From: a virus
Length of the DNA stretch: 58,942 bases
Virus record (IMG/VR): IMGVR_UViG_3300032284_001272
Coordinates: 1 to 58,942 of that record
Direction: 5' to 3' (one strand)
The notes beneath the pieces are model-generated. The model was given only the letters and a program-made list of their open reading frames with translations. It was not told where the DNA came from and did no database searches. This document shows, in pieces, positions 1 to 58,942 of the stretch (position 1 is the stretch's first letter; the number at the start of each line of letters is the position of its first letter). The translations under genes and the position numbers were made by a program.

Positions 1-120
1 TATTGTTGAACGGTTGGAAGAACTACGAGATTTAATGAAGCAAGATATAGACCGTGCAGTTTTGCAAGATGCAATGGACGAGATTGAGAAACTGCGTGAA
101 GAACGCAGTCGGTTGCGGGA
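1..120. repeat. Terminal direct repeat, copy 1 (circular assembly overlap)
   Basis: Bases 1-120 are identical to 58823-58942; I compared them base by base. The repeat lies inside a coding sequence that only becomes complete when the two ends are merged. It is therefore best read as assembly overlap of a circular or circularly permuted molecule, not as a phage terminal repeat. Confidence 0.97.
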
Positions 121-241
121 AGCGTTGAACCTTATCCGAGTTGCAATTGAGAATTATGGCAACGGCGGCAAAAGTGAGGGATTTGCTCTTGGTTATGTAG
201 ATGAAGTTGCCCGTGCCGCACTAAAGGGAGATGAGAAATGA
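1..241 (+). CDS. Small coiled-coil protein, ALKGDE family (3' part; 5' part at 58797)
   Basis: The gene is cut by the contig start. Joined to 58797-58822 it gives an 88-residue protein beginning MDIDKRNLS, with ATG overlapping the TGA of the preceding gene. The middle is a charged heptad-like coiled coil (EIEKLREERSRLREAL) and the protein ends in ARAALKGDEK. Two neighbours (58289, 58558) and a minus-strand gene (4325-4627) share the coiled-coil core and the ALKGDE tail, so this is a paralogous family. Similar small proteins with 'EIERLREAL' are common in alphaproteobacterial phages; function unknown. Its stop overlaps the ATG of the zinc-ribbon gene downstream. Confidence 0.85.
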   Translation, partial: IVERLEELRDLMKQDIDRAVLQDAMDEIEKLREERSRLREALNLIRVAIENYGNGGKSEGFALGYVDEVARAALKGDEK

Positions 242-444
242 TGATGTGCGAAGCTTGCGGGTGCGAGAGTGCCGTAACTGATACCCGGAAAAGTAAAACA
301 ATACCGAATTCCGTCAGGAGAAGACGGAAATGCCTATCATGCGGGTTCCGCTGGGCCACTAACGAGATCGCGGGGGATTTCGCCGGGTATATGTATCAAC
401 GTTTCAAGGCAGACACAAAGGAAGCCAAGGAGGGCAAGGTATGA
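238..444 (+). CDS. NrdR-like zinc-ribbon protein
   Basis: This 68-residue protein has two CxxC pairs (CEACG near residue 4, CLSCG near 32) separated by a DTR...VRRRRKCLSCGFRWAT segment. That segment strongly resembles the N-terminal zinc ribbon of NrdR, the ribonucleotide-reductase repressor. The ATP-cone domain of NrdR is missing, so it may bind DNA or RNA without nucleotide sensing. The start is one of three consecutive ATGs (238/241/244) overlapping the previous stop. A GGGAG ribosome-binding site lies in the repeated ALKGDE box just upstream. Identification as NrdR-like is by motif only; the role is inferred. Confidence 0.75.
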   Translation: MMMCEACGCESAVTDTRKSKTIPNSVRRRRKCLSCGFRWATNEIAGDFAGYMYQRFKADTKEAKEGKV

Positions 445-481
445 TATTGTAAACGTCCCGAAATGTACTTGGAGAAAGTAA

Positions 482-895
482 ATGAAGGTATGGATACTAT
501 ATGCAGTTTTAACATTTTCAGCCCTATGTGTCAGTGACGTATACGCCAGTGACGTAGAGGGGATGTTAACTCAGGCGGCTCACAAACATAATATCTCACC
601 GGAAATTGTGAAAGCGGTGGCGAAGGTTGAAAGTAACAAGACATGCGGCCTGAAAGATGGACCCCATAGGGGCATCATGCAGGTTAGCCGAAGTACCGCA
701 AAAGAGGTCGGGATGCCTTGGCCCTTCCTCTCCTGCGAAGACGAGATAGAGGCTGGTGTGAGATATTTAGAAAAAGCGATAGCCATTGGAGGCGAAAATT
801 GTGTCGGTATAACGCTTTATAACTCAGGAATAAACGCTGGGTTGCATTGTTCCCAATATGGGAAAAAAGTGATGCGGGAAGCAAGGAGTCAATGA
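482..895 (+). CDS. Secreted lytic transglycosylase-like protein
   Basis: Residues 1-22 look like a cleavable signal peptide (MKVWILYAVLTFSAL then a VYASD cut region). The remainder is a compact SLT/lysozyme-like domain: AVAKVESN with probable catalytic Glu50, GIMQVS at 64-69 and LYNSG at 112-116, the usual order for family 1 lytic transglycosylases. Four cysteines after the signal could form periplasmic disulfides. A GGAGAAAG ribosome-binding site precedes the ATG. It would cut peptidoglycan from the periplasm. It sits in the early region, far from the lysis genes at 49.5-50.7 kb, so it may act in entry, exclusion or cell-wall remodelling. The activity is inferred from motifs. Confidence 0.85.
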   Translation: MKVWILYAVLTFSALCVSDVYASDVEGMLTQAAHKHNISPEIVKAVAKVESNKTCGLKDGPHRGIMQVSRSTAKEVGMPWPFLSCEDEIEAGVRYLEKAIAIGGENCVGITLYNSGINAGLHCSQYGKKVMREARSQ

Positions 896-1215
896 TGTGT
901 AACAGAGTTTCTGCTATAGTCCGTCCTGATCAACCTAAGGTTCAGGAGCGCAAGATGGCTGAGTTAATCGCATTTGAGACCCGTAAAAAGCAGAAGGTTG
1001 AAGAGGAGGCGGCGGAGAACCCGCCCGTCCCGGAATTCCTTACCAAGTCTTTGGATAATGACGCGGTGAAAGCGGCGAAGTGTGCTTTACTCCTGCTTGA
1101 GGACGAGGATGGGAATATCACGATGCTCGCGACGAACACGACGGATGCGGATTGGATCTGGTTCGCGAAGCATATTGAGTATGAAGTTATGTCTGGGCTT
1201 TATGGGGATGATTAA
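892..1215 (+). CDS. Hypothetical acidic protein
   Basis: No family recognised. From the ATG overlapping the previous stop (892, or 895 with AAGGAG six bases away) the product is about 107 residues. An alternative ATG at 955, also with an AGGAG site, gives 86 residues starting MAELIAF. The central part is Lys/Glu rich, followed by ALLLLEDEDGNITMLATN and WIWFAKHIEYEV, which look like a small folded alpha/beta domain. The gene lies between the transglycosylase and a tiny membrane protein in one operon. Confidence 0.7.
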   Translation: MMCNRVSAIVRPDQPKVQERKMAELIAFETRKKQKVEEEAAENPPVPEFLTKSLDNDAVKAAKCALLLLEDEDGNITMLATNTTDADWIWFAKHIEYEVMSGLYGDD

Positions 1216-1294
1216 GGTGATTGGTCAATTTGTGGAGTGGATGATTATAGCGGCGATACTACTTTTGTTCGTTTCTTCATTCCTAGACATATAG
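1208..1294 (+). CDS. Putative 28-residue membrane protein
   Basis: A short ORF whose ATG overlaps the end of the preceding gene (ATGATTAA). It encodes MIKVIGQFVEWM followed by a strongly hydrophobic run (IIAAILLLFVSSF), so it is predicted to be a single-pass membrane peptide. Overlap with the upstream stop suggests translational coupling. No homologue recognised; small size makes it tentative. Confidence 0.45.
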   Translation: MIKVIGQFVEWMIIAAILLLFVSSFLDI

Positions 1295-1390
1295 CAAGGT
1301 AAAAATTGTGGTGAACTATGAGGAAGTTTCCTTGAGGGGGAACTGACAGGAGAAGTATTGTGTCTGGATGCCAGATGAGGAGGTTTATTT

Positions 1391-1705
1391 ATGAATGTGC
1401 TAGATGTCGCCGCCAAGCATGGTTTTACCATCCGCTCATTGAGTCTTGGTACGCAGAAGATGAAATGCCCTCGCTGTAGCACGACGAGGAAGAATAAGGA
1501 CGATAGGAGCTTATCGGTGAGGATTGATAAGACTGGTATCGGGTGGCGTTGCCACCACTGCAATTGGACGGGAGGAGAGTTAAATGCTGGGTTTGAAACA
1601 CGCGGAGTGGCTGGAAAAAAGGGGAATATCCCCGGCGGTGGCGGAGCGTATGGGTCTCTACACCGTGAGGCAAGACGACAATGGGCAGTACACTCCAGAC
1701 CCTGA
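1391..1705 (+). CDS. Zinc-binding domain of a T7-type primase (separate frame)
   Basis: The first 64 residues match the zinc-binding domain of T7 gp4-type primases: MKCPRC (Cys26, Cys29) and GWRCHHC (Cys54, Cys57). Beyond codon 64 the reading frame runs over the start of the next gene in another frame, and residues after 'GGEL' look non-homologous. The TOPRIM-helicase continues at 1584 in the +1 frame, from an ATG with its own GGAGGAGAG site. T7 makes a short gp4B from an internal Met64 of one frame. Here the equivalent internal start lies in a different frame, so the ZBD is either a separate protein, joined by +1 frameshifting, or split by an indel. AGGAGG-like ribosome-binding sequence precedes the ATG. 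Confidence 0.75.
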   Translation: MNVLDVAAKHGFTIRSLSLGTQKMKCPRCSTTRKNKDDRSLSVRIDKTGIGWRCHHCNWTGGELNAGFETRGVAGKKGNIPGGGGAYGSLHREARRQWAVHSRP

Positions 1706-3074
1706 TGGCAAAGTCCTCGCTATGCCCTTTATCCGGGGTGGTGGAGAGGTGGGGTGCAAGTACAGGGGACCGCAGAAGAAGTTTTGGCAGAGGTCGGGTG
1801 GTCGAAAGCAATTTTGGAACGCGGATGTATTAGATGACCCGGCGTTGCATGATGGGTCGCAATCCTTGGTCATTGTTGAGGGGGAGATGGATGCTCTCGC
1901 TGTAGCCACAGCGGGGCACCCGTGGGTCGTTTCTGTGCCTGATGGGGCACCCCCTGCCAGAGATGGGGATGGGCGGCTCATAGACGTTCCTAAGGGCACT
2001 GAGGACATAGATATAGAGAGTGATACGAAATTCTCGTTCCTCCTCTCTGATTGGGATAGCCTGTCTTTGGTCAGGAAGATCATTATCGCGACGGATGCGG
2101 ATGAGCCGGGGCGTCGGTTAGCGAATGAATTGGTTCGCCGCCTTGATAGGGTTAGATGCTTTTTCGTGACCTTCCCGGAAGGGGCGAAGGATATGAACGA
2201 GGTTCTTGAGAACCTTGGGATAGATGGGGTTAAGGAATTAATTGATGGTGCAAAACCGTACCCGGTTGATGGTTTATACAAGATGGCGGATTTCCCGCCA
2301 GAGACTACGCTACAGACGTACTCAACGGGATGGGGCAGTTTGGATGGTCTGGTTAACCCATACCTGTCTGCATTTATGGTGGTGGGTGGTTTTCCGGGCC
2401 ATGGTAAATCAACTTGGTGTCTTCAATTAGCCGCCAACATGGCGATGCAGCATGGGTGGAATATCGCGGTCGCGTCATTCGAGATGCAGATTGTCCCATA
2501 TGTCACGAATACCCTCATGTCCTCCTACATCAGGGGGAACATCAAATTCACGAACCCTCAGACGAGGGTGAAGGCGGAGGGATGGGTAAACCATCGTTTT
2601 ACGTTCATAGCCCCTCAGTCGGCGGATACGGATACGGAACACGACATTGACTGGCTGATTGATAAGATGGCTGTGGCGGTGATCCGTGAGGGCGTCAGGA
2701 TGGTCCTGATTGATCCCTTCAACGAGATAGAACACAGGAAGAGGAACGATGAGACACAAACAGAGTATATTGGGAGGGCTATCCGTAAGCTTAAGGCTTT
2801 TGCCCATCAATATGATGTTTTGGTATGCGTTGTGGTCCATCCGACTAAGGCGGCTTCTCAGGTCGATAGTGCGGATTTGAGCCTGTACAACTTAGCGGAC
2901 AGCTCTCATTGGGCGAACAAGGCTGACATAGGTGTGATCGTGGGAAGGGTGGGTGATCCAAGGGTGGATCTCATCACGGGTATTTACGTAAAGAAGATCA
3001 GGTATCAGCCTGATGCGGGGAAGCTTGGTGAAGCCTTTTTAACGTTTGACCCGGCTACAAGGTTGTTTGTATAA
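1584..3074 (+). CDS. TOPRIM primase / DnaB-family helicase (T7 gp4-like)
   Basis: 496 residues. The TOPRIM part has VIVEGEMDAL (Glu99, Asp103) and ATDADEPG (Asp171, Asp173), which bind metal for primer synthesis. The RecA-like helicase part has Walker A GFPGHGKST (269-277), then VLIDPFNEIEH as Walker B region and a VVHPTK motif. It should unwind the phage fork and prime lagging-strand synthesis, with the zinc domain supplied by the overlapping ORF at 1391. A stop codon (TAA) directly precedes the ATG, so this frame cannot extend upstream; the GGAGGAGAG site six bases away fixes the start. A strong terminator follows. No phage DNA polymerase was recognised, so host polymerase is presumably recruited. 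Confidence 0.93.
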   Translation: MLGLKHAEWLEKRGISPAVAERMGLYTVRQDDNGQYTPDPDGKVLAMPFIRGGGEVGCKYRGPQKKFWQRSGGRKQFWNADVLDDPALHDGSQSLVIVEGEMDALAVATAGHPWVVSVPDGAPPARDGDGRLIDVPKGTEDIDIESDTKFSFLLSDWDSLSLVRKIIIATDADEPGRRLANELVRRLDRVRCFFVTFPEGAKDMNEVLENLGIDGVKELIDGAKPYPVDGLYKMADFPPETTLQTYSTGWGSLDGLVNPYLSAFMVVGGFPGHGKSTWCLQLAANMAMQHGWNIAVASFEMQIVPYVTNTLMSSYIRGNIKFTNPQTRVKAEGWVNHRFTFIAPQSADTDTEHDIDWLIDKMAVAVIREGVRMVLIDPFNEIEHRKRNDETQTEYIGRAIRKLKAFAHQYDVLVCVVVHPTKAASQVDSADLSLYNLADSSHWANKADIGVIVGRVGDPRVDLITGIYVKKIRYQPDAGKLGEAFLTFDPATRLFV

Positions 3075-3113
3075 TATGGGGAGCGTCCCGATACCCTCCC
3101 TATCGGTTGATGC

Positions 3114-3153
3114 GGGGGGGCGGGTATCTTGAAAATACCGCCCCCTTTCTTTT
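3114..3153 (+). terminator. Rho-independent terminator after primase-helicase
   Basis: A G-run/GGGTAT arm pairs with ATACCGCCCCC (3135-3145) with one bulged base, followed by TTTCTTTT. It lies between the plus-strand primase gene and the convergent minus-strand gene that ends at 3152. Confidence 0.85.
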
Positions 3154-3388
3154 AGTGCCTCTTCATATCGGTGTATGAAACTGTAGGAACTTCTTCATCA
3201 TCTCCTACATCTTCGTCATCTGGGAGTAAATTAACCGCTATATCCAGAGACCTCGTAAACGCCTGAGGTTCTTTCTCCGGGTCATTATTCTGGTTTACCC
3301 CCATGATTTCCGCCTCTTTAGAATTAGCTGCCTCCACGATGTAGACGTTCTCCACCGTATTGGAGAGGATAACTGCGTACTTCTTCAT
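3152..3388 (-). CDS. Hypothetical acidic protein
   Basis: 78 residues, beginning MKKYAVILSNTVENVYIVEAANSKEAE, a pattern seen in small alpha/beta phage proteins, followed by a very acidic stretch (DDEDVGDDEE). A GGAG site lies upstream of the ATG. A terminator for the genes upstream on this strand sits only about 10 bases before the start, so expression needs read-through or a promoter within the terminator region. No function is recognised. Confidence 0.7.
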   Translation of the reverse strand: MKKYAVILSNTVENVYIVEAANSKEAEIMGVNQNNDPEKEPQAFTRSLDIAVNLLPDDEDVGDDEEVPTVSYTDMKRH

Positions 3389-3398
3389 GGCTCGTACT

Positions 3399-3430
3399 CC
3401 AAAGAAAAACCCGGCCTGTCACGCCGGGTT
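3399..3430 (-). terminator. Rho-independent terminator (minus strand)
   Basis: On the minus strand AACCCGGC ... GCCGGGTT forms a perfect GC-rich stem followed by TTTTTCTTT. It ends the 4983-3457 minus operon. Confidence 0.85.
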
Positions 3431-3456
3431 GATCCTATCACACATTGATGGGGAGA

Positions 3457-4023
3457 TTATAGCCCATCACCCTCCATGAAATTCAGCGTAACCTTGACGC
3501 AAGCGATGCGGTCTGTGAAACGTGCGGCGGCGTCAGCGGCTTCCCTGCTCAAGTTGCCAAGACCATAATGAATGCCGCCATCATCGGTTTTATAGACGTT
3601 AATCCACATATCCTTCACATGGACCTGACGAACCTCAACAAGGTCATACTCACCCGTTGGGAAGTCCGTCTTACCACTTTTGTTCCATACGCAAGGCACC
3701 GCCCCTTTTGGGGCCATGATAGCGCCATGGATTTCATATGGCGCAGCACCTGTGTCGCTATAGATCGTGACATCCAAACCGCTCTTGGTTACGTACTGCT
3801 TTGATTTCGTCACAAATTCATTACCGTTTGTCATTGGCTTGCCCATGTTAATTGTTTGATTTCTCTTGCGCGAATAACCATTCAGCGTGATTTGCTGATT
3901 GACAGCACCGACACTGCAACCGTATTTTGTGGCGATGTCCTTTACCTCCACACCTGAAAGGTATTCCTTCTTCAGGTTCTCAAGCTTCGCATCTGTCCAC
4001 TTAACGTATTTGCCTTTAATCAT
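3457..4023 (-). CDS. HTH domain fused to a KQY-type domain of unknown function
   Basis: 188 residues. The N-terminus (KWTDAKLENLKKEYLSG, then DIATKYGCSVGAVNQQI) is a helix-turn-helix of GcrA/Myb-like style. From about residue 72 a second domain begins with KQYVTKSG and ends RIACVKVTLNFMEGDGL. The same domain forms the whole of the gene at 4627-4983 (KQYRTRDK ... RIACVKVEIDCAEGEGL), with shared IHGAI, DLVE/DLIE and WxNxY positions. This looks like one domain used alone and once more as a DNA-binding fusion. GAGGAGAGG precedes the ATG. The role is unknown; a regulatory function is inferred only from the HTH. Confidence 0.75.
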   Translation of the reverse strand: MIKGKYVKWTDAKLENLKKEYLSGVEVKDIATKYGCSVGAVNQQITLNGYSRKRNQTINMGKPMTNGNEFVTKSKQYVTKSGLDVTIYSDTGAAPYEIHGAIMAPKGAVPCVWNKSGKTDFPTGEYDLVEVRQVHVKDMWINVYKTDDGGIHYGLGNLSREAADAAARFTDRIACVKVTLNFMEGDGL

Positions 4024-4034
4024 CTTACCTCTCC

Positions 4035-4325
4035 TCAGATTGATTGACCGGATTTCATCGGATCATATGCCTTATGTTGAACGTGTATCGTACCCTCGCC
4101 TAAGGCGTCGCGAGCGATAGATTTGAATAATTCTAACTCTGCCAATAGCTCATGCAAGGTGAAGTCATTCTCATGCTCCCCACAGGGTGAAAAATACCGG
4201 GCTATCTTTTCCAGCCCAGCCCTCCACCGATTAGCGACTTCCGCACCTTCCCGGAAAGCCTGGTCGTATCCAATCAAAATGCGCCGAGCAGTTTCCAAAT
4301 CTGTAACTTCTGAAAAGTCTTCCAT
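4035..4325 (-). CDS. Hypothetical helical protein
   Basis: About 96 residues from the ATG overlapping the TGA of the upstream gene (TGATG), with the repeated GGGAGATGAG box serving as ribosome-binding site. Largely helical (LETARRILIGYDQAFREGAEVANRWRAG split over two helices). No family recognised. It lies between the ALKGDE-family gene and the HTH-KQY gene in the minus operon. Confidence 0.65.
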   Translation of the reverse strand: MEDFSEVTDLETARRILIGYDQAFREGAEVANRWRAGLEKIARYFSPCGEHENDFTLHELLAELELFKSIARDALGEGTIHVQHKAYDPMKSGQSI

Positions 4326-4627
4326 CACTCATCTCCCTTTAGTGCGGCACGGGCAACCTCACCGCATTGGCAAGAAAATCCGCAGTCTAAATTTTCAATA
4401 TTCTTCAACGCTTCCCGCAGTCGCTCAATTTCTTTTCCTCGTTCAACAAATTGCAACGTCATGCCGTCAACAATTTTTGAAACGGTTTCATGCGCGTCCC
4501 GCAACTCGTTACGCTGCTTGCGTAACTCCTCAATCTCGTTTGCAGCCCTATCAAGTAAAGCGCCGTTATCCGCCTCATACTCGTAGAATACTTTGTCCAA
4601 GTCTCTTAACTCTTCAAGGATATCCAT
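4325..4627 (-). CDS. Coiled-coil protein, ALKGDE family
   Basis: 100 residues from the ATG at 4627, which overlaps the TGA of the upstream gene and follows GGGGAGGG. It has EIEELRKQRNELRDAHE and GKEIERLREALKNIE coiled-coil segments and ends VARAALKGDE. It is the minus-strand paralogue of the genes at 58289, 58558 and 58797/1. The last 20 or so bases of the gene are the repeated box that also supplies the next gene's ribosome-binding site. Function unknown. Confidence 0.8.
   Translation of the reverse strand: MDILEELRDLDKVFYEYEADNGALLDRAANEIEELRKQRNELRDAHETVSKIVDGMTLQFVERGKEIERLREALKNIENLDCGFSCQCGEVARAALKGDE
4328..4348 (-). repeat. ALKGDE / ribosome-binding repeat box (one of four)
   Basis: The sequence GCCGCACTAAAGGGAGATGA occurs at 215-235 (+), 4328-4348 (-), 58535-58555 (+, first base A) and 58774-58794 (+). 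Each copy encodes the AALKGDE tail of one gene and carries the Shine-Dalgarno of the next, with a TGATG or ATGA stop/start junction. It looks like a unit that spreads with gene cassettes. Confidence 0.8.
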
Positions 4628-4983
4628 CACAATCCCTCCCCTTCTGCACAATCAATCTCGACCTTCACGCAAGCGATGCGGTTATTATCAGCCATTTTGT
4701 TTGCTAGATTTTTAGTTTCCCAAATAGCTGTTTGTAAATTTGTTGAATACAAATTCAGCCAATACGTCCGCTTGATGCGTGGTTTTGCTTCAATGAGGTC
4801 AAATGGACTATCTTCATCATCAAATTGAGAACGCCATCGTCCGTCGTTTCCCCATGTTTCAACTTCCCATCCATCACCAACCTTTATTGCTCCGTGAATA
4901 GGACCACTGGAAGCGCCATCCGTCGCATAAATACGAACTTCACGTTTGTCGCGGGTGCGATATTGTTTGTCTTTGCTGATCAT
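4627..4983 (-). CDS. Stand-alone KQY-domain protein
   Basis: 118 residues from the ATG at 4983, preceded by GGGAGATGAGTG. KQYRTRDKREVRIYATDGA, a GPIHGAI loop, a PFDLIE strand and the terminal RIACVKVEIDCAEGEGL match the C-terminal domain of the product of 3457-4023. Proteins with 'KQYxTRDGREVRIYATD' are, to my knowledge, widespread in alphaproteobacterial phages without assigned function. It is the first gene of this minus operon. Confidence 0.75.
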   Translation of the reverse strand: MISKDKQYRTRDKREVRIYATDGASSGPIHGAIKVGDGWEVETWGNDGRWRSQFDDEDSPFDLIEAKPRIKRTYWLNLYSTNLQTAIWETKNLANKMADNNRIACVKVEIDCAEGEGL

Positions 4984-5006
4984 CACTCATCTCCCAAATC
5001 ATGTGA

Positions 5007-5083
5007 CAACATACTCTCAACATTTTTAAATTTTCCTGTCAACATTTTTTCAACTTTTTTAAACTTTTTTTCGCGCGTGAACA
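5007..5083. repeat. CAAC repeats at 11/22-bp spacing in AT-rich spacer
   Basis: CAAC occurs at 5007, 5018, 5040 and 5051 (steps of 11, 22, 11), each next to T-runs, with a GAAC at 5079. The 4984-5412 spacer contains no convincing gene. This cluster shares the 11-bp phasing of the stronger GAAC array at 5251-5346. Confidence 0.55.
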
Positions 5084-5101
5084 TTTTCAAGTTTTTTAAA
5101 A

Positions 5102-5131
5102 GGTTATGGTTACGGTTATGGTTATGGTTGC
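5102..5131. repeat. Five tandem GGTTAY hexamers
   Basis: Five consecutive hexamers (GGTTAT, GGTTAC, GGTTAT, GGTTAT, GGTTGC) lie between the two phased arrays. The remainder of the spacer up to 5250 is T-rich and contains short GGCC/TTTT runs but no gene I can support. Confidence 0.8.
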
Positions 5132-5250
5132 GCTTTCATATTTTAAATCATGAAGCGTCATGGTGACGTTTTGGCCCTTTGGCCTTTTTGAGATTTTCGG
5201 GTTTTCGGTTTTCCTACGGTGACCTGATCTCCCGGGCGACGGTGAAAAAA

Positions 5251-5346
5251 GAACAAAACAAGAACATCGCGTTTTTGAGAACAAAAAAAGAACAAAAGGT
5301 GAACAAACCCCGTTTTGGAGAACAAAACGTGAACAAAAACAGAACA
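5251..5346 (+). repeat. Helically phased GAACA array, left
   Basis: GAACA starts at 5251, 5262, 5279, 5290, 5301, 5320, 5331 and 5342. Spacings are 11, 17, 11, 11, 19, 11, 11, so the repeats form three groups, each with an 11-bp period. Consensus GAACAAAAN. The same core in the opposite orientation forms the array at 8948-9036. An 11-bp period puts all sites on nearly the same face of the helix, as in plasmid centromere (parC) or replication iterons. The binding protein is not known. Confidence 0.85.
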
Positions 5347-5412
5347 CCACAATTTAAAACGTGAATTATCTTAATTAACAGAAAAGGGCGGGGATTAACC
5401 AGCCCGATCCGA

Positions 5413-6090
5413 TTAGGCCGCGATTTGACTAGCGGCCCTCGCCTTAATCCCATGAGCAGGAAAGCCTACGATCACCGACCGATCACGCACCGCGCACAAG
5501 CCGCATGACTTGCATGTTACGTCGTCCCGATACGTCGCTGGGCATACGACAATCTTGCGCCCTTTTGGCGTTTTCAGTTTCACGTTTCCGGAAACGTCGG
5601 AAGGTAGGATGACGACGACGGGGCCGCAATTTGTTTCCGCTAACCGATCCGCATGTTCCCGATTATTGGCGGACAGGTTAATTGTAAACCCGTCGGAATT
5701 CGCCTTGGCAATCGCTTTCCGGTTAACCTTGTTTTTGATCGGATCGTAATGCGTGTAAGTGAAGCCCCGCTTTCCCGAATTCGCCTTTATCAGGGCTTTA
5801 AGGTGCGGGAAAGATATTGTTTCCCGATCACCTATCAGATCGCCGCTCTGGTTGTGCCGCCATAACGTCCCTTTTTTAAGGGCGGACACTTGCGCGATAA
5901 AATCCTCATATGACGCGCCAGCCCGCCCTTCCGTGACTTTTTGCCAAAACATGCCAAGCGGGCCTATTTCAGCATAGCATCCGGAATTCCGTAAAGGGCA
6001 AGCGTCCGGACATGACGCCTCGCTGGTAGTCGAAACGGGAATCGGTCCCGTTTTGGCGTTCCGGCTTTTCAAGGTTAGTGCCGTTTGCAT
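5413..6090 (-). CDS. Cys-cluster protein of unknown function
   Basis: 225 residues. The N-terminus has Cys27, Cys31 and Cys38 in SCPDACPLRNSGCYAE, and the C-terminus has Cys183, 193, 196 and 199 (CxxCxxC). These could bind a metal or iron-sulfur cluster. The middle has LWRHNQSGDLIG and GFTYTHY motifs. The arrangement recalls the phage/plasmid 'GCxNCYAE' group (radical-SAM-like Gp37/68 proteins), but a match to that family is not certain. AAAGGA lies upstream of the ATG. It is transcribed away from the DUF932 gene, across a 409-bp divergent promoter region, and its leader has a GGCGC-GAATT-GCGCC hairpin. Related proteins occur in alphaproteobacterial phages and plasmids. Confidence 0.75.
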   Translation of the reverse strand: MQTALTLKSRNAKTGPIPVSTTSEASCPDACPLRNSGCYAEIGPLGMFWQKVTEGRAGASYEDFIAQVSALKKGTLWRHNQSGDLIGDRETISFPHLKALIKANSGKRGFTYTHYDPIKNKVNRKAIAKANSDGFTINLSANNREHADRLAETNCGPVVVILPSDVSGNVKLKTPKGRKIVVCPATYRDDVTCKSCGLCAVRDRSVIVGFPAHGIKARAASQIAA

Positions 6091-6499
6091 TGAATATCCT
6101 TTCCCTATGGTAAGGCGCGAATTGCGCCGCTCTCATGAGGTGCACGAAAGCGAATTAAGGTCAAGCTAACGTATGGTAAAGCAATCGGGGCCGAGATTTG
6201 CTCGTTTTGAGTATTAGCCTTCGGCGTAAAGCAAGAGCCGTGCCAAGTGACCTATCGTCAATGAGAACAAAACGGGAAATCGGGCAAGAATATTTTTTTG
6301 AACCCTACATAGCCAAAACATGAAAAACCCGCCTACGGGCTTTAAAACGCGATTTTGAGGCATGTCAGAATTTGACGCCCTCGACACGAAACAAAATCGC
6401 CATAACCCGAATTTTGTAATTGACATAGTTCCCGAATAAGCTTTCTATGATGAAACGAGACGCAATTCCGCCTCTCGCATATATAAAGGGATTAAAATT
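6091..6499. promoter_or_regulatory. Divergent intergenic control region
   Basis: The 409-bp gap separates divergent genes and holds no supported ORF. The minus-strand leader contains a perfect hairpin, GGCGC-GAATT-GCGCC, at 6111-6125. On the plus side a sigma70-like promoter, TTGACA (6420-6425), 17 bp, TTCTAT (6443-6448), precedes the DUF932 gene. Between its -10 box and the ATG a CGAGA...TCTCG hairpin is possible. A single GAACAAAAC occurs near 6264. Confidence 0.6.
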
Positions 6500-7291
6500 A
6501 TGTTGAACGAAATTCACGCTCTCGAAACTCTTCCATCATCCGCCCTTGCTAGCGAGCCGCATTTCAGCCGCGCCCCCGCATATGCTCACATTAAGACAAG
6601 TGATATTGCACAATTATTGCGCGATGAATTCGATATGTTGCCCGTCTCATCATCCGAACGTCGGGTGCGTCGTTCTGATAAGCAAGGGTATCAGCGGCAC
6701 CTTGTGAAATTCCGTCGGTCCGATTTGATGCATACGGATAAGCCGCAGGTGCCGGAATTGCTGGTGCTTAACGCCCATGATGGCAGTTTTGCCGCGCACC
6801 TATGGACAGGCTATCACCGCTTCGCATGTGCGAATGGATTAGTTGTCTGCACTAGCAGTTTCGGGAAAGTGTCAGTGCCGCATCGCGGCGATGCATGGGG
6901 TAAAATCATAGACGGGGTTTATCGCGTGATTGATAATGCTAACGAGGCGGAAAGGGCCATAGAAAATTGGAGCGGCTTGGATATGCCTTGGGTTGATCAA
7001 TTATCCTTTGCTAATGAGGCGGTCAAAATCCGATATGACGATCCAAATGATTGCCCTGTTAATCTCGGGGATTTGCTTTTAATGCGACGTTCGGAAGATC
7101 AAGGTTCGGACCTTTGGCGTGTGTTCAATCGGGTGCAGGAGCATTTGATTAGGGGCGGGCTTGTCGGTCGCAATAGTGAAGGCGAGCGCCGGACCATGCG
7201 ACGGATTAAGTCACCAGAGCGCGACGTCGGGATTAATTCCGCCTTATGGCAATTGGCGGATCAATACGCCCAAACCCGCGCAATCGCGTAG
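6500..7291 (+). CDS. DUF932 family phage/plasmid protein
   Basis: 263 residues. Recognised by the DUF932 pattern: RHLVKFRRSDL, then LLVLNAHDGSFAAHLWTGY, FACANGLVVCTSSFGKVSVPHRG and a helical region around VYRVIDNANEAERAIENW. This family is found on phages and conjugative plasmids; its biochemical role is not established. It is the first plus-strand gene of the island and is followed by a hairpin leader repeated before the next two genes. An AAAGGG sequence lies upstream of the ATG. Confidence 0.85.
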   Translation: MLNEIHALETLPSSALASEPHFSRAPAYAHIKTSDIAQLLRDEFDMLPVSSSERRVRRSDKQGYQRHLVKFRRSDLMHTDKPQVPELLVLNAHDGSFAAHLWTGYHRFACANGLVVCTSSFGKVSVPHRGDAWGKIIDGVYRVIDNANEAERAIENWSGLDMPWVDQLSFANEAVKIRYDDPNDCPVNLGDLLLMRRSEDQGSDLWRVFNRVQEHLIRGGLVGRNSEGERRTMRRIKSPERDVGINSALWQLADQYAQTRAIA

Positions 7292-7350
7292 CCATTGGCA
7301 AGGGCGCAATCTCCACGGGTTGCGCCTCTCCAATTGCTATCAAGGCAATT
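7292..7350 (+). promoter_or_regulatory. Leader with two mutually exclusive hairpins (copy A)
   Basis: Stem 1 pairs CCATTGG (7292-7298) with CCAATTG (7330-7336), enclosing GGCGCAA (7303-7309) pairing with TTGCGCC (7320-7326). Stem 2 pairs AATTGC (7332-7337) with GCAATT (7345-7350). Stems 1 and 2 share bases 7332-7336, so only one can form. The same design appears at 7648-7704. It sits between the DUF932 stop and the next gene. Confidence 0.6.
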
Positions 7351-7377
7351 GACTTAACCTAAAGGAAAGGGAAAAAA

Positions 7378-7647
7378 ATGATTTATATAGCAACTGACAT
7401 TCATGGCCGTGGCCTTCGTCATGTGACCGCTTATGATTCGCGCAAAGACTTTTTAAGCACAGCACTGCAATGGCTTGACCGATCCGACAAATATTTTTCG
7501 ATTAAAGCGCGGTCATCAATCAATGACATTTGTGATGCACTTCGCGACAGTGGGGCAGGCTTTGGTGCGCGATCACATCATCGCGTCACGCGACGCGAAG
7601 CCTTTAAACTCGCGCGCGATGGAATTAAAACATCCGGTTTTGCGTGA
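7378..7647 (+). CDS. Hypothetical protein in the island
   Basis: 89 residues, basic in the second half (SHHRVTRREAFKLARDGIK), beginning MIYIATDIHGRGLRHV. The opening resembles a beta strand and loop, but no family is recognised. A purine-rich AAAGGAAAGGG site precedes the ATG. It lies in an apparent three- or four-gene plus-strand operon with the DUF932 gene. Confidence 0.7.
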   Translation: MIYIATDIHGRGLRHVTAYDSRKDFLSTALQWLDRSDKYFSIKARSSINDICDALRDSGAGFGARSHHRVTRREAFKLARDGIKTSGFA

Positions 7648-7704
7648 CAATCAGTTAGGGCGCATCTTTCGGGGTGCGTCTCACTGATTGCCATGGTGGC
7701 AATC
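7648..7704 (+). promoter_or_regulatory. Leader with two mutually exclusive hairpins (copy B)
   Basis: Stem 1 pairs CAATCAGT (7648-7655) with ACTGATTG (7683-7690), enclosing GGGCGCA / TGCGTCT. Stem 2 pairs GATTGCC (7686-7692) with GGCAATC (7698-7704). The shared GATTG makes the two stems alternatives, as in attenuators. Layout and several blocks (AGGGCGCA, CGGG, TGCG, GGCAAT, AACTT) match copy A. Confidence 0.65.
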
Positions 7705-7738
7705 AACTTGACGTAACGTTATGAAAGGGTTATATAAA

Positions 7739-8068
7739 ATGGATATCGGGATTGAATTAAATCGCGAATTGGACCGGATGCATAGTCGAATTCGAACGCT
7801 AGAAGAAACGAAACAAGATGAAACAGGCGGGAAAGAGACAGCCGCCTTATGGCAAAGGATTTTTGCGCTTGAAGCTGATTTAAGGGATATGGCTAAGGAT
7901 TTAAGCGCGGCGGAAGGCAAGCTTGCTATCCTGCAGGATAGTTTAGAGGATAAAATCAGCGAGGCGATCAAAGCCGCAATGGTTGAGATGGCGGAAGATA
8001 AAATCGAGGAAGCAATCCAAGACGCCATTGAGAAGCTTCCTTATCGTCTTTCAATCACATTGGATTAA
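7739..8068 (+). CDS. Coiled-coil protein in the island
   Basis: About 109 residues from the ATG at 7739, preceded by GAAAGGG; an in-frame ATG at 7721 would add six residues. Nearly the whole protein is predicted coiled coil: RELDRMHSRIRTLEET, then ALEADLRDMAKDLSAAEGKL, then an acidic helix (EDKISEAIKAAMVEMAEDK). No homologue recognised. Such a protein could multimerise on the phased DNA arrays that flank the island, but no DNA-binding motif is seen. Confidence 0.7.
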   Translation: MDIGIELNRELDRMHSRIRTLEETKQDETGGKETAALWQRIFALEADLRDMAKDLSAAEGKLAILQDSLEDKISEAIKAAMVEMAEDKIEEAIQDAIEKLPYRLSITLD

Positions 8069-8078
8069 GGGGCGGATC

Positions 8079-8318
8079 ATGGGGCAAGGTGCTACTCTTG
8101 AATTCTATGATGCGGACGAATTTTCGTCATATGTTGAGGCGAAAAAGAAAAACGCCGTCAAAGGCGTACACCTAGATTACGCCGATAAAGACACGCTCGC
8201 GCAATCGGCGGTATGGGATGCATTGGAGATAATTCACGCCGCTTTATCAGTCGCGGATAAAAGAGACATGAAGCTTCGTTATGTCTTAACACGCGATAGC
8301 GTGATTTTAGACTGCTAG
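8079..8318 (+). CDS. Hypothetical protein, last gene of island operon
   Basis: 79 residues from the ATG at 8079, which follows GGGGCGG by a short gap. Starts MGQGATLEFYDADEFSSYVEAKKKNAV and ends KLRYVLTRDSVILDC. It follows the coiled-coil gene by 10 bases and is followed by a strong terminator. No family recognised. Confidence 0.65.
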   Translation: MGQGATLEFYDADEFSSYVEAKKKNAVKGVHLDYADKDTLAQSAVWDALEIIHAALSVADKRDMKLRYVLTRDSVILDC

Positions 8319-8370
8319 CGTATCAGGTAAAAGCCCAGGCGATTGAGCCAATAGGCTAAGGCAAAACATA

Positions 8371-8402
8371 AGGGGTCGGTCCATTGGATCGGCCCCTTTT
8401 TC
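8371..8402 (+). terminator. Rho-independent terminator of island operon
   Basis: AGGGGTCGGTCC pairs with GGATCGGCCCCT (G-T wobbles only) across a three-base loop and is followed by TTTTT. Confidence 0.85.
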
Positions 8403-8707
8403 GTTACGCTATCGAAACAAATTGGAATTCGGTTTCACTATGGCTTAACAGAGTTAAGGATATCGCGGGGCATGGGGCCAATATAGGCTAAATGGAACGA
8501 TAAAGAAGGGCATAGAGCCGCCTTGAGCACAGTGTCCGCTATGGTGGTGGCTTGGAACCCATAAAACCCGCCAGTGACCGTTTAAATCGGTTTTAGAGCT
8601 ATATGGCACCCCACACCATAACAGAGCCGCCAAAAGGCGAGAATTCGCCTTATGAGAATACGTTAGTATTCGAATAAGCTAGGTTCCTAATAGATGGTTC
8701 ATATATA

Positions 8708-8803
8708 GACCCCCCCCATAATGGCCCCCCTCCTCATTGCTTAAAAGAAAACTAAGACCCCCCCCATTTGTGCCCCCCTCAAGGATGGCACCCCTCCCAC
8801 TAA
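8708..8803. repeat. C-rich direct repeat, 48-bp period
   Basis: GACCCCCCCCAT recurs at 8708-8719 and 8756-8767, and GCCCCCCTC follows at the same 48-bp offset in both copies. A third, degraded GGCACCCCTC lies near 8787. Confidence 0.8.
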
Positions 8804-8814
8804 ATATGGCATGA

Positions 8815-8911
8815 CGTAACAGTAGCGACACGTTACGTTAGGGCGGAAAGCTTCCGTAACCTTTGGGAAACTTTACGCAACGTCACGTAACATTGTTTAC
8901 GTTACGTAACG
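8815..8911. repeat. Cluster of CGTAAC / GTTACG boxes
   Basis: GTAAC or its complement occurs at 8816, 8832, 8856, 8887, 8901 and 8906. The last two form the perfect 12-bp palindrome CGTTACGTAACG (8900-8911). Spacing is irregular, unlike the adjacent GTTC array. Confidence 0.7.
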
Positions 8912-8947
8912 GCATATGACGTTGACGCAAGGAGATGACGATGGGTA

Positions 8948-9036
8948 AGTTCATGGTCTGTTCTCGTTTCGTTCCCGTTATGTTCTTGTTTTGTTCACGG
9001 TTTGTTCTAGGTTTACTATCTGTTCACGATTTGTTC
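8948..9036 (-). repeat. Helically phased GTTC (GAACA) array, right
   Basis: GTTC starts at 8949, 8960, 8971, 8982, 8993 and 9004, six copies at exactly 11 bp, then at 9022 and 9033, again 11 bp apart. Most copies read TGTTC. It is the reverse complement of the left array (5251-5346), which also has eight sites, so the two arrays face each other across the island. Confidence 0.88.
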
Positions 9037-9272
9037 TTTGGCTGCGGTAACCCCCTACCCCCCTTTTGCCTGACCCTCCTACACGGATCAGTACCCCTCC
9101 CTCCGCCAGATAAAACCATTTTCCCACTAATTTGCTTTTTTCCAAACAACAGCGCAGCGGGCCAAAGGCTACCCCCGGGTACCCCTTTACAAGTACCTAT
9201 ACCCGCCGAAGGCTACCCCCAAAAAGGTACCCCCATATGAAAGGAACCTTTAATACCGCAAACTCATATTAA

Positions 9273-9306
9273 AGAAAAACCGCCACAACCTTTCGATCAT
9301 GGCGGC
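9273..9306 (-). terminator. Rho-independent terminator (minus strand)
   Basis: On the minus strand GCCGCC ... GGCGG followed by TTTTTCTTT. It ends the minus operon containing 9352-9686. Confidence 0.75.
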
Positions 9307-9351
9307 TAATTGGCGGGGACAACAGACCCCTTCTCGTAGGGAACTTCCCCG

Positions 9352-9447
9352 TTAATCTTTTATAAGCGTGTAGACGAAGTACACACCCAACCATAGCATA
9401 ACCATTATAGGCAGAACCAAACCCACGAACAAGACAAAATCACTCAT
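9352..9447 (-). CDS. 31-residue membrane protein
   Basis: The ATG overlaps the TGA of the upstream gene (ATGA at 9447-9444). The product starts MSDFVLFVGLVLPIMVML, a single long hydrophobic segment, and ends YTLIKD. The overlap implies translational coupling. Length and composition fit a small phage membrane peptide; the function is unknown. Confidence 0.6.
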   Translation of the reverse strand: MSDFVLFVGLVLPIMVMLWLGVYFVYTLIKD

Positions 9448-9686
9448 AATCCCAACACCTCTCTCGTTTCTTCCATAGCTTCTTCCCCCAGTAACGGATC
9501 ATCTTCCCCATCCGCCTCCCAAAACTTTACCCACATGCAAAGCACGTTACGAAGCTTCTCAATCTCATCGGCGCAAACCCATTCAATTGTCTCCTCTTTA
9601 GGCCATGTAGATTTCCCAGTTACTGGATCGCGCTCGCCATCCTCGCAATCCAAAGCAGCCTTTCGTAATTCCTCAACAAGATCCAT
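9444..9686 (-). CDS. Small acidic protein related to the EIEKLR family
   Basis: 80 residues beginning MDLVEELRKAALDCEDGERD and containing CADEIEKLRNVL. This links it loosely to the ALKGDE coiled-coil family, but it lacks the ALKGDE tail. GGGAGATAAATA before the ATG resembles the repeated ribosome-binding box. It lies just downstream of the tRNA gene on the same strand. Confidence 0.65.
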   Translation of the reverse strand: MDLVEELRKAALDCEDGERDPVTGKSTWPKEETIEWVCADEIEKLRNVLCMWVKFWEADGEDDPLLGEEAMEETREVLGL

Positions 9687-9704
9687 TATTTATCTCCCGG
9701 TAAT

Positions 9705-9779
9705 TGGAGCGGGCGATGGGGTTTGAACCCACGACATCCTGCTTGGAAGGCAGGAACTCTACCACTGAGTTACACCCGC
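9705..9779 (-). tRNA. tRNA-Gly (anticodon UCC), CCA encoded
   Basis: A full cloverleaf folds on the minus strand. Acceptor stem GCGGGTG/CGCCCGC has one T-G wobble. The D-stem is ACTC/GAGT and the anticodon stem is CCTGC/GCAGG, with loop CTTCCAA (anticodon TCC). The T-arm is GTGGG-TTCAAAC-CCCAT, followed by discriminator T and encoded CCA. It decodes GGA and GGG. It lies between a terminator (9782-9818) and the gene at 9444-9686, so it may be transcribed by read-through or its own promoter. It would help translate the phage's very Gly-rich fibre and GGR-motif proteins. Confidence 0.95.
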
Positions 9780-9781
9780 AT

Positions 9782-9818
9782 AAAAAAGAACCCCCCAGTA
9801 CTCCGAACACCGGGGGGT
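9782..9818 (-). terminator. Rho-independent terminator (minus strand)
   Basis: On the minus strand ACCCCCC ... GGGGGGT followed by TCTTTTTT. It ends the 11155-9830 minus operon directly before the tRNA. Confidence 0.8.
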
Positions 9819-9829
9819 AGGACGGGTCT

Positions 9830-10153
9830 TTAAGCCGCCCCCTTATCTTTGAATTTCAGCTTGATCCTAAAGATGCGGTCAACATCATCTTCACTATCTT
9901 CCTCCGCCTTCTCCAGCGAATTGTACACAAGCATCGCGTAGCCCGCAATATCCTCCCAGTGGTCCTTTTCACTAGGATCACCACAAAGGATACGCGCAAG
10001 CTTTATTGAGATCATCTCCAAAGCTTCCGTCTGCTCGCTATCCATCCACTCCCAATTCAAGGTGTCGCGAAACATCCTTTTGAACTTCTGGGATGTGTGC
10101 GCCACATCCTCATAGTCACCATGGGTAAGTTTTCTATCTTCCAATACTTTCAT
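9830..10153 (-). CDS. Hypothetical protein, MazG/HisE-like size
   Basis: 107 residues, helical: LTHGDYEDVAHTSQKFKRMF, then LEMISIKLARILCGDPSEKDHWEDIAGYAML. The pattern 'R...HG.Y...A....K......Y....LEMIAxKLARIxxGDxxxxDHWxDIAGY' is common in phage DUF6378-type small proteins, perhaps helical nucleotide-pyrophosphohydrolase relatives, but I cannot confirm this. Its start overlaps the upstream stop. Confidence 0.75.
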   Translation of the reverse strand: MKVLEDRKLTHGDYEDVAHTSQKFKRMFRDTLNWEWMDSEQTEALEMISIKLARILCGDPSEKDHWEDIAGYAMLVYNSLEKAEEDSEDDVDRIFRIKLKFKDKGAA

Positions 10154-10380
10154 TGCTGTACAATCCCTTCATAACCATCAAGAGAGATGCTGAAAATGCG
10201 GCTATGAGGAATAAACAGCACAAGGACACCCTCTGACCACATATCTACATCATCTTTATGATCAATGTTGAAAAACCCAACACCCCTCTCACCAACGCGA
10301 ACCCCATCAGCCGTAACTTTGGCGGATGAATGGGTATCTTCTGTCCAATCAGCGTGTGTAACAACCAACCAAGTCTGCAT
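10150..10380 (-). CDS. Hypothetical protein
   Basis: 76 residues from the ATG at 10380, which overlaps the upstream TGA. GGAGATAAGTG before it resembles the repeated ribosome-binding box. Starts MQTWLVVTHADWTEDTHSSAKV and is rich in beta-strand-forming residues (VLVLFIPHSRIFSISL). No family recognised. Confidence 0.65.
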   Translation of the reverse strand: MQTWLVVTHADWTEDTHSSAKVTADGVRVGERGVGFFNIDHKDDVDMWSEGVLVLFIPHSRIFSISLDGYEGIVQQ

Positions 10381-10622
10381 CACTTATCTCCGTTTTGAAA
10401 AAATCTGTTCTTTGTCCAGTAAGCGCATGTCCAATAGATATTCACATCCATAGCTTGGCGGATGCGGGGGACCATATCACCACTGGACGGGTTAAAATGG
10501 TCATAGAACGTATCATTCATGGGGTTGCGACATACCATCCCACCTTCCGGGCGGCTCAGCATCCACGCGCATTTCGCGCATGTCTCCTCCCCAACCTCAC
10601 CCTTAACCGCCAGCGTCACCAT
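10380..10622 (-). CDS. Small Cys-containing hypothetical protein
   Basis: 80 residues with a CAKC pair near residue 16, then a CR near 32 and TCAYWT near 70. Four spaced cysteines could bind zinc. It overlaps both neighbours by a few bases in the minus operon. Function unknown. Confidence 0.65.
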   Translation of the reverse strand: MVTLAVKGEVGEETCAKCAWMLSRPEGGMVCRNPMNDTFYDHFNPSSGDMVPRIRQAMDVNIYWTCAYWTKNRFFQNGDK

Positions 10623-10864
10623 TGGCCCGGCTCCGCCATCTTCATGATCTCACCATGGTCCGTTTTATCCAAAACCTTCTTCTCAAAAGCTTCGCCAACC
10701 ATAAGGAACACCGCCTCTAATTCAGCCATTGAGTCCGAGAATAAAATAGGTTCCGTAACTCCGTAAACCCTACCCTCCTTATCGTAAAACACCTCGCAGA
10801 TGCCGAACGTGTCAACGTCCTCACCCTTAAGCCTCTCCTTAACAACCCTGTAATTCCAACTCAT
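10616..10864 (-). CDS. Hypothetical protein (MSWNYRVV type)
   Basis: 82 residues from the ATG at 10864, chosen because GGAGG lies six bases upstream. An earlier ATG at 10876 would swallow that site. The start MSWNYRVVKE and a FGICEVFYDKEGRVYGVTEP strand-loop pattern recall a small conserved phage family that begins 'MxWNYRVxxxxxGxxxIxEVYYD'. The biochemical role is unknown. Confidence 0.75.
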   Translation of the reverse strand: MSWNYRVVKERLKGEDVDTFGICEVFYDKEGRVYGVTEPILFSDSMAELEAVFLMVGEAFEKKVLDKTDHGEIMKMAEPGQW

Positions 10865-10974
10865 ACATTCCTCCATTTGTGAAACTCACGGATCATTTCC
10901 AGTGAAACCTCAATTATCTCGCGGTAAACCACCCCCGCTAAGACGCACACAATAAAATCAGCAAAACTTATCAT
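10861..10974 (-). CDS. 37-residue hypothetical protein
   Basis: Starts MISFADFIVCVLAGVVY, which is hydrophobic, then turns charged (REIIEVSLEMIREFHKWRNV). Its start lies inside the end of the upstream gene behind GAGGGG, and its TGA overlaps the ATG of the downstream gene. This fills the only gap in an otherwise gapless operon, which supports it. Confidence 0.55.
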   Translation of the reverse strand: MISFADFIVCVLAGVVYREIIEVSLEMIREFHKWRNV

Positions 10975-11155
10975 CTAACCCCTCTATCAATTCCAATATG
11001 TGCTTATGTTGATACCTCACGACCTCCTGTAAATTCTCAACCCTCTTCTCAAGGGCGAGAATTTGTTTACGCAGGTCAATAATGTGGTCAATCGTCACGG
11101 AATCAGCGTGTCTATCTGTTGGTGTGTAAGGCCCAAGCCACTTAATATTCGTCAT
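10958..11155 (-). CDS. Small coiled-coil hypothetical protein
   Basis: 65 residues from the ATG at 11155, preceded by GGGGTGGG. It has a clear coiled coil (IIDLRKQILALEKRVENLQEVV). It is the first gene of the minus operon, read from the divergent promoter at 11182-11210. Function unknown. Confidence 0.65.
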   Translation of the reverse strand: MTNIKWLGPYTPTDRHADSVTIDHIIDLRKQILALEKRVENLQEVVRYQHKHILELIEGLDDKFC

Positions 11156-11181
11156 CACCCACCCCTTTTCCCATACGAATC

Positions 11182-11218
11182 AACATAATACTCGGATTAA
11201 AGGCGGTCAACCTTTAAT
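11182..11218 (-). promoter_or_regulatory. Minus-strand promoter with overlapping 8-bp inverted repeat
   Basis: On the minus strand TTGACC (11205-11210), 17 bp, TATGTT (11182-11187) forms a sigma70-like promoter for the 11155-9830 operon. ATTAAAGG (11196-11203) and CCTTTAAT (11211-11218) form a perfect inverted repeat with a 7-base spacer that covers the -35 box: an operator candidate. Confidence 0.65.
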
Positions 11219-11223
11219 ATAAT

Positions 11224-11252
11224 TTGACATAACGTAAACTCATGAATATTAT
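11224..11252 (+). promoter_or_regulatory. Late promoter at the terminase small-subunit start
   Basis: TTGACA (11224-11229), 17 bp, TATTAT (11247-11252). The predicted transcription start is about 11259-11260, directly at the in-frame ATG at 11260, so the transcript could be leaderless. A TATAAT at 11218-11223 could serve a second, weaker upstream promoter. Confidence 0.6.
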
Positions 11253-11805
11253 TCAACTCATGAGCGAAACTAATGAATCATCATTTCCGGAACGTCCTTA
11301 CGGCAAGCGTTCGAAGACGGGGAAGCGCATGGGTAGAAAACCGACGAAACCGCCTGTTGAGAAAAAGCAGCCGGAAATCGAGAAGAAAACCCGTAAGCGC
11401 AGGTTGCAGGACAGTGATCTGGTAAAGAAGGCCATTATGGGCCTCGCTAAGCGCCAATTTACGCTGGATCAAATCGCGGATGTGGTTGGTGTCAGCAAGA
11501 CTTGGTTAAAGGAAAATTACCAGCAGGAAATTAAATCCGGCAGGGAGGTCGCGGATGCGTTGGTCGTTGAGAACTTATACCAGCAAGCGATGAAGGATAC
11601 GCCCGCGTCAATTCAGGCGGGTATTTACCTGACGAAGGCTCGCCTTGGGTGGAAGGATAAGCCTGACGAGGACAGCAGACCGCAAGTTGTTTTTAATTTT
11701 GGTGAACTATCTTACGAAGAACGCCAAGTATTGATGGAAAAGATTCAAGAGAAAAAACGTCTAGCCGCTAGAACAATTGAAGGTGAAATAGTCAGCGATG
11801 AGTAA
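11242..11805 (+). CDS. Terminase small subunit
   Basis: 187 residues from the ATG at 11242; the ATG at 11260 gives 181 and fits the promoter better. A basic N-terminal tail (GKRSKTGKRMGRKPTK) is followed by a helix-turn-helix (RQFTLDQIADVVGVSKTWLK) that would bind the packaging site. A helical oligomerisation part and a C-terminal segment follow. Position just before the large subunit, with 8-bp overlap, supports the call. It recognises phage DNA and starts packaging. Confidence 0.85.
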   Translation: MNIIQLMSETNESSFPERPYGKRSKTGKRMGRKPTKPPVEKKQPEIEKKTRKRRLQDSDLVKKAIMGLAKRQFTLDQIADVVGVSKTWLKENYQQEIKSGREVADALVVENLYQQAMKDTPASIQAGIYLTKARLGWKDKPDEDSRPQVVFNFGELSYEERQVLMEKIQEKKRLAARTIEGEIVSDE

Positions 11806-13393
11806 AATACTACACGCGAAGACTATGGAAGAGGCTATTAATCAGTACCCAGAGGCGGCTGAGTTAGAATTAGATCGACTTAATTGCGAAGAAAGTCTTG
11901 TTAATTTTGTTGAAGGTGCATGGAAATACATTGACCCAAACCCCTACGTCTACGGATGGCACTTGGAAGCCATTGCTGAACATCTTCAAGCAATTGCGCG
12001 AGGAGAGATCCGCAGACTTGTCATTAATGTCCCACCAAGAACTTCGAAATCGTCTATGGTCTCTGTATGTTTCCCAGCATGGGTCTGGGCACAATCAGAA
12101 ACCGGACCATTATCTGGACCACATGTCCAATTCCTCTTCGCATCCTACGCCCAATCCCTCTCCATCAGAGACAGCATAAAAACGCGCCGTCTGCTGGAAA
12201 GTAAATTTTACCATGACAGGTGGGGCGGCAAATTTAAGATTACGTCCGACCAGAATACCAAAGTACGTTTTGATAACGATAAGGGCGGCTATCGCCTCGC
12301 GACCTCTGTGGACGGGGCTTTGACGGGTGAAGGCGGGTCCGTAATCGTGGTGGACGATCCTCACAACGCCAATGAAGTGGAGTCGGATCTTGTCCGTCAG
12401 GGTACGCTGGAGTGGTGGGATCAATCCATGTCCACCCGTCTCAACGACCCTAAAACAGGCGCATACATCGTTATCATGCAGAGGCTTCATGAGTCTGACC
12501 TAACCGGGCATGTGCTGGAGAAAAGCAGGGGTGAGTGGGTTCATGTCTGCCTCCCCATGCGCATGGAGACGGATCGTCGATGCATCACGCAGTGGTTTGT
12601 GGATGATCGAGAGGAGGGGGAACTCCTTATTGAGGATCGTTTTGGCGAAGCGGAAGTTAAATCTCTAGAAAGCTCTCTTGGCCCATTCGCAGCGGCTGGT
12701 CAGCTTCAACAACGCCCCAAACCAAAAGGCGGGGGTATTTTTAAGCGTGATTGGTGGGTTCTTTGGGACGAGGCGGTCTCTGGTGCAGAAGGCCTACCCA
12801 AGACAGTATTCCCGACGTTCGAGTATATGATCGCGTCTCTGGACACCGCGTACACCTCAAAACAAGAGAACGACTTCTCCGCCATGACCATCTGGGGAGT
12901 GTGGACGGATCGTCAGGATAACCGACGCCTCATGCTGGTCTACGCGTGGCAGGACAGGTTGGAATTCCCGCAACTTACAAAAAAGGTGGCGGAACTCTGC
13001 ACCAAATTTAAAGTGGACAAGCTCCTCATTGAATCTAAGGCGGCGGGGTTATCCGTCGCGCAGGAGTTGCGCGCTCACTTCTCCCGAGAAGATTGGGGCA
13101 TTCAAACCGTTGACCCGGGCAGAGGTGACAAGGTAGCGCGAGCGTATGCGATCCAGCATCTGTTTGCTGACGGCATGGTTTACGCGCCGGATTACGAATG
13201 GGCAGATAAGCTTATTACTCAGGCGGAATCGTTTCCGAAAGTAACGCATGATGACTTAGTTGACAGTATGACTCAGGCTTTACTTCACCTCCGTGTAATT
13301 GGATTTGCTCAAAAGCCTCAAGAACTTGTAGCGGAGCGTACAGATAGTATGCTATACAGACCGCAAAAGCCTCAACCACTTTACCCGGTGTAA
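11798..13393 (+). CDS. Terminase large subunit
   Basis: 531 residues. The ATPase domain has a deviant Walker A (VINVPPRTSKSS, about 75-86) and Walker B (SVIVVDDPHN, about 181-190). The C-terminal RNase H-like nuclease has IASLDTAYTS (about 344), LLIESKAAG and HDDLVDSM. It powers DNA packaging through the portal and cuts the concatemer. The circular assembly suggests permuted ends from headful packaging, but cos ends cannot be excluded from sequence alone. TerS and TerL genes overlap by 8 bp. Confidence 0.96.
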   Translation: MSKILHAKTMEEAINQYPEAAELELDRLNCEESLVNFVEGAWKYIDPNPYVYGWHLEAIAEHLQAIARGEIRRLVINVPPRTSKSSMVSVCFPAWVWAQSETGPLSGPHVQFLFASYAQSLSIRDSIKTRRLLESKFYHDRWGGKFKITSDQNTKVRFDNDKGGYRLATSVDGALTGEGGSVIVVDDPHNANEVESDLVRQGTLEWWDQSMSTRLNDPKTGAYIVIMQRLHESDLTGHVLEKSRGEWVHVCLPMRMETDRRCITQWFVDDREEGELLIEDRFGEAEVKSLESSLGPFAAAGQLQQRPKPKGGGIFKRDWWVLWDEAVSGAEGLPKTVFPTFEYMIASLDTAYTSKQENDFSAMTIWGVWTDRQDNRRLMLVYAWQDRLEFPQLTKKVAELCTKFKVDKLLIESKAAGLSVAQELRAHFSREDWGIQTVDPGRGDKVARAYAIQHLFADGMVYAPDYEWADKLITQAESFPKVTHDDLVDSMTQALLHLRVIGFAQKPQELVAERTDSMLYRPQKPQPLYPV

Positions 13394-13396
13394 TAA

Positions 13397-15526
13397 ATGC
13401 CATTAGCCCCGATGAACATGCGCCAGAATCCCGTCGCAGGGAATTATCCAGACATGGAGTCGGTGGATATTGACTTGGACGCGGGTGAAGATACGGAAGC
13501 CACAATTGACCCAAAGTCCGGTTTTATTAAAATCGAACTCCCTGATGGTTCCGTCACCATCAGTATGGGCGGCGTTGTGCCCGGCACTAAAAGCGATGAT
13601 TTTGAAGCTAACTTAGCGTTAGAGATTGAATCATCCGCGTTGGGCGGCATTGGGTCGGAATTGATCCGCCTCATTGAGGAAGATGATAAGTCACGCGATG
13701 AGCTGCTCCAGCAGTACACGGCTGGCCTCGAACTTCTTGGGACTAAGATTGAATCCCCCCGTTCCAACGCCTCAGATGGCTCTACAGCAGTTGAGGGGCA
13801 ATCCACAGTCCGTCATCCCCTCCTCCTTGAGGCTATTGTGCGTTTTCAAGCGAACGCCCGTGGGGAACTCCTCCCATCTAACGGTCCTGTAAAGGCACGT
13901 AATGATGGCATGGAGACACTTCAGGTGGATTACCACGCGAATGAATTTGAGAGAGACTTTAACCATTACCTAACGGTCACCGCCAGTGAATATTACCCGG
14001 ACACGGAACGTATGTTCTTTGATCTTGGGTTTGGTGGGACCGCATTTAAAAAAGTATATTATTGCCCTATTCGTCGCCGCCCTGTGTCGGAATTTGTCCC
14101 ATTGCGCGACATCATTATCTCCAGCGCGGAAACATCCGCTTGGTCAGCCCAGCGCGTCACTCATGTCATTAAAATGCCCCCAAGCACTTTGAAGCGTATG
14201 CAGCTTCTTGGTATCTACAGGGATATCGCGATGACAATCCCGCAGCCACCCAAAAAGAATGTGGTTGAGGAAAAAATTGAGAGTATGCAGGGGGTTGTAC
14301 CGAATATCTCCAACCAGATGGAGACGGAGGTACGCGACATATACGAATGCTATTGCGAATTGGATCTCCCCGGATTTGAGCATGAGGAGAAAAGCGAAAA
14401 GACTGGGTTGCGCCTCCCATACCGCGTCACATTAGACAAAAGCAGCAGAGAGATTTTGGAAATCCGACGTTGGTGGAAGCCGGAAGATCAATCTTACCTC
14501 CGCAAGCAGGTGTTTGTGGATTATATTTTTGTCCCGGGCTTTGGTTTTTATGGCCTTGGGTACCTTCACCTTCTTGGTAATACCACGATGACGTTGACGG
14601 CGGGAACCCGCCTCTGCATTGATAACGGGATGTTCGCCAACTTCCCCGGCTTCCTTTACGCAAAGGGTGCTGGGCGACAGAACACGAACGAATTCCGCGT
14701 CCCACCGGGCGGCGGTCTCCCGATTGATACAGCGGGTCTCCCCATTCAAAACGTCGTCATGAACCTCCCTTATCGCGGGGTAGATTCATCCTTCCTTAAC
14801 CTCCTCCAGATGGTTGAGGAAGGGGGCCAGCGCCTTGGCTCAACGGTAGAGGTTAATGTCGGTGAGGGCAATTCAGAAGCCCCAGTCGGCACAACCATCG
14901 CGATGATTGAACAGGCTCAGAAGGTTATCTCTTCTGTGCATAAACGTATGCACGCGTCACAAGCGCGTGAATTCCAGCTCCTGAAAGAGCTGTTTAAAGA
15001 AAGCCCAGAAAGCTTCTGGGAAAATAACAAGTACCCTGCTTTCCCATGGACCCCCGACGCTTTGTTGGCGGCTTTGGATAACGTGAGCATTGTACCTGTG
15101 GCTGATCCGAATACCCCGTCTCATTCGGCGCGTATTCAAAAAGCTATGATGATTAAACAACTACAATCCGCGAACCCACAGCTTTACGATGCGAAGTCTG
15201 TGGATATGCGCGTATTGACCATGATGGGGATTGAGGACGCTTCCTCGCTATTCGCCCCGCCCGCACCTCCGTCTGGACCTGACGCTAATACTGTCATGGC
15301 ACAGGCGAAGATGATGGATGCCCAAGCCCGCCAAGCTGAAGTCACCATCAAAGCTTTTGATGCGAAAGCGGATGACGACAACCGCGTCGCGGAAAGAGAA
15401 AGCAAAGAGCGTATAGCGATGCTTCAGATGGCCCGTGAGCTTACAGTTCACCCAGAGGGCGCTCAAGAAGCTGAAAGTTTCCTTGGACCAAAAATTAAAG
15501 AACTTGTACAAAACCCATCAGTATGA
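13397..15526 (+). CDS. Portal protein (P22-like size)
   Basis: 709 residues, a length typical of podoviral portals of the P22/BPP-1 type. An acidic N-terminal part (to about 100) is followed by the core with LLEAIVRFQANARGELLPSN (about 141-160), and long helices around EGGQRLGSTVEVNVGEGN and GTTIAMIEQAQKVISSVH that form the wing and stem. The C-terminus (AQAKMMDAQARQAEV to ERIAMLQMARE) is helical, resembling a barrel. It forms the dodecameric ring through which DNA enters. It lies 3 bases after the large terminase. Confidence 0.9.
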   Translation: MPLAPMNMRQNPVAGNYPDMESVDIDLDAGEDTEATIDPKSGFIKIELPDGSVTISMGGVVPGTKSDDFEANLALEIESSALGGIGSELIRLIEEDDKSRDELLQQYTAGLELLGTKIESPRSNASDGSTAVEGQSTVRHPLLLEAIVRFQANARGELLPSNGPVKARNDGMETLQVDYHANEFERDFNHYLTVTASEYYPDTERMFFDLGFGGTAFKKVYYCPIRRRPVSEFVPLRDIIISSAETSAWSAQRVTHVIKMPPSTLKRMQLLGIYRDIAMTIPQPPKKNVVEEKIESMQGVVPNISNQMETEVRDIYECYCELDLPGFEHEEKSEKTGLRLPYRVTLDKSSREILEIRRWWKPEDQSYLRKQVFVDYIFVPGFGFYGLGYLHLLGNTTMTLTAGTRLCIDNGMFANFPGFLYAKGAGRQNTNEFRVPPGGGLPIDTAGLPIQNVVMNLPYRGVDSSFLNLLQMVEEGGQRLGSTVEVNVGEGNSEAPVGTTIAMIEQAQKVISSVHKRMHASQAREFQLLKELFKESPESFWENNKYPAFPWTPDALLAALDNVSIVPVADPNTPSHSARIQKAMMIKQLQSANPQLYDAKSVDMRVLTMMGIEDASSLFAPPAPPSGPDANTVMAQAKMMDAQARQAEVTIKAFDAKADDDNRVAERESKERIAMLQMARELTVHPEGAQEAESFLGPKIKELVQNPSV

Positions 15527-15555
15527 TTACGTAGAGTAATCCCCGGAGTTATAAA

Positions 15556-17673
15556 ATGAGCCACTATAAAAACGAAGCAAAGTCCGCGTCCCAAGCCAAG
15601 ATGAAGCGCATGGGTTTGCATAAAGAACATAAGTCGGAAGAGTTTAACGATGTGGGGCCATACGATGGCGTACCGCAGTTGGATTCCGGCAACGCTGGTC
15701 AGTGGCCTAAGGGCAAACAACGTTTCAAGCGCGGCGGCAAGGTGGCTCATCTTGAGGGGGATAAGGCTCGCAAGAACCTTGGCAAGTCTGCCCGCAAAAA
15801 GCGTGATGATGGCGGTCGCCTCCCGGGCGAAAACGCACAGTACGCTAACGCACGTGCGAAAGCTTACAACGCTTATAAAAACACTAAAGAAGCTGGCGAA
15901 GCTGCTGATAAAATTTATGAGACGAATGAAGATCCAACCGTCCGTCAGTTTGCGCGTGAGAACGCTCAGAATGTAGCGAACAAAGCCGTTGGCCCAGATC
16001 AAGATTTGGGCAAAGCAATGAAAGAAACTGGCTACGGTTATGCCCGTGGCGGTATCCCTAAAGGCTCCCCAGCCAAGCGTCAGGCTATGGTTGGTGCTTT
16101 GGCTAATCGTAAAAAGAAGGCTGGTATCCCGTCTGGCCCGGCTGCTCCTCGCGGCCCAATGATGAATATCCCTACCCCGGTCGGTGCTGGTGCGCCCGCA
16201 GTGCAGAACTCAATGATGCATAAAAAGGGTGGCGCGGTTAAGCATCGCGCTCACAAAGCTGGTGGAGGCGCTCAGTCAATTATGGATGAAAGTGGTTTGC
16301 GCAATTTACAACAATCTCGCAAATCTCGTGATTCTATGGAAGGTTTAAATCTTGGGGATTTAGGATCTTCCCGTCGCATGGCTTCGCATGGTGCAAACAT
16401 GGATAGTATGCATGAAAGAATGCGTTACAACATGAAAGATAAAGAAAACGCATCAATGACATCAAGCGGATTAAAGCATGGTGGCCGCGCTCATAAAATG
16501 GGCGGCGGAGGTTTGTCTGATTATATGAATGCGGCTAGCGGAAATCTTGCGGGTAACGCTCAAACATTTGGTTCTGGTCTTGCCAAAAATTATGTAAACG
16601 AAGATGCTAAACGCAACATGGAAAAACGTCAGGCCGGAATAAATCTTGCCGCAAAAAAACTTGCTGGCAAAGATGTTAATGTCCCTGCAACACGCAAACA
16701 TGGCGGTCGCGCTGCGCACCCTGATGAAGCAGAAGATAAGAAGCTTATCCGTAAGGAAGTTAAAGCATCTGCATTGAAGCATCGCCCTCATCGCGATCTT
16801 GGTGGGAAAGCCACTAAAAAGCCGGGGACAGTTTACCCGAATTATGAAAGCCATGAACACGTTGATCCGTCAACGTATGATTGGGCATCAAGCAATCCTA
16901 AAGACGAAGATTACGGTAAGCCAAATCAATGGCTTTTAGACCGTATGGAATACGCTCAAGAACTCAAGAGTGACAATGATCCGTCAGAAAACCGTGGTCA
17001 GGGTCCAGTTGCTCACAAGCATGGTGGCCGCGCTAAGAAATTTGCTGGTGGCGGCATGACTATGGCCCCAACAAACGCTATGGGTATGCGTGGTTCGCCT
17101 AACCAAGGTAACTTTGGAACACCTCCGGGTGTGGGTCCAAATGGTCAACCAATGCCGGGCAGATCACCTTCCCCATTCATTGGTGGAACTTTAATTGGTG
17201 GCGGAACTCCAACAGGAACTGGGTTTGAAAATATGCAACCACTAACTGGCGGATATGGTTCACTTCCAACGGGCGGCGCAATGAATAATATGCCGGGGTT
17301 TAATGCATCTGGCGTTTATAAAGATGGCGGTCGCATTCAACGCGCTTCCGGTGGGCGTACAAAGGGCAAGGGCAAGACAAACATTGTGATTAATGTGTCA
17401 CCACAGAGCAGCCAACCACCTGCCATGCCTATGCCTCCTATGCCTCCTATGGGCGGTATGCCTCCTATGCCTCCTCCGGGAGCTGGCGGCCCTCCTATGC
17501 CCCCTGCGGGCGGCGCTGGTGGTCCTCCTCCACAATTGGCACAGGCTCTTGCTGCGTTGCAGGGTGGCCCATCGCCAATGGCAAGAAAATCTGGTGGGCG
17601 TGTTCATCAGGAAACGGAATTTGGCTCCGGTAGCGGTCTTGGTCGCCTAGAAAAGCCAAAATGGTACAAGTGA
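15556..17673 (+). CDS. GGR-motif repeat protein (virion-associated, unknown role)
   Basis: 705 residues of low complexity. A [K/R]xGGR/K/A motif recurs (FKRGGKVAHLEG, KKGGAVKHRAHKAGGG, KHGGRAHKMGGGG, KHGGRAAH, KHGGRAKKFAGGG, KDGGRIQRASGGR, KSGGRVHQ). A Met/Pro-rich tract (PMPPMPPMGG repeats) lies near the C-terminus. It sits between portal and scaffold, with a GGAG site upstream. The same motif occurs in five or more other virion proteins of this phage. It could be a packaged, DNA-binding or cargo-type protein (it is very basic), but the function is unknown. Confidence 0.7.
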   Translation: MSHYKNEAKSASQAKMKRMGLHKEHKSEEFNDVGPYDGVPQLDSGNAGQWPKGKQRFKRGGKVAHLEGDKARKNLGKSARKKRDDGGRLPGENAQYANARAKAYNAYKNTKEAGEAADKIYETNEDPTVRQFARENAQNVANKAVGPDQDLGKAMKETGYGYARGGIPKGSPAKRQAMVGALANRKKKAGIPSGPAAPRGPMMNIPTPVGAGAPAVQNSMMHKKGGAVKHRAHKAGGGAQSIMDESGLRNLQQSRKSRDSMEGLNLGDLGSSRRMASHGANMDSMHERMRYNMKDKENASMTSSGLKHGGRAHKMGGGGLSDYMNAASGNLAGNAQTFGSGLAKNYVNEDAKRNMEKRQAGINLAAKKLAGKDVNVPATRKHGGRAAHPDEAEDKKLIRKEVKASALKHRPHRDLGGKATKKPGTVYPNYESHEHVDPSTYDWASSNPKDEDYGKPNQWLLDRMEYAQELKSDNDPSENRGQGPVAHKHGGRAKKFAGGGMTMAPTNAMGMRGSPNQGNFGTPPGVGPNGQPMPGRSPSPFIGGTLIGGGTPTGTGFENMQPLTGGYGSLPTGGAMNNMPGFNASGVYKDGGRIQRASGGRTKGKGKTNIVINVSPQSSQPPAMPMPPMPPMGGMPPMPPPGAGGPPMPPAGGAGGPPPQLAQALAALQGGPSPMARKSGGRVHQETEFGSGSGLGRLEKPKWYK

Positions 17674-17685
17674 TAAAGGAGAAAC

Positions 17686-17898
17686 ATGTCATCACTTGAT
17701 CTGTTCTTGTTTCGAAGGATTCAAGAACGTTTGGAAGAAGAAAAGAGAAACCGCTCAGAGGTAATTCTGGGCGGTTCAGCACAAACCTTAGAGGAGTACA
17801 AATACGCGGTTGGGTACCTGAATGGATTATCCGACGCAATTATCTGGGCAAAAGAGATCAATGATCAATTGATCGGCATTAACGAAAAAGCGAGATAA
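17686..17898 (+). CDS. Hypothetical helical head-region protein
   Basis: 70 residues: RRIQERLEEEKRNRSEVILGGSAQTLEEYKY then a helix ending in EINDQL. GGAG precedes the ATG. Similar small proteins, often with 'xxxxLxxGxAxDYxxYRxxxGxixGL', occur next to portal and capsid genes in many phages as head-completion or adaptor factors. The assignment is by position only. Confidence 0.65.
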   Translation: MSSLDLFLFRRIQERLEEEKRNRSEVILGGSAQTLEEYKYAVGYLNGLSDAIIWAKEINDQLIGINEKAR

Positions 17899-17899
17899 A

Positions 17900-18298
17900 A
17901 TGGCTAAGAATAGTATGAAAATGACTCATACGGTTGACCCCGTAAATGAGTTGCGAGAGTCTGTAGGCGATCTTTCCGGCATTAAAATTTATAACAATTG
18001 GATTTTGTGCGCGATTTATAAGCGCCCTGAGAAGACTGCAAGCGGAATTATCCTCACCGACAATACCCGTAAAGAAGATGAGTATCAGGGTAAGGTAGGA
18101 TTGGTCCTTAAAAAAGGCCCATTGGCTTTTGTGGACGACGAAACAACAACTTTTCAAGAACAAAACGTGAACATAGGCGAGTGGATTGTTTTCAGATCGT
18201 CTGATGGATGGTCTTTGACCGTCAACGGAGTGCTTTGCCGCATGATGCAAGACATTCAGATCCGCATGGCCATCCCTTCACCTGATGTGGTGTTCTAA
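17900..18298 (+). CDS. GroES-like co-chaperonin (Cpn10)
   Basis: 132 residues. GIKIYNNWILCAIYKRPEKT matches the GroES start strand. TASGIILTDNTRKEDEYQG matches the mobile loop region (SAGGIVLT in GroES), followed by KVGLVLKKGP, a VNIGEWIVFRSSDG strand and GVLCRMMQDIQIRMAI. An N-terminal extension of about 24 residues and a short insert set it apart from bacterial GroES. It would cap host GroEL during capsid-protein folding, like T4 gp31; its place between portal and scaffold fits. The next gene starts near its stop. Confidence 0.8.
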   Translation: MAKNSMKMTHTVDPVNELRESVGDLSGIKIYNNWILCAIYKRPEKTASGIILTDNTRKEDEYQGKVGLVLKKGPLAFVDDETTTFQEQNVNIGEWIVFRSSDGWSLTVNGVLCRMMQDIQIRMAIPSPDVVF

Positions 18299-18309
18299 TG
18301 GAGGGCATT

Positions 18310-19251
18310 ATGGATCTAGAACCAGTAGATATTGTCATTGATACCGAGAAATTGGCGGATAAACCTGCCGCAGCAATTGATCTTGGTGCAAATGAACCGC
18401 TTAAAGTAGAGGCGGCACCTGAAAAACGAAACACGGAAGACGATGGGATTGAGCTTCTTAAACAGCAGCTTGAAGATCGCCGCCGTGAAGCGGACGAAGC
18501 TAGACGCCAGAAAGCACAAGTTGAGCAAATCGCTGTACAGCAACAGGCTCAGTTGCGTAATTTTCAGTTTCAAGCGTCTGATAGCCAGCATACATCGTTT
18601 GTAAATGCCATCGCGGCGTATGAACGTGACGCTGAAATGCTAGAACGTGAGTTGGCGGCTACGTTAGAGGCTAATGATTATTCAAAAGCAGCTAAACTTC
18701 AACGCCAAATGGGCCAAATTGATAACCGATTGATGACTCTTCAGCAGGGCCGTGAGGCTTTAGAAGAGAAAATACGCACACAGCAAGCAGAGGCGCAGCA
18801 ACCGCAGCGTCAAATGCAACCCCCTGTGCATCAACAGAACCTTGATCCTGTTGAATCGCAAATCGCGACCCTTAGTGAAGCCTCCAAGCATTGGATACGT
18901 CAGCGCCCAGAGGTCATTACTAACCCACAGATGAAAGCTTTGATGACTGCGGGTCATTTTGAAGCTGTAGCGAAGAATATTCCGGTCGAATCACCTGAGT
19001 ATTTCTCTTACATCGAAGGTAAATTGACCAATGACGGCCAACCTCAACAGAGAACAGCCGCCCCAACGCGTCAATCCATGGCTTCAGCACCCGTATCACG
19101 CAGTGCAGCACCCGTAACGCAAAATGGTCGCTCAATGACCATTAATCTTACACCTGAAATGCGAGAAATTGCCCGCGCCAACGATATGTCGGACGAGGAA
19201 TACGCAATGTACCGCCTTAAAGAGATCCAATCAGGTAACATAAGGGCTTAA
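18310..19251 (+). CDS. Scaffolding protein
   Basis: About 313 residues from the ATG at 18310, which has GGAGGG five bases upstream. The ATG at 18298 overlaps the previous stop but lacks a site. Long coiled coil (DRRREADEARRQKAQVEQ, LERELAATLEANDYSKAAKLQRQMGQ), a Gln/Pro-rich linker, a middle domain (HWIRQRPEVITNPQMKALM) and a C-terminal helix (NDMSDEEYAMYRLKEIQ). The acidic, helical, low-complexity makeup and its position before the capsid genes are typical of scaffolds, which guide procapsid assembly and leave. Confidence 0.8.
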   Translation: MDLEPVDIVIDTEKLADKPAAAIDLGANEPLKVEAAPEKRNTEDDGIELLKQQLEDRRREADEARRQKAQVEQIAVQQQAQLRNFQFQASDSQHTSFVNAIAAYERDAEMLERELAATLEANDYSKAAKLQRQMGQIDNRLMTLQQGREALEEKIRTQQAEAQQPQRQMQPPVHQQNLDPVESQIATLSEASKHWIRQRPEVITNPQMKALMTAGHFEAVAKNIPVESPEYFSYIEGKLTNDGQPQQRTAAPTRQSMASAPVSRSAAPVTQNGRSMTINLTPEMREIARANDMSDEEYAMYRLKEIQSGNIRA

Positions 19252-19255
19252 TATT

Positions 19256-19819
19256 ATGACAAACACAAAAGTAGCACGTAAAAGCACGTATGATCGCCCA
19301 GAAGAGGTGATTGAGATTGATAACGAAGTAGAGGCGGCTCCAATCGCGTCTAAACCACGCGGTCTACGCGATGCGGCGCTTCGTGCGGAGCAAATTCGCG
19401 ACCGTATGCGTAACAATGAGCAGAACCTTGATCATTATGACGAGTTCTTCATTGATCCACGCGTTGTCCCAGAGGGTTGGGATTACAATTGGAAGCGTTT
19501 AGAGATCGCTGGCATGAAAGACCCTGCGTATGAAGTCGAATTGCTTCAAGCGGGTTGGGAACCAGTGGATGCTGCGCGTCACCCTGACATGGTACCGCCC
19601 GGTTATAAAGGTGCGATCACCAAAAAGGGTATGATTTTGATGGAACGTCCATCTGAAATCAGCAACATTGCCAAACAACGTGAGCTTTCAACAGCCCGCG
19701 AAGCAGTTGCCGCAAAGGAACGCGCTCTTGGACTTGCTCCTAGTGGTCAATTTGAGCGTGATCAAAGTAAAACTGGTGTACGTAAATCGTATTCACCGAT
19801 GAGTGTACCTACAAATTAA
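19256..19819 (+). CDS. Head-region structural protein of unknown role
   Basis: 187 residues. A basic/acidic N-terminus leads to YDEFFIDPRVVPEGWDYNWKRLEIAGM, AGWEPVDAARHPDMVPPG and KKGMILMERP, then a helix (STAREAVAAKERALGLAP). The 'VPxGWxYxWKR ... GWxPVxxxRHPxMMPPG' pattern recurs next to capsid genes in alphaproteobacterial and marine podoviruses, but no function has been established that I know of. A terminator follows, so it ends the first late transcription unit. Confidence 0.75.
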   Translation: MTNTKVARKSTYDRPEEVIEIDNEVEAAPIASKPRGLRDAALRAEQIRDRMRNNEQNLDHYDEFFIDPRVVPEGWDYNWKRLEIAGMKDPAYEVELLQAGWEPVDAARHPDMVPPGYKGAITKKGMILMERPSEISNIAKQRELSTAREAVAAKERALGLAPSGQFERDQSKTGVRKSYSPMSVPTN

Positions 19820-19823
19820 CAAT

Positions 19824-19849
19824 AAAGGGGGCTTCGGCCTCCTTTTTTC
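19824..19849 (+). terminator. Rho-independent terminator before capsid genes
   Basis: AAAGGGGGC-TTCG-GCCTCCTTT, one G-T pair, followed by TTT. The UUCG tetraloop stabilises it. Confidence 0.88.
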
Positions 19850-19851
19850 TA

Positions 19852-19880
19852 TTGCGAGCATAATTCTTATTGTGTATACA
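19852..19880 (+). promoter_or_regulatory. Capsid promoter
   Basis: TTGCGA (19852-19857), 17 bp, TATACA (19875-19880), directly after the terminator. The roughly 90-base leader can form a CGCTACG-CGC-CGTAGTG hairpin and ends in AAAAGGAG before the decoration-protein ATG. This would give high capsid expression independent of upstream read-through. Confidence 0.65.
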
Positions 19881-19976
19881 TGCTCACATAACTCCGCTAC
19901 GCGCCGTAGTGGGCTTCCTCGTTTGAAAACACCGTGACACGCCGTCGCACAGTTTTCTACCGAAAAGGAGCAACCT

Positions 19977-20588
19977 ATGGCGAACACTTCAGCGCCTTTT
20001 GGTTTCCAACTTGCCGGGTTTCTGGACGGACGCACTGGTTCATTGGGCCAGTCCACGTACCTGATTCAATCCGGTCTTGGCTATAATCTCTTCACGGGCG
20101 ACCCTGTTGCTATTTCTGGTGGCTATGTAATTCAGGCTACCGCTGGCACGGGCGCTATTCTCGGCATTTTCATTGGCTGCGAATATTATTCTTCGGCGGT
20201 TAACCGCGTCATCTGGTCGCCTTATTGGCCAGCTTCGACGACCGTTCCGACCGGAACTGTAATTAATGCGTATGTCATCACTGACCCACAGGCTACCTTC
20301 AAGGTTCAGTCTTCGGGTTCGGCTGCCGTTACTCAGGCTAACGTAAATTCGAACATTGACTTTGCTGGTAACTCGCCAGCTTCGCCATCGACGGCCCAGA
20401 CACTCTCTGGCCAGTCAACGGCTTACGCCAATCAGGCGAATATCAGCACTTCGACCACGTATGCTTTCCGTATCCTCGGCCTCGTCACTGCTCCTCCGGG
20501 CGCAAACGGCACGGATTCGACAACCGCTTACAACCAGATCCTCGTTGCCTTCAATAATCAGACTCTTCGTCTGACTGCTGGCTCGTAA
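19977..20588 (+). CDS. Capsid decoration / head stabilisation protein
   Basis: 203 residues, beta-rich: PFGFQLAGFLDGRTGSLGQS, TYLIQSGLGYNLFTGDPVAIS, IGCEYYSSAVNRVIWSPYWP, ITDPQATFKVQ. This arrangement is typical of the structural protein encoded just before the major capsid gene in marine and freshwater podoviruses. AAGGAG precedes the ATG. Decoration is inferred from position and composition. Confidence 0.7.
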   Translation: MANTSAPFGFQLAGFLDGRTGSLGQSTYLIQSGLGYNLFTGDPVAISGGYVIQATAGTGAILGIFIGCEYYSSAVNRVIWSPYWPASTTVPTGTVINAYVITDPQATFKVQSSGSAAVTQANVNSNIDFAGNSPASPSTAQTLSGQSTAYANQANISTSTTYAFRILGLVTAPPGANGTDSTTAYNQILVAFNNQTLRLTAGS

Positions 20589-20603
20589 TAGGAGTAATGT
20601 CAC

Positions 20604-21521
20604 ATGGCTATTAATCTTTCACAGATTCGTGACCTTCTCCTCCCGGGCCTCCGCGGGGTTGAAGGTAAGTACGCGATGATCCCATCGCAGTATGACAAGG
20701 TGTTTGAAATCACCAAGTCAAACATGGCGCTCGAACGTACCGCAGAAATGCGTTACCTCGGTCTCGCCCAGCTCAAGAACGAAGGTGGTAACACCCAGTT
20801 CGATAACGCTGCTGGCGAACGCTACGTCTACAATCAGGAGCATAATGAAATTGCTCTTGGTTACTCGATCACCCGCAAGGCGATTGACGATAACCTCTAC
20901 AAGGCACAGTTTAAGCCGACCAACCTCGGCCTCACTGAGTCGTTCCATCAGACCAAGGAAATTTACGCCGCTAACGTGTTCAACACGGCTACGACGTATA
21001 ACGCATCAGTCGGTGGTGACGGTGTTGCGCTCTGCTCGACATCGCATCCAATCGACGGCGGCCTGACCATCGCTAACAAGCCTACAATCGACGTTGATCT
21101 GAACGAATCGACCCTCCTTAACGGTATGGTCGCTATCCGTCAGAACTTCCGCGATATTGCTGGTAACAAGATTTTTGCGCGTGGTCGCAAGCTGATTGTT
21201 CCGCCAGCACTTGAGCCTGTTGCTATTCGCCTCACGAAGACGCAGCTGCGTCCGGGAACGGCAGACAACGACGTAAACGCTATCATGTTTACGGGCGGCG
21301 GTCTCCCAGAAGGCTACATGGTCATGGACTTCTTGACCTCGAACTTCGCTTGGTTCCTGCTTACGAACATTAAGGGTCTCGTATACATGGAACGTATGCC
21401 ATTCGAAATGGACATGCAGGTGGACTTTACGACTGACAACTTGTTGGTCAAGGGTTACGAGCGTTATTCCTTGGGTTACTATAACTGGCGTTCGATCTAC
21501 GGCTCGTTCCCAACAGCTTAA
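20604..21521 (+). CDS. Major capsid protein (HK97 fold, Mu gpT-like)
   Basis: 305 residues. N-terminal helix, YDKVFEITKSNMALERTAEM, FDNAAGERYVYNQEHNEIALGYSITRKAIDDNLY, CSTSHPIDGG, KLIVPPALEPVAIRL and a C-terminal RYSLGYYNWRSIYGSFP. Together these match the Mu gpT-like branch of HK97-fold capsid proteins. No long delta domain is present, consistent with a separate scaffold gene (18310). GGAG precedes the ATG. Confidence 0.9.
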   Translation: MAINLSQIRDLLLPGLRGVEGKYAMIPSQYDKVFEITKSNMALERTAEMRYLGLAQLKNEGGNTQFDNAAGERYVYNQEHNEIALGYSITRKAIDDNLYKAQFKPTNLGLTESFHQTKEIYAANVFNTATTYNASVGGDGVALCSTSHPIDGGLTIANKPTIDVDLNESTLLNGMVAIRQNFRDIAGNKIFARGRKLIVPPALEPVAIRLTKTQLRPGTADNDVNAIMFTGGGLPEGYMVMDFLTSNFAWFLLTNIKGLVYMERMPFEMDMQVDFTTDNLLVKGYERYSLGYYNWRSIYGSFPTA

Positions 21522-21533
21522 GGAGAAGGCAAT

Positions 21534-22766
21534 ATGTCTATTTCAGCATTCTCCGGCCCATTAGTATCGTTTGGGCAGAATACCAACCCGAATAGTCCGA
21601 CAATGACGGACTATAATCCGGAAGCTGGCCCGTCGTTGTTTTACAACGGCGTGGCTCTTCTTGATCAGCGTTGGCCTTACAGCTACGAACCGGGACAGAA
21701 CTTCGGTAATGTCACGGCTGGTTTCTCCGTTCAGAACGTACAAACACTGAACGTGGTTCCTTATGCGTTGAGTGCTACAGCGATTTCGGCTGCGTTGGCT
21801 ACTACCGCCTCTACGCCAGTAACTCTTGTCTCGTCTTCTTCGACAACGACAGGCATTGCTACCGCTGTCTCAATCAACCGCGCTGATACGAATGCTACTG
21901 TCACTGGCCTTCTGGCTATTGATGGTTACACTTCGGTCACGGGCTATGTTTCGAACGGCACAAGCGGCACGGCTGGTAACATCCTCATCGTTAGCACGGC
22001 ATCGTATGCTCCGCTCGCGGTTGGTATGGTTATTAGCGGCACGGGTGTTACGGCTGGTACTTATATCACTGGCTATGCCCCATCGCTTAACGTCTCAAAC
22101 GGCAATTCTGCTACTGGCGGAACGGGTGCTTATTACGTAAGCAACTCATTCGCCGCTGGCACAAGTGGTTCGCCAATTACGATCAATGCTGCACTTGGCA
22201 CAAGCACCGTTCCTGCCACTTCGCAGTCGCGTATTGCTTTTGGTCAAGCTGGTACGGTCCAGTTGTGGAACCCACAGAGCCTTATCGCTCGCGCTGTTAG
22301 CATTACGCCGACATCCGCTAACCCGACCGCTTCGATCACATTTACAGTCGCTGGCTATGATATTTATGGCTACCCGATGTCTGAAGTGATTTCCCTCACA
22401 ACTGGTTCTACATCAGGAACAGCTGTGAACGGAAAGAAAGCGTTTAAGTATATCACATCTGTAACGCCTAGCGTGACAGACACGGTTACTTACTCGGTTG
22501 GAACGACCGATATTTTCGGGCTTCCACTCCGTGCGGATAACTTTGGTGAACTCTTGATCAACTATCCTGCGACAGTTGTGACGGCGAATACCGGGTTTGT
22601 GGCCGCTGTTACTACCTACGCTACGACAACGACTGGCGACGTTCGCGGCACGTATGCATTGCAGACGGCTTCTAACGGCTCCCGCCGCCTCATCGTAACG
22701 CAGTCTCCGCAAGCGTATAATATCGGCACGACGACCACAGGTCTGTTCGGCGTAACCCAAGTATAA
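21534..22766 (+). CDS. Virion structural protein with beta module
   Basis: 410 residues, Thr/Ser/Ala/Gly rich. The N-terminus (FYNGVALLDQRWPYSYEPGQ) and C-terminus (DNFGELLINYPATVVT, GSRRLIVTQSP) look like a head or neck protein. At about 139-209 lies a copy of the beta module seen in three other virion proteins: LAVGMVISGTGVTAGTYITG ... GTGAYYVSNS. GGAG precedes the ATG. It follows the capsid gene, so it may be a second decoration or a head-fibre protein. Confidence 0.7.
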   Translation: MSISAFSGPLVSFGQNTNPNSPTMTDYNPEAGPSLFYNGVALLDQRWPYSYEPGQNFGNVTAGFSVQNVQTLNVVPYALSATAISAALATTASTPVTLVSSSSTTTGIATAVSINRADTNATVTGLLAIDGYTSVTGYVSNGTSGTAGNILIVSTASYAPLAVGMVISGTGVTAGTYITGYAPSLNVSNGNSATGGTGAYYVSNSFAAGTSGSPITINAALGTSTVPATSQSRIAFGQAGTVQLWNPQSLIARAVSITPTSANPTASITFTVAGYDIYGYPMSEVISLTTGSTSGTAVNGKKAFKYITSVTPSVTDTVTYSVGTTDIFGLPLRADNFGELLINYPATVVTANTGFVAAVTTYATTTTGDVRGTYALQTASNGSRRLIVTQSPQAYNIGTTTTGLFGVTQV

Positions 22767-22777
22767 GGAACTAAGCT

Positions 22778-23176
22778 ATGAAGGGTAAGCACCATCACGG
22801 TGATACTGCTGCGCAGCATCACAAAGGGCATATGGATCACCACGATCTAAGCCACCACCACCGCGCCCACCGTAAGCACGGCGGCCATGTCGGTAACGTT
22901 GCTCATGAAGGCGACGTTGCTCATGACGAGGCACCGCACGACGTTTACGCTGGTGCAAGTTCGCCTACTGTTAAGGAAGCGATGAAGAAGAAGCGCGGCG
23001 GAAAAGTCCACCATGGCCACAAGGAAGTCGAGATGCATGGGCATAAGGCTCACCACCGTCTTGACCGCCCGGCACGTAAACATGGCGGCAAGGTCGGCGC
23101 TGAAATGAACCCGTTCTCGGCAGCTCGTCACGTTAAGACGCCAGTGGGCCGCGACGTAGACTCGGTGGAAGACTGA
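22778..23176 (+). CDS. Histidine-rich GGR-motif protein
   Basis: 132 residues, with about 26 histidines (roughly one in five), many in runs (HHH, HH). GGK/GGH motifs recur (RKHGGHVG, KKRGGKVHHGH, RKHGGKVG). It probably binds metal ions; nothing else can be said. It ends at a TGA followed by C, and a start-less frame downstream (23160-23372) looks like its natural C-terminal continuation in the +1 frame. GGAAC lies upstream of the ATG. Confidence 0.7.
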   Translation: MKGKHHHGDTAAQHHKGHMDHHDLSHHHRAHRKHGGHVGNVAHEGDVAHDEAPHDVYAGASSPTVKEAMKKKRGGKVHHGHKEVEMHGHKAHHRLDRPARKHGGKVGAEMNPFSAARHVKTPVGRDVDSVED

Positions 23177-23372
23177 CTGCGGTTATTCAGCAGGTGGTAG
23201 TCCAAAGTGGATACAGGGTGCGATAAAGCACCCGGGCGCACTACATAGGCAGCTTCACGTTCCAGAAGGGGAGAAAATCCCCGCTAAAAAACTGGAAAAA
23301 GCAGCGCACAGCAGCAACCCCTTGCTTGCTAAACGCGCAAGTCTCGCGAAGACGCTGAAGAAGATGCATTGA
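23160..23372 (+). pseudogene. Start-less C-terminal domain in +1 frame of the His-rich gene
   Basis: This frame is open from after a TAG at 23157 to the TGA at 23370-23372. It reads SPKWIQGAIKHPGALHRQL, then HVPEGEKIPAKKLEKAA and NPLLAKRASLAKTLKKMH. This 'WIxxAIKxPGALHxxLxVxxGxKIPAKKLxxA' domain is common in phages, usually at the end of GGR-type proteins. No ATG, GTG or TTG exists upstream in frame. Either the His-rich gene frameshifts by +1 near its UGA-C stop, or an indel (biological or assembly) separated the parts. A terminator follows. Confidence 0.7.
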
Positions 23373-23376
23373 CTAA

Positions 23377-23405
23377 GAGGGGGGAGAAATCCCCCCTTCT
23401 TTTTT
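23377..23405 (+). terminator. Strong rho-independent terminator
   Basis: A perfect GGGGGG/CCCCCC stem flanked by A-G and C-T pairs, followed by TTCTTTTTT. It closes the capsid transcription unit after the start-less frame. Confidence 0.9.
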
Positions 23406-23417
23406 CGAGGGATTGAT

Positions 23418-23663
23418 ATGACAGCAGCATGGACAAGGAAAGAAGGCAAGTCGGAGTCTGGCGGGTTAAACGCCAAGGGCCGCTCATCTTACCATTCTGA
23501 AACTGGCGGCACTCTTAAAGCCCCAACAAAAGACACAGGGAATTCTCGTCACAAATCGTTTTGCGCTCGCATGGAAGGGGAGCGGGCAAAAATGACCAAC
23601 ATGAAAAATAAACACGACCCAGAAAGTCGAATTAATAAGGCTTTAAGAAAATGGGAATGTTGA
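23418..23663 (+). CDS. DUF6321-type small protein
   Basis: 81 residues. WTRKEGKSESGGLNAKGR, GGTLKAPTKDTGNSRHKSFCARM and a C-terminal DPESRINKALRKWEC match a widespread small phage protein family (I believe DUF6321). Members occur in podoviruses and T4-like cyanophages; the function is unknown. GAGGGA lies upstream of the ATG. It overlaps the endonuclease gene by 13 bases. Confidence 0.8.
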   Translation: MTAAWTRKEGKSESGGLNAKGRSSYHSETGGTLKAPTKDTGNSRHKSFCARMEGERAKMTNMKNKHDPESRINKALRKWEC

Positions 23664-24085
23664 TTTGCACAAAATGTAAATTAGAAAAACCGGGAACACC
23701 GAAATTTTTTCCATTACATAATAAGAAAAAAAATGGACTAGATAGTTGGTGCCGAGTTTGCAGAAGCAATTATCGCAGCGAAATTAGGCGCGGTTTGTAT
23801 AGGAATATGATTGACGATGAAAAATTGAAATCAATCATAAAAACAACAAAAGAGTGCGTAATTTGCGGGGATGAAACAAATTTGGTTGTAGATCACGATC
23901 ATAAAACCAACAAGGTTCGCGGCATGTTGTGCAACAATTGCAATAAAGGTTTGGGGTTATTTAAAGACAATCCTGATTTTTTATTGTATGCTCGCATGTA
24001 CTTATTGTCCTCGGCAGAAGACAATGAAGCTGCCTTGTTTTTAAAAACCAACCGTTCATTTTTGCAATGTGATGGGGTTCAGTAA
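23651..24085 (+). CDS. Recombination endonuclease VII-like HNH nuclease
   Basis: 144 residues. CTKCK and CRVC pairs near the N-terminus, then ECVICGDETNLVVDHDHKT, VRGMLCNNCNKGLGLFKDN and LLYARMYL: the T4 endonuclease VII (gp49) fold with a beta-beta-alpha-metal core and DHDH catalytic motif. Free-standing genes of this type in structural regions often behave as homing endonucleases. The DNA is visibly A+T-richer than its neighbours and the gene overlaps both of them, suggesting a recent insertion. It could also resolve branched DNA before packaging. Confidence 0.88.
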   Translation: MGMLICTKCKLEKPGTPKFFPLHNKKKNGLDSWCRVCRSNYRSEIRRGLYRNMIDDEKLKSIIKTTKECVICGDETNLVVDHDHKTNKVRGMLCNNCNKGLGLFKDNPDFLLYARMYLLSSAEDNEAALFLKTNRSFLQCDGVQ

Positions 24086-24249
24086 TGTCTAAGAAACCGT
24101 TCTGGGAACACCCGGCTGAAAAAGACGCGCATCATAAACATTTAACGGCGAAACAAAAAACAACTGCGAAGGCACATGCAAGAGCTGCTGGCAGACCATA
24201 CCCAAATTTGGTAGATAACGCAGCGGTAGCCCGCACGAAAGGAAAGTAA
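24085..24249 (+). CDS. Small conserved phage protein
   Basis: 54 residues, too short to be found by common length cut-offs. Starts MSKKPFWEHPAEKDAHHKHL and ends in AKAHARAAGRPYPNLVDN, a very common motif in small phage proteins ('KAKARAKAAGRPYPNLVDN'). The ATG overlaps the TAA of the nuclease gene. Basic; function unknown. Confidence 0.75.
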   Translation: MSKKPFWEHPAEKDAHHKHLTAKQKTTAKAHARAAGRPYPNLVDNAAVARTKGK

Positions 24250-24251
24250 AA

Positions 24252-24881
24252 ATGCGCCCAATTACAGTAACGGTCGGTCCTTTGGCGGCTGCAAATGCAA
24301 GCGGAATTGCCACAGCGGCGGCAACTGCTACATCAATCACAATTAGCAACGGTACGCTGGATACGCCTCGTCGTATTTTGTTTACTCCGGGCGGCAGTGA
24401 AGCCGCAAACACATTTACAATTGTCGGAACAGCGGCAAATGGGGCACCTCAAACTGAAGTTTTAGCTGGTTCTACGTCTTCTTTTTATTCAAACCTTGAT
24501 TTTGCGACAGTTACGTCAATCACGTTTAAAAATGCAATTGCTGCGGGCGCTGGCCTTACGGTTGGCACAAACAACATCGCGTCATCCCCGTGGGTACGTT
24601 TTGACGATTATGCGCCTTCTCAAACGGCTATTCAGTGTACCGTTTCTGGTACAGTGACGTACACAGTCCAACAGACTCTTCAAGATCCCAATAGCCCAAC
24701 AAATTCGGTCAACCCGTATTCTGTTACGTGGTTAAACTCTTCTGATTCTGCTGCGGTTAATGCTACAACTTCTGTTCAAAGCAGCTACCAATATTCACCT
24801 GTTTTTGCTAAAGTTACCGTTACGAGCGGCACGGGTTCTGTCACCGCAATATTCACGCAATTCGGCGTTGCGCCGTACTAA
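24252..24881 (+). CDS. Virion structural protein
   Basis: 209 residues, Ala/Thr/Ser rich and beta-predicted: ITVTVGPLAAANASGIA, RRILFTPGGSEAANTFTIVG, WVRFDDYAPSQTAIQCTVSG and a C-terminal KVTVTSGTGSVTAIFTQ. The start follows the small-protein stop by two bases, with AAAGGAAAG upstream. Likely a neck, head-fibre or tail-decoration protein by position; no specific family recognised. Confidence 0.65.
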   Translation: MRPITVTVGPLAAANASGIATAAATATSITISNGTLDTPRRILFTPGGSEAANTFTIVGTAANGAPQTEVLAGSTSSFYSNLDFATVTSITFKNAIAAGAGLTVGTNNIASSPWVRFDDYAPSQTAIQCTVSGTVTYTVQQTLQDPNSPTNSVNPYSVTWLNSSDSAAVNATTSVQSSYQYSPVFAKVTVTSGTGSVTAIFTQFGVAPY

Positions 24882-24893
24882 TTGGAGCTACCC

Positions 24894-26918
24894 ATGTCTG
24901 GTTTAAGTTTTCCCGGTAACTCAGTAGATCAAGCAATTCAAACAGAGTACCCATCTCGTTTGCGTGATAACTTGGGCCGCACAGAAGTATCTGAAGTACA
25001 AAACCTGTTTGAAGCGGACTTTGAATACGGAACCCAGCCAATGCGCTGGGAACAGTACATTTCGGGCGGCGGTAGCATATCTGCTGTTTCTGCCTCTGGT
25101 GGTATCACGATGTCCGTTACGGCGGCTTCTGGAGATGTCGCACTTCGTCAAACACGCCCTTACATCCGCTATCAGCCGGGCAAAACCATTTATATGTCGT
25201 CGGGCTTTGTGTTTGGTGCGCCTTACACAAACCAGCGTCAGCGTGTTGGCTTCTTTGATGACGGCAACGGTATTTTCTTTGAACAGGGTGACCCAACGGC
25301 TAACAACCCAACAGGAATGGCTGTTGTCTATCGTTCTGACGTTGGCGGATTGCCTTTCGACACCAAAATTACATCTGATCAATGGCTTGACCCGCAGGGT
25401 ATCAAATCATCCATTAACTGGAGCCAGATCCAAATGATCTGGATTGAGTTCGCTTGGTATGGCGCTGGTTTGCTTCGTTGGGGTGTTGTTATTAACGGCG
25501 AACCATACGTCCTTCATCAGGTTGGTATCGGTAATAAAATCAGCCAGACAACGCCGTGGTCGCGCACAGGTAACATTCCGGTTCGCTATGAATTGCGCAA
25601 TATTGGACCAATCACGACTGGTTCGTCGCCTTATACGATGGCCCATTACGGCGTTTCGGTTCTCGCGAAGGGCAAAATTGATACGCAACGTGGCTTTACA
25701 TACGGTTACGGGATGGCGGCGAATACGCCAACGCGTACTGTAGCTACGTCTTCAACTCGTTACCCCCTCCTCTCAATCCGTTATCGCACCATGGGTACGC
25801 TTGAGTATGGAGTAGATACAAACTATTCCGGCTCAAACGGCACCCTCCCTACTGGCGGCGCAGCTATCACTAGCTCGTCCGTTCTTGCGTCACAGGTTGC
25901 GACTTCCTCCATTTCAGGCACGACGCTCACCATTGGCACGGTCACATCAGGTACAGTGGCTGTGGGGCAACTTGTGACTGGAGCGAACGTGGCGCAAGGT
26001 ACTGTTATCACCGCCAATATTTCCGGTTCTGGAGCGGGTTCTACGTGGACCGTAAACGCGTCTCAGACGGCGGCTTCCTCCACCATGTACATGACTGCTG
26101 GTAGCGTTATTACTGCTTCTAGCGCCACTTGGACGGCTAACCAGTGGGCAGGTAAGTATGTGTGGTCGCGTGGGGCAACTCAGGGCGTATCCAGCTTCAC
26201 AGCAGCCGCAAACGTGGTTACCGTAACCACATCATCCGCTCATTTCTTAACAACCGGGCGTTACCTTACGTTTTCGGGCGGTACTCTTACGACTGGTTCG
26301 CCAAACGGCACATTCCAAATCACGGTTACCGGGCCTACGACGTTCACGTATACGGTTCCTAGCGGCTCTGGTACGCCGGGCGGTACACTTGTGTACACTC
26401 AGGGTCTTGGCCCAATTGGGCGCATTATCTCCAACACAACCACAGCATTGACGGTTGTGGATAACGTGTTGGGTAGTGCCTCATTGCCTTACCCAATGGT
26501 TGTTACCCCGGGCGCGAGCGCAAACTACATCATTGGTGAAATTGACCGTGGTCAGATCCTCCCGCAAACGCTGAACATTTATTCGTCAGCCAACTGCACA
26601 TTGGAATTGATCACATCGACGTACTATTCGCCAATCGCTTTGACTGGCGCGACGTTTAACACGATGTATTCGCTTGGATCTTTGAACAGCTTTGTGGAAC
26701 GAGATGTCTCGGCTACAGCCCTCACAGGCGGCGAAGTGGTGTATAATACTCCTCTTCCTGCTGGTGGGTTGCAGAACTTCGACCTCACAAACTTCTTCCC
26801 GCTGTTTAACACAGTGCAGGGTGACGCTCCTGACGTCCTTACGGTCGCTATCACGACCCCATCGTCTGGTACCTTTACCGTTGGCGCATCTATCATTGCG
26901 CAGGAAGCGATGTCCTGA
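24894..26918 (+). CDS. Large virion protein with beta module
   Basis: 674 residues from the ATG at 24894, which has GGAG upstream; a TTG at 24882 is less likely. The first about 340 residues form a globular beta-rich domain (FEYGTQPMRWEQYISGGGS, RQRVGFFDDGNGIFFEQG, WIEFAWYGAGLLRWGVVING). This is followed by a beta module (about 338-400: SISGTTLTIGTVTSGTVAVGQ ... TWTVNASQ), a second Ig-like stretch, and a C-terminal domain. The N-terminal part resembles a widely distributed phage structural protein encoded before tail adaptors. Probable neck or tail fibre-attachment protein. Confidence 0.7.
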   Translation: MSGLSFPGNSVDQAIQTEYPSRLRDNLGRTEVSEVQNLFEADFEYGTQPMRWEQYISGGGSISAVSASGGITMSVTAASGDVALRQTRPYIRYQPGKTIYMSSGFVFGAPYTNQRQRVGFFDDGNGIFFEQGDPTANNPTGMAVVYRSDVGGLPFDTKITSDQWLDPQGIKSSINWSQIQMIWIEFAWYGAGLLRWGVVINGEPYVLHQVGIGNKISQTTPWSRTGNIPVRYELRNIGPITTGSSPYTMAHYGVSVLAKGKIDTQRGFTYGYGMAANTPTRTVATSSTRYPLLSIRYRTMGTLEYGVDTNYSGSNGTLPTGGAAITSSSVLASQVATSSISGTTLTIGTVTSGTVAVGQLVTGANVAQGTVITANISGSGAGSTWTVNASQTAASSTMYMTAGSVITASSATWTANQWAGKYVWSRGATQGVSSFTAAANVVTVTTSSAHFLTTGRYLTFSGGTLTTGSPNGTFQITVTGPTTFTYTVPSGSGTPGGTLVYTQGLGPIGRIISNTTTALTVVDNVLGSASLPYPMVVTPGASANYIIGEIDRGQILPQTLNIYSSANCTLELITSTYYSPIALTGATFNTMYSLGSLNSFVERDVSATALTGGEVVYNTPLPAGGLQNFDLTNFFPLFNTVQGDAPDVLTVAITTPSSGTFTVGASIIAQEAMS

Positions 26919-27637
26919 TGACAACGAGCGGCACATACAATTTTAACCCCAGTTTAGGTGAAGTCGTTCTCAACGCCTTCGCCCGCTGTGGTGTGCGCCG
27001 CACCGCCCTCCTTCAAGAACACATGCAGGACGCAAGGTTTGAAGCGAACCTTATGTTCTCAGAGTGGTCTAATCGCGGGGTAAACCTTTGGAAGGTGGAT
27101 TTGCAAACAATCCCCCTTACGCAGGGCGTTACGCAGTATTTCGCATCAACTAATAGTGTGTCTGATGACGCCGCCAAAACTATTATGGTGCTTGACGCGT
27201 ACATCACGACAAATTCTGGTCAAGAAACTCAATTTGACCGCGTAATTATGCCTATTTCGCGCACGGAATACGCACAAACACCCAACAAAAACCTTCAATC
27301 CCCACCAACTGTGTTCTGGTTTGATCGTTTGATTAACCCAACCATCACATTGTGGCCTGTACCTGACCAAACAGGTGTTTATACGCTTAATTTTTACCGC
27401 GTTATTCAGGTGCAGGATGCGGAGACAACAGGGGCGCAAACCCTTGATATCCCATATCGTTGGCTTGATGCGGCATGTGCGGGGTTAGCTGCTAGATTAG
27501 CTAATATTTACTCTCCTGATAGGTCTAATTTGCTTGAGCAAAAGGCTGCACAGGCGTATGATATAGCCGCTACTCAGGATACGGAAAACGTACCTCTTTA
27601 CATTATGCCGGGGTTGTCCGGGTACTTCAGGACATAA
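26918..27637 (+). CDS. P22 gp4-like tail accessory / head-completion protein
   Basis: 239 residues. EVVLNAFARCGVRRTALLQEH, ANLMFSEWSNRGVNLWKVD, PPTVFWFDRLINPTITLWPVPD and ACAGLAARLANIYSP. This layout is that of P22 gp4-type adaptors that bind under the portal and close the head. ATG overlaps the stop of the preceding gene. A second adaptor-like gene occurs at 34383. Confidence 0.8.
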   Translation: MTTSGTYNFNPSLGEVVLNAFARCGVRRTALLQEHMQDARFEANLMFSEWSNRGVNLWKVDLQTIPLTQGVTQYFASTNSVSDDAAKTIMVLDAYITTNSGQETQFDRVIMPISRTEYAQTPNKNLQSPPTVFWFDRLINPTITLWPVPDQTGVYTLNFYRVIQVQDAETTGAQTLDIPYRWLDAACAGLAARLANIYSPDRSNLLEQKAAQAYDIAATQDTENVPLYIMPGLSGYFRT

Positions 27638-27639
27638 TC

Positions 27640-28059
27640 ATGGCGTATCGTTATCATGGTAGAGCAACAGTAAATCCCCACAACCCGGCGGCATTTGCCC
27701 GCTGTGACCGTTGCGGGTTTATTTACAACCACAGACAATTGCAATTTCAGTTTGATTATCGCGGGCCGCGCCTCGCTAACTTGAAAATCCTTGTTTGCAA
27801 ACCTTGCTACGATAAGCCTCAGGCTCAATTAAAGCCTATCGTTCTTACGCAAGATCCTATGCCGATCATTAATGCGCGTCCTGAGAACTTCCTTGACGCT
27901 GAAAACACATACCGCACGACAATGGATGGGAAAACCCGCGTTACCCAAGACGGGCAGACGCGTGTTGTTCAATGGAACGTGGGCGGCGATCCTGTGAATG
28001 GTCAGCCAAACCTTTACCCACCCACTGATGTCGCGCACTTTTTGATACCGACGGAGTAA
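27640..28059 (+). CDS. Zinc-finger structural protein
   Basis: 139 residues with a treble-clef style pair: CDRCGFIYN (Cys22, Cys25) and LVCKPCYDKPQ (about Cys53, Cys56), separated by QFQFDYRGPRLANLKI. The C-terminus is Pro-rich and loose. Such proteins, with 'RCDRCGFxYxxxxLxxxWxGxxv', often sit among podoviral neck and tail genes. It is probably a virion component; the role is unknown. Confidence 0.75.
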   Translation: MAYRYHGRATVNPHNPAAFARCDRCGFIYNHRQLQFQFDYRGPRLANLKILVCKPCYDKPQAQLKPIVLTQDPMPIINARPENFLDAENTYRTTMDGKTRVTQDGQTRVVQWNVGGDPVNGQPNLYPPTDVAHFLIPTE

Positions 28060-28062
28060 TAA

Positions 28063-30489
28063 ATGGCTAATGAAACCATCCTTATGCTCCCTAACGTCCC
28101 TACGGCGTTAAACGGCAATGAAGCAATTGAGATCGTGCAGAGCGGAACGTCGTATCAATCTACGACGGGTGCTATCGCTAACCTTGCAAATTACAATTAC
28201 CCAACAATTTCAGCGGGTTATTTGATTGGTAACCCAACTCAAGGTACCGCTGTATCACAACCAACGTCAGTATCCGCCCTTTTAGATGTTGCTTTTGGTT
28301 CTACGCAGGGCGGGATTCTTTATCGCGGTGTCGGTAACTGGAATTTCCTTCAGCCAGCATCTTCCGCTGGTTACGCCTTATTATCTGGCGGCCCAAGCGC
28401 GGACCCATATTGGCAAGTTGAACCGGGTTTTGGTACGGTTCAAAGTGTTGGGATCAATACGGGTTCGACAAACACAAATTTGGTCACCAAAATCGGTGCG
28501 ACCGTATCCACAACATCCCCTATTACGGCGGTTGGTACAATCTCCATCGTCGATAACCCAACCTTTAACACATCAGTCACATCCCCATTCTTAATTGCTA
28601 CGGGGACAGTAACCGGATCGTTAAGTGCTGGGGCTGTTTCATATGGAACATTAAGTTATCCAGATACGAACGTTCTCGCGTCGTTCCAATCGTCTGTAGC
28701 TTCTTATAATCAAATAATTGTTCAAAATTCGAGCAACAACGCTGCGGCGTCTGCATCGTACCTTGTTTCAAATGACGCTGGCACCGCTTCTACATATTAT
28801 GGCGAATTTGGCATGAATTCATCCGGGTTTACCGGAACTGGTGCATTTAATTCCCCTAATACTGTTTATTTAGATTCAGCATCCGCAGACCTTGCGATTG
28901 GTACGACGACAGCAAACGCCATCCACTTTGTGGTCAATAATGGCACGACAGACGCAGCTACCATTTCTTCTGCTGGTGTCTTCTCTTTAGCAACAGCCCT
29001 CGCAGCCACTTCTGGTGGCACGGGACAGGCCTCTTACGCTATTGGTGACATCCTATACGCCAGCACAACAACGGCACTCTCACGCCTCGCTGATGTCGCT
29101 ACGGGCAATGCCCTGATATCTGGCGGCGTTAATACAGCCCCATCATGGGGTAAGATTGGTCTCACGACGCATGTCTCCGGTACGCTTCCTGTCGGGAACG
29201 GCGGAACTGGCGCAACCACATTTACTGCTAACGGTATTATTTATGGCAATGCAACAAGTGCGCTTGTCGCAACAGCCGCAGGAACAACCGGGCAAATTCT
29301 AATTGGCAATACAAGTGCTGCGCCATCTTGGGCGGCGGCTACATCAGTTGCTGTCACATCTATATCGTTTGGTGCGACTGGATTAACCCCAAATACGGCT
29401 ACGCAAGGCGCTGTAACGGTTGCGGGAACATTGGCAACCGCTAACGGCGGCACAAACCTTACGACATTTACTGCTGCTAATAACGCGATTTACTCAACAT
29501 CAGCATCTGTTTTGACTGCCGGGACTCTTCCTGTCGCCGCTGGCGGCACTGGTGCGACAACCTTGACGCTTAACGGCGTATTGTATGGCAACGGCACGGG
29601 CGTTGTTTCTGTTACTGCACAGGGCGCTGCAAATACGATCCTTACAGCGAACGCTGGCGCTCCTTCGTTCTCCGCCACCCCGACCATTGGTACATCAGTC
29701 ACTGTCCCATTGGTTATTGGTGGTACGGCAGCAGGGTCAAAATTGACCCTTACATCAACAAGCAACGCAACGGCTTCCGGCGATCAGGTTTTGATTAACG
29801 TCGGCAACAACGGTGCGACCACGGCAGCCACGTTCGCATCAACCGCTGCGTTTTTGCAGATGGGTGCAGGAACATCAACAATTGCGCCTCTCAAATTTAC
29901 ATCCGGAACAAATCTTGGCACAGCAGCCGCTGGTGTTGTTGAGTACGACGGATCTGTTTATTATCAAACAGGAACAACTACGCTTGGACGCGGATATGTC
30001 CCAGTTACTCAAATCTTCAAACTTACGGCTTCTGGTTCTGCGATTGGTCCCGGCATCGCAAACTATTTTGGAGCGACATCAGGTGTTTCGCTTGAAACAA
30101 GCGCGTATTATGAACTTGAAGCGGAATTGTTCTTTTTAAAGACAACTGCGGGTACAGTGACATTTACGCTCACTTTCACACAAGCGCCAATCAGCGCGAC
30201 CGCATATTACAGCGGCTCACCTGTCGGCGGTGTCGGCACGGTTGGATCGCCTCAAACTGCGGCAGTTTTAAACTCGACATCAACAGCGACTGCAATGCCA
30301 GTAACGGGTACGCTGACAACCACAGTCAACCATCAGTACAAAATTTACGCGATTTTCCAAGCAAACGCGACAACTGGGGGTACTTTAAACCTTCAAATTA
30401 CAAGCAGTGCGGGAACAACGACATCTCTCGCGTTGAGCAATTATAAAGTTCGCAGGATCGCAACAGCTAACGTCGGCGCGTTCGCATAA
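28063..30489 (+). CDS. Tail fibre protein
   Basis: 808 residues. From about residue 310 it contains repeated fibre elements, AATSGGTGQASYAIGDILYA, LPVGNGGTGATTFTANGIIYG and LPVAAGGTGATTLTLNGVLYG, each followed by a beta turn. These repeats are typical of trimeric phage fibre shafts. The N-terminus (ETILMLPNVPTALNGNEAIEI) probably attaches to the virion. The C-terminal about 170 residues (YFGATSGVSLETSAYYELEAELFF) form a head domain of the tumour-necrosis-factor-like or lectin-like beta type, a receptor-binding candidate. Confidence 0.8.
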   Translation: MANETILMLPNVPTALNGNEAIEIVQSGTSYQSTTGAIANLANYNYPTISAGYLIGNPTQGTAVSQPTSVSALLDVAFGSTQGGILYRGVGNWNFLQPASSAGYALLSGGPSADPYWQVEPGFGTVQSVGINTGSTNTNLVTKIGATVSTTSPITAVGTISIVDNPTFNTSVTSPFLIATGTVTGSLSAGAVSYGTLSYPDTNVLASFQSSVASYNQIIVQNSSNNAAASASYLVSNDAGTASTYYGEFGMNSSGFTGTGAFNSPNTVYLDSASADLAIGTTTANAIHFVVNNGTTDAATISSAGVFSLATALAATSGGTGQASYAIGDILYASTTTALSRLADVATGNALISGGVNTAPSWGKIGLTTHVSGTLPVGNGGTGATTFTANGIIYGNATSALVATAAGTTGQILIGNTSAAPSWAAATSVAVTSISFGATGLTPNTATQGAVTVAGTLATANGGTNLTTFTAANNAIYSTSASVLTAGTLPVAAGGTGATTLTLNGVLYGNGTGVVSVTAQGAANTILTANAGAPSFSATPTIGTSVTVPLVIGGTAAGSKLTLTSTSNATASGDQVLINVGNNGATTAATFASTAAFLQMGAGTSTIAPLKFTSGTNLGTAAAGVVEYDGSVYYQTGTTTLGRGYVPVTQIFKLTASGSAIGPGIANYFGATSGVSLETSAYYELEAELFFLKTTAGTVTFTLTFTQAPISATAYYSGSPVGGVGTVGSPQTAAVLNSTSTATAMPVTGTLTTTVNHQYKIYAIFQANATTGGTLNLQITSSAGTTTSLALSNYKVRRIATANVGAFA

Positions 30490-30500
30490 GGGAGCAAATG

Positions 30501-31247
30501 ATGCCATTAAGTTTAAAAGGTACGACATCTGGTCAAGTTACCCTCACCGTCCCGGCAGTTGCTGGGTCGGGGACGCTTACGCTTCCCACAACAACGGATA
30601 CGGTCGCGACCCTCACAAGCAATACGTTCGTTACGCCTACGCTTACGTCGCCTATCGTTTCTGGAAACCTTACTCTTAACGGTTCTTCAAGTGGGACAAT
30701 TGCGGTAGCTGCCCCGGCCACAGCATCAGGTACTGTTACTTTCCCGGCGGGTACGGGAACGGTAGCTGTTCAAGGTGTTTCTACAAATATCGTATCTGGT
30801 ACAGCGCAAAACTCTACATCCGGTACTTCAATCGACTTCACGGGTATTCCATCATGGGCAAAGCGCATTACGGTAATGTTTAATGCTGTAAGTATAACCG
30901 GAACTTCAAATTATTTAGTGCAAATTGGTAATTCTGGTGGCGTTGAAACAACTGGATATGTAAGTCAAGCACAAGCGACTAACACTACAGCAACAAGTAC
31001 TGCTGGATTTATTCAATATCATACTTCTACCATTGCCTCCAATTCTTACTATGGACAATGTGTGCTTGCTTTATTTGGATCTAATACTTGGATTCAATTT
31101 AGCGGGTTAGGAAGCACTCCAACGGTTAGCGTGGCATTAGGTACTGGTGCAAAAACACTCTCAACCACGCTTGACCGCGTCCGAATCACCACAGTCAATG
31201 GCACAGACACATTCGACGCTGGTTCAATCAACATTGTGTGGGAATAA
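30501..31247 (+). CDS. Tail fibre protein, second
   Basis: 248 residues from the ATG at 30501, six bases after GGGAG; another ATG is at 30498. N-terminal fibre-like repeats (LTLPTTTDTVATLTSNTFV, GTVTFPAGTGTVAV) lead to a C-terminal domain, SIDFTGIPSWAKRITVMFNAV, with LVQIGNSGGVETTGYVSQ. Such C-terminal domains occur in short fibre tips. Part of a run of four fibre genes. Confidence 0.75.
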   Translation: MPLSLKGTTSGQVTLTVPAVAGSGTLTLPTTTDTVATLTSNTFVTPTLTSPIVSGNLTLNGSSSGTIAVAAPATASGTVTFPAGTGTVAVQGVSTNIVSGTAQNSTSGTSIDFTGIPSWAKRITVMFNAVSITGTSNYLVQIGNSGGVETTGYVSQAQATNTTATSTAGFIQYHTSTIASNSYYGQCVLALFGSNTWIQFSGLGSTPTVSVALGTGAKTLSTTLDRVRITTVNGTDTFDAGSINIVWE

Positions 31248-31250
31248 GAC

Positions 31251-31898
31251 ATGTCAACACTTGCCGTATCCCAAATTACAAACCCATCAACCTACTTTGT
31301 GGGGACTGGTTCAATTTCCGGCACTACCCTCACAATCACCGCCGTTACATCTGGCGTGTTGGCGGTAGGCGCTACAATCACGGGTACGGGTGTAACATCC
31401 TCACCCGCAACAACAATCCAGAGTATTACGCAAGCTACGACGCTCCCATACACATATGTGGTGAATCAATCTCAGACCGTATCATCCACCACGATTAACG
31501 GCACGACGGGTGCTGTCTCCATGACGATGAACGCGAACGGCAGTGTCACGTTTGGCGTCCCATTAATCGCAGTCACATCCACAACTACGACTGTATCTTC
31601 CCCACTCGCGTGGAACAGTGGAAGCTACCAACAATATTCCCTTACCGCCCTTGCGAATGCCCTTACGATTAACGCGGATTCTGGATCACCATTAGACGGT
31701 CAGCGCATGATTTTCCGTATTAATGATAACGGCACTGCCCGCGCATTAACATGGGTAACGTCTGGTTCAGGGGCATTTAGGGCTGTTGGAGTATCTCTCC
31801 CGACCACAACAACCGCCAATAAAGCTACTTATGTTGGGTGCATTTATAATGCCTCTTCATCAACTTGGGATGTCGTTGCTGTGGGGACGCAATCGTAA
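31251..31898 (+). CDS. Fibre-associated protein with beta module
   Basis: 215 residues. Residues 20-82 are a beta module (SISGTTLTITAVTSGVLAVG, then ATITGTGVTSS ... YTYVVNQSQTVSSTTI). The remainder resembles a fibre C-terminus (NADSGSPLDGQRMIFRIND, ALTWVTSGSGAFRAVG, VGCIYNASSSTWDVVAVG), a pattern common in phage tail-fibre heads. The start codon follows the previous stop closely and the stop overlaps the next ATG. Confidence 0.75.
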   Translation: MSTLAVSQITNPSTYFVGTGSISGTTLTITAVTSGVLAVGATITGTGVTSSPATTIQSITQATTLPYTYVVNQSQTVSSTTINGTTGAVSMTMNANGSVTFGVPLIAVTSTTTTVSSPLAWNSGSYQQYSLTALANALTINADSGSPLDGQRMIFRINDNGTARALTWVTSGSGAFRAVGVSLPTTTTANKATYVGCIYNASSSTWDVVAVGTQS

Positions 31899-33550
31899 TG
31901 GCTTTTACTAAGCAAGTATTCCTCACTACTGTTGGCTCTGGAACTTGGACAGTTCCAAGTGACTTTGGCTCGTTGATCAGTGTTGAGACCATTGGTGGTG
32001 GTGGAGGTGGTGGCGGGACTAATGGCGCATCTGCTAGTTCTGGCTCGGGCGGAGGCGGTGGCGCTTATTCAAAAATTACAAGTCTATCTTTAACAGTCGG
32101 CGCATCAATTTCTTATTCTGTTGGCGCAGCTGGTGTCGGCGGGGCAAATGCCTCAGGAACAGCAGGCGGAGACACTTGGTTTAATGGGACGGTTATAACA
32201 TCATGCTCAGTCGGCGCGAAAGGTGGCGGCGGAGGTGGTGCAAGTACGGCTGCAGCAGGTACAGGCGGGGGTTTAGCCTTAGGTACAGGTTTAATAAAAT
32301 ATTCAGGAGGGAACGGAGTCACTGGTGGTTCTCAACCGGGCGGTGGCGGAGGTGCGGCTGGCCCATCTGGGACAGGTGGCAACGCTTCTGGAAAAATAGG
32401 TGGTTCTGCTAACAATAATACAACGGCTGGCGGAGGCACTGATGGGGCAAGTGGTGGCAGCGGAACAGAATTTGACTCGACGCACGGTTGCGGCTCTGGC
32501 GGCGCAAGCGGCGTAAGCAGTGGTGGATCTGGCGGAACATATGGCGGTGCAGGCGGTGGCATAGATCATGCTGGCTCAACATCGACCCCCGGCGGTAATG
32601 GCGCTCAAGGTCTCATCGTCATCACCTACACGCCTGCGGGCACGCTTAAACAGGTGTTTTTGACGACGACAGGCGCAGGAACATGGACTGTTCCATCTGA
32701 TTTTAATTCAAATGCGAATACGATTGAAACAATTGGTGGGGGTGGTTCTGGAGCAGGTGCGCTTGTCGGCACAGCTTATGGAGGAGGCGGCGGCGGAGGC
32801 GCTTACTCAAAAATATCCAATTTATCGTTAAGTGCGGGCGCAAATATTACTTATGCAGTAGGATCTGGAGGAACATCTTCATCTTCGGCTGCGGGAAAAT
32901 CTGGCGGCGATACTTGGTTTAATGGCGCATCTCTTGCTGCGTCATCTGTTGGCGCTAAAGGCGGCGGGGGGGGAACATACGGAATACCAGCAACAGGGGG
33001 AGCGGGTGGAGCGTCCGCATCAGGTATTGGAACGACAAAATATTCCGGTGGCAATGGCGCACCAGTAACGTCATCCAGCAATACAGGCGGCGGTGGCGGT
33101 GCAGCAGGTCCAAATGGTGCGGGTGCGAACGGAGGATCTGGTTGGAATAATACAGGTCAAGGTGGTGGCGGCGGGGGCGGCAGCGGCGGCGGTTCTGCGG
33201 GTTCAATTTATTCAGGAGTTACTGGCGGAGCTGGTGGCAATAATTTTTCAGGATCAGGCGGGGGCAGCGCGGGGAATGCAGGAACCAATGGAGGAGGCGG
33301 TGGAGGCGGCACTAATGGCGGCGGGAATGCAGGTAGCGCTGGCGGTAATGGCATAGAATGGGATAGCACTCATGGAGCTGGTGGAGGCGGTGGCGGAAGT
33401 GCTGTAACTACATCTACTGGCGGAAATGGTGGCCTTTATGGAGGAGGCGGAGGGACAGGAACTAATGCCGCTTCCGGAGCTGGCGCTCAAGGCATCATTG
33501 TCATCAGCTACGTTCCTTTTACCCCCGGTCAATTTTTCTTATTCTTCTAA
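31898..33550 (+). CDS. Glycine-rich adhesin with two tandem domains
   Basis: 550 residues from the ATG at 31898, which overlaps the previous stop. Two homologous halves begin KQVFLTTVGSGTWTVPSDF and KQVFLTTTGAGTWTVPSDF (about residue 250) and end GAQGLIVITY / GAQGIIVISY. Between lie dense glycine tracts (GGGGGGGG, GGAGGASASG). This fits a polyglycine-II sandwich as in adhesins such as S16 gp38, which bind host receptors. GGA and GGG codons are frequent, matching the phage tRNA-Gly(UCC). Confidence 0.8.
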   Translation: MAFTKQVFLTTVGSGTWTVPSDFGSLISVETIGGGGGGGGTNGASASSGSGGGGGAYSKITSLSLTVGASISYSVGAAGVGGANASGTAGGDTWFNGTVITSCSVGAKGGGGGGASTAAAGTGGGLALGTGLIKYSGGNGVTGGSQPGGGGGAAGPSGTGGNASGKIGGSANNNTTAGGGTDGASGGSGTEFDSTHGCGSGGASGVSSGGSGGTYGGAGGGIDHAGSTSTPGGNGAQGLIVITYTPAGTLKQVFLTTTGAGTWTVPSDFNSNANTIETIGGGGSGAGALVGTAYGGGGGGGAYSKISNLSLSAGANITYAVGSGGTSSSSAAGKSGGDTWFNGASLAASSVGAKGGGGGTYGIPATGGAGGASASGIGTTKYSGGNGAPVTSSSNTGGGGGAAGPNGAGANGGSGWNNTGQGGGGGGGSGGGSAGSIYSGVTGGAGGNNFSGSGGGSAGNAGTNGGGGGGGTNGGGNAGSAGGNGIEWDSTHGAGGGGGGSAVTTSTGGNGGLYGGGGGTGTNAASGAGAQGIIVISYVPFTPGQFFLFF

Positions 33551-33558
33551 GGTGCATC

Positions 33559-33792
33559 ATGGAACCACAAACCATAATTGATATTATCGCTGGTGCCGTC
33601 CTTGCTGCGCTTGGTTGGTTCGCAAATGAAATGTGGACCGCGATGAAAGAACTTCGTCAAGATGTTCATGACCTAGAGGTAACCCTACCGTCAAAATACG
33701 TCAGGAGGGAGGAATTCTCTGAAGGTATAAAGGAAATCAAAGACTTGCTTGGGAAAATCTTTGACAAATTGGACAATAAAGTCGATAAGTGA
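33559..33792 (+). CDS. Membrane-anchored coiled-coil protein
   Basis: 77 residues. One N-terminal transmembrane segment (IIDIIAGAVLAALGWFANEMW) followed by a coiled coil (MKELRQDVHDLEVTLPSKYV ... EIKDLLGKIFDKLD). The pattern 'LExxLPxxYVRxxDFxxxxxxIxxxLxxIxDKL' is common in phages near fibre or lysis genes, function unassigned. It could be a holin-like or membrane-tethered factor. Confidence 0.75.
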   Translation: MEPQTIIDIIAGAVLAALGWFANEMWTAMKELRQDVHDLEVTLPSKYVRREEFSEGIKEIKDLLGKIFDKLDNKVDK

Positions 33793-33813
33793 AGTCCCTT
33801 AACGGAGGTAAAA

Positions 33814-34017
33814 ATGTCAAAAATTACGCTTGAATTGGCTATCCACGAAGTAAACGCAATCCTCACAGGCCTCGCGAAACTCCCTTACGAAGCGGTGCAT
33901 GAGCTGATTACGCTTATCCGTGGGGAGGGGACAAAGCAGATCGAAGCTAACCCGGCGATTGCGGCTGCTCCTGCGGCTACTCCAGAAACACCTGCTGTAG
34001 AAACCCCGGCGGCTTAA
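33814..34017 (+). CDS. Hypothetical protein with Ala/Pro tail
   Basis: 67 residues: a helical ITLELAIHEVNAILTGLAKLP, then VHELITLIRGEGTKQIE and a tail rich in Ala, Pro and Thr. ACGGAGG precedes the ATG. Similar short phage proteins with 'NxILxxLxxxPYExVxxLIxxIRxQ' are common in tail regions. Role unknown. Confidence 0.7.
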   Translation: MSKITLELAIHEVNAILTGLAKLPYEAVHELITLIRGEGTKQIEANPAIAAAPAATPETPAVETPAA

Positions 34018-34018
34018 A

Positions 34019-34354
34019 ATGGCTATCACGTACTCTTGGCAAATAAATGGGATGAGTTCTATCCCATCCCCAAATTTGTACAATAGTTACGTGATCATGA
34101 CCGTTAACTGGCAGTATTCAGCTAGGGACGGGCAATACTTCTCAACCATATCCGGGGTTACGGAATTAAGTGAACCTGAAGGTCCAGACTTCATACCATT
34201 TGATCAGGTTACCCCGGACATTGCCGCAAGTTGGGTGGCGGGCGCACTTGGGGACACTACAGTCCAGCAAATGCAGTCCAACCTAGAAAAAAACATAAAC
34301 AAACAAAAAACAACATCAAATACTAACCTACCGCCGCCCTTTACTTTAGGGTAA
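34019..34354 (+). CDS. Small conserved phage protein (YSWxIN type)
   Basis: 111 residues beginning MAITYSWQINGMSSIPS, then VNWQYSARDGQYFSTISGVTE, FIPFDQVTPDIAASWVAGAL and a C-terminal NKQKTTSNTNLPPPF. The 'ITYxWxIxxMxxxP....V..V.W...G.DG......G....' form is a common small phage protein of unknown function, often next to fibre or neck genes. The ATG is two bases from the upstream stop. Confidence 0.75.
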   Translation: MAITYSWQINGMSSIPSPNLYNSYVIMTVNWQYSARDGQYFSTISGVTELSEPEGPDFIPFDQVTPDIAASWVAGALGDTTVQQMQSNLEKNINKQKTTSNTNLPPPFTLG

Positions 34355-34382
34355 GATATAATGGTAGCTTTTGGAGCCGATC

Positions 34383-35084
34383 ATGTCTCTTACCTATGCG
34401 ACGTTAACCACTTCATTGGCGAACCTTATCGCCATCCAGTCTTCCGATTCAAATTTTCAAAGCATCCTGCCGGAAATCATTGATTACGCGGAATTGCGCA
34501 TTCAGCGCGATCTTGACCTGCTAAGCACTGTTACGGCGGACACTTCTACGGTTACGACGGCTGGTAGCAGGAATGTCACGATCCCTAATACATTTGTGAC
34601 GGTTCAACAGATCAACGCGCTTACCCCAGCAGGGGCAACAGCCACTTCTGGAACCCGCATAGCCTTAACACCCGTTGCCAAAGAATATATGGATGCCGTG
34701 TACAACACCCCATCCGTTACGGGCATACCCGTGACGTTCGCTATGCTTAGCCAATTTAACGTGATCCTAGGGCCATACCCAAATGATACCTATACCCTTG
34801 AGGTTGTGGGGACGCAGCGTGTTACGCCTCTTTCCGCCACAAATAGTACCAATTTCCTTTCCACATATTTGCCTGACCTATATTTGGCGGCTGCTATGAT
34901 CTTCACATCCGGTTGGATGCGTAATTTTGGGTCGCAGTCTGATAACCCGCAAATGTCCGTATCGTGGGAAGGGCAATACGGTAACCTCCTTAAATCCGCT
35001 ACCGTGGAAGAATTCCGCAAGAAATTCCAAGCGTCCGCGTGGTCATCCATGTCACCGCCAGCAGTGGCTTCTCCTACGAGGTAA
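34383..35084 (+). CDS. Phage adaptor protein (second gp4-like)
   Basis: 233 residues from the ATG at 34383 (GGAG upstream; a TTG at 34371 is less likely). YATLTTSLANLIAIQSSDS, ILPEIIDYAELRIQRDLDLL, VTAGSRNVTIPNTFVTVQQI and YLPDLYLAAAMIFTSGWMRNFG. This fits the adaptor (neck) protein family placed next to gp10-like stabilisation proteins. It is a different subfamily from the product of 26918-27637. Confidence 0.75.
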   Translation: MSLTYATLTTSLANLIAIQSSDSNFQSILPEIIDYAELRIQRDLDLLSTVTADTSTVTTAGSRNVTIPNTFVTVQQINALTPAGATATSGTRIALTPVAKEYMDAVYNTPSVTGIPVTFAMLSQFNVILGPYPNDTYTLEVVGTQRVTPLSATNSTNFLSTYLPDLYLAAAMIFTSGWMRNFGSQSDNPQMSVSWEGQYGNLLKSATVEEFRKKFQASAWSSMSPPAVASPTR

Positions 35085-35087
35085 GCC

Positions 35088-37703
35088 ATGCCATTTGGTT
35101 CGATTAAGTTTACCCCCGGCATTAATGCGGAATATACCCCAACCCTCAATGAGGCGGGGATTTCCGCCAGCAATCTCATACGTTTTCGTGATGGGTTAGT
35201 TGAAAAATTGGGCGGATGGGCGAAATATATTAACACTGCGATGCCATCAAAGGTCCGCGCTTTGAACGCGTGGCAAGATCTGAACACGCAAACCTACCTT
35301 GGGGTAGGTGGGACAAACTCGCTTGGGTATATCTCTAACCTTACACCCAGCAATCCAGCATCTACGTATTACACAAACATTAGCCCAAAATACGACGACC
35401 AAAACGTCGTACCAAAATTCACAACGACCGCTGGGTCATATGTCGTTACCGTAAAAGACACAAACCGCAACGCCACTTCGTATGATACTTTGTGGCTTAA
35501 AACACCCATATCTGTTGGTGGGTTAATCCTGTCTGGTCTGTATGACATAACTTTTGTTGATTCAAACACTTACACGTTTAACGCAAGTTCATACGCGTCT
35601 CAAACAATCAGTTCTACATTTTCTGGAACCGGGACAATATCAAATGGTTCTGGTGGGGCGGGAACGATCCTTAACATTACCGCAGTGTCATCCGGTACTA
35701 TTGGGATTGGGAGTTTCATCACAGGTACTGGCGTATCTTCCAACACATACGTTGAGGCTATCCTCACGGGTTCAGGCGGTGTTGGCACATATTTGGTGAA
35801 CAATTCGCAAAACACATCATCTACCACAATCTCATCCGCATCAGCGGGTGTTGTCCCATATTTCTCTCTCCCCTCCGGATCATCAGTTTGTACATGCGTA
35901 TTCCCTAACCATGGGTTTATTGTAGGCAGCACTGCCACCTTCCTTACCGCCACCACAATCGGCGGCGTGAAGATACTTGGGGATTACCCAGTACAAACCG
36001 TCGTTGATGCGAATACGTTTACGTTTAATACATCCGTCGCGGCCAACTCCACGACAACCCCATCATTTATGAATGGTGGTAACGCCCACTTTTACTATTA
36101 CATAGGATTAGGCCCAGCAACCGCTGGTGGTGGGTATGGTGCTGGACCTTACGGCGTTGGAGCGTATGGTATTGGTGCATCTGGCGCGAACTTTGTGGGC
36201 ACAGCATCTATTTCAAACGGGTCAGGTGGGGCTGGGAATACCCTTAACGTCACAGCCGTATCAACGGGTAACATAGCGATTGGGACAGTCATCACATACC
36301 CTGTTACTATTGGCGGTGTAGCTACAACTGGCACGACTGTTGTGACGGCGTTTGGTAGCGGATCAGGCGGTACTGGTACGTACACAGTCAGCCCTGCCCC
36401 ATCTCAATATATCGCTTCAGAAACGGTGTCGGGAACCACGGTTCACGCGGGTGCAAATACCGTGCAGGAAACTTGGAGTTTGGATAACTGGGGGCAAGCA
36501 CTTGTGGCTATCCCCAAAAATGGCCCGGTATTCTTTTGGGACCCATCTACAGGGTATCAAACAGCCACTGTTATCCCGCAAGCTCCTCCCGTTAATACTG
36601 GCGGGTTTATGGCTATGCCACAACGTCAGCTTGTGACGTATGGGTCTACGTTTGACGGGGTACAAGATCCACTCCTTGTGCGTTGGTGCGATGTAGCGGA
36701 TTACACCGTATGGAACGCCACATCTCAAAACCAAGCCGGATCTTTCAGAATTGGTTCCGGCAGTAAAATCGTGGGTGGGTTGCAAGCTGCGCAACAGGCG
36801 ATCTTGTGGACGGACGTTGACGCTTGGGCGATGCAATATATCCAGCCGCCACTTGTGTATGGGTTCACAAAAATCTCATCCAGTTGCGGGTTACTCGCTC
36901 AAAAGGCGGCGGTTGCTTTTGGCCCCAACGTATATTGGATGTCTCAAAAACAATTCTTCATGATGACTGGCGGCGGTATTTCCCCAATGCCATGCCCTGT
37001 TTGGGATGCTGTTTTTCAAAACTTGGCTACTGGCACGGTTACGGATCAAACCGCTGCGGACTATGGTCAGCCATACACAAACCGTATTTTCGCTGCCACG
37101 AATAGCCAATTCAATGAAGTGACATGGTATTACCCATCAGCTAATGGCGGCGGTGAAGTAGACTCATATGTCAAATTCAATACGGTTGCTAACGTATGGG
37201 ATTACGGGACATTAACGCGCACAGCTTGGATTGACCAGTCTGTCCTTGGATCTCCTATTGGCGCTGGCATTGACGCCTCTGGCAACTATTACATTTACCA
37301 GCATGAGTCGAACGCGAACGGCCCCCTGTATGACGCGGACGGGTCACCCATGAACTCATTCTTCACAAGTGGTTATGCCGCCATATCTAACGGTGAGGAA
37401 TTTGCGTTTGTGGATTACATGATCCCCGACATGAAATGGCAGTTTTACGGGAACGCTTCAAACAGCGCACAGGTGAACATTACCATTAATGTGACGGATT
37501 ACCCGGGCGACATTGGAACTACGACGCTATCCTACAATTCTTACGGACCCTACACCATGACGGCATCTCAAGATGCTCTCCCCAACATACGTTTCAGGGG
37601 CAGGATGATCCAATTTACCATCAGTTCCCCAGCGAACCAAACGGGAGCTTGGTGGAGGATTGGTAATGTTCGTTACCGTTACGCGCAAGATGGGAGAAGG
37701 TAA
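35088..37703 (+). CDS. P22 gp10-like packaged-DNA stabilisation / tail hub protein
   Basis: 871 residues. The N-terminus (INAEYTPTLNEAGISASNLI, GLVEKLGGWAKYINTAMPSK) and C-terminal half (LVAIPKNGPVFFWDPSTGYQ, LVRWCDVADYTVWNATSQNQ, PVWDAVFQN) are typical of the large beta-propeller-like hub that plugs the tail. Two copies of the beta module are inserted at about 181-249 and 369-449, enlarging it beyond P22 gp10 (about 470 residues). ATG follows the adaptor stop closely. Confidence 0.8.
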   Translation: MPFGSIKFTPGINAEYTPTLNEAGISASNLIRFRDGLVEKLGGWAKYINTAMPSKVRALNAWQDLNTQTYLGVGGTNSLGYISNLTPSNPASTYYTNISPKYDDQNVVPKFTTTAGSYVVTVKDTNRNATSYDTLWLKTPISVGGLILSGLYDITFVDSNTYTFNASSYASQTISSTFSGTGTISNGSGGAGTILNITAVSSGTIGIGSFITGTGVSSNTYVEAILTGSGGVGTYLVNNSQNTSSTTISSASAGVVPYFSLPSGSSVCTCVFPNHGFIVGSTATFLTATTIGGVKILGDYPVQTVVDANTFTFNTSVAANSTTTPSFMNGGNAHFYYYIGLGPATAGGGYGAGPYGVGAYGIGASGANFVGTASISNGSGGAGNTLNVTAVSTGNIAIGTVITYPVTIGGVATTGTTVVTAFGSGSGGTGTYTVSPAPSQYIASETVSGTTVHAGANTVQETWSLDNWGQALVAIPKNGPVFFWDPSTGYQTATVIPQAPPVNTGGFMAMPQRQLVTYGSTFDGVQDPLLVRWCDVADYTVWNATSQNQAGSFRIGSGSKIVGGLQAAQQAILWTDVDAWAMQYIQPPLVYGFTKISSSCGLLAQKAAVAFGPNVYWMSQKQFFMMTGGGISPMPCPVWDAVFQNLATGTVTDQTAADYGQPYTNRIFAATNSQFNEVTWYYPSANGGGEVDSYVKFNTVANVWDYGTLTRTAWIDQSVLGSPIGAGIDASGNYYIYQHESNANGPLYDADGSPMNSFFTSGYAAISNGEEFAFVDYMIPDMKWQFYGNASNSAQVNITINVTDYPGDIGTTTLSYNSYGPYTMTASQDALPNIRFRGRMIQFTISSPANQTGAWWRIGNVRYRYAQDGRR

Positions 37704-38113
37704 TGGCTAGTTTAGATGACATCCTCACTACCCAGAAAAACGGCGTTGTCGCGATCAACAACCTCGCGACCTACGCTGCGAATTACTATAACCTTAATCG
37801 CGGTACTGTAGTACCTCCTACAGCCGGAACTGTATCTACATCCGTACTCTACACCGTACCAACAGGTGTACAGTTTCAATTGCAAGAGTTGGATATTGTT
37901 AACACTGTTGCAACGGCAGGTACATTTACCGTTTACCTCGTACCATCTGGATCTACGCCCTCACAAGCGAACGCGCTATTTTACACCGCTCCTATTCCGG
38001 GATTTACAACTGTCCAATGGAAGGGAGAGCTTGCTTTGCCAGCCGGGTCAACAATCCAAGCGGCTACGTCCGCTACCACAATCACCATTAAGCTGGCGGG
38101 AGCTGCGGTATGA
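37703..38113 (+). CDS. Virion structural protein
   Basis: 136 residues. An N-terminal helix (LTTQKNGVVAINNLATYAAN) is followed by a beta-sandwich: LYTVPTGVQFQLQELDIVN, GTFTVYLVPSG, VQWKGELALPAGSTIQAAT, TITIKLAGAAV. This fold and order recur in phage tail-tip or decoration proteins. The start overlaps the hub stop. Confidence 0.75.
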   Translation: MASLDDILTTQKNGVVAINNLATYAANYYNLNRGTVVPPTAGTVSTSVLYTVPTGVQFQLQELDIVNTVATAGTFTVYLVPSGSTPSQANALFYTAPIPGFTTVQWKGELALPAGSTIQAATSATTITIKLAGAAV

Positions 38114-38892
38114 CGATCACGACTTACCCTAACTATACGATATCAAACACTGAAAACACATACTCCGCTCCGTGGTATATGCAAGTATCGCGCAACCTTG
38201 TGCCGGGCGCGTCAGTCGTTAATATTTACGGATATCAAAGTGCGCTCCCTAACTCCAGCGGCGCTACATATTATCCAGTATGGGACAATACAACGGTTTA
38301 CACATATCCTGTTTCAGCGACGACCATGTTGTTGTGGAGCAGTTCCGCTTCAGACACGAACGTCTCAGTTTTAATAAACGGTTTGGATTCAAGTTATAAT
38401 CCATTATCTGAAACCCTTGTTTTGACCAACGGAACAACTGGCGTAACGACCGTAAACAGTTATTTGAGGATCAACGGAATACAAATTGCGGGATCAAATA
38501 ATGCGGTTGGTACAATCAATCTTGGGAACGCGGGTAAAACAATTTACTATGCTGTGATTGTGGCGGGTAATGGGAAAAGCCAATCAACTATTTACACCGT
38601 CCCAAATGGATACACATTTTATTTGACGCGATCTAACGCATATTCAAGTTTGAATGGGAATACCGCAGGAAACTACGTCAATTATCGTGTTTTTACGCAA
38701 AATTCGTCTGGATTAATTCAAGTTTTGCTTCAGGCTCCATTTGTGAGTTCTTATCAAACATTACGCGTTTCCCCGCGAGGATATACTCAAAAAACCGACA
38801 TTCAGTGGCAAATCGCTGGGAACCCCGCTTCAGGCACCTCCTCTGTAGGGATCGGCGTGGAAGGCGTTTTGATCGCCAACACTGCTGCATAA
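38110..38892 (+). CDS. Virion structural protein
   Basis: 260 residues, beta-rich: VSRNLVPGASVVNIYGYQSA, TTVYTYPVSATTMLLWSSSA, LVLTNGTTGVTTVNSYLRING and a C-terminal DIQWQIAGNPASGTSSVGIG. Partly similar in style to the 410-residue product of 21534. The start overlaps the previous stop by 4 bases. Likely a tail-tip or distal tail protein. Confidence 0.7.
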   Translation: MTITTYPNYTISNTENTYSAPWYMQVSRNLVPGASVVNIYGYQSALPNSSGATYYPVWDNTTVYTYPVSATTMLLWSSSASDTNVSVLINGLDSSYNPLSETLVLTNGTTGVTTVNSYLRINGIQIAGSNNAVGTINLGNAGKTIYYAVIVAGNGKSQSTIYTVPNGYTFYLTRSNAYSSLNGNTAGNYVNYRVFTQNSSGLIQVLLQAPFVSSYQTLRVSPRGYTQKTDIQWQIAGNPASGTSSVGIGVEGVLIANTAA

Positions 38893-38903
38893 CGTAAAGT
38901 TAT

Positions 38904-38932
38904 TTGGTTGGCCTTCAAGCAAAAAATAGTAT
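38904..38932 (+). promoter_or_regulatory. Weak promoter candidate
   Basis: TTGGTT (38904-38909), 17 bp, TAGTAT (38927-38932), in the 65-base gap after a gene-dense stretch. Two GAACA sites 11 bp apart (38939, 38950) lie between it and the next ATG, echoing the island arrays. Confidence 0.35.
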
Positions 38933-38957
38933 AAGAAAGAACAAAAGGGGAACAAAT

Positions 38958-40352
38958 ATGCCTACACTAGACGATTACATGAATGACCAGAATGACCCGG
39001 GTTTAGGGTTTGATGGTGCAGAGGTTAGGTCGCCGTTAAATGGAACCCCAATGGGCATCCGTTCGCGTTCGCAACAGCAAATGCTTAGTCAACTTGGCAT
39101 TCAGGGCCAGCCACAGCGCACAGCCCCCGTCCTCCCACGCTTAAATCAGTTCCCCCCATCCTATATTGACAACAATTCTGCGGTTATCCGCGATGATTCA
39201 ACCGGGCCGAAGGCAATAGATTTTCAAAATGTATTGAAAAATGCGTTCGGTGAACAATCGCCCGGTGCCGTTAACCTTGGTGCTGGTCAACAGCTCCCAT
39301 CAAGGCCGCAGCCCCTACCTCCTGTACACCCCGGCTTCCGCCCGGGTGGGCAAGACACATATTCAGAACCGACTTATTCGGCCCCTCCCGAATTTCGTTC
39401 CGGTAGTCAGGATGCGGTTTACGAACCTATGCATGACAGGATCATGCCTCCTAGCCCAACACAGGCGGCACAAGAGGCGCAGCAGGATTTAAGGTCTGCT
39501 TCCGGCACATACACAGCGCCGTATGAACCCGCACAGGTTCAGCCACGCCACCCTATGACGGCTACCCCTAAAACGGCTCGCCCTGTCACAAGAACGCAGC
39601 CCGTGGACCCAAATGCAGGAATGCATAAGGTTTGGTACGACAAGAATATGCATCGCGTTGGTGTGGGTGATAGCGCCCCATCTGGTGTTGCTCCAGATTC
39701 GTTTGATTACGAACCCAACAACATGACCTTTATGCAGAGGCTTGTGAGAGGTGCGTTTGATACCCCTCAGAAGGCTGGCGGCGGTCCTATTGAGATGGCT
39801 CAGAAGTATGCTTCTGGAGGCTCTCCAGAGGCCCATAGCGGCATTATCAACATGGCTGTTGGGGGACGTACCGATCATATCCCAATGAACGTCCTAGAGG
39901 GTTCTTATGTCCTCCCAGCGGATATCGTGTCTGGGTTGGGTGAGGGGAATACCCTCGCTGGTGCCAAAATCGTGGACAATATGTTTAAGGGCGGTCCATT
40001 TGGGTCAACTCCCCCAGCGTCAAAGGCAAGTGTTGATTTCCCAGCACCGCGTTATCAATGGTCGATGGGGCAGGATCAAACTGACCCGTATGGAGTGTTT
40101 AAGAAAATTGAATCTCCCGCAGCAAAGAATGGTGGGGCGATTTACAAAGCCGTAGGTGGGGGGCTTTCCCAACGCGGTAAAATTCCGATTATTGCGGCTG
40201 GCGGGGAATACGTTGTTCACCCGGAAGTCGTTGAAAGGCTTGGTAATGGAGACATGAATAAAGGTCATGAGTATTTGGACAATTTCGTTAAATATGTGCG
40301 CAAACACACTGTGAAAACGCTTAACAAATTACCGCCGCCCAAGAAAAATTAA
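38958..40352 (+). CDS. GGR-motif virion protein with duplicated domain
   Basis: 464 residues from the ATG at 38958 (AGGGGAAC upstream). The first half is Pro/Gln rich and disordered. Two related domains follow. One is GGRTDHIPMNVLEGSYVLPA ... GEGNTLAGAKIVDNMF. The other is GKIPIIAAGGEYVVHPEVVE ... NGDMNKGHEYLDNFV. Both share the pattern IPxxxxxGxYVxxPxxVxxxGxGxxxxGxxxxDNxxK. The domain is common in podoviral virion proteins, function unknown. GGG/GGA linkers link it to the GGR-motif set. Confidence 0.7.
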   Translation: MPTLDDYMNDQNDPGLGFDGAEVRSPLNGTPMGIRSRSQQQMLSQLGIQGQPQRTAPVLPRLNQFPPSYIDNNSAVIRDDSTGPKAIDFQNVLKNAFGEQSPGAVNLGAGQQLPSRPQPLPPVHPGFRPGGQDTYSEPTYSAPPEFRSGSQDAVYEPMHDRIMPPSPTQAAQEAQQDLRSASGTYTAPYEPAQVQPRHPMTATPKTARPVTRTQPVDPNAGMHKVWYDKNMHRVGVGDSAPSGVAPDSFDYEPNNMTFMQRLVRGAFDTPQKAGGGPIEMAQKYASGGSPEAHSGIINMAVGGRTDHIPMNVLEGSYVLPADIVSGLGEGNTLAGAKIVDNMFKGGPFGSTPPASKASVDFPAPRYQWSMGQDQTDPYGVFKKIESPAAKNGGAIYKAVGGGLSQRGKIPIIAAGGEYVVHPEVVERLGNGDMNKGHEYLDNFVKYVRKHTVKTLNKLPPPKKN

Positions 40353-40449
40353 AGTTGAGCAAAATCACCATGCAATTTAATTGCCGCCGCACAATAAATA
40401 ACATACAGGATTTTATCCCGTACACAAGTGAAAAAATAACTGGAGCAGT

Positions 40450-40917
40450 GTGTTGACCGATTATAATGTCGAAATTGCTACCCCTGATGATGAAGACCTG
40501 ATCGTCGATATGTTTAAATTGATGCACGAAGAAAACGGCATCTTTGACATTTCAGAAGATAAGGTTCGCCAAATGGTGAGAATGGCGACCTCAAACAAAG
40601 GTGGCATTATTGGGATTATTAAAGGCGATGATTTTTTGGAAGGAATGATTTGCCTTATTATCGACCAGCTTTGGTATTCTGAAGAATGGTTTTTGAGTGA
40701 GCTTTTTAATTTTGTTCACCCTAATTTCCGCCGTTCTTCAAGGGTAAAATCTCTTTTGGCGTTTGCCAAAAAATGTTCGACTGAGGTTCACCTCCCCCTC
40801 TTAATTGGTGTCGTCAGCAATGAGCGCACAGAGGCAAAAGTGAAACTTTATGAAAGACAGTTCCCAAAAGCGGGTGCTTTCTTCATGTATAATGGCGACT
40901 ACGCAAGGATGAGCTAA
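40450..40917 (+). CDS. GNAT-like acetyltransferase
   Basis: 155 residues from a GTG (or TTG at 40453), with GGAG upstream. The pattern is GNAT-like: VEIATPDDEDLIVDMFKLMHE, GIIGIIKGDDFLEGMICLII, LFNFVHPNFRRSSRVKSLLAFAKK and a C-terminal LYERQFPKAGAFFMYNG. VHPNFRRS corresponds to the acetyl-CoA binding strand-helix region. Such genes appear between tail and ejection genes in podoviruses; the substrate is unknown. Confidence 0.75.
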   Translation: MLTDYNVEIATPDDEDLIVDMFKLMHEENGIFDISEDKVRQMVRMATSNKGGIIGIIKGDDFLEGMICLIIDQLWYSEEWFLSELFNFVHPNFRRSSRVKSLLAFAKKCSTEVHLPLLIGVVSNERTEAKVKLYERQFPKAGAFFMYNGDYARMS

Positions 40918-40918
40918 T

Positions 40919-43900
40919 ATGGGTAGTTTTTTAAGTGGCCTTTTTGGCGGCAGCAACAGCACATCCCAAACCACAACGAAAACGCCAAATTCGGCGGTTC
41001 TCGCTGATTACCTTGCTATGCTTAAGCAGGGTCAAACGTTATCTTCGCAACCTTATCCAGACTATACTCCATCCGCTGCAGCGGCAGCTCAGTCCAAATA
41101 CGACCCTAGCCTTGTCGCGGCTATGACACCGCAACAATATCAAGCTATGTCCGGGATGAATAACCTGCCCGGTTATTCACAACCATACATGCAAGCGGCA
41201 GCCGGGTTGGCGGGGTTGGCAGCATCCCCAATTGAGATGCAACAATTTTCCCCCGGGGCAGTAAATCAATACCTATCCCCATACATGCAGGACGTTATGG
41301 GTTCTGCTGTCGCGAACATTAATGAGACGAATGCCCAACAGCAACAACAAGTGTTGGGCAATACAATCGCTCGCGGCGCTTTCGGCGGAGATCGTGGATC
41401 TATCGCCCAATCGGAACTTGCCCGTCAGCAAAACCTCGCGAATAACGCGACATTGGCGAATATCGCGAATACGGGATATGGTCAGGCGCTTGGTGAATTT
41501 AATAACCAGCAGCAACAAAATATGCTGGCTCAATTGCAGTCTCGTGAACTTGCGGGCAATGCGGCTGGCCAATTTGCGAACATTGGTACGCAGGGTCAGA
41601 ACGCCTATTTGCAGGGATTGCAAGCGCAGTATGGCGCGGGAACGGCTCAGCAACAGCAAGAACAGGCAAGATTAAGCACCGCCTACCAGCAGTATTTGAA
41701 TCAACAGCAATACCCATACCAGCAGCTTAACTGGTATAGTGGATTGCTGAACGGAGCAGCAAGTGGCATGGGCGGCACAACAACCGCTCAAATTCCACAG
41801 CCTAGCCTCGCCAACCAGCTCATTGGCGGTATCGGCATGATTGGCGCGATGAACGGTAGTGGCAACAATTATTTCAATAGTGGGCTTAGCTCCCTTGGAA
41901 ATGTCGCAAGTTCAATTGGCAGCGGGATTAGTAGCGCCGCCAGCGGTGTGGGTAATTGGTTGAGCGGTCTTGGATTTGCTGAAGGTGGTCGCGTCGGCTA
42001 TGCTGACGGAGGATCGCCTACGATTACTCCTGATCAAGCTTATAAAAATTATGTGGCTTTGGCTCAGTCTGGAACAGCAACCCCATCTGAACTTGATGCC
42101 GCTTATCAACAGTATTTGTCTGTTGAGCAGAATTATGTAGCACCACCAACAGCTACACCTGCGGCTACCCCTACAACTCCACCAATGACAAAGAATCAGC
42201 AAAATATTGCGGATCAAGTCAATAAATTTGGCGCTGGAATTTCCTCTTTGTCTAGCGGCAATAATTATAATGGCGGGAATGGCGGTCGCGGTAATACTTC
42301 CATTGATAATGGTAATGCTGACCCAAGTTCTGGAAGCGTAAATTCTAACACCGTTAAAAACCCAGCTGATGCCGCTATTGGCCTCCCGGGAACTGGCGAT
42401 GTTGGGTCCGGCAACGCATCCAACCCAAGCTATGGCACAGGGCAGACAATTGGCGGACTTGTCGGCGGAACTGCTGGGTTGATTGGCGGCGGGATTCCGG
42501 GTGCTATCAATGGCTATAGGTTGGGAACAGAGGCTGCTGGATTTATCACTGGTCCTGAGACCCTCCCGACCCCAAGCTCCACATACTCTTACCCCGGTGC
42601 TGGCCAGCCTGAAACTCAAATTAACAATACCGGAAATGGAGTCATAACGGGTACTGAAAACCCGTTTAATGGCACCGTTCAAGCAAAATATAATTCCCTC
42701 TCACCTGATGTTGGCGTTCAACCAAATGCGCCTACAGCGGGAGTTCCAACTTCGGATTCATTAAAGCTTTTCAGCCAAATTGCCCAGCAGGAATCGGGAG
42801 CGCAACAATTTGATAAAAAAGGCAACCCAATAATTGATACTGTACCGGGTGCAAACGGTGAATATGCAATTGGGTTCTCTCAAATACAGCCATCAACTGC
42901 GGCTGCTGCTGCGGCTGCGGCTGGGCTTCCATTTGACGCTACGCGCCTTGCCACAGACCCTAATTACAATGCCGCTATTGGTCAGGCTTATACGTCACAA
43001 TTGGTAGATAAGTATAACGGGAATACAACTCTTGCAGCGGCAGCGTATAACGCTGGCGAAGGAAATGTTGCAAATGTGATTAAAATGTTTAACGGCGATT
43101 TGAATGCCGCCGCAAAATATGTGTCTGAAAGAGGTTACGTTAAGGAAGTTGCTGGTCAGCCTATTAGCCAACCTACAATTCAAGATTTCTCTCAAATCTC
43201 TCCGGCGCTGTCTGGACTTCAGCAAGGTAATATTATCACGCAATTGGGTGATACAGGGTTATCAAATCAACCGATTATGACTGCGCCAGAAAGTACTGGG
43301 GCACAACAAAACGCATCCTCAGATGTTTCTAACCCATACGGGTTTGCGAGCAACCTAAACGTTAATGGTTTAGGAGGGGTTACTATGGCGGATAGCAACC
43401 CTTCAGGTAGTGGATTAGTCACGGATCGAACCATGACGGCTCCGGCAGAAGCTGGGAATTATGGATTTGGATCATTTGGATTTAATGGACCTCAACCCAA
43501 CGGTGGAAATGATTTAGGTGGTAATAGCAATTATTCTGCTGCTGGAGGCCAAAATTCTCCATCGGAAAGCAGTGGTGGACCGGGCGGCGGAAGCAGTGGC
43601 GGATGGGGCAGCTACGGCATGAGTACAAACGATGGCGGTGCTAGCGTTGGTAGCTATGGTAATGATAGCAGCGGAAGTGATAGCAGCGGTAGCGGCGGTG
43701 AAAAGCGCGGCGGTCTTGTCACGCGTCATCACCACTACGACAGCGGTGGTGTTGTCGCTCCTTCAGCTATGCCACAGCAAATCTCATTACAGTATGGTAT
43801 GCCAACACAGGCAGACCTGAAACGTTTTGCTCAATCCATTATGGGCAGCGGGGCAGGTCAGAACAACGCACAGGCGGAAGCTTTGGCGGCAAGCGGTGTT

Positions 43901-45544
43901 GTGCCTCAACAACAAGCGTCTGGTGGCCGCATTCACAAGCAGGTCGCGGGGCCAGTCGTGTGGTCTGGCGGAGACATGATGCCGGATCAGTCTTTTATCC
44001 CAACTGGACCTGACGCAGTTTTGGAAGAGCCAAAATATCAGCCATCCGTAGAGGTTAAACCATCTGGTTTGATTAACCGTACCAGTGGTGCGTATGACCC
44101 TACTATGGGCGGCGCTCCTCCTCAAAAACAAGACCTCTTGGAGCATCCAGCGTCTTCGAGAACTGAACCAGTCATGCCTAAGATTGACCTTGCTCCAGCA
44201 AAGGGTCCGGAAGAGGATTGGTCTGTTGCACCTATTGAAGAAGAGCCAAAGAAAAAAGGCGTTCAAGTTGCTCAGAACGTGAACCCTAAGGTGATGTCTG
44301 ATGCTGAACCTCAAGGCCAGCTTGGCGTTATGAGGGCTGAAGATCCATATCGTCTTGCTGCGTTCCAAGCGTTTGCCCGTCTTGCTGGCACACCGGGTTC
44401 ATTCGGTGTCGGCATGGCTGCGGCTGCGGACCAGTATGCGAAGACACTTATGGCTGGTCAGGAAGCACAACGTAAGCAGTTTGAAACGCTCGCTACGGCT
44501 GGTGAAAAGGGCGCTCAAGCGGATTATCTCCGTACTCAGGCTATGATGGGCCGTATCTCTGATAAGGGATTTGGTAGCGTCATCTCTACTCAAATGCCAG
44601 ATGGAAGCATCAAACAAGAACGTGTTATTGTTCCCCCGGGTCAAGCAGTTACGGCTGGCGGTCAGGGTGAAGTATCAACGTCACTTGGTGGTGCTGGCAC
44701 TCCATCTGCAACACCTCCTCAGGCGTTTTCTCAAGGCCCGGCTGCTGGTGCTGCTGATCCTCAGGAAGCTCTATACAAGCAAGCCGCCCTTACCCCATAT
44801 ATCGCTCAAGATATTAATCAGGCTGCTATCAGTCCTGAAATTCAAGCGAAAAAATACACTGACTTTGACTCTGAAGCGCAAAAACTTGCGAACGCTTCAA
44901 GGCAAAACCAGAACACACTGTATAATCAAATCAAGGCTTTGTCTGCGATCCCTGATGATGGATTTATGAAAGCTGGAGCTGGCGCTAACGTTCGTTATTT
45001 GGCGGCGAATTATTTCAATCAAGTTATCCCCGGACTTGGGGCTACGCCTGATAATATCGCAAATGCTGAAGTTGCGAATAAAATCGCAAACTATACTGCG
45101 CAAAGCACAGGTAATGATGCGGCGGCGGTATGGAAAAATGCGCTCGCTAAGTCACAGCCGGGTATTGAGTTGCAGAAATCCACATCAAATGAATTGCTTG
45201 CTTCTGCCCTTGTAAATCAAAAGCGAGAAGTGGATCGCGGGACATTCTCCAACTGGTATGGCGGTCAGACCTATCAACATGGTGGATCTGGAAACTCCGT
45301 GTTTGATAAGATTAATCCACCCGCTTTGTATCAGCGCGACCAGTTAATATTCCAAGACATGATGAACAATAAGTCGAAGACGTTGCCTGACGTTAATAAT
45401 CCGTCGAAGCAGGTTCTTGAAAACCCTGTGACGGCGGTATTGAACGGAAGAATGACGCCAGCAGAATTTGATGCGTGGGCCGATAAGACATACGGATCAC
45501 GTTACGGAATTAAGAATCTGCACCTTAGTGACTACCTCCGTTAA
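40919..45544 (+). CDS. Giant ejection protein with lytic transglycosylase domain
   Basis: 1541 residues. A Gln/Ala-rich helical N-terminus (to about 285), a transmembrane-like Gly/Ser tract, GGR motifs (FAEGGRVGYADGGS, KRGGLVTRHHH, ASGGRIHKQVAG) and an SLT domain at about 612-730. In that domain IAQQESG carries the probable catalytic Glu, followed by AIGFSQIQPSTAA and AAYNAGEGNV. The C-terminal part is helical. It would be ejected with the DNA and cut peptidoglycan locally. It lies two bases after the acetyltransferase gene. Confidence 0.85.
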   Translation: MGSFLSGLFGGSNSTSQTTTKTPNSAVLADYLAMLKQGQTLSSQPYPDYTPSAAAAAQSKYDPSLVAAMTPQQYQAMSGMNNLPGYSQPYMQAAAGLAGLAASPIEMQQFSPGAVNQYLSPYMQDVMGSAVANINETNAQQQQQVLGNTIARGAFGGDRGSIAQSELARQQNLANNATLANIANTGYGQALGEFNNQQQQNMLAQLQSRELAGNAAGQFANIGTQGQNAYLQGLQAQYGAGTAQQQQEQARLSTAYQQYLNQQQYPYQQLNWYSGLLNGAASGMGGTTTAQIPQPSLANQLIGGIGMIGAMNGSGNNYFNSGLSSLGNVASSIGSGISSAASGVGNWLSGLGFAEGGRVGYADGGSPTITPDQAYKNYVALAQSGTATPSELDAAYQQYLSVEQNYVAPPTATPAATPTTPPMTKNQQNIADQVNKFGAGISSLSSGNNYNGGNGGRGNTSIDNGNADPSSGSVNSNTVKNPADAAIGLPGTGDVGSGNASNPSYGTGQTIGGLVGGTAGLIGGGIPGAINGYRLGTEAAGFITGPETLPTPSSTYSYPGAGQPETQINNTGNGVITGTENPFNGTVQAKYNSLSPDVGVQPNAPTAGVPTSDSLKLFSQIAQQESGAQQFDKKGNPIIDTVPGANGEYAIGFSQIQPSTAAAAAAAAGLPFDATRLATDPNYNAAIGQAYTSQLVDKYNGNTTLAAAAYNAGEGNVANVIKMFNGDLNAAAKYVSERGYVKEVAGQPISQPTIQDFSQISPALSGLQQGNIITQLGDTGLSNQPIMTAPESTGAQQNASSDVSNPYGFASNLNVNGLGGVTMADSNPSGSGLVTDRTMTAPAEAGNYGFGSFGFNGPQPNGGNDLGGNSNYSAAGGQNSPSESSGGPGGGSSGGWGSYGMSTNDGGASVGSYGNDSSGSDSSGSGGEKRGGLVTRHHHYDSGGVVAPSAMPQQISLQYGMPTQADLKRFAQSIMGSGAGQNNAQAEALAASGVVPQQQASGGRIHKQVAGPVVWSGGDMMPDQSFIPTGPDAVLEEPKYQPSVEVKPSGLINRTSGAYDPTMGGAPPQKQDLLEHPASSRTEPVMPKIDLAPAKGPEEDWSVAPIEEEPKKKGVQVAQNVNPKVMSDAEPQGQLGVMRAEDPYRLAAFQAFARLAGTPGSFGVGMAAAADQYAKTLMAGQEAQRKQFETLATAGEKGAQADYLRTQAMMGRISDKGFGSVISTQMPDGSIKQERVIVPPGQAVTAGGQGEVSTSLGGAGTPSATPPQAFSQGPAAGAADPQEALYKQAALTPYIAQDINQAAISPEIQAKKYTDFDSEAQKLANASRQNQNTLYNQIKALSAIPDDGFMKAGAGANVRYLAANYFNQVIPGLGATPDNIANAEVANKIANYTAQSTGNDAAAVWKNALAKSQPGIELQKSTSNELLASALVNQKREVDRGTFSNWYGGQTYQHGGSGNSVFDKINPPALYQRDQLIFQDMMNNKSKTLPDVNNPSKQVLENPVTAVLNGRMTPAEFDAWADKTYGSRYGIKNLHLSDYLR

Positions 45545-45555
45545 TAGAGGGCGAC

Positions 45556-48500
45556 ATGGCTGAAGCAAATTGGTCTGAAGTTTTTGGTGATACCCCCGGC
45601 CCAGATTTTGGGGATGAGAAACCGCAACAAAAAACAACGGATTGGGGCCAAGTATTTGGTGACAAGCCCGGCCCCACAGATACGTCTGAAACAGCTACTG
45701 CGAAGGACGAGTATGAAAAGCTTGTCCAGTCAAAGGAAGCGGAAGCTAACAAGATCATGAAGAGTCTTGGCGTTCAAGGTGCTATTGAGGCGGGTATACA
45801 AAGCACACCAATCGTCGGGCCTATTGTTCAGGGTATTGGCGCAACGGTAGGCGCTGCCCTGCCTGAAAGCCTTGGGTTCGCGACTGGTGACACTTACAGC
45901 AAAAGAAAAGAAGACCTCTACGCTCAGTTTGAAGCAATGCAACGAGCTGCGGAAAAACAACACCCATACGTTAAGGCGGGAACGGAAGTTGCGTCATCCC
46001 TTGTTTTACCAGCGGGTGGGATTTCTGCTGTTGGTGAAGCTGCTACAGGTTCTAAACTTCTTGGTCTTGGGCTAGAAGGCGCTACGTATGGCGGCGCTTC
46101 CGCCCTCGCTGAAAAAGCTGGGTCAAAGCCAGAGTCGGAGCAACAAGGGGTAGGGTCATCCGCCCTCCTTGGCGGCGAACTTGGCCTTGGGCTTGGCGCT
46201 GCTGGTGCAACAGTGGGTAAGGCTATTGAGAAGTTTGCCCCTGAATGGATGTCGGCTGTTGGCAATAAAGATGATTACCAAGTCAGTCAGCTTGCGAAAG
46301 CTTATGACAAGGACGTTAAAGCTGGCAACGTCAGTATGTCTTTTGATGACTGGATGGCGGCGCATAGTAATGGCCAACCAGTCAATTTGGCTGACCTTGG
46401 CGGTCCAAACGTTCAGAAATTCGTAACAAAAACATTTAAGAACCAGCCTGATCTTGCGGATCAATTCCGCGATACCCTTTTGGGTCGCTCACAAGACGCT
46501 TCTTCTCGATTTTCGGATTTTGCTCAAAGTTTGACTGATAGCGACCTTAATGCGTCACAAATAATTGATGAAGCAAAGCAGGAAGCTGTTAGGGCGCAAA
46601 GACAAGCTTATGCAGCCGCCTACGAGCCTGAAAATGGTTCCGGGACATGGAATCCTCAATGGAGTAGGTGGATCAATCTTCCTGAAGTGAAAAACGCTAT
46701 TATTAAAACAGAAGATGATCTGGTTAATGACGCGCAACACAGGAATTTGGACCCCAACGGGCGATTCCCTGAAATAAATCAAGTAAGAAGTCCATTTACT
46801 AGCGTTGATACGCCTAATGGTGGATTTAAACTTGTCATGAGCAGCCCACAGGCTGTGAACATGAAGTACATTGATTTTCTGCAACGCAACTTGAATGACG
46901 CGATTGATGCGGTTCCATCCAGTGCGCAAGGCGGCGTTAAAGATAGCCTTATCAATATTCGTAAAAAGATTATATCAGATGTCACTAATCCTGATAGCGA
47001 TTACTATAATGCCGCATATGCTAATGCATACAATTCTACGCCGCTATTCCGTGGGCAGACTGACGCTTTCTCATATGGGAAAAACCTTCTTTCAAGTATC
47101 CGAGATCCTGTAAAGGCTAGCCGTATCGCGAATGAAACTGGCATGATGACCGACGCGGAAAAAGATTTCGCGATGAAGGGTGTTATGTCCGATATGCTTG
47201 CGAAGGCGACGAAACCTGACGGTAGTTTGGACACAAGAAAATTGCAACAATACTTCATGCAAGGCAACCCACGCCAAGCGATGATGAATGCTTTTGGTGG
47301 GCAAAAATATGCAGATTTGAAGCGTTTCGTGGATGCTGAATCCGTTATGGCGGAAGCATACGCAAAATCCAGACAGCTTGGGAAAGTAACATCTACAGTT
47401 CCAAGGGATATGTCCACGTTGTTGAGTTATTTGTTTTTTGACAAATATGCTCTCGCGAAGGTTGTGGCTGATTACGGCAATAAATTTATGAGTGATCGTT
47501 ACGCCAAAAATATGGTGCAGCGTCTTATGTCTGATGACCCTCAGTCGATTCGATCCGCATATGATGACATCATCAACAACAAGCCAGTTCGCGGTGCATT
47601 CACCAATATGTTGAGCCGATTTGTCCCGGTCGCAGGGGGGCAAGCAGGCATACAACCCATGGGCAGACAGACACAGACAAACCCAGTTGAAGATTACGTG
47701 AACTCGCAGCTTCAAGCGGCGGGGATTAAACGTGCGTTTGGTGGTCGTGTCGCTTATAAAAAAGGAGGAAGGGTCGAGAAAGGAGAAGGTGGGTCTCTTT
47801 CTGAATTAGAACAATATATGCGTGATTTAATGGGGGATTACGGAGCAAAACGCGTTCAACGTGCTGCTGATGAGATTCCGGGTTTAGAAAAAATGTATAC
47901 TCCTGAAGCAATCAAAAAAGCTTTCGGAGAAAAAAATACTGTTCTCACTTCAATGCCGACAAAGAAATTTTTATCTTTTGCGCAGCCATTGGAAAATAAT
48001 GGTTATTATTACGAAGATGACCGTGGGAATAAACTTGACCAAGAGCAATACGTAAGGTTTTTAGCAGAAAAAGCTAAAACAACCGGGTTATATGATGTTC
48101 CTTATTTGGGCGTGAAAAACCTTGAAGAAAAAGGAAAAAAAATTGTTGCTGGCGCTCCTTATATTTACAAACATGAAGGAAGGCACCGAAACCTTGGGAT
48201 GTTAAGAGAAGGCATTCCGACGGGTTTGGCAAGAATTTTCCCGAACGAAGAAACAATGGTTAAAAACAAAATTGGGAAAAGATTAGAACATCCTGAGTTT
48301 GTTTCAAAAATGAATGATCTTATGGGGCCGTCACGTATGGTTTCCCCAGAAACATCTGTATCTTCATTTTCCAAAAATCCTGATATATTGCATTCTTTAC
48401 AAAAACAAGAAATGCCAGAATTTTATGAATCAGGTGGCCGTATCCATAAGGATGATGGTGGGGGTACAGACACAAGTGGTGGTCCGGGGTCAGCACCGGG

Positions 48501-49521
48501 CGGTGACGGTTCAATGTCTGGATCTGAAGGTATGGGGGCTGGATCTGCCGGAGATCTTGGCGGCACATATTCCCAAACAGTCCGTAATGATTCCAACCTT
48601 GGCGGCAGTGATGCTGGATTCTCTGCTCGCGCTGGGGATACACCCGGCTTTAACACGGGTATGCAAAGGGGCGTTGGCCCCGGTGTTGGAGAGCCAAGTA
48701 ACCAGTATGGTGGCGGTGGTGGGTATGGGGAAGCTCCAGTCCCTCAGGATATGACAGTGCATGGTGGACCTGTATTTGGTGGTCCGAACGACCAAATGTC
48801 TAACTTGCTTTCCCAAACTCCCGGCCCTGCTTTGATGCAGAAGGCATTGGATAATGCTGGTACATTTGGTGGGTGGTTCTCGGGATTAAACTCCCCGCAG
48901 CCGGGCAACCCATACTCTGACATCTCCATGGCGGGATCTCAGCAAATGATTAATAACATCAATGCTGGCAACCCATCTGATTTTGGGACGCTCGCGGGTA
49001 TTGAGGGACGATACGGTTCAACGCAGCCCGCGCACCCGTCTACCCCTACGCCGGGCAGTGCTTATGGGCCAGATTCTTCTGTCAACCCCGCATCACCCAC
49101 ATCATCTGATAACGCCTATAACTATACCCCTAGTGGAGTAGCGCCTATGGGTGGGTATTCCGGCATCCCTAAGTATCAGGGGGTTGGGGCTGGCTCTCCT
49201 GTTGACGCTTATAACCGACAGGCATCCCCCACAGCGAATACGGTTCGTTCCGACTTCAATAATGCTTTTGCGAATGCTGCTGCGGCTGGGTTGCATACTT
49301 TTGACTGGACGAACCCTGTGACGGGCCAGAGGGGCACATACGCGGTTAAAGCAAGGGCCACAGGCGGTGTTGTAAAACGCGCTACGGGCGGTCGTATCCC
49401 AGAGGTGGATAAGCTCTACAAGGCCGCTAAGAAGCTGGTGGACAATAGCACCAAGCCAATGTTGAACGTGGATGATGACTACATCGCGAAAGCATTGAGG
49501 GTGGCGAAAGGGTTAGTTTGA
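45556..49521 (+). CDS. Second giant ejection protein
   Basis: 1321 residues. The N-terminus has two related WSEVFGDTPGPDF / WGQVFGDKPGPTD repeats, then a glycine-rich hydrophobic stretch (about 74-225) and a long helical region. Residues about 735-955 form an A+T-rich domain containing LYDVPYLGVKN and YIYKHEGRHRNLGML, bracketed by GGR motifs. A low-complexity Gly/Pro tail follows, ending GGVVKRATGGRIPEVDKL. It probably joins the 1541-residue protein in the ejected channel. The HEGRHR domain resembles ParB/sulfiredoxin-like 'GRHR' sites but this is not proven. Confidence 0.75.
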   Translation: MAEANWSEVFGDTPGPDFGDEKPQQKTTDWGQVFGDKPGPTDTSETATAKDEYEKLVQSKEAEANKIMKSLGVQGAIEAGIQSTPIVGPIVQGIGATVGAALPESLGFATGDTYSKRKEDLYAQFEAMQRAAEKQHPYVKAGTEVASSLVLPAGGISAVGEAATGSKLLGLGLEGATYGGASALAEKAGSKPESEQQGVGSSALLGGELGLGLGAAGATVGKAIEKFAPEWMSAVGNKDDYQVSQLAKAYDKDVKAGNVSMSFDDWMAAHSNGQPVNLADLGGPNVQKFVTKTFKNQPDLADQFRDTLLGRSQDASSRFSDFAQSLTDSDLNASQIIDEAKQEAVRAQRQAYAAAYEPENGSGTWNPQWSRWINLPEVKNAIIKTEDDLVNDAQHRNLDPNGRFPEINQVRSPFTSVDTPNGGFKLVMSSPQAVNMKYIDFLQRNLNDAIDAVPSSAQGGVKDSLINIRKKIISDVTNPDSDYYNAAYANAYNSTPLFRGQTDAFSYGKNLLSSIRDPVKASRIANETGMMTDAEKDFAMKGVMSDMLAKATKPDGSLDTRKLQQYFMQGNPRQAMMNAFGGQKYADLKRFVDAESVMAEAYAKSRQLGKVTSTVPRDMSTLLSYLFFDKYALAKVVADYGNKFMSDRYAKNMVQRLMSDDPQSIRSAYDDIINNKPVRGAFTNMLSRFVPVAGGQAGIQPMGRQTQTNPVEDYVNSQLQAAGIKRAFGGRVAYKKGGRVEKGEGGSLSELEQYMRDLMGDYGAKRVQRAADEIPGLEKMYTPEAIKKAFGEKNTVLTSMPTKKFLSFAQPLENNGYYYEDDRGNKLDQEQYVRFLAEKAKTTGLYDVPYLGVKNLEEKGKKIVAGAPYIYKHEGRHRNLGMLREGIPTGLARIFPNEETMVKNKIGKRLEHPEFVSKMNDLMGPSRMVSPETSVSSFSKNPDILHSLQKQEMPEFYESGGRIHKDDGGGTDTSGGPGSAPGGDGSMSGSEGMGAGSAGDLGGTYSQTVRNDSNLGGSDAGFSARAGDTPGFNTGMQRGVGPGVGEPSNQYGGGGGYGEAPVPQDMTVHGGPVFGGPNDQMSNLLSQTPGPALMQKALDNAGTFGGWFSGLNSPQPGNPYSDISMAGSQQMINNINAGNPSDFGTLAGIEGRYGSTQPAHPSTPTPGSAYGPDSSVNPASPTSSDNAYNYTPSGVAPMGGYSGIPKYQGVGAGSPVDAYNRQASPTANTVRSDFNNAFANAAAAGLHTFDWTNPVTGQRGTYAVKARATGGVVKRATGGRIPEVDKLYKAAKKLVDNSTKPMLNVDDDYIAKALRVAKGLV

Positions 49522-49781
49522 TGGTAAAGTTCTTCCGCCATATATTCACTGGCATAGACAATGAAACGTGGGATATCGGGCGCATTTTGTGGGCCAAGAT
49601 GTGCCTCGTTTATTGCGCTATATCCGGGTGGCAAGCGTATCATAGTGGGGCGTTTGACCCACAATCTTGGGCTATCGGGGCATCAGCTATCTTAGCTGGG
49701 GGTGGCGGTAGCCTCGCCTTGAAATCAAAAACGGAGCCTAATGATGTGGGGTCTAATCCTAAACCTGATACCAATCCCTAG
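49521..49781 (+). CDS. Putative holin
   Basis: 86 residues from the ATG overlapping the previous TGA (TGATG). FFRHIFTGIDNETWDIGRIL, then a hydrophobic stretch AKMCLVYCAISGWQAYHSG and a second one WAIGASAILAGGGGSLALKS, and a Pro/Asp-rich tail. Two membrane segments, small size and placement before spanin and endolysin genes fit a holin. 'FTGxDxxTYDxGRxLWxxGxxxF' proteins are common at this position. Confidence 0.75.
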   Translation: MVKFFRHIFTGIDNETWDIGRILWAKMCLVYCAISGWQAYHSGAFDPQSWAIGASAILAGGGGSLALKSKTEPNDVGSNPKPDTNP

Positions 49782-50019
49782 CATTATAACCAAAATCGGA
49801 ATTTGTGTAGGTATCGCGGTCGCGGTTATTGTTGGGTACGCCGTATGGGCGGCCCACGAAAAGAACTTGGGTGCGCAGCAAGCTAAAGCGGAGGCGGACG
49901 CTGTGGCGGCGCAACATGAACAATCCGTAATACAGCAATCAACCACCATAGACCTGCAAATCCTGAAGGATGGGTTCGTGAAGAAAGAGCTGTCAAAGAA
50001 GTGGAGTACGGGCCAATGA
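49741..50019 (+). CDS. Putative inner-membrane spanin (Rz-like)
   Basis: 92 residues. One N-terminal membrane segment (IITKIGICVGIAVAVIVGYAVWAA) followed by a coiled coil rich in Ala/Gln/Glu (KNLGAQQAKAEADAVAAQHE). It overlaps the holin end by 41 bases and the lipoprotein start by 4. This is the usual Rz/Rz1-type arrangement. Confidence 0.75.
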   Translation: MMWGLILNLIPIPSIITKIGICVGIAVAVIVGYAVWAAHEKNLGAQQAKAEADAVAAQHEQSVIQQSTTIDLQILKDGFVKKELSKKWSTGQ

Positions 50020-50222
50020 AAAAGGTAATTTTGTTGGCTTGCCTATCCGCATCGTTGGTTGGCTGTACCCCTTCCAAGCCGGAAATTCAGATCGTGGACA
50101 CATCGTGTGATTGGGTTCGCCCCATCTACGTTTCTAAGGCGGATAATTTAACCGACAGGACCGCTGGTCAAATCCTGTCTCATGACACGAAATGGAAGAA
50201 ATTCTGTGGAGATAAGAAGTGA
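50016..50222 (+). CDS. Outer-membrane lipoprotein, o-spanin-like
   Basis: 68 residues from the ATG at 50016. A lipoprotein signal (MKKVILLACLSASLVGC, lipobox LVGC) is followed by VDTSCDWVRPIYVSKADNLT and TAGQILSHDTKWKKFCG. The 'CDWxxPIxxSxxDxLTxxTAxQILxHNxxW' pattern is common in phage lysis cassettes. It likely spans to the i-spanin and disrupts the outer membrane. Its stop overlaps the GTG of the endolysin. Confidence 0.8.
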   Translation: MKKVILLACLSASLVGCTPSKPEIQIVDTSCDWVRPIYVSKADNLTDRTAGQILSHDTKWKKFCGDKK

Positions 50223-50731
50223 AAGATAACTGGGATACATCGTTCGCCCTAATGCTGAAGAGTGAAGGCGGGTATTCAAATGACCCCCATGACCCGGGCG
50301 GCATGACCAATTTGGGTGTTACTCATATCGACTGGGCTAAATGGGTGGGCCATCAACCTACGGAAGCTGAGATGAGGGCTTTAACCCCTAAGGATGTGCA
50401 GCCCCTCTACAAAGCTTGGTATTGGGATAAAATACAGGGTGACGAGCTACCTAAGGGGTTGGATTACGCACTGTATGATTTCGGGGTAAACAGTGGCCCT
50501 GTATTCGCGGTAAAGATCCTCCAGCAATGCCTTGGGGTTCCTCATGATGGGGTACTAGGCCCGCAGACGTTAAAAGCCATCAGTGAAGCCCCTAGCATCA
50601 GGGATCTGGCATCTGAGTTGTGTGAACGCCGCCTTACCTTCCTTCAAGGTCTCCCCACTTGGAATTACTTTGGTAAGGGTTGGGAGGCTAGGGTCACTTC
50701 AGTGGAAAATGCCGCGTTTAAAATGGTGTAA
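50219..50731 (+). CDS. GH108 endolysin
   Basis: 170 residues, GTG start overlapping the lipoprotein stop. MLKSEGGYSNDPHDPGGMTN is the GH108 signature with catalytic Glu16 in SEGG. LYKAWYWDKIQGDELPKGLD and a C-terminal binding segment (LGVPHDGVLGPQTLKAI) follow. It cleaves peptidoglycan glycan strands during lysis. No signal peptide, so it depends on the holin. A terminator follows. Confidence 0.92.
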   Translation: MKDNWDTSFALMLKSEGGYSNDPHDPGGMTNLGVTHIDWAKWVGHQPTEAEMRALTPKDVQPLYKAWYWDKIQGDELPKGLDYALYDFGVNSGPVFAVKILQQCLGVPHDGVLGPQTLKAISEAPSIRDLASELCERRLTFLQGLPTWNYFGKGWEARVTSVENAAFKMV

Positions 50732-50753
50732 AAAAGGGGGCGCAAGCCCCCTT
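50730..50753. terminator. Bidirectional terminator
   Basis: GGGGGC-GCAA-GCCCCC (50736-50751), with an A-run on the left that reads TTTTTT on the minus strand and TT on the plus. It separates the late operon from the convergent minus operon. Confidence 0.85.
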
Positions 50754-50755
50754 AA

Positions 50756-51040
50756 TCATACCGTGATTTTGTATTGGCTGCCTTTGACATGAGGCAAGTT
50801 CTTTTCAGTGTAGTCGTACTTCCTCTCACTCTCAATCCAGCCCAATTCTTTCAATCCCTTTACGATCTTGATGAATAGGCTTCTCTTGATCTTTAGTGTA
50901 TCCGCTATTTCCTCAAGAGTGGACTCAAAGCTGCCAGCCCCATACAGGTCCAGTAATTGGAGGATGACCACCTGTTCCCTTGGTTTTGCTCCCTGTGTCC
51001 ACAACACTTTCTGTAACTTTGTCACTTTTATTGCCCTCAT
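50756..51040 (-). CDS. Winged-helix DNA-binding protein
   Basis: 94 residues from the ATG at 51040. LLDLYGAGSFESTLEEIADTL, IKRSLFIKIVKGLKELGWI and a beta-wing (SERKYDYTEKNLPHVKGSQY) form a winged helix like MarR or replication-protein HTHs. The ATG lacks a ribosome-binding site and lies inside the upstream gene. A GTG at 50971 behind AAGGGA gives 71 residues and less overlap. It is the last gene of the minus operon. Confidence 0.7.
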   Translation of the reverse strand: MRAIKVTKLQKVLWTQGAKPREQVVILQLLDLYGAGSFESTLEEIADTLKIKRSLFIKIVKGLKELGWIESERKYDYTEKNLPHVKGSQYKITV

Positions 51041-51251
51041 ATGGCGGCTTAACTATGTGGGGGCGGCCCATAGACGGGTTTGCTGTTGCCCTCACCTTAT
51101 TATTTGGCCATGCCCAACATTCACCTGTTTCATTCTGAAAGCATACCCATAGGAGATCACTCTCCTCACCGTAATCAATCAGGATATGCGCCAGCGCCGG
51201 GCCTCTCGGTGTTAACAGAGGTATCGCTGGTTTAAGCTGGATCATACCCAT
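50925..51251 (-). CDS. Conserved phage protein (LIDYGEESDLLW type)
   Basis: 108 residues. LKPAIPLLTPRGPALAHILI, DYGEESDLLWVCFQNETGEC and WAWPNNKVRATANPSMGR form a common phage small-protein pattern ('PLxTPKGxGxAHFLIDYGxExxLxWVVF'). The C-terminal about 40 residues look disordered and overlap the winged-helix gene. ATG overlaps the upstream stop. Function unknown. Confidence 0.75.
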   Translation of the reverse strand: MGMIQLKPAIPLLTPRGPALAHILIDYGEESDLLWVCFQNETGECWAWPNNKVRATANPSMGRPHIVKPPYEGNKSDKVTESVVDTGSKTKGTGGHPPITGPVWGWQL

Positions 51252-51604
51252 CAGTTCGCCAACATTGTTTTATTGGTTTTGATATAATTGAGCGCAGACG
51301 CTTTCATGAGTGGGAATAACCTATCCAAAGCATCCGTTTCCAGCATGTTTGGGTTGATGAAACACGCCATCAGCATGAATGTCATTGTCTGGCTGACAAC
51401 CACTTCAGACGACGTTCTCCCCGGCAACTCGAATTCCTTTTGCATTGCCTCTAACAAGATACCAAGGAACATGTCCGCACGGTGAACCGCGAATTCATTC
51501 ACCCAATCTGTGTCATACCCATCCTTTGGTTCAGGCAGAACCTCAACCGGATCATCAGGCATGATCAACTTCAGTTTTGGTTTCTTTGTTTTATGCTCGC
51601 TCAT
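51251..51604 (-). CDS. Hypothetical helical protein
   Basis: 117 residues: basic start (KTKKPKLKLIMPDD), then helices (FAVHRADMFLGILLEAMQKE, SQTMTFMLMACFINPNMLET, LFPLMKASALNYIKTNKTML). It overlaps both neighbours by a base or so. Function unknown. Confidence 0.65.
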   Translation of the reverse strand: MSEHKTKKPKLKLIMPDDPVEVLPEPKDGYDTDWVNEFAVHRADMFLGILLEAMQKEFELPGRTSSEVVVSQTMTFMLMACFINPNMLETDALDRLFPLMKASALNYIKTNKTMLAN

Positions 51605-51954
51605 TAGTCTTTCTCCCTTTTAACGACTGTTCCGTCCATTTTGCGTTTGAACCCGGACCCACGACCAAAAGGCATAGGCGACTTGGACTTCTTAGCCCCA
51701 AGATGGTTCGCTTCACGGCGTTTTGCCTTGGCAATTTTCGCCACATCATCCGTTGTTTTACCTCTATGACATTTGACATGCGCTGGAGACCAATTGCTCT
51801 CATTGTCCTCACCACCCATGGCAAAAGGTATAACGTGTTCAACTTCCCAAGCTTCACCAACATTTATCTTCCCTCCGCATATGTGGCACACGCCGCCATG
51901 TTTTTGGAACAGGGCGACACGTGCTTTTGTGCTTATGGATTTACGAGTAACCAT
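51604..51954 (-). CDS. HNH endonuclease
   Basis: 116 residues. CHICGGKI (Cys23, Cys26), WEVEHVIPFAMGGEDNESNW (His40, Asn54) and HVKCHRGKT (Cys62, His63) form the HNH metal and catalytic sites. The basic tail (LGAKKSKSPMPFGRGSGFKR) is typical of the small HNH proteins of rhizobial phages. It may act in packaging, recombination or host DNA attack. It lies in the recombination operon. Confidence 0.9.
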   Translation of the reverse strand: MVTRKSISTKARVALFQKHGGVCHICGGKINVGEAWEVEHVIPFAMGGEDNESNWSPAHVKCHRGKTTDDVAKIAKAKRREANHLGAKKSKSPMPFGRGSGFKRKMDGTVVKREKD

Positions 51955-51956
51955 GA

Positions 51957-52220
51957 TTAAAACGGGATATCGTCATCAAGGCTAGGATGGGCTGGAGCAG
52001 GTTTATTAAACGGGCTAGATGCAGAGCCTAGCTTAACTTCACTCGTCAACTTCAAACTACCCGAGTAAAATTTATTCCCAGCCGCAGATTTGCGTTCCCA
52101 TAGCGCAAACTCTTTTTCCACCCCGTCAATGAAAATTGTACCCGTCATGTTTGGACGCTTGTTCTGCGGATTATCCTTAATGAAAAGGATCATATCCCCG
52201 GGCTTCTTCTCATATGCCAT
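51957..52220 (-). CDS. Small protein ending in an SSB-type tip
   Basis: 87 residues from the ATG at 52220 (GGAG eight bases upstream). PNMTGTIFIDGVEKEFALWE, then KSAAGNKFYSGSLKLTSEVK, a Pro-rich linker and the terminus SLDDDIPF. E. coli SSB ends DFDDDIPF, the tip that binds many replication and repair proteins. The core is too short for a canonical OB fold but may be a compact ssDNA-binding fold. It could be a phage SSB or an SSB mimic. Confidence 0.75.
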   Translation of the reverse strand: MAYEKKPGDMILFIKDNPQNKRPNMTGTIFIDGVEKEFALWERKSAAGNKFYSGSLKLTSEVKLGSASSPFNKPAPAHPSLDDDIPF

Positions 52221-52225
52221 GCTAT

Positions 52226-52672
52226 TCACTCCATCTCTGTGATTTTAAACCCGACCATTTCCTCAACCTCACGCACCAAGTCGGATTTGGTTACGCCCGG
52301 CAACACTTCTTTCACGACAAGATCTACCGCCTCGTCGAAAAACTTCTTGAATTCATTCTGGTCCATTGAACCAAAACTTGTGGACTTTGCGACCCAGAAT
52401 ACCTCTTCGTTGTGGAACTTAACCTCCTCCACATAACCCAGCCTGACCTTCAACCACAAAAGCAATTGATCCGGTTTGCTGTATGTATCGTGGTTTTCAC
52501 AAACCTTATTCAGGAAGGCCCAAAAGAACCTATGGTGTTTATTGCTGCGGGGGCGTGTTATCTTAACCGTAAGGTCTTTATCTTCCGGCATGTTTAACAG
52601 AGCCTCTTCATCCACCATAGCGCAGGGGACCAATTTGCCCCCCGCACGACGCATGTTGATAACCTCAGGCAT
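52226..52672 (-). CDS. DUF1367 family protein
   Basis: 148 residues. RAGGKLVPCAMVDEEALLNM, KITRPRSNKHHRFFWAFLNKV, STSFGSMDQNEFKKFFDEAV match DUF1367, a phage family next to recombination genes (akin to NinB position). The exact biochemical activity is not established. It overlaps the ERF gene by 8 bases. Confidence 0.85.
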   Translation of the reverse strand: MPEVINMRRAGGKLVPCAMVDEEALLNMPEDKDLTVKITRPRSNKHHRFFWAFLNKVCENHDTYSKPDQLLLWLKVRLGYVEEVKFHNEEVFWVAKSTSFGSMDQNEFKKFFDEAVDLVVKEVLPGVTKSDLVREVEEMVGFKITEME

Positions 52673-53285
52673 TTGCCGTCAGTTCCTTTTTCTTGACTGC
52701 ATATACTTCAGAAATAGAAGACTGATGTTCAGCCAGCATCAATGACTTGGCGGATTTATTCTTCTCATCCGTCGCCCAATTCTTAAGATCATCAAGCGTT
52801 TTAGCCATGTTGATAACTTGGATCATTGAGTTGTAAATCTTCTCACTGTCCTCAGGTGAAACAACATTTTTAGGTTTAGCCTTAAGGACTGGCTTAGCTT
52901 CAGCCGCAGAATTACCGTCATCGTCATCTTCACCAGCCACACCTACCATTGCGAACAACGCATAGCGTCGTGCGTAGGTAAGCGCGGAACCCATAGCTTG
53001 GTGCTTCTCTAATCCACTGACCGGGTATGTGGACTCAATCCACTGACCTGATGAGTGAATGATGCGGGTATGAAGGATGATCACATTTTCATGCGCTTTG
53101 GTGGCCTGAACAAATGACAGGCCATGCTTGCCAAACGTCTTGCGGATCACTTCCAACCCATCAGATAAATCCACATACTTGCTTTTGAAATGTGGGTTCT
53201 CTTTGTTCTTAGGCGGGTTCTGCAATTCCAATTGGGCTTTAGCGAATGCTGCCCCGATTTCATTGATTGTTAATGACGTTTCCAT
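52665..53285 (-). CDS. ERF-family single-strand annealing recombinase
   Basis: 206 residues from the ATG at 53285 behind GGAGG. ETSLTINEIGAAFAKAQLEL, NPPKNKENPHFKSKYVDLSD, GLEVIRKTFGKHGLSFVQAT, MGSALTYARRYALFAMVGVA match the ERF core. The C-terminal helix region is variable. It would anneal 3' single strands made by the YqaJ exonuclease encoded just upstream. Confidence 0.93.
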   Translation of the reverse strand: METSLTINEIGAAFAKAQLELQNPPKNKENPHFKSKYVDLSDGLEVIRKTFGKHGLSFVQATKAHENVIILHTRIIHSSGQWIESTYPVSGLEKHQAMGSALTYARRYALFAMVGVAGEDDDDGNSAAEAKPVLKAKPKNVVSPEDSEKIYNSMIQVINMAKTLDDLKNWATDEKNKSAKSLMLAEHQSSISEVYAVKKKELTANA

Positions 53286-53286
53286 T

Positions 53287-54072
53287 TCACTTACCTCCAC
53301 TCATACGAAGCGCACCACGCGCATCTCGTTTAAACGTAAATCCATAGCCATAAGCTTCTTTCACATCAGCCCCGACCATAGCCCTCATCCCGTCAATAGC
53401 GTCATCATGCAACTTTTTAGCAGCCGCATTGTCTTTCGCTTGTTGCGCGAAACTACCCCACTGATTGTTGCCTCCCATATCCACACGACGCACAGCGTCT
53501 ACCGGGGATGCGGACTCAATCAAAACTGGCGGCGCACCTGATTGCACACAACCCCAAAACTTCTCCACCGCATCCTGTACGATGCTGGCGTAGATTTGAT
53601 CCATTTTGAAATCATAGCATTCCCATTTGTTGCTGCCGTAGAATACGGAGAGGACCGCCTTCTCCACACCCATCACCATCATATTGTGATAAAGCTGCGG
53701 CATATACTTCTCTTGTATTTCTTCTGGCTTTTGATATGAAGCAACGTGCTTAGCCTCAAAAACGGTTTCCCCGTCATCCGTCATGCCATCCAAAGTGCAT
53801 CCCATGAACTTAATCGCTTTGTGTTCATGTTGTTCACCCATATTCGTGACTTTCCGCCCGGACATCTTCTCAAACCACTGGACGTTAAGGGGTTCCGTGA
53901 ACGAACCCATCTGAACGGCTAGGTTGCCAGACAAATCCTCTTCCTGCGCTTCACCACGCTTCAGCTTCCAAAGGTGAAGGATGCGTTCAGCATTGCCGGA
54001 CATGATTGTATTCGCATCGGAGCCGCCAATATGCGCCATCCGAAATTTCAGTTGTTTTGGTGTGAATGCCAT
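53287..54072 (-). CDS. YqaJ-family PD-(D/E)XK exonuclease
   Basis: 261 residues. IGGSDANTIM (Gly17-Ser-Asp), GSFTEPLNVQWFEKMSG (Glu60), TLDGMTDDGETVFEAKH (Asp95, Glu106, Lys108) and PQLYHNMMVMG form the lambda-exonuclease-like active site. It should degrade 5' ends to give 3' overhangs for the ERF annealase. It is the first gene of the minus operon, behind a strong promoter. Confidence 0.92.
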   Translation of the reverse strand: MAFTPKQLKFRMAHIGGSDANTIMSGNAERILHLWKLKRGEAQEEDLSGNLAVQMGSFTEPLNVQWFEKMSGRKVTNMGEQHEHKAIKFMGCTLDGMTDDGETVFEAKHVASYQKPEEIQEKYMPQLYHNMMVMGVEKAVLSVFYGSNKWECYDFKMDQIYASIVQDAVEKFWGCVQSGAPPVLIESASPVDAVRRVDMGGNNQWGSFAQQAKDNAAAKKLHDDAIDGMRAMVGADVKEAYGYGFTFKRDARGALRMSGGK

Positions 54073-54099
54073 TTGTTTAACTCCCTGTTGAACGACTCA

Positions 54100-54128
54100 C
54101 ATTTATGCCTAGTTCGAAACATTGTCAA
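54100..54128 (-). promoter_or_regulatory. Promoter of recombination operon
   Basis: On the minus strand TTGACA (54123-54128), 17 bp, TAAATG (54100-54105), just upstream of the exonuclease ATG at 54072, with GGGAG as ribosome-binding site. Confidence 0.7.
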
Positions 54129-54207
54129 CTACTGATCGAAAAAATCTTCACCTTGTCCAAAACCCACATTTGTTGTATTATCCCATTGAAAAATAAAGGG
54201 CAGTCCC

Positions 54208-54795
54208 ATGGTCGCATATACCACCAACAAAAATTTCATTAAGCCCGCCAACGGCGAAAACATCAATACGTGGGATAACCCGGTCAATACGGACTGGGAT
54301 AGCATTGATAACGCTTTCTCTGGTTCATATCCGGTCACGGGTCTAACGAACGCGAACGTAGCCCTCACACAAGCTAACGTACAGGCGGCTCGCATCACCC
54401 TCGCGGGAACTTTGACGGGCAACATCATTATCACAATCCCATCCGGTATCGCTGGTAGCTGGGTGGTGGTGAACAATACATCTGGTCTCTACACGGTTAC
54501 GTTCCAAAACAGCGCCTCATCGTCGTTCACTCCCCTTGGGAGCGCCGTGGTAGTCCCGCAATCCTATTCATCCTACATTTACTCTGATGGTTCTAACGTC
54601 AGTTTCGCGGACAGCAGGTTGCAGCAACTTCCAGTTGGCGGCAGCACTGACCAGATTTTCTATTTGAATGGGCAAACCGTAACCACGAACTATACGATCC
54701 CCACCGGGCAGAACGCCATGACAGCCGGGCCAGTCACAATTAACTCAGCCGCCACCGTCACAATTAACGGATCAAGCCGCTGGGCTATTGTTTAA
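54208..54795 (+). CDS. Isolated fibre-like structural protein
   Basis: 195 residues. TNKNFIKPANGENINTWDNP then VNTDWDSIDNAFSGSYPVT is the 'K..PxxGxNxxTWxxPVNxDWxxID' start of small phage fibre or tail proteins. This is followed by LTGNIIITIPSGIAGSWVVV and a beta tail. It lies on the plus strand between two minus-strand early genes, far from the late module, and its end overlaps the next minus gene by 24 bases. It may be a host-range or moron gene. Confidence 0.75.
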   Translation: MVAYTTNKNFIKPANGENINTWDNPVNTDWDSIDNAFSGSYPVTGLTNANVALTQANVQAARITLAGTLTGNIIITIPSGIAGSWVVVNNTSGLYTVTFQNSASSSFTPLGSAVVVPQSYSSYIYSDGSNVSFADSRLQQLPVGGSTDQIFYLNGQTVTTNYTIPTGQNAMTAGPVTINSAATVTINGSSRWAIV

Positions 54796-54996
54796 GGATT
54801 TGATCCACCGCTTTATATCGCATTTAAATTTGAAAATAGAGCGAGCGTCTGAAGGGGTAGAGGAGCGGACGAACATCCCCTCCTTCCCATCATATGTAAC
54901 CCAGAATTTGACATGCCGACTAGTCCTCTCAATAGTATGGACGGAAACGCCCAAACTTGTGAGGAGGTCATTTGCTTCCCGAATGTGCTTTTGCAT
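54772..54996 (-). CDS. Small conserved phage protein (TPSD type)
   Basis: 74 residues: IREANDLLTSLGVSVHTIER, HVKFWVTYDGKEGMFVRSST and PSDARSIFKFKCDIKRWI. This HicA-like or dsRBD-like layout with 'SxTPSDxRxxxNxxxDIRR' recurs in alphaproteobacterial phages. No activity known. It overlaps the GcrA-like gene by 29 bases. Confidence 0.7.
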   Translation of the reverse strand: MQKHIREANDLLTSLGVSVHTIERTSRHVKFWVTYDGKEGMFVRSSTPSDARSIFKFKCDIKRWIKSLNNSPAA

Positions 54997-55447
54997 TTAA
55001 ATCTTCCGGCATTTTAAAATACCTCATGTAATGCTCTTTGCACCAAGACTTGCCAAAGACCGTTACTTCGCCGCAATATTGGGTCTCAACACCGCAGACA
55101 TCGCCAATTACCGCCCTGCAATGAAATATCGACAACTCGTCGATCTTCTTGGTCCCGGTAGCTTTATGTTCAACGGGCCACTTCTTATCAAATTCGAACA
55201 TCTCGTTTCGTTTCCCGAAAGGGCTGAGCCGGGAATATTCCCGGCGCGGTTTCCGAGGTTCCTTTGGCGGCTTTTCCTTCTTTACGCGAACCGTCATAGA
55301 TTTGATGGAGTTACGATGCATCACCCCAATGATGGAGTTGCGACTCTTCCCAACAAACATCAGGGCTATCTCACGGGCGGTTTTGCCCTCTGAAACAAAT
55401 AACCGAACCTTATCAATATCTTCGTTAGTCCATGACTGTGTGTACAT
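54968..55447 (-). CDS. GcrA-like transcription regulator
   Basis: 159 residues. WTNEDIDKVRLFVSEGKTAR, EIALMFVGKSRNSIIGVMHR is the GcrA helix-turn-helix. A basic linker (KKEKPPKEPRKPRREYSR) leads to a C-terminal Cys motif (FHCRAVIGDVCGVETQYCGE, KSWCKEHY) like the GcrA sigma70-binding end. GcrA is a cell-cycle regulator of Alphaproteobacteria that works with DNA adenine methylation. A phage copy could redirect host sigma70 or cell-cycle promoters. GGAGGAAAG precedes the ATG. Confidence 0.88.
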   Translation of the reverse strand: MYTQSWTNEDIDKVRLFVSEGKTAREIALMFVGKSRNSIIGVMHRNSIKSMTVRVKKEKPPKEPRKPRREYSRLSPFGKRNEMFEFDKKWPVEHKATGTKKIDELSIFHCRAVIGDVCGVETQYCGEVTVFGKSWCKEHYMRYFKMPEDLNAKAHSGSK

Positions 55448-55468
55448 GCTTTCCTCCCAGCAAGTTAG

Positions 55469-55505
55469 GTTGACAGATTACCCGTCCTTTTGGTATCTTG
55501 TCAAC
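55469..55505 (+). promoter_or_regulatory. Repressor promoter with inverted-repeat operator candidate
   Basis: TTGACA (55470-55475), 18 bp, TATCTT (55494-55499). GTTGACA (55469-55475) and TGTCAAC (55499-55505) form a perfect 7-bp inverted repeat that embraces both promoter elements, suggesting autoregulation by the HTH protein encoded 16 bases downstream. Confidence 0.65.
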
Positions 55506-55521
55506 ATGCAGGAGGAATAAA

Positions 55522-55797
55522 ATGCACACTATGGCAGAACGAGTTATCAATAAACTGGGTGGCGCTAGGAAAGTCGCGGATATGCTTGGACTTAGCCGAC
55601 AGGCGGTCTATAAATGGACTTACCCAATGGAATACAACGGGACTGGTGGATTGATCCCACATCGCCGCCAGCTTGAGTTGATGGTCGCCGCCAAACAACG
55701 CGGGATCATTCTTGAAGCGGAAGATTTCTTCCCAAGGATGCCGGATGACAAAAAGACCAAGGTACAGGGTAGCCAAAAGGGAAGACAGGACGATTGA
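55522..55797 (+). CDS. Cro/CI-type HTH repressor
   Basis: 91 residues from the ATG at 55522 behind AGGAGG. RVINKLGGARKVADMLGLSR, QAVYKWTYPMEYNGTGGLIP, RRQLELMVAAKQRGI form a Cro-like helix-turn-helix with YdaS-like ending. It lies opposite the GcrA-like gene and has its own inverted-repeat promoter. It could control early-late choice or, if the phage is temperate, lysis-lysogeny. Confidence 0.85.
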   Translation: MHTMAERVINKLGGARKVADMLGLSRQAVYKWTYPMEYNGTGGLIPHRRQLELMVAAKQRGIILEAEDFFPRMPDDKKTKVQGSQKGRQDD

Positions 55798-56134
55798 CGG
55801 GATTGTCTTCGACAGCAAGTCGGAGATGTCCCGCTACAATTATCTTAAGCTATGCCAGCGTGATGGGTTAATCTACAACCTTGAGCTTCAACCTGAATAT
55901 AAGATTGAGATCAATGGGGAGCATTATTGCACCTACCACGCTGACTTTAAATACTTCGACCCGATTCGCGATCAGTGGGTGGTTGAGGATGTGAAATCAT
56001 TCATCACCGCCGCAGATGCCGCATCTCGACTACGCATCAAAGCCGCTGAATTATATCACAATATCACGGTTGAGATCATTGTGAACGGCGAGATGTTGAC
56101 ACGTAAGAAAAAGTCAACTAAGGGTAAAAAATAA
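55745..56134 (+). CDS. DUF1064 family nuclease-like protein
   Basis: 129 residues from the ATG at 55745 (AAGGA upstream). GIVFDSKSEMSRYNYLKLCQ, LIYNLELQPEYKIEINGEHY, HADFKYFDPIRDQWVVEDVK match DUF1064, a phage family with a PD-(D/E)XK-like core (FDSKSE, ADF, VEDVK) thought to act on branched DNA. It overlaps the HTH gene by 53 bases. Confidence 0.88.
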   Translation: MTKRPRYRVAKREDRTIDGIVFDSKSEMSRYNYLKLCQRDGLIYNLELQPEYKIEINGEHYCTYHADFKYFDPIRDQWVVEDVKSFITAADAASRLRIKAAELYHNITVEIIVNGEMLTRKKKSTKGKK

Positions 56135-56271
56135 CGCCCCCGGGTTGATGGCCGAGGGCGTTAAAAGGGAGACGGCTTTACAGAGCCTATCCTGATATGG
56201 GAACGCGAATGCATATCGGATTAACACAATTATAATCCATCTGTGTTCGCCATGCAAATGGATTTGAACAG

Positions 56272-57111
56272 ATGTCGCATATTGCCACACATTGGGCCAT
56301 GGAGCAGACGGGAATTTCACCGTCAGCGAAATTAGTTTTGCTTGTTCTGGCTGACTACCACAATCAAACGGACAACATGTGCTACCCGTCTAAGGCGGCG
56401 TTGGCGAAGAAGTCATGCATGGAAGAGCGCACCGTCCAACGTTCCATAACGGAACTTGTTGACGAGAAGCTTATCACGATTGAGCCGCGTTACGATCTTA
56501 ATGGCCGCCAAACCTCCAATCAATACGCCCTCATCATGGGGGAGGGGAGGGTGACAAATAAGGGGGGGGAGAGGGTGACAAATAAGACCCCCCTTGAACC
56601 AGTAACAATAAACCATACAGATACTTCGTATCTGGCGGATGCCAAGAAATCGTTCTGGGATGAGGCGGTTGGTATCTTGTTGGTGATGGGTATCGCGGAC
56701 GACGCCGCAAAGCCATTAATCGGAAAATGGTTAAGAATGGCGGGCAAGAACGAAGATAAAGTGCTAGAGTTGCTGCAGTCTGCGCTTGACAAGGCGGTAC
56801 GAGAAATCGTCCCATGGATGGAGGCAGCACTACGCAACACATCGGTACGTTCGCAAAAAGAAAAAGAAGTTGCGGATGTATTTGAAGAATTGAAGGCATT
56901 GGAGAAGGCGAATGACCCCGACAGAAGCAGTGGAAAGGATGCTGGCACCGTTCAGCTTAAGCCACATGCGAAACCCCGCCCTGTTCGTAAGAATGGCGGT
57001 GGAAGCCTTAAAGAATTACTCGCCGGAGGTGCTGTCCCAGTTAGGAAGCCCCTCTACAGGCCCGCTGACGAAGTCAAAGTTCGCCCCGACGATAGCGGAG
57101 ATGATTTCTGA
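56272..57111 (+). CDS. Winged-helix replication protein
   Basis: 279 residues. ISPSAKLVLLVLADYHNQTD, YPSKAALAKKSCMEERTVQR, SITELVDEKLITIEPRYDLN form the HTH_36-type winged helix of phage replication proteins (lambda O-like position before the primase genes). A linker encoded by two perfect 16-bp repeats follows, then a helical middle and a Pro/Lys-rich tail ending in an acidic RPDDSGDDF. It may bind the origin. A GCCC/GGGC hairpin (56136-56162) lies upstream. Confidence 0.8.
   Translation: MSHIATHWAMEQTGISPSAKLVLLVLADYHNQTDNMCYPSKAALAKKSCMEERTVQRSITELVDEKLITIEPRYDLNGRQTSNQYALIMGEGRVTNKGGERVTNKTPLEPVTINHTDTSYLADAKKSFWDEAVGILLVMGIADDAAKPLIGKWLRMAGKNEDKVLELLQSALDKAVREIVPWMEAALRNTSVRSQKEKEVADVFEELKALEKANDPDRSSGKDAGTVQLKPHAKPRPVRKNGGGSLKELLAGGAVPVRKPLYRPADEVKVRPDDSGDDF
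56547..56586 (+). repeat. 16-bp direct repeat inside the replication gene
   Basis: GAGGGTGACAAATAAG occurs at 56547-56562 and 56571-56586 (24-bp period) in a G-rich stretch. It encodes GRVTNKGGERVTNK. In lambda the origin iterons lie inside gene O, so this is an origin candidate. Confidence 0.65.
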
Positions 57112-57154
57112 GGCCGAAAGGCTGTCCAGAAAGGGGAGTAAGAATTTTGTCTGA
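56912..57154 (+). CDS. Helicase-loader-like small protein (overlapping frame)
   Basis: 80 residues starting behind GGAGAAGG. EAVERMLAPFSLSHMRNPAL, VRMAVEALKNYSPEVLSQLG and FAPTIAEMISEAERL resemble the phage replication helper 'ALSxYPxxVVxxVxDPxxGLPxxxKFLPTIAEI'. It overlaps the last 200 bases of the replication gene in another frame, so both cannot be under normal constraint. One may be overprinted or the tail of the upstream gene may be dispensable. Confidence 0.65.
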   Translation: MTPTEAVERMLAPFSLSHMRNPALFVRMAVEALKNYSPEVLSQLGSPSTGPLTKSKFAPTIAEMISEAERLSRKGSKNFV

Positions 57155-57326
57155 GAGAGAGTATGGTGTTCTTGATGAAGAAGTAAACGATGAGGATGAC
57201 GTAATCACTTACGAGGTGGTTAGGTATGAGAATGATGGTGGCACATTGTGGGCCGTCATTCAAACCCCAGACGGAGAACGTCATCGCGTATTGGTTCGTG
57301 ATGCGGATGGAAATTACCAATGGTGA
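57147..57326 (+). CDS. Small acidic hypothetical protein
   Basis: 59 residues from a TTG at 57147 with AGGGGAG upstream. LSEREYGVLDEEVNDEDDVI then YEVVRYENDGGTLWAVIQTP and ERHRVLVRDADGNYQW. Acidic first part, then a beta-hairpin-like part. It starts inside the end of the previous gene and ends ten bases before the phosphoesterase gene. Likely real from tight packing; TTG start lowers confidence. Confidence 0.6.
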   Translation: MSEREYGVLDEEVNDEDDVITYEVVRYENDGGTLWAVIQTPDGERHRVLVRDADGNYQW

Positions 57327-57335
57327 GGAATTAAA

Positions 57336-58280
57336 ATGGCGACGCAACCTAGCTCAGACGAATTGCTTAAGCATACCGTCGAAATGTGGATCAAGGCGGG
57401 TAGGAGTGAAACGGGTGCATCAAAAATGTTTGGTGTGCCGCGTGGAACGATACAAAACAGAATGCTTAACGCTAAAGCGCGGTGGCCTGAGAAGTTTGCG
57501 GAGGGCGGTGAATATTACCGTGAAGCCCCTAGGCATTGGACATACCCTTCCGATCTTCACCTTCCTGTTACTGACGGGTCAGTGCTAATTGGTGGTGATG
57601 CTCACATTTGGCCCGGCCCTCCATCTATTATGTGGCAAGCGTTCGCGAAGGTTGGGAAGAAGATAAAACCTCATGTGATCGTTTTAAATGGTGATATTAT
57701 TGACGGAGCAAAGGTATCCCGACATGGGGCGAACCTTGGGGTAAAACCACCATCCGTTTCTGAGGAGATAGAGGCGGCTCAAGATCATATCGCGATGCTA
57801 CCTAAATGCCCTCATCGTTTCTACACGATGGGGAACCATGACATCCGGGTGGATAATTACCTCGCAAATAACGCCCCTGAATTAGGGGAGGAGTATTCCG
57901 GGTTATTGTCTGATCGTTTCCCGCAATGGCAGTTTTGCTGGGCGGTACATTTGAACGATGTGGAGGTGAGGCATCGTTTCCGTGGGGGTATCCACGCAGC
58001 TTGGAACAATGCGTTGCATAGTGGTGTGAGCATGGTGACTGGGCATACTCATCAGCTTCAAATCACGGCGGTTAGGAACCGTAATGGATCTCACTGGGGG
58101 ATTGAGGCCGGGATGCTATCAAACAAAAATTCCAAGGCATTCCAATACACAGAAGGGGCACCATCAAGGGCCAATGAGGGGTTTGTGGTCTTGACATTCC
58201 GTGAGGGGTTACTGATGCCGCCTGAGTTCTGTGAGATGGTTGATGGTAGGCCCGTGTTCCGTGGCGATTTCGTTTTTTAA
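57336..58280 (+). CDS. Calcineurin-like metallophosphoesterase with HTH
   Basis: 314 residues. A short N-terminal HTH (SETGASKMFGVPRGTIQNRM) precedes the phosphoesterase domain: GGDAH (Asp88, His90), VLNGDIIDG (Asp120), GNHD (Asn167, His168) and GHTH (His237, His239), the dimetal site. Phages carry such enzymes near replication genes; they may act as DNA nucleases or phosphatases. It is followed by the ALKGDE gene cluster. Confidence 0.9.
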   Translation: MATQPSSDELLKHTVEMWIKAGRSETGASKMFGVPRGTIQNRMLNAKARWPEKFAEGGEYYREAPRHWTYPSDLHLPVTDGSVLIGGDAHIWPGPPSIMWQAFAKVGKKIKPHVIVLNGDIIDGAKVSRHGANLGVKPPSVSEEIEAAQDHIAMLPKCPHRFYTMGNHDIRVDNYLANNAPELGEEYSGLLSDRFPQWQFCWAVHLNDVEVRHRFRGGIHAAWNNALHSGVSMVTGHTHQLQITAVRNRNGSHWGIEAGMLSNKNSKAFQYTEGAPSRANEGFVVLTFREGLLMPPEFCEMVDGRPVFRGDFVF

Positions 58281-58288
58281 GGTGAGTG

Positions 58289-58558
58289 ATGGATATTACA
58301 CAACGCTTGGCACAATGGGCCGAGAACGATATGCGGTTTGAGTCTGTTGCACTTGAAGCAAAATACGAGATTGAGTTGTTAAGAAAACAATTTAATTTAT
58401 CTAGGGACCTTGGAATGAAATGGATGGATGAGATTGAGAGATTGCGGGAAGCGCTGAAGAAGATTGGCGATGGCGATGAATGCATACGATTATTGGTCTA
58501 CCCATCAAGATGCAAACGTGCTTACGATGCCCGTACCGCACTAAAGGGAGATGAGTGA
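58289..58558 (+). CDS. Coiled-coil protein, ALKGDE family
   Basis: 89 residues from the ATG at 58289 (GTGATG; the GTG at 58286 is less likely). ITQRLAQWAENDMRFESVAL, YEIELLRKQFNLSRDLGMKW, DEIERLREALKKIGDGDECI and the end RTALKGDE. Two further paralogues follow in tandem. Its last 20 bases are the repeated box. Confidence 0.8.
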   Translation: MDITQRLAQWAENDMRFESVALEAKYEIELLRKQFNLSRDLGMKWMDEIERLREALKKIGDGDECIRLLVYPSRCKRAYDARTALKGDE

Positions 58559-58797
58559 TGATGACGACTGATTGGATGATGGAATTAGAAGATTCTCGCA
58601 CTTCAGGGTTATGGTTTGAGATTAACGGTGTCGGTGCAGGAGAGCTTTTAGATTTTATCTTGGCAAAGGATGCTGAGATTGAGCGGTTGCGTCAAGCGTT
58701 GATTGACATTGCAAAGTTAAAGCCGGACGGGGAACTTTGGAACACCAAGCCAGAGATATGGATGATCGCTATTGCCGCACTAAAGGGAGATGAGTGA
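58558..58797 (+). CDS. Coiled-coil protein, ALKGDE family
   Basis: 79 residues from the ATG at 58558, overlapping the previous TGA. GLWFEINGVGAGELLDFILA then KDAEIERLRQALIDIAKLK and IAALKGDE at the end. The N-terminal half differs from its paralogues, so the family looks like variable heads on a shared coiled-coil tail. Its stop overlaps the next ATG (TGATG). Confidence 0.78.
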   Translation: MMTTDWMMELEDSRTSGLWFEINGVGAGELLDFILAKDAEIERLRQALIDIAKLKPDGELWNTKPEIWMIAIAALKGDE

Positions 58798-58942
58798 TGG
58801 ATATTGATAAACGAAATTTGAGTATTGTTGAACGGTTGGAAGAACTACGAGATTTAATGAAGCAAGATATAGACCGTGCAGTTTTGCAAGATGCAATGGA
58901 CGAGATTGAGAAACTGCGTGAAGAACGCAGTCGGTTGCGGGA
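58797..58942 (+). CDS. 5' part of the ALKGDE-family gene that crosses the contig ends
   Basis: ATG at 58797 overlaps the preceding TGA. The frame continues through the terminal repeat; merged with position 1 onward it reaches the TGA at 239-241 (88 residues in all). The intact frame across the junction confirms that the ends join. Confidence 0.9.
   Translation, partial: MDIDKRNLSIVERLEELRDLMKQDIDRAVLQDAMDEIEKLREERSRLR
58823..58942. repeat. Terminal direct repeat, copy 2
   Basis: Identical to bases 1-120. See copy 1. Confidence 0.97.

Follow-up and report, generated by a model that had tools for sequence, protein, structure and literature searches.

The genome of a tailed phage carries two arrays of GTTC half-sites repeated at 11-bp steps, one of them in a gene-free island between facing terminators, and the paired unit from which both are built recurs over many viral contigs. 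This unit shares its framework with the LexA (SOS) box of alphaproteobacteria, and we tentatively propose, from the sequence comparison and with somewhat less than even confidence, that the arrays are clustered platforms for host LexA or a close LexA-like dimer. Within a limited literature search, such arrays appear to be undescribed so far.

Two arrays of GTTC half-sites in a tailed-phage genome

The window, by which we mean the whole stretch of DNA that was analysed (58,942 bases), is a tailed-phage genome whose ends, 1-120 and 58823-58942, are identical, so that it is probably complete and circularly assembled. Its recognised genes include those for the terminase, portal and primase-helicase, for an O-like initiator with HTH_36, for recombination proteins (Erf and exonuclease) and for a GcrA-family protein. 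Among the proteins scanned, which included only part of the large structural ones, no integrase, CI-type repressor, LexA or partition protein (ParM, ParR, ParA, ParB) was recognised, and no temperate functions were found in the genome. A search for known RNAs returned only a tRNA-Gly (TCC) at 9705-9779, among leftward small genes. The features referred to below are the following.

5251-5345, minus strand: array 2, eight GTTC half-sites in runs of 3+3+2, intergenic, upstream of the leftward gene starting at 4986
8370-8398, plus strand: strong intrinsic-terminator-like hairpin (13-bp stem, T tail) that ends the rightward genes 6500-8318
8399-9277, no strand: gene-free island of ~880 bp that holds array 1, flanked by two facing terminators
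8814-8924, no strand: ACGTAAC/GTTACGT elements, of which several are palindromes, making up the island's second cluster of repeats, directly before array 1
8949-9007, plus strand: array 1, first run, six GTTC half-sites at exact 11-bp steps, forming five overlapping GTTCN7GTTC pairs
9022-9036, plus strand: array 1, second run, two GTTC half-sites (GTTCACGATTTGTTC), 18 bp past the last half-site of the first run
9051-9104, plus strand: block of C tracts on the 3' side of array 1; its CGGATCAGTACCCCTCCCTC is found unchanged in the relative L009
9278-9307, minus strand: strong intrinsic-terminator-like hairpin (13-bp stem, T tail) that ends the leftward genes 11158-9444
11242-13393, plus strand: terminase genes located downstream of array 1, the small one at 11242-11805 and the large one at 11798-13393
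54968-55447, minus strand: GcrA-family gene (PF07750, E 8.5e-15)
56272-57111: HTH_36 / O-like initiator gene, ~10 kb away from array 1 on the circular map

The half-sites of array 1 start at 8949, 8960, 8971, 8982, 8993, 9004, 9022 and 9033, exactly as an earlier, sequence-only reading had reported, with the first six in strict 11-bp register. The periodicity which that reading had emphasised was not equalled in any control: 198 of 200 dinucleotide shuffles contained no 11-bp run of GTTC/GAAC longer than two and the other two reached three, no 4-mer other than GTTC makes a run longer than three at this step in the whole window, and lag 11 at 8955 gives the top autocorrelation of the window among lags 5 to 39 (49 of 72 identities). 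In the window we counted 16 copies of the pair GTTCN7GTTC where 1.88 +/- 1.31 were expected; none of 100 shuffles reached this number. Array 2, which had been missed in the earlier reading, is flanked by a DUF7227 gene and by the start of the leftward gene at 4986. Further lone pairs at 18158, 21687, 28672, 38939 and 40775 look incidental, as they mostly lie within genes or over a ribosome-binding site; those at 18158 and 21687 are also present in the 99%-identical contig L007 and absent from other relatives.

Because it lies in a gene-free island between facing terminators, array 1 appears to be tied to no neighbouring promoter and is unlikely to be an ordinary operator; the open reading frame 8935-9240 that spans it is probably spurious. 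Within the island C tracts occur on either side of the array, and the ACGTAAC/GTTACGT cluster possibly represents candidate sites for a second protein. Downstream of array 2, the leftward genes 3457-4023 and 4627-4986 look like paralogues with similar C-terminal halves (RIACVKV...GDGL and RIACVKV...GEGL), and a short GGTTAYGGTTAYGG repeat at 5105-5135 separates the leftward operon from this array. Genes of the DUF932 family or similar ones were seen near arrays in several unrelated phages (6500-7291 in the window; L185, L204 and L090), and the DUF932 protein, when used as query, found no relatives among viral contigs.

A conserved pair of half-sites recurs in environmental phages

Over ~120 viral contigs the conserved unit is Y-GTTC-(A/C/T)CGKTTT-GTTC-Y, whose two half-sites share a face of the helix. 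We analysed 304 runs, in which T or C precedes the first GTTC in 96%, C or T follows the last in 88%, and the spacer reads A/C/T, C, G, T/G, T, T, T. At the outer flanks of these runs TTT is not kept before the first GTTC, nor is ACG kept after the last, and since the flanks carry neither, the unit is a GTTC pair with its spacer rather than a free-standing 11-bp iteron. Phage runs consist of 2-8 tandem half-sites, odd lengths (3, 5, 7) being about as frequent as even ones, and the distances from run to run (4, 6, 7, 14, 18, 19 and others) are out of helical phase. The earlier suggestion that array 1 would offer protein-binding sites on one face of the DNA is supported.

The array is also retained in some related phages, in which the sequence-only reading had proposed to look for it. 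Among ~80 viral contigs whose large terminase is related, L009 and L029 keep GTTC pairs followed by C tracts in the matching gene-free region, and in many others of these relatives the array was not found at the matching place. Similar arrays occur in many unrelated phages. A looser pattern mostly matched coding DNA or simple repeats, and the stricter pattern GTTCNNGNTTTGTTCNNGNTTTGTTC took its place. This pattern was found in at least 119 stretches of IMG/VR, versus 6 for a scrambled pattern; bacterial and archaeal genomes (257 Gb) gave just 65, spread over many taxa. The array loci include related phages, so that counts over them, here and below, are not independent. In viruses the arrays are compactly clustered, with more than 20 half-sites in the largest clusters, and two arrays frequently face each other; the strand layout of 111 clusters was plus then minus in 33, minus then plus in 10, mixed in 3 and confined to a single strand in 65. 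A nucleotide search with array DNA against phage and plasmid records gave no matches, possibly on account of the low-complexity filter, and isolated roseophages (Rhodobacteraceae) and pelagiphages (Pelagibacter) with related terminase or GP88-like genes were without arrays. Arrays of similar style were also noticed at 5016-5132 of L222, a contig binned as Bacteroidota and possibly a misbinned phage, and at 6452-6960 of L207, within an open reading frame of a contig binned as an Oligoflexia bacterium.

The unit matches the framework of the alphaproteobacterial LexA box

The host of the window phage is probably an alphaproteobacterium, given its GcrA-family gene and the mostly alphaproteobacterial nearest isolates; we infer the hosts of array phages, as a GcrA match was found in just 4 of 39 array records, 2 of them above the cut-off. 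The core of the alphaproteobacterial LexA box, for example in Caulobacter, is GTTCN7GTTC, and Caulobacter promoters have single LexA boxes in about 97% (PMC12700426). In whole genomes we found a Y-GTTC-N7-GTTC-Y box close upstream of lexA in 25 of 30 alphaproteobacterial lexA genes. Boxes of the form GTTCN7GTTC also precede genes that we take, from our own reading of the sequences, to be imuA-like. Moreover, GTTCNNGTTTTGTTC is enriched in alphaproteobacterial genomes (62 versus 11 for the reversed control, one repeat-bearing genome excluded), and host boxes carry a pyrimidine at -1 in 35 of 37 and at +15 in 28 of 37. Host and phage boxes thus have in common two direct GTTC 11 bp apart, pyrimidine flanks, a G/C at position 7 and a T tract at 8-10, that is, (G/C)TTT in the spacer.

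The two differ, however, at spacer positions 5-6, which are TA or TT in hosts and AC, CC or TC in phages, and in their arrangement, since host promoters contain single boxes whereas phages carry tandem runs of 2-8 half-sites. The phage consensus YGTTCACGKTTTGTTCY has one occurrence in 385 alphaproteobacterial genomes, which we estimate to be about chance level, and a plain host LexA box with the host spacer was rejected on this ground. Judged from sequence, the phage site could be a LexA site of high affinity that is avoided in chromosomes, or a different though related protein could recognise it. As the earlier reading proposed, the binding protein may be new, since the spacer preference is unlike that of host LexA boxes; that reading had overlooked the known LexA framework.

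No LexA gene was found in any of 15 array phages, no protein family was common to the ten array phages that we compared (a comparison that very small divergent proteins could escape), and the genes beside the arrays, in ~39 groups, included no recurrent family or regulator except assorted small terminases. These results favour a host factor as the binder. In line with the LexA-type reading, the motif also goes with two large-terminase families that are unrelated to each other and with several small-terminase families. A common phage-encoded binder was rejected on the lack of a family common to the ten phages and of a common neighbour.

According to the LexA-type reading, arrays 1 and 2 would be clustered platforms on which a dimeric DNA-binding protein recognises Y-GTTC-N7-GTTC-Y, and several LexA or LexA-like dimers would be lined up next to each other at a single place in the phage DNA. 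Enclosed between terminators and apparently in no promoter, array 1 would then be likelier to act in repressor recruitment or titration than in promoter control, while array 2 and those arrays that lie between divergent early and terminase genes may be operators coupling phage transcription to the DNA-damage state of the host. The arrays, their pair structure, recurrence in unrelated phages and position, and the framework match are observed; LexA binding, and whatever effect it would have, we infer. If LexA does bind, phages without temperate genes would sense or titrate the host SOS repressor through DNA alone. This reading is weakened by the different spacer positions 5-6 together with the chance-level occurrence of YGTTCACGKTTTGTTCY in alphaproteobacterial genomes, by the odd runs (3, 5, 7), which non-overlapping dimers do not explain, by the linkage to terminase genes and C/G tracts described below, which LexA function does not predict, and by the related roseophages and pelagiphages that have no arrays.

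Two known systems invite comparison. Half-sites of CtrA, TTAA-N7-TTAA, also recur at 11 bp. The CtrA sites of alphaproteobacterial phages ('lytic deferment', PMC9437464) are likewise clustered sites for a host master regulator, but they involve another protein and another sequence, and their binding was tested experimentally. Phages controlled by LexA (GIL01 and others, cited in PMC9437464) resemble the window phage in that their genomes contain host LexA sites, which here are candidate sites; there, the sites lie at promoters of switch genes, whereas array 1 is apparently at no promoter, has eight half-sites and belongs to a phage in which no temperate functions were found.

The foremost alternative, which we regard as rather unlikely though still serious, is that the arrays are operators for a small phage-encoded regulator, or a host regulator yet to be described, that is unrelated to LexA, and that the likeness to the LexA box is a coincidence. 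The spacer code that departs from host LexA boxes and the failure of the phage consensus to exceed chance in host chromosomes would both be expected of such a protein, and a very small divergent one would have slipped past the ten-phage comparison. On the other hand, the match to the LexA framework spans both GTTC, the 11-bp step, the pyrimidine flanks, the G/C at position 7 and the T tract, and no regulator recurs beside the arrays.

Arrays lie upstream of terminase genes and near C/G tracts

Where a large terminase was recognised, the array lay upstream of it in 56 of 58 scorable loci, at a median distance of ~1.2 kb and often just before the small terminase, and 36 of 83 arrays sit between divergent genes. 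Tracts of C6/G6 or longer occur within 150 bp of 44 of 101 arrays versus 7 expected. Both regularities are consistent with a packaging (pac/cos) element, in which a small-terminase ring or another packaging protein would bind the array upstream of the terminase genes. We nevertheless consider this explanation improbable. The same motif accompanies several small-terminase families that are unrelated to one another (PHROGs 1482, 51, 1595, 309) without being tied to one, which led us to reject binding by the small terminase as the only explanation; the small terminase gene of the window is 2.2 kb and five opposing genes away from array 1, and array 2 is far from the terminase; and contig ends within 1 kb of arrays are only weakly enriched (26 versus 15.4 expected). 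As a separate observation, in the C/G runs at arrays (L272-L385) the left-hand run is usually G and the right-hand one C.

Set between facing terminators and containing C tracts as well as two clusters of repeats, the gene-free island also resembles a replication origin whose iterons would be read by the phage-encoded O-like initiator or by another replication protein, and the facing arrays (33 of 111 clusters) recall two-sided origins. An origin is nonetheless doubtful, since the array phages have no initiator in common: in the ten compared, the replication protein found most often, a primase-helicase, is present in 6, and the O-like protein is not widely shared. In addition, the O-like gene of the window lies ~10 kb from array 1, and the GC skew of the window merely tracks gene direction.

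If LexA does not bind, the arrays would still constitute a recurrent phage cis-element beside the packaging genes of many environmental phages, with another binder, for which the consensus Y-GTTC-ACGKTTT-GTTC-Y would be a ready bait.

parS sites are interleaved with a subset of the arrays

In 11 array loci we found 27 chromosome-type parS sites (TGTTTCACGTGAAACA, at most 1 mismatch) interleaved with the arrays, versus 0 for 12 scrambled palindromes.

L282, L298, L310, L315, L322, L339, L343, L356, L365, L381 and L185: chromosome-type parS, as many as five in one locus, among arrays upstream of terminase genes

Since these interleaved sites are of host type, array regions can gather sites for host proteins, a point in favour of the LexA-type reading. 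In the reverse test a GTTC pair was found near parS in just 2 of 120 parS-bearing viral contigs, so the link between parS and arrays is confined to a subset.

These parS sites and the 11-bp spacing are what could be said for a ParR/parC-like centromere of an extrachromosomal prophage, an analogy drawn in the sequence-only reading. Like array 1, parC of plasmid R1 consists of direct repeats at 11-bp spacing; unlike it, the phage unit is a pair with a conserved spacer and not an iteron, and no ParM, ParR, ParA, ParB, integrase or repressor was found among the proteins scanned of a terminally redundant, probably complete genome. The analogy thus did not hold, and we regard a centromere as highly improbable. 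A chance or low-complexity repeat, for which only the T-rich spacers speak, is ruled out for practical purposes by the shuffles, the scrambled-pattern control and the conservation in L009 and L029.

A broader extension of the LexA-type reading, which we offer as speculative and on balance unlikely, is that the arrays belong to a widespread undescribed phage element in which sites for host chromosome-management proteins, LexA-type and sometimes parS, are brought together in a single island free of genes; the phage DNA, as it replicates, would then soak up the host SOS repressor and partition protein. If so, repair genes would be derepressed and division stalled during infection by a DNA decoy rather than a protein inhibitor, a strategy against the SOS repressor of which a limited literature search found no description. 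As a side observation, L511, L538, L547, L557 and 13 other viral contigs contain two to five exact parS sites, mostly without nearby GTTC pairs, and these phages may use host ParB.
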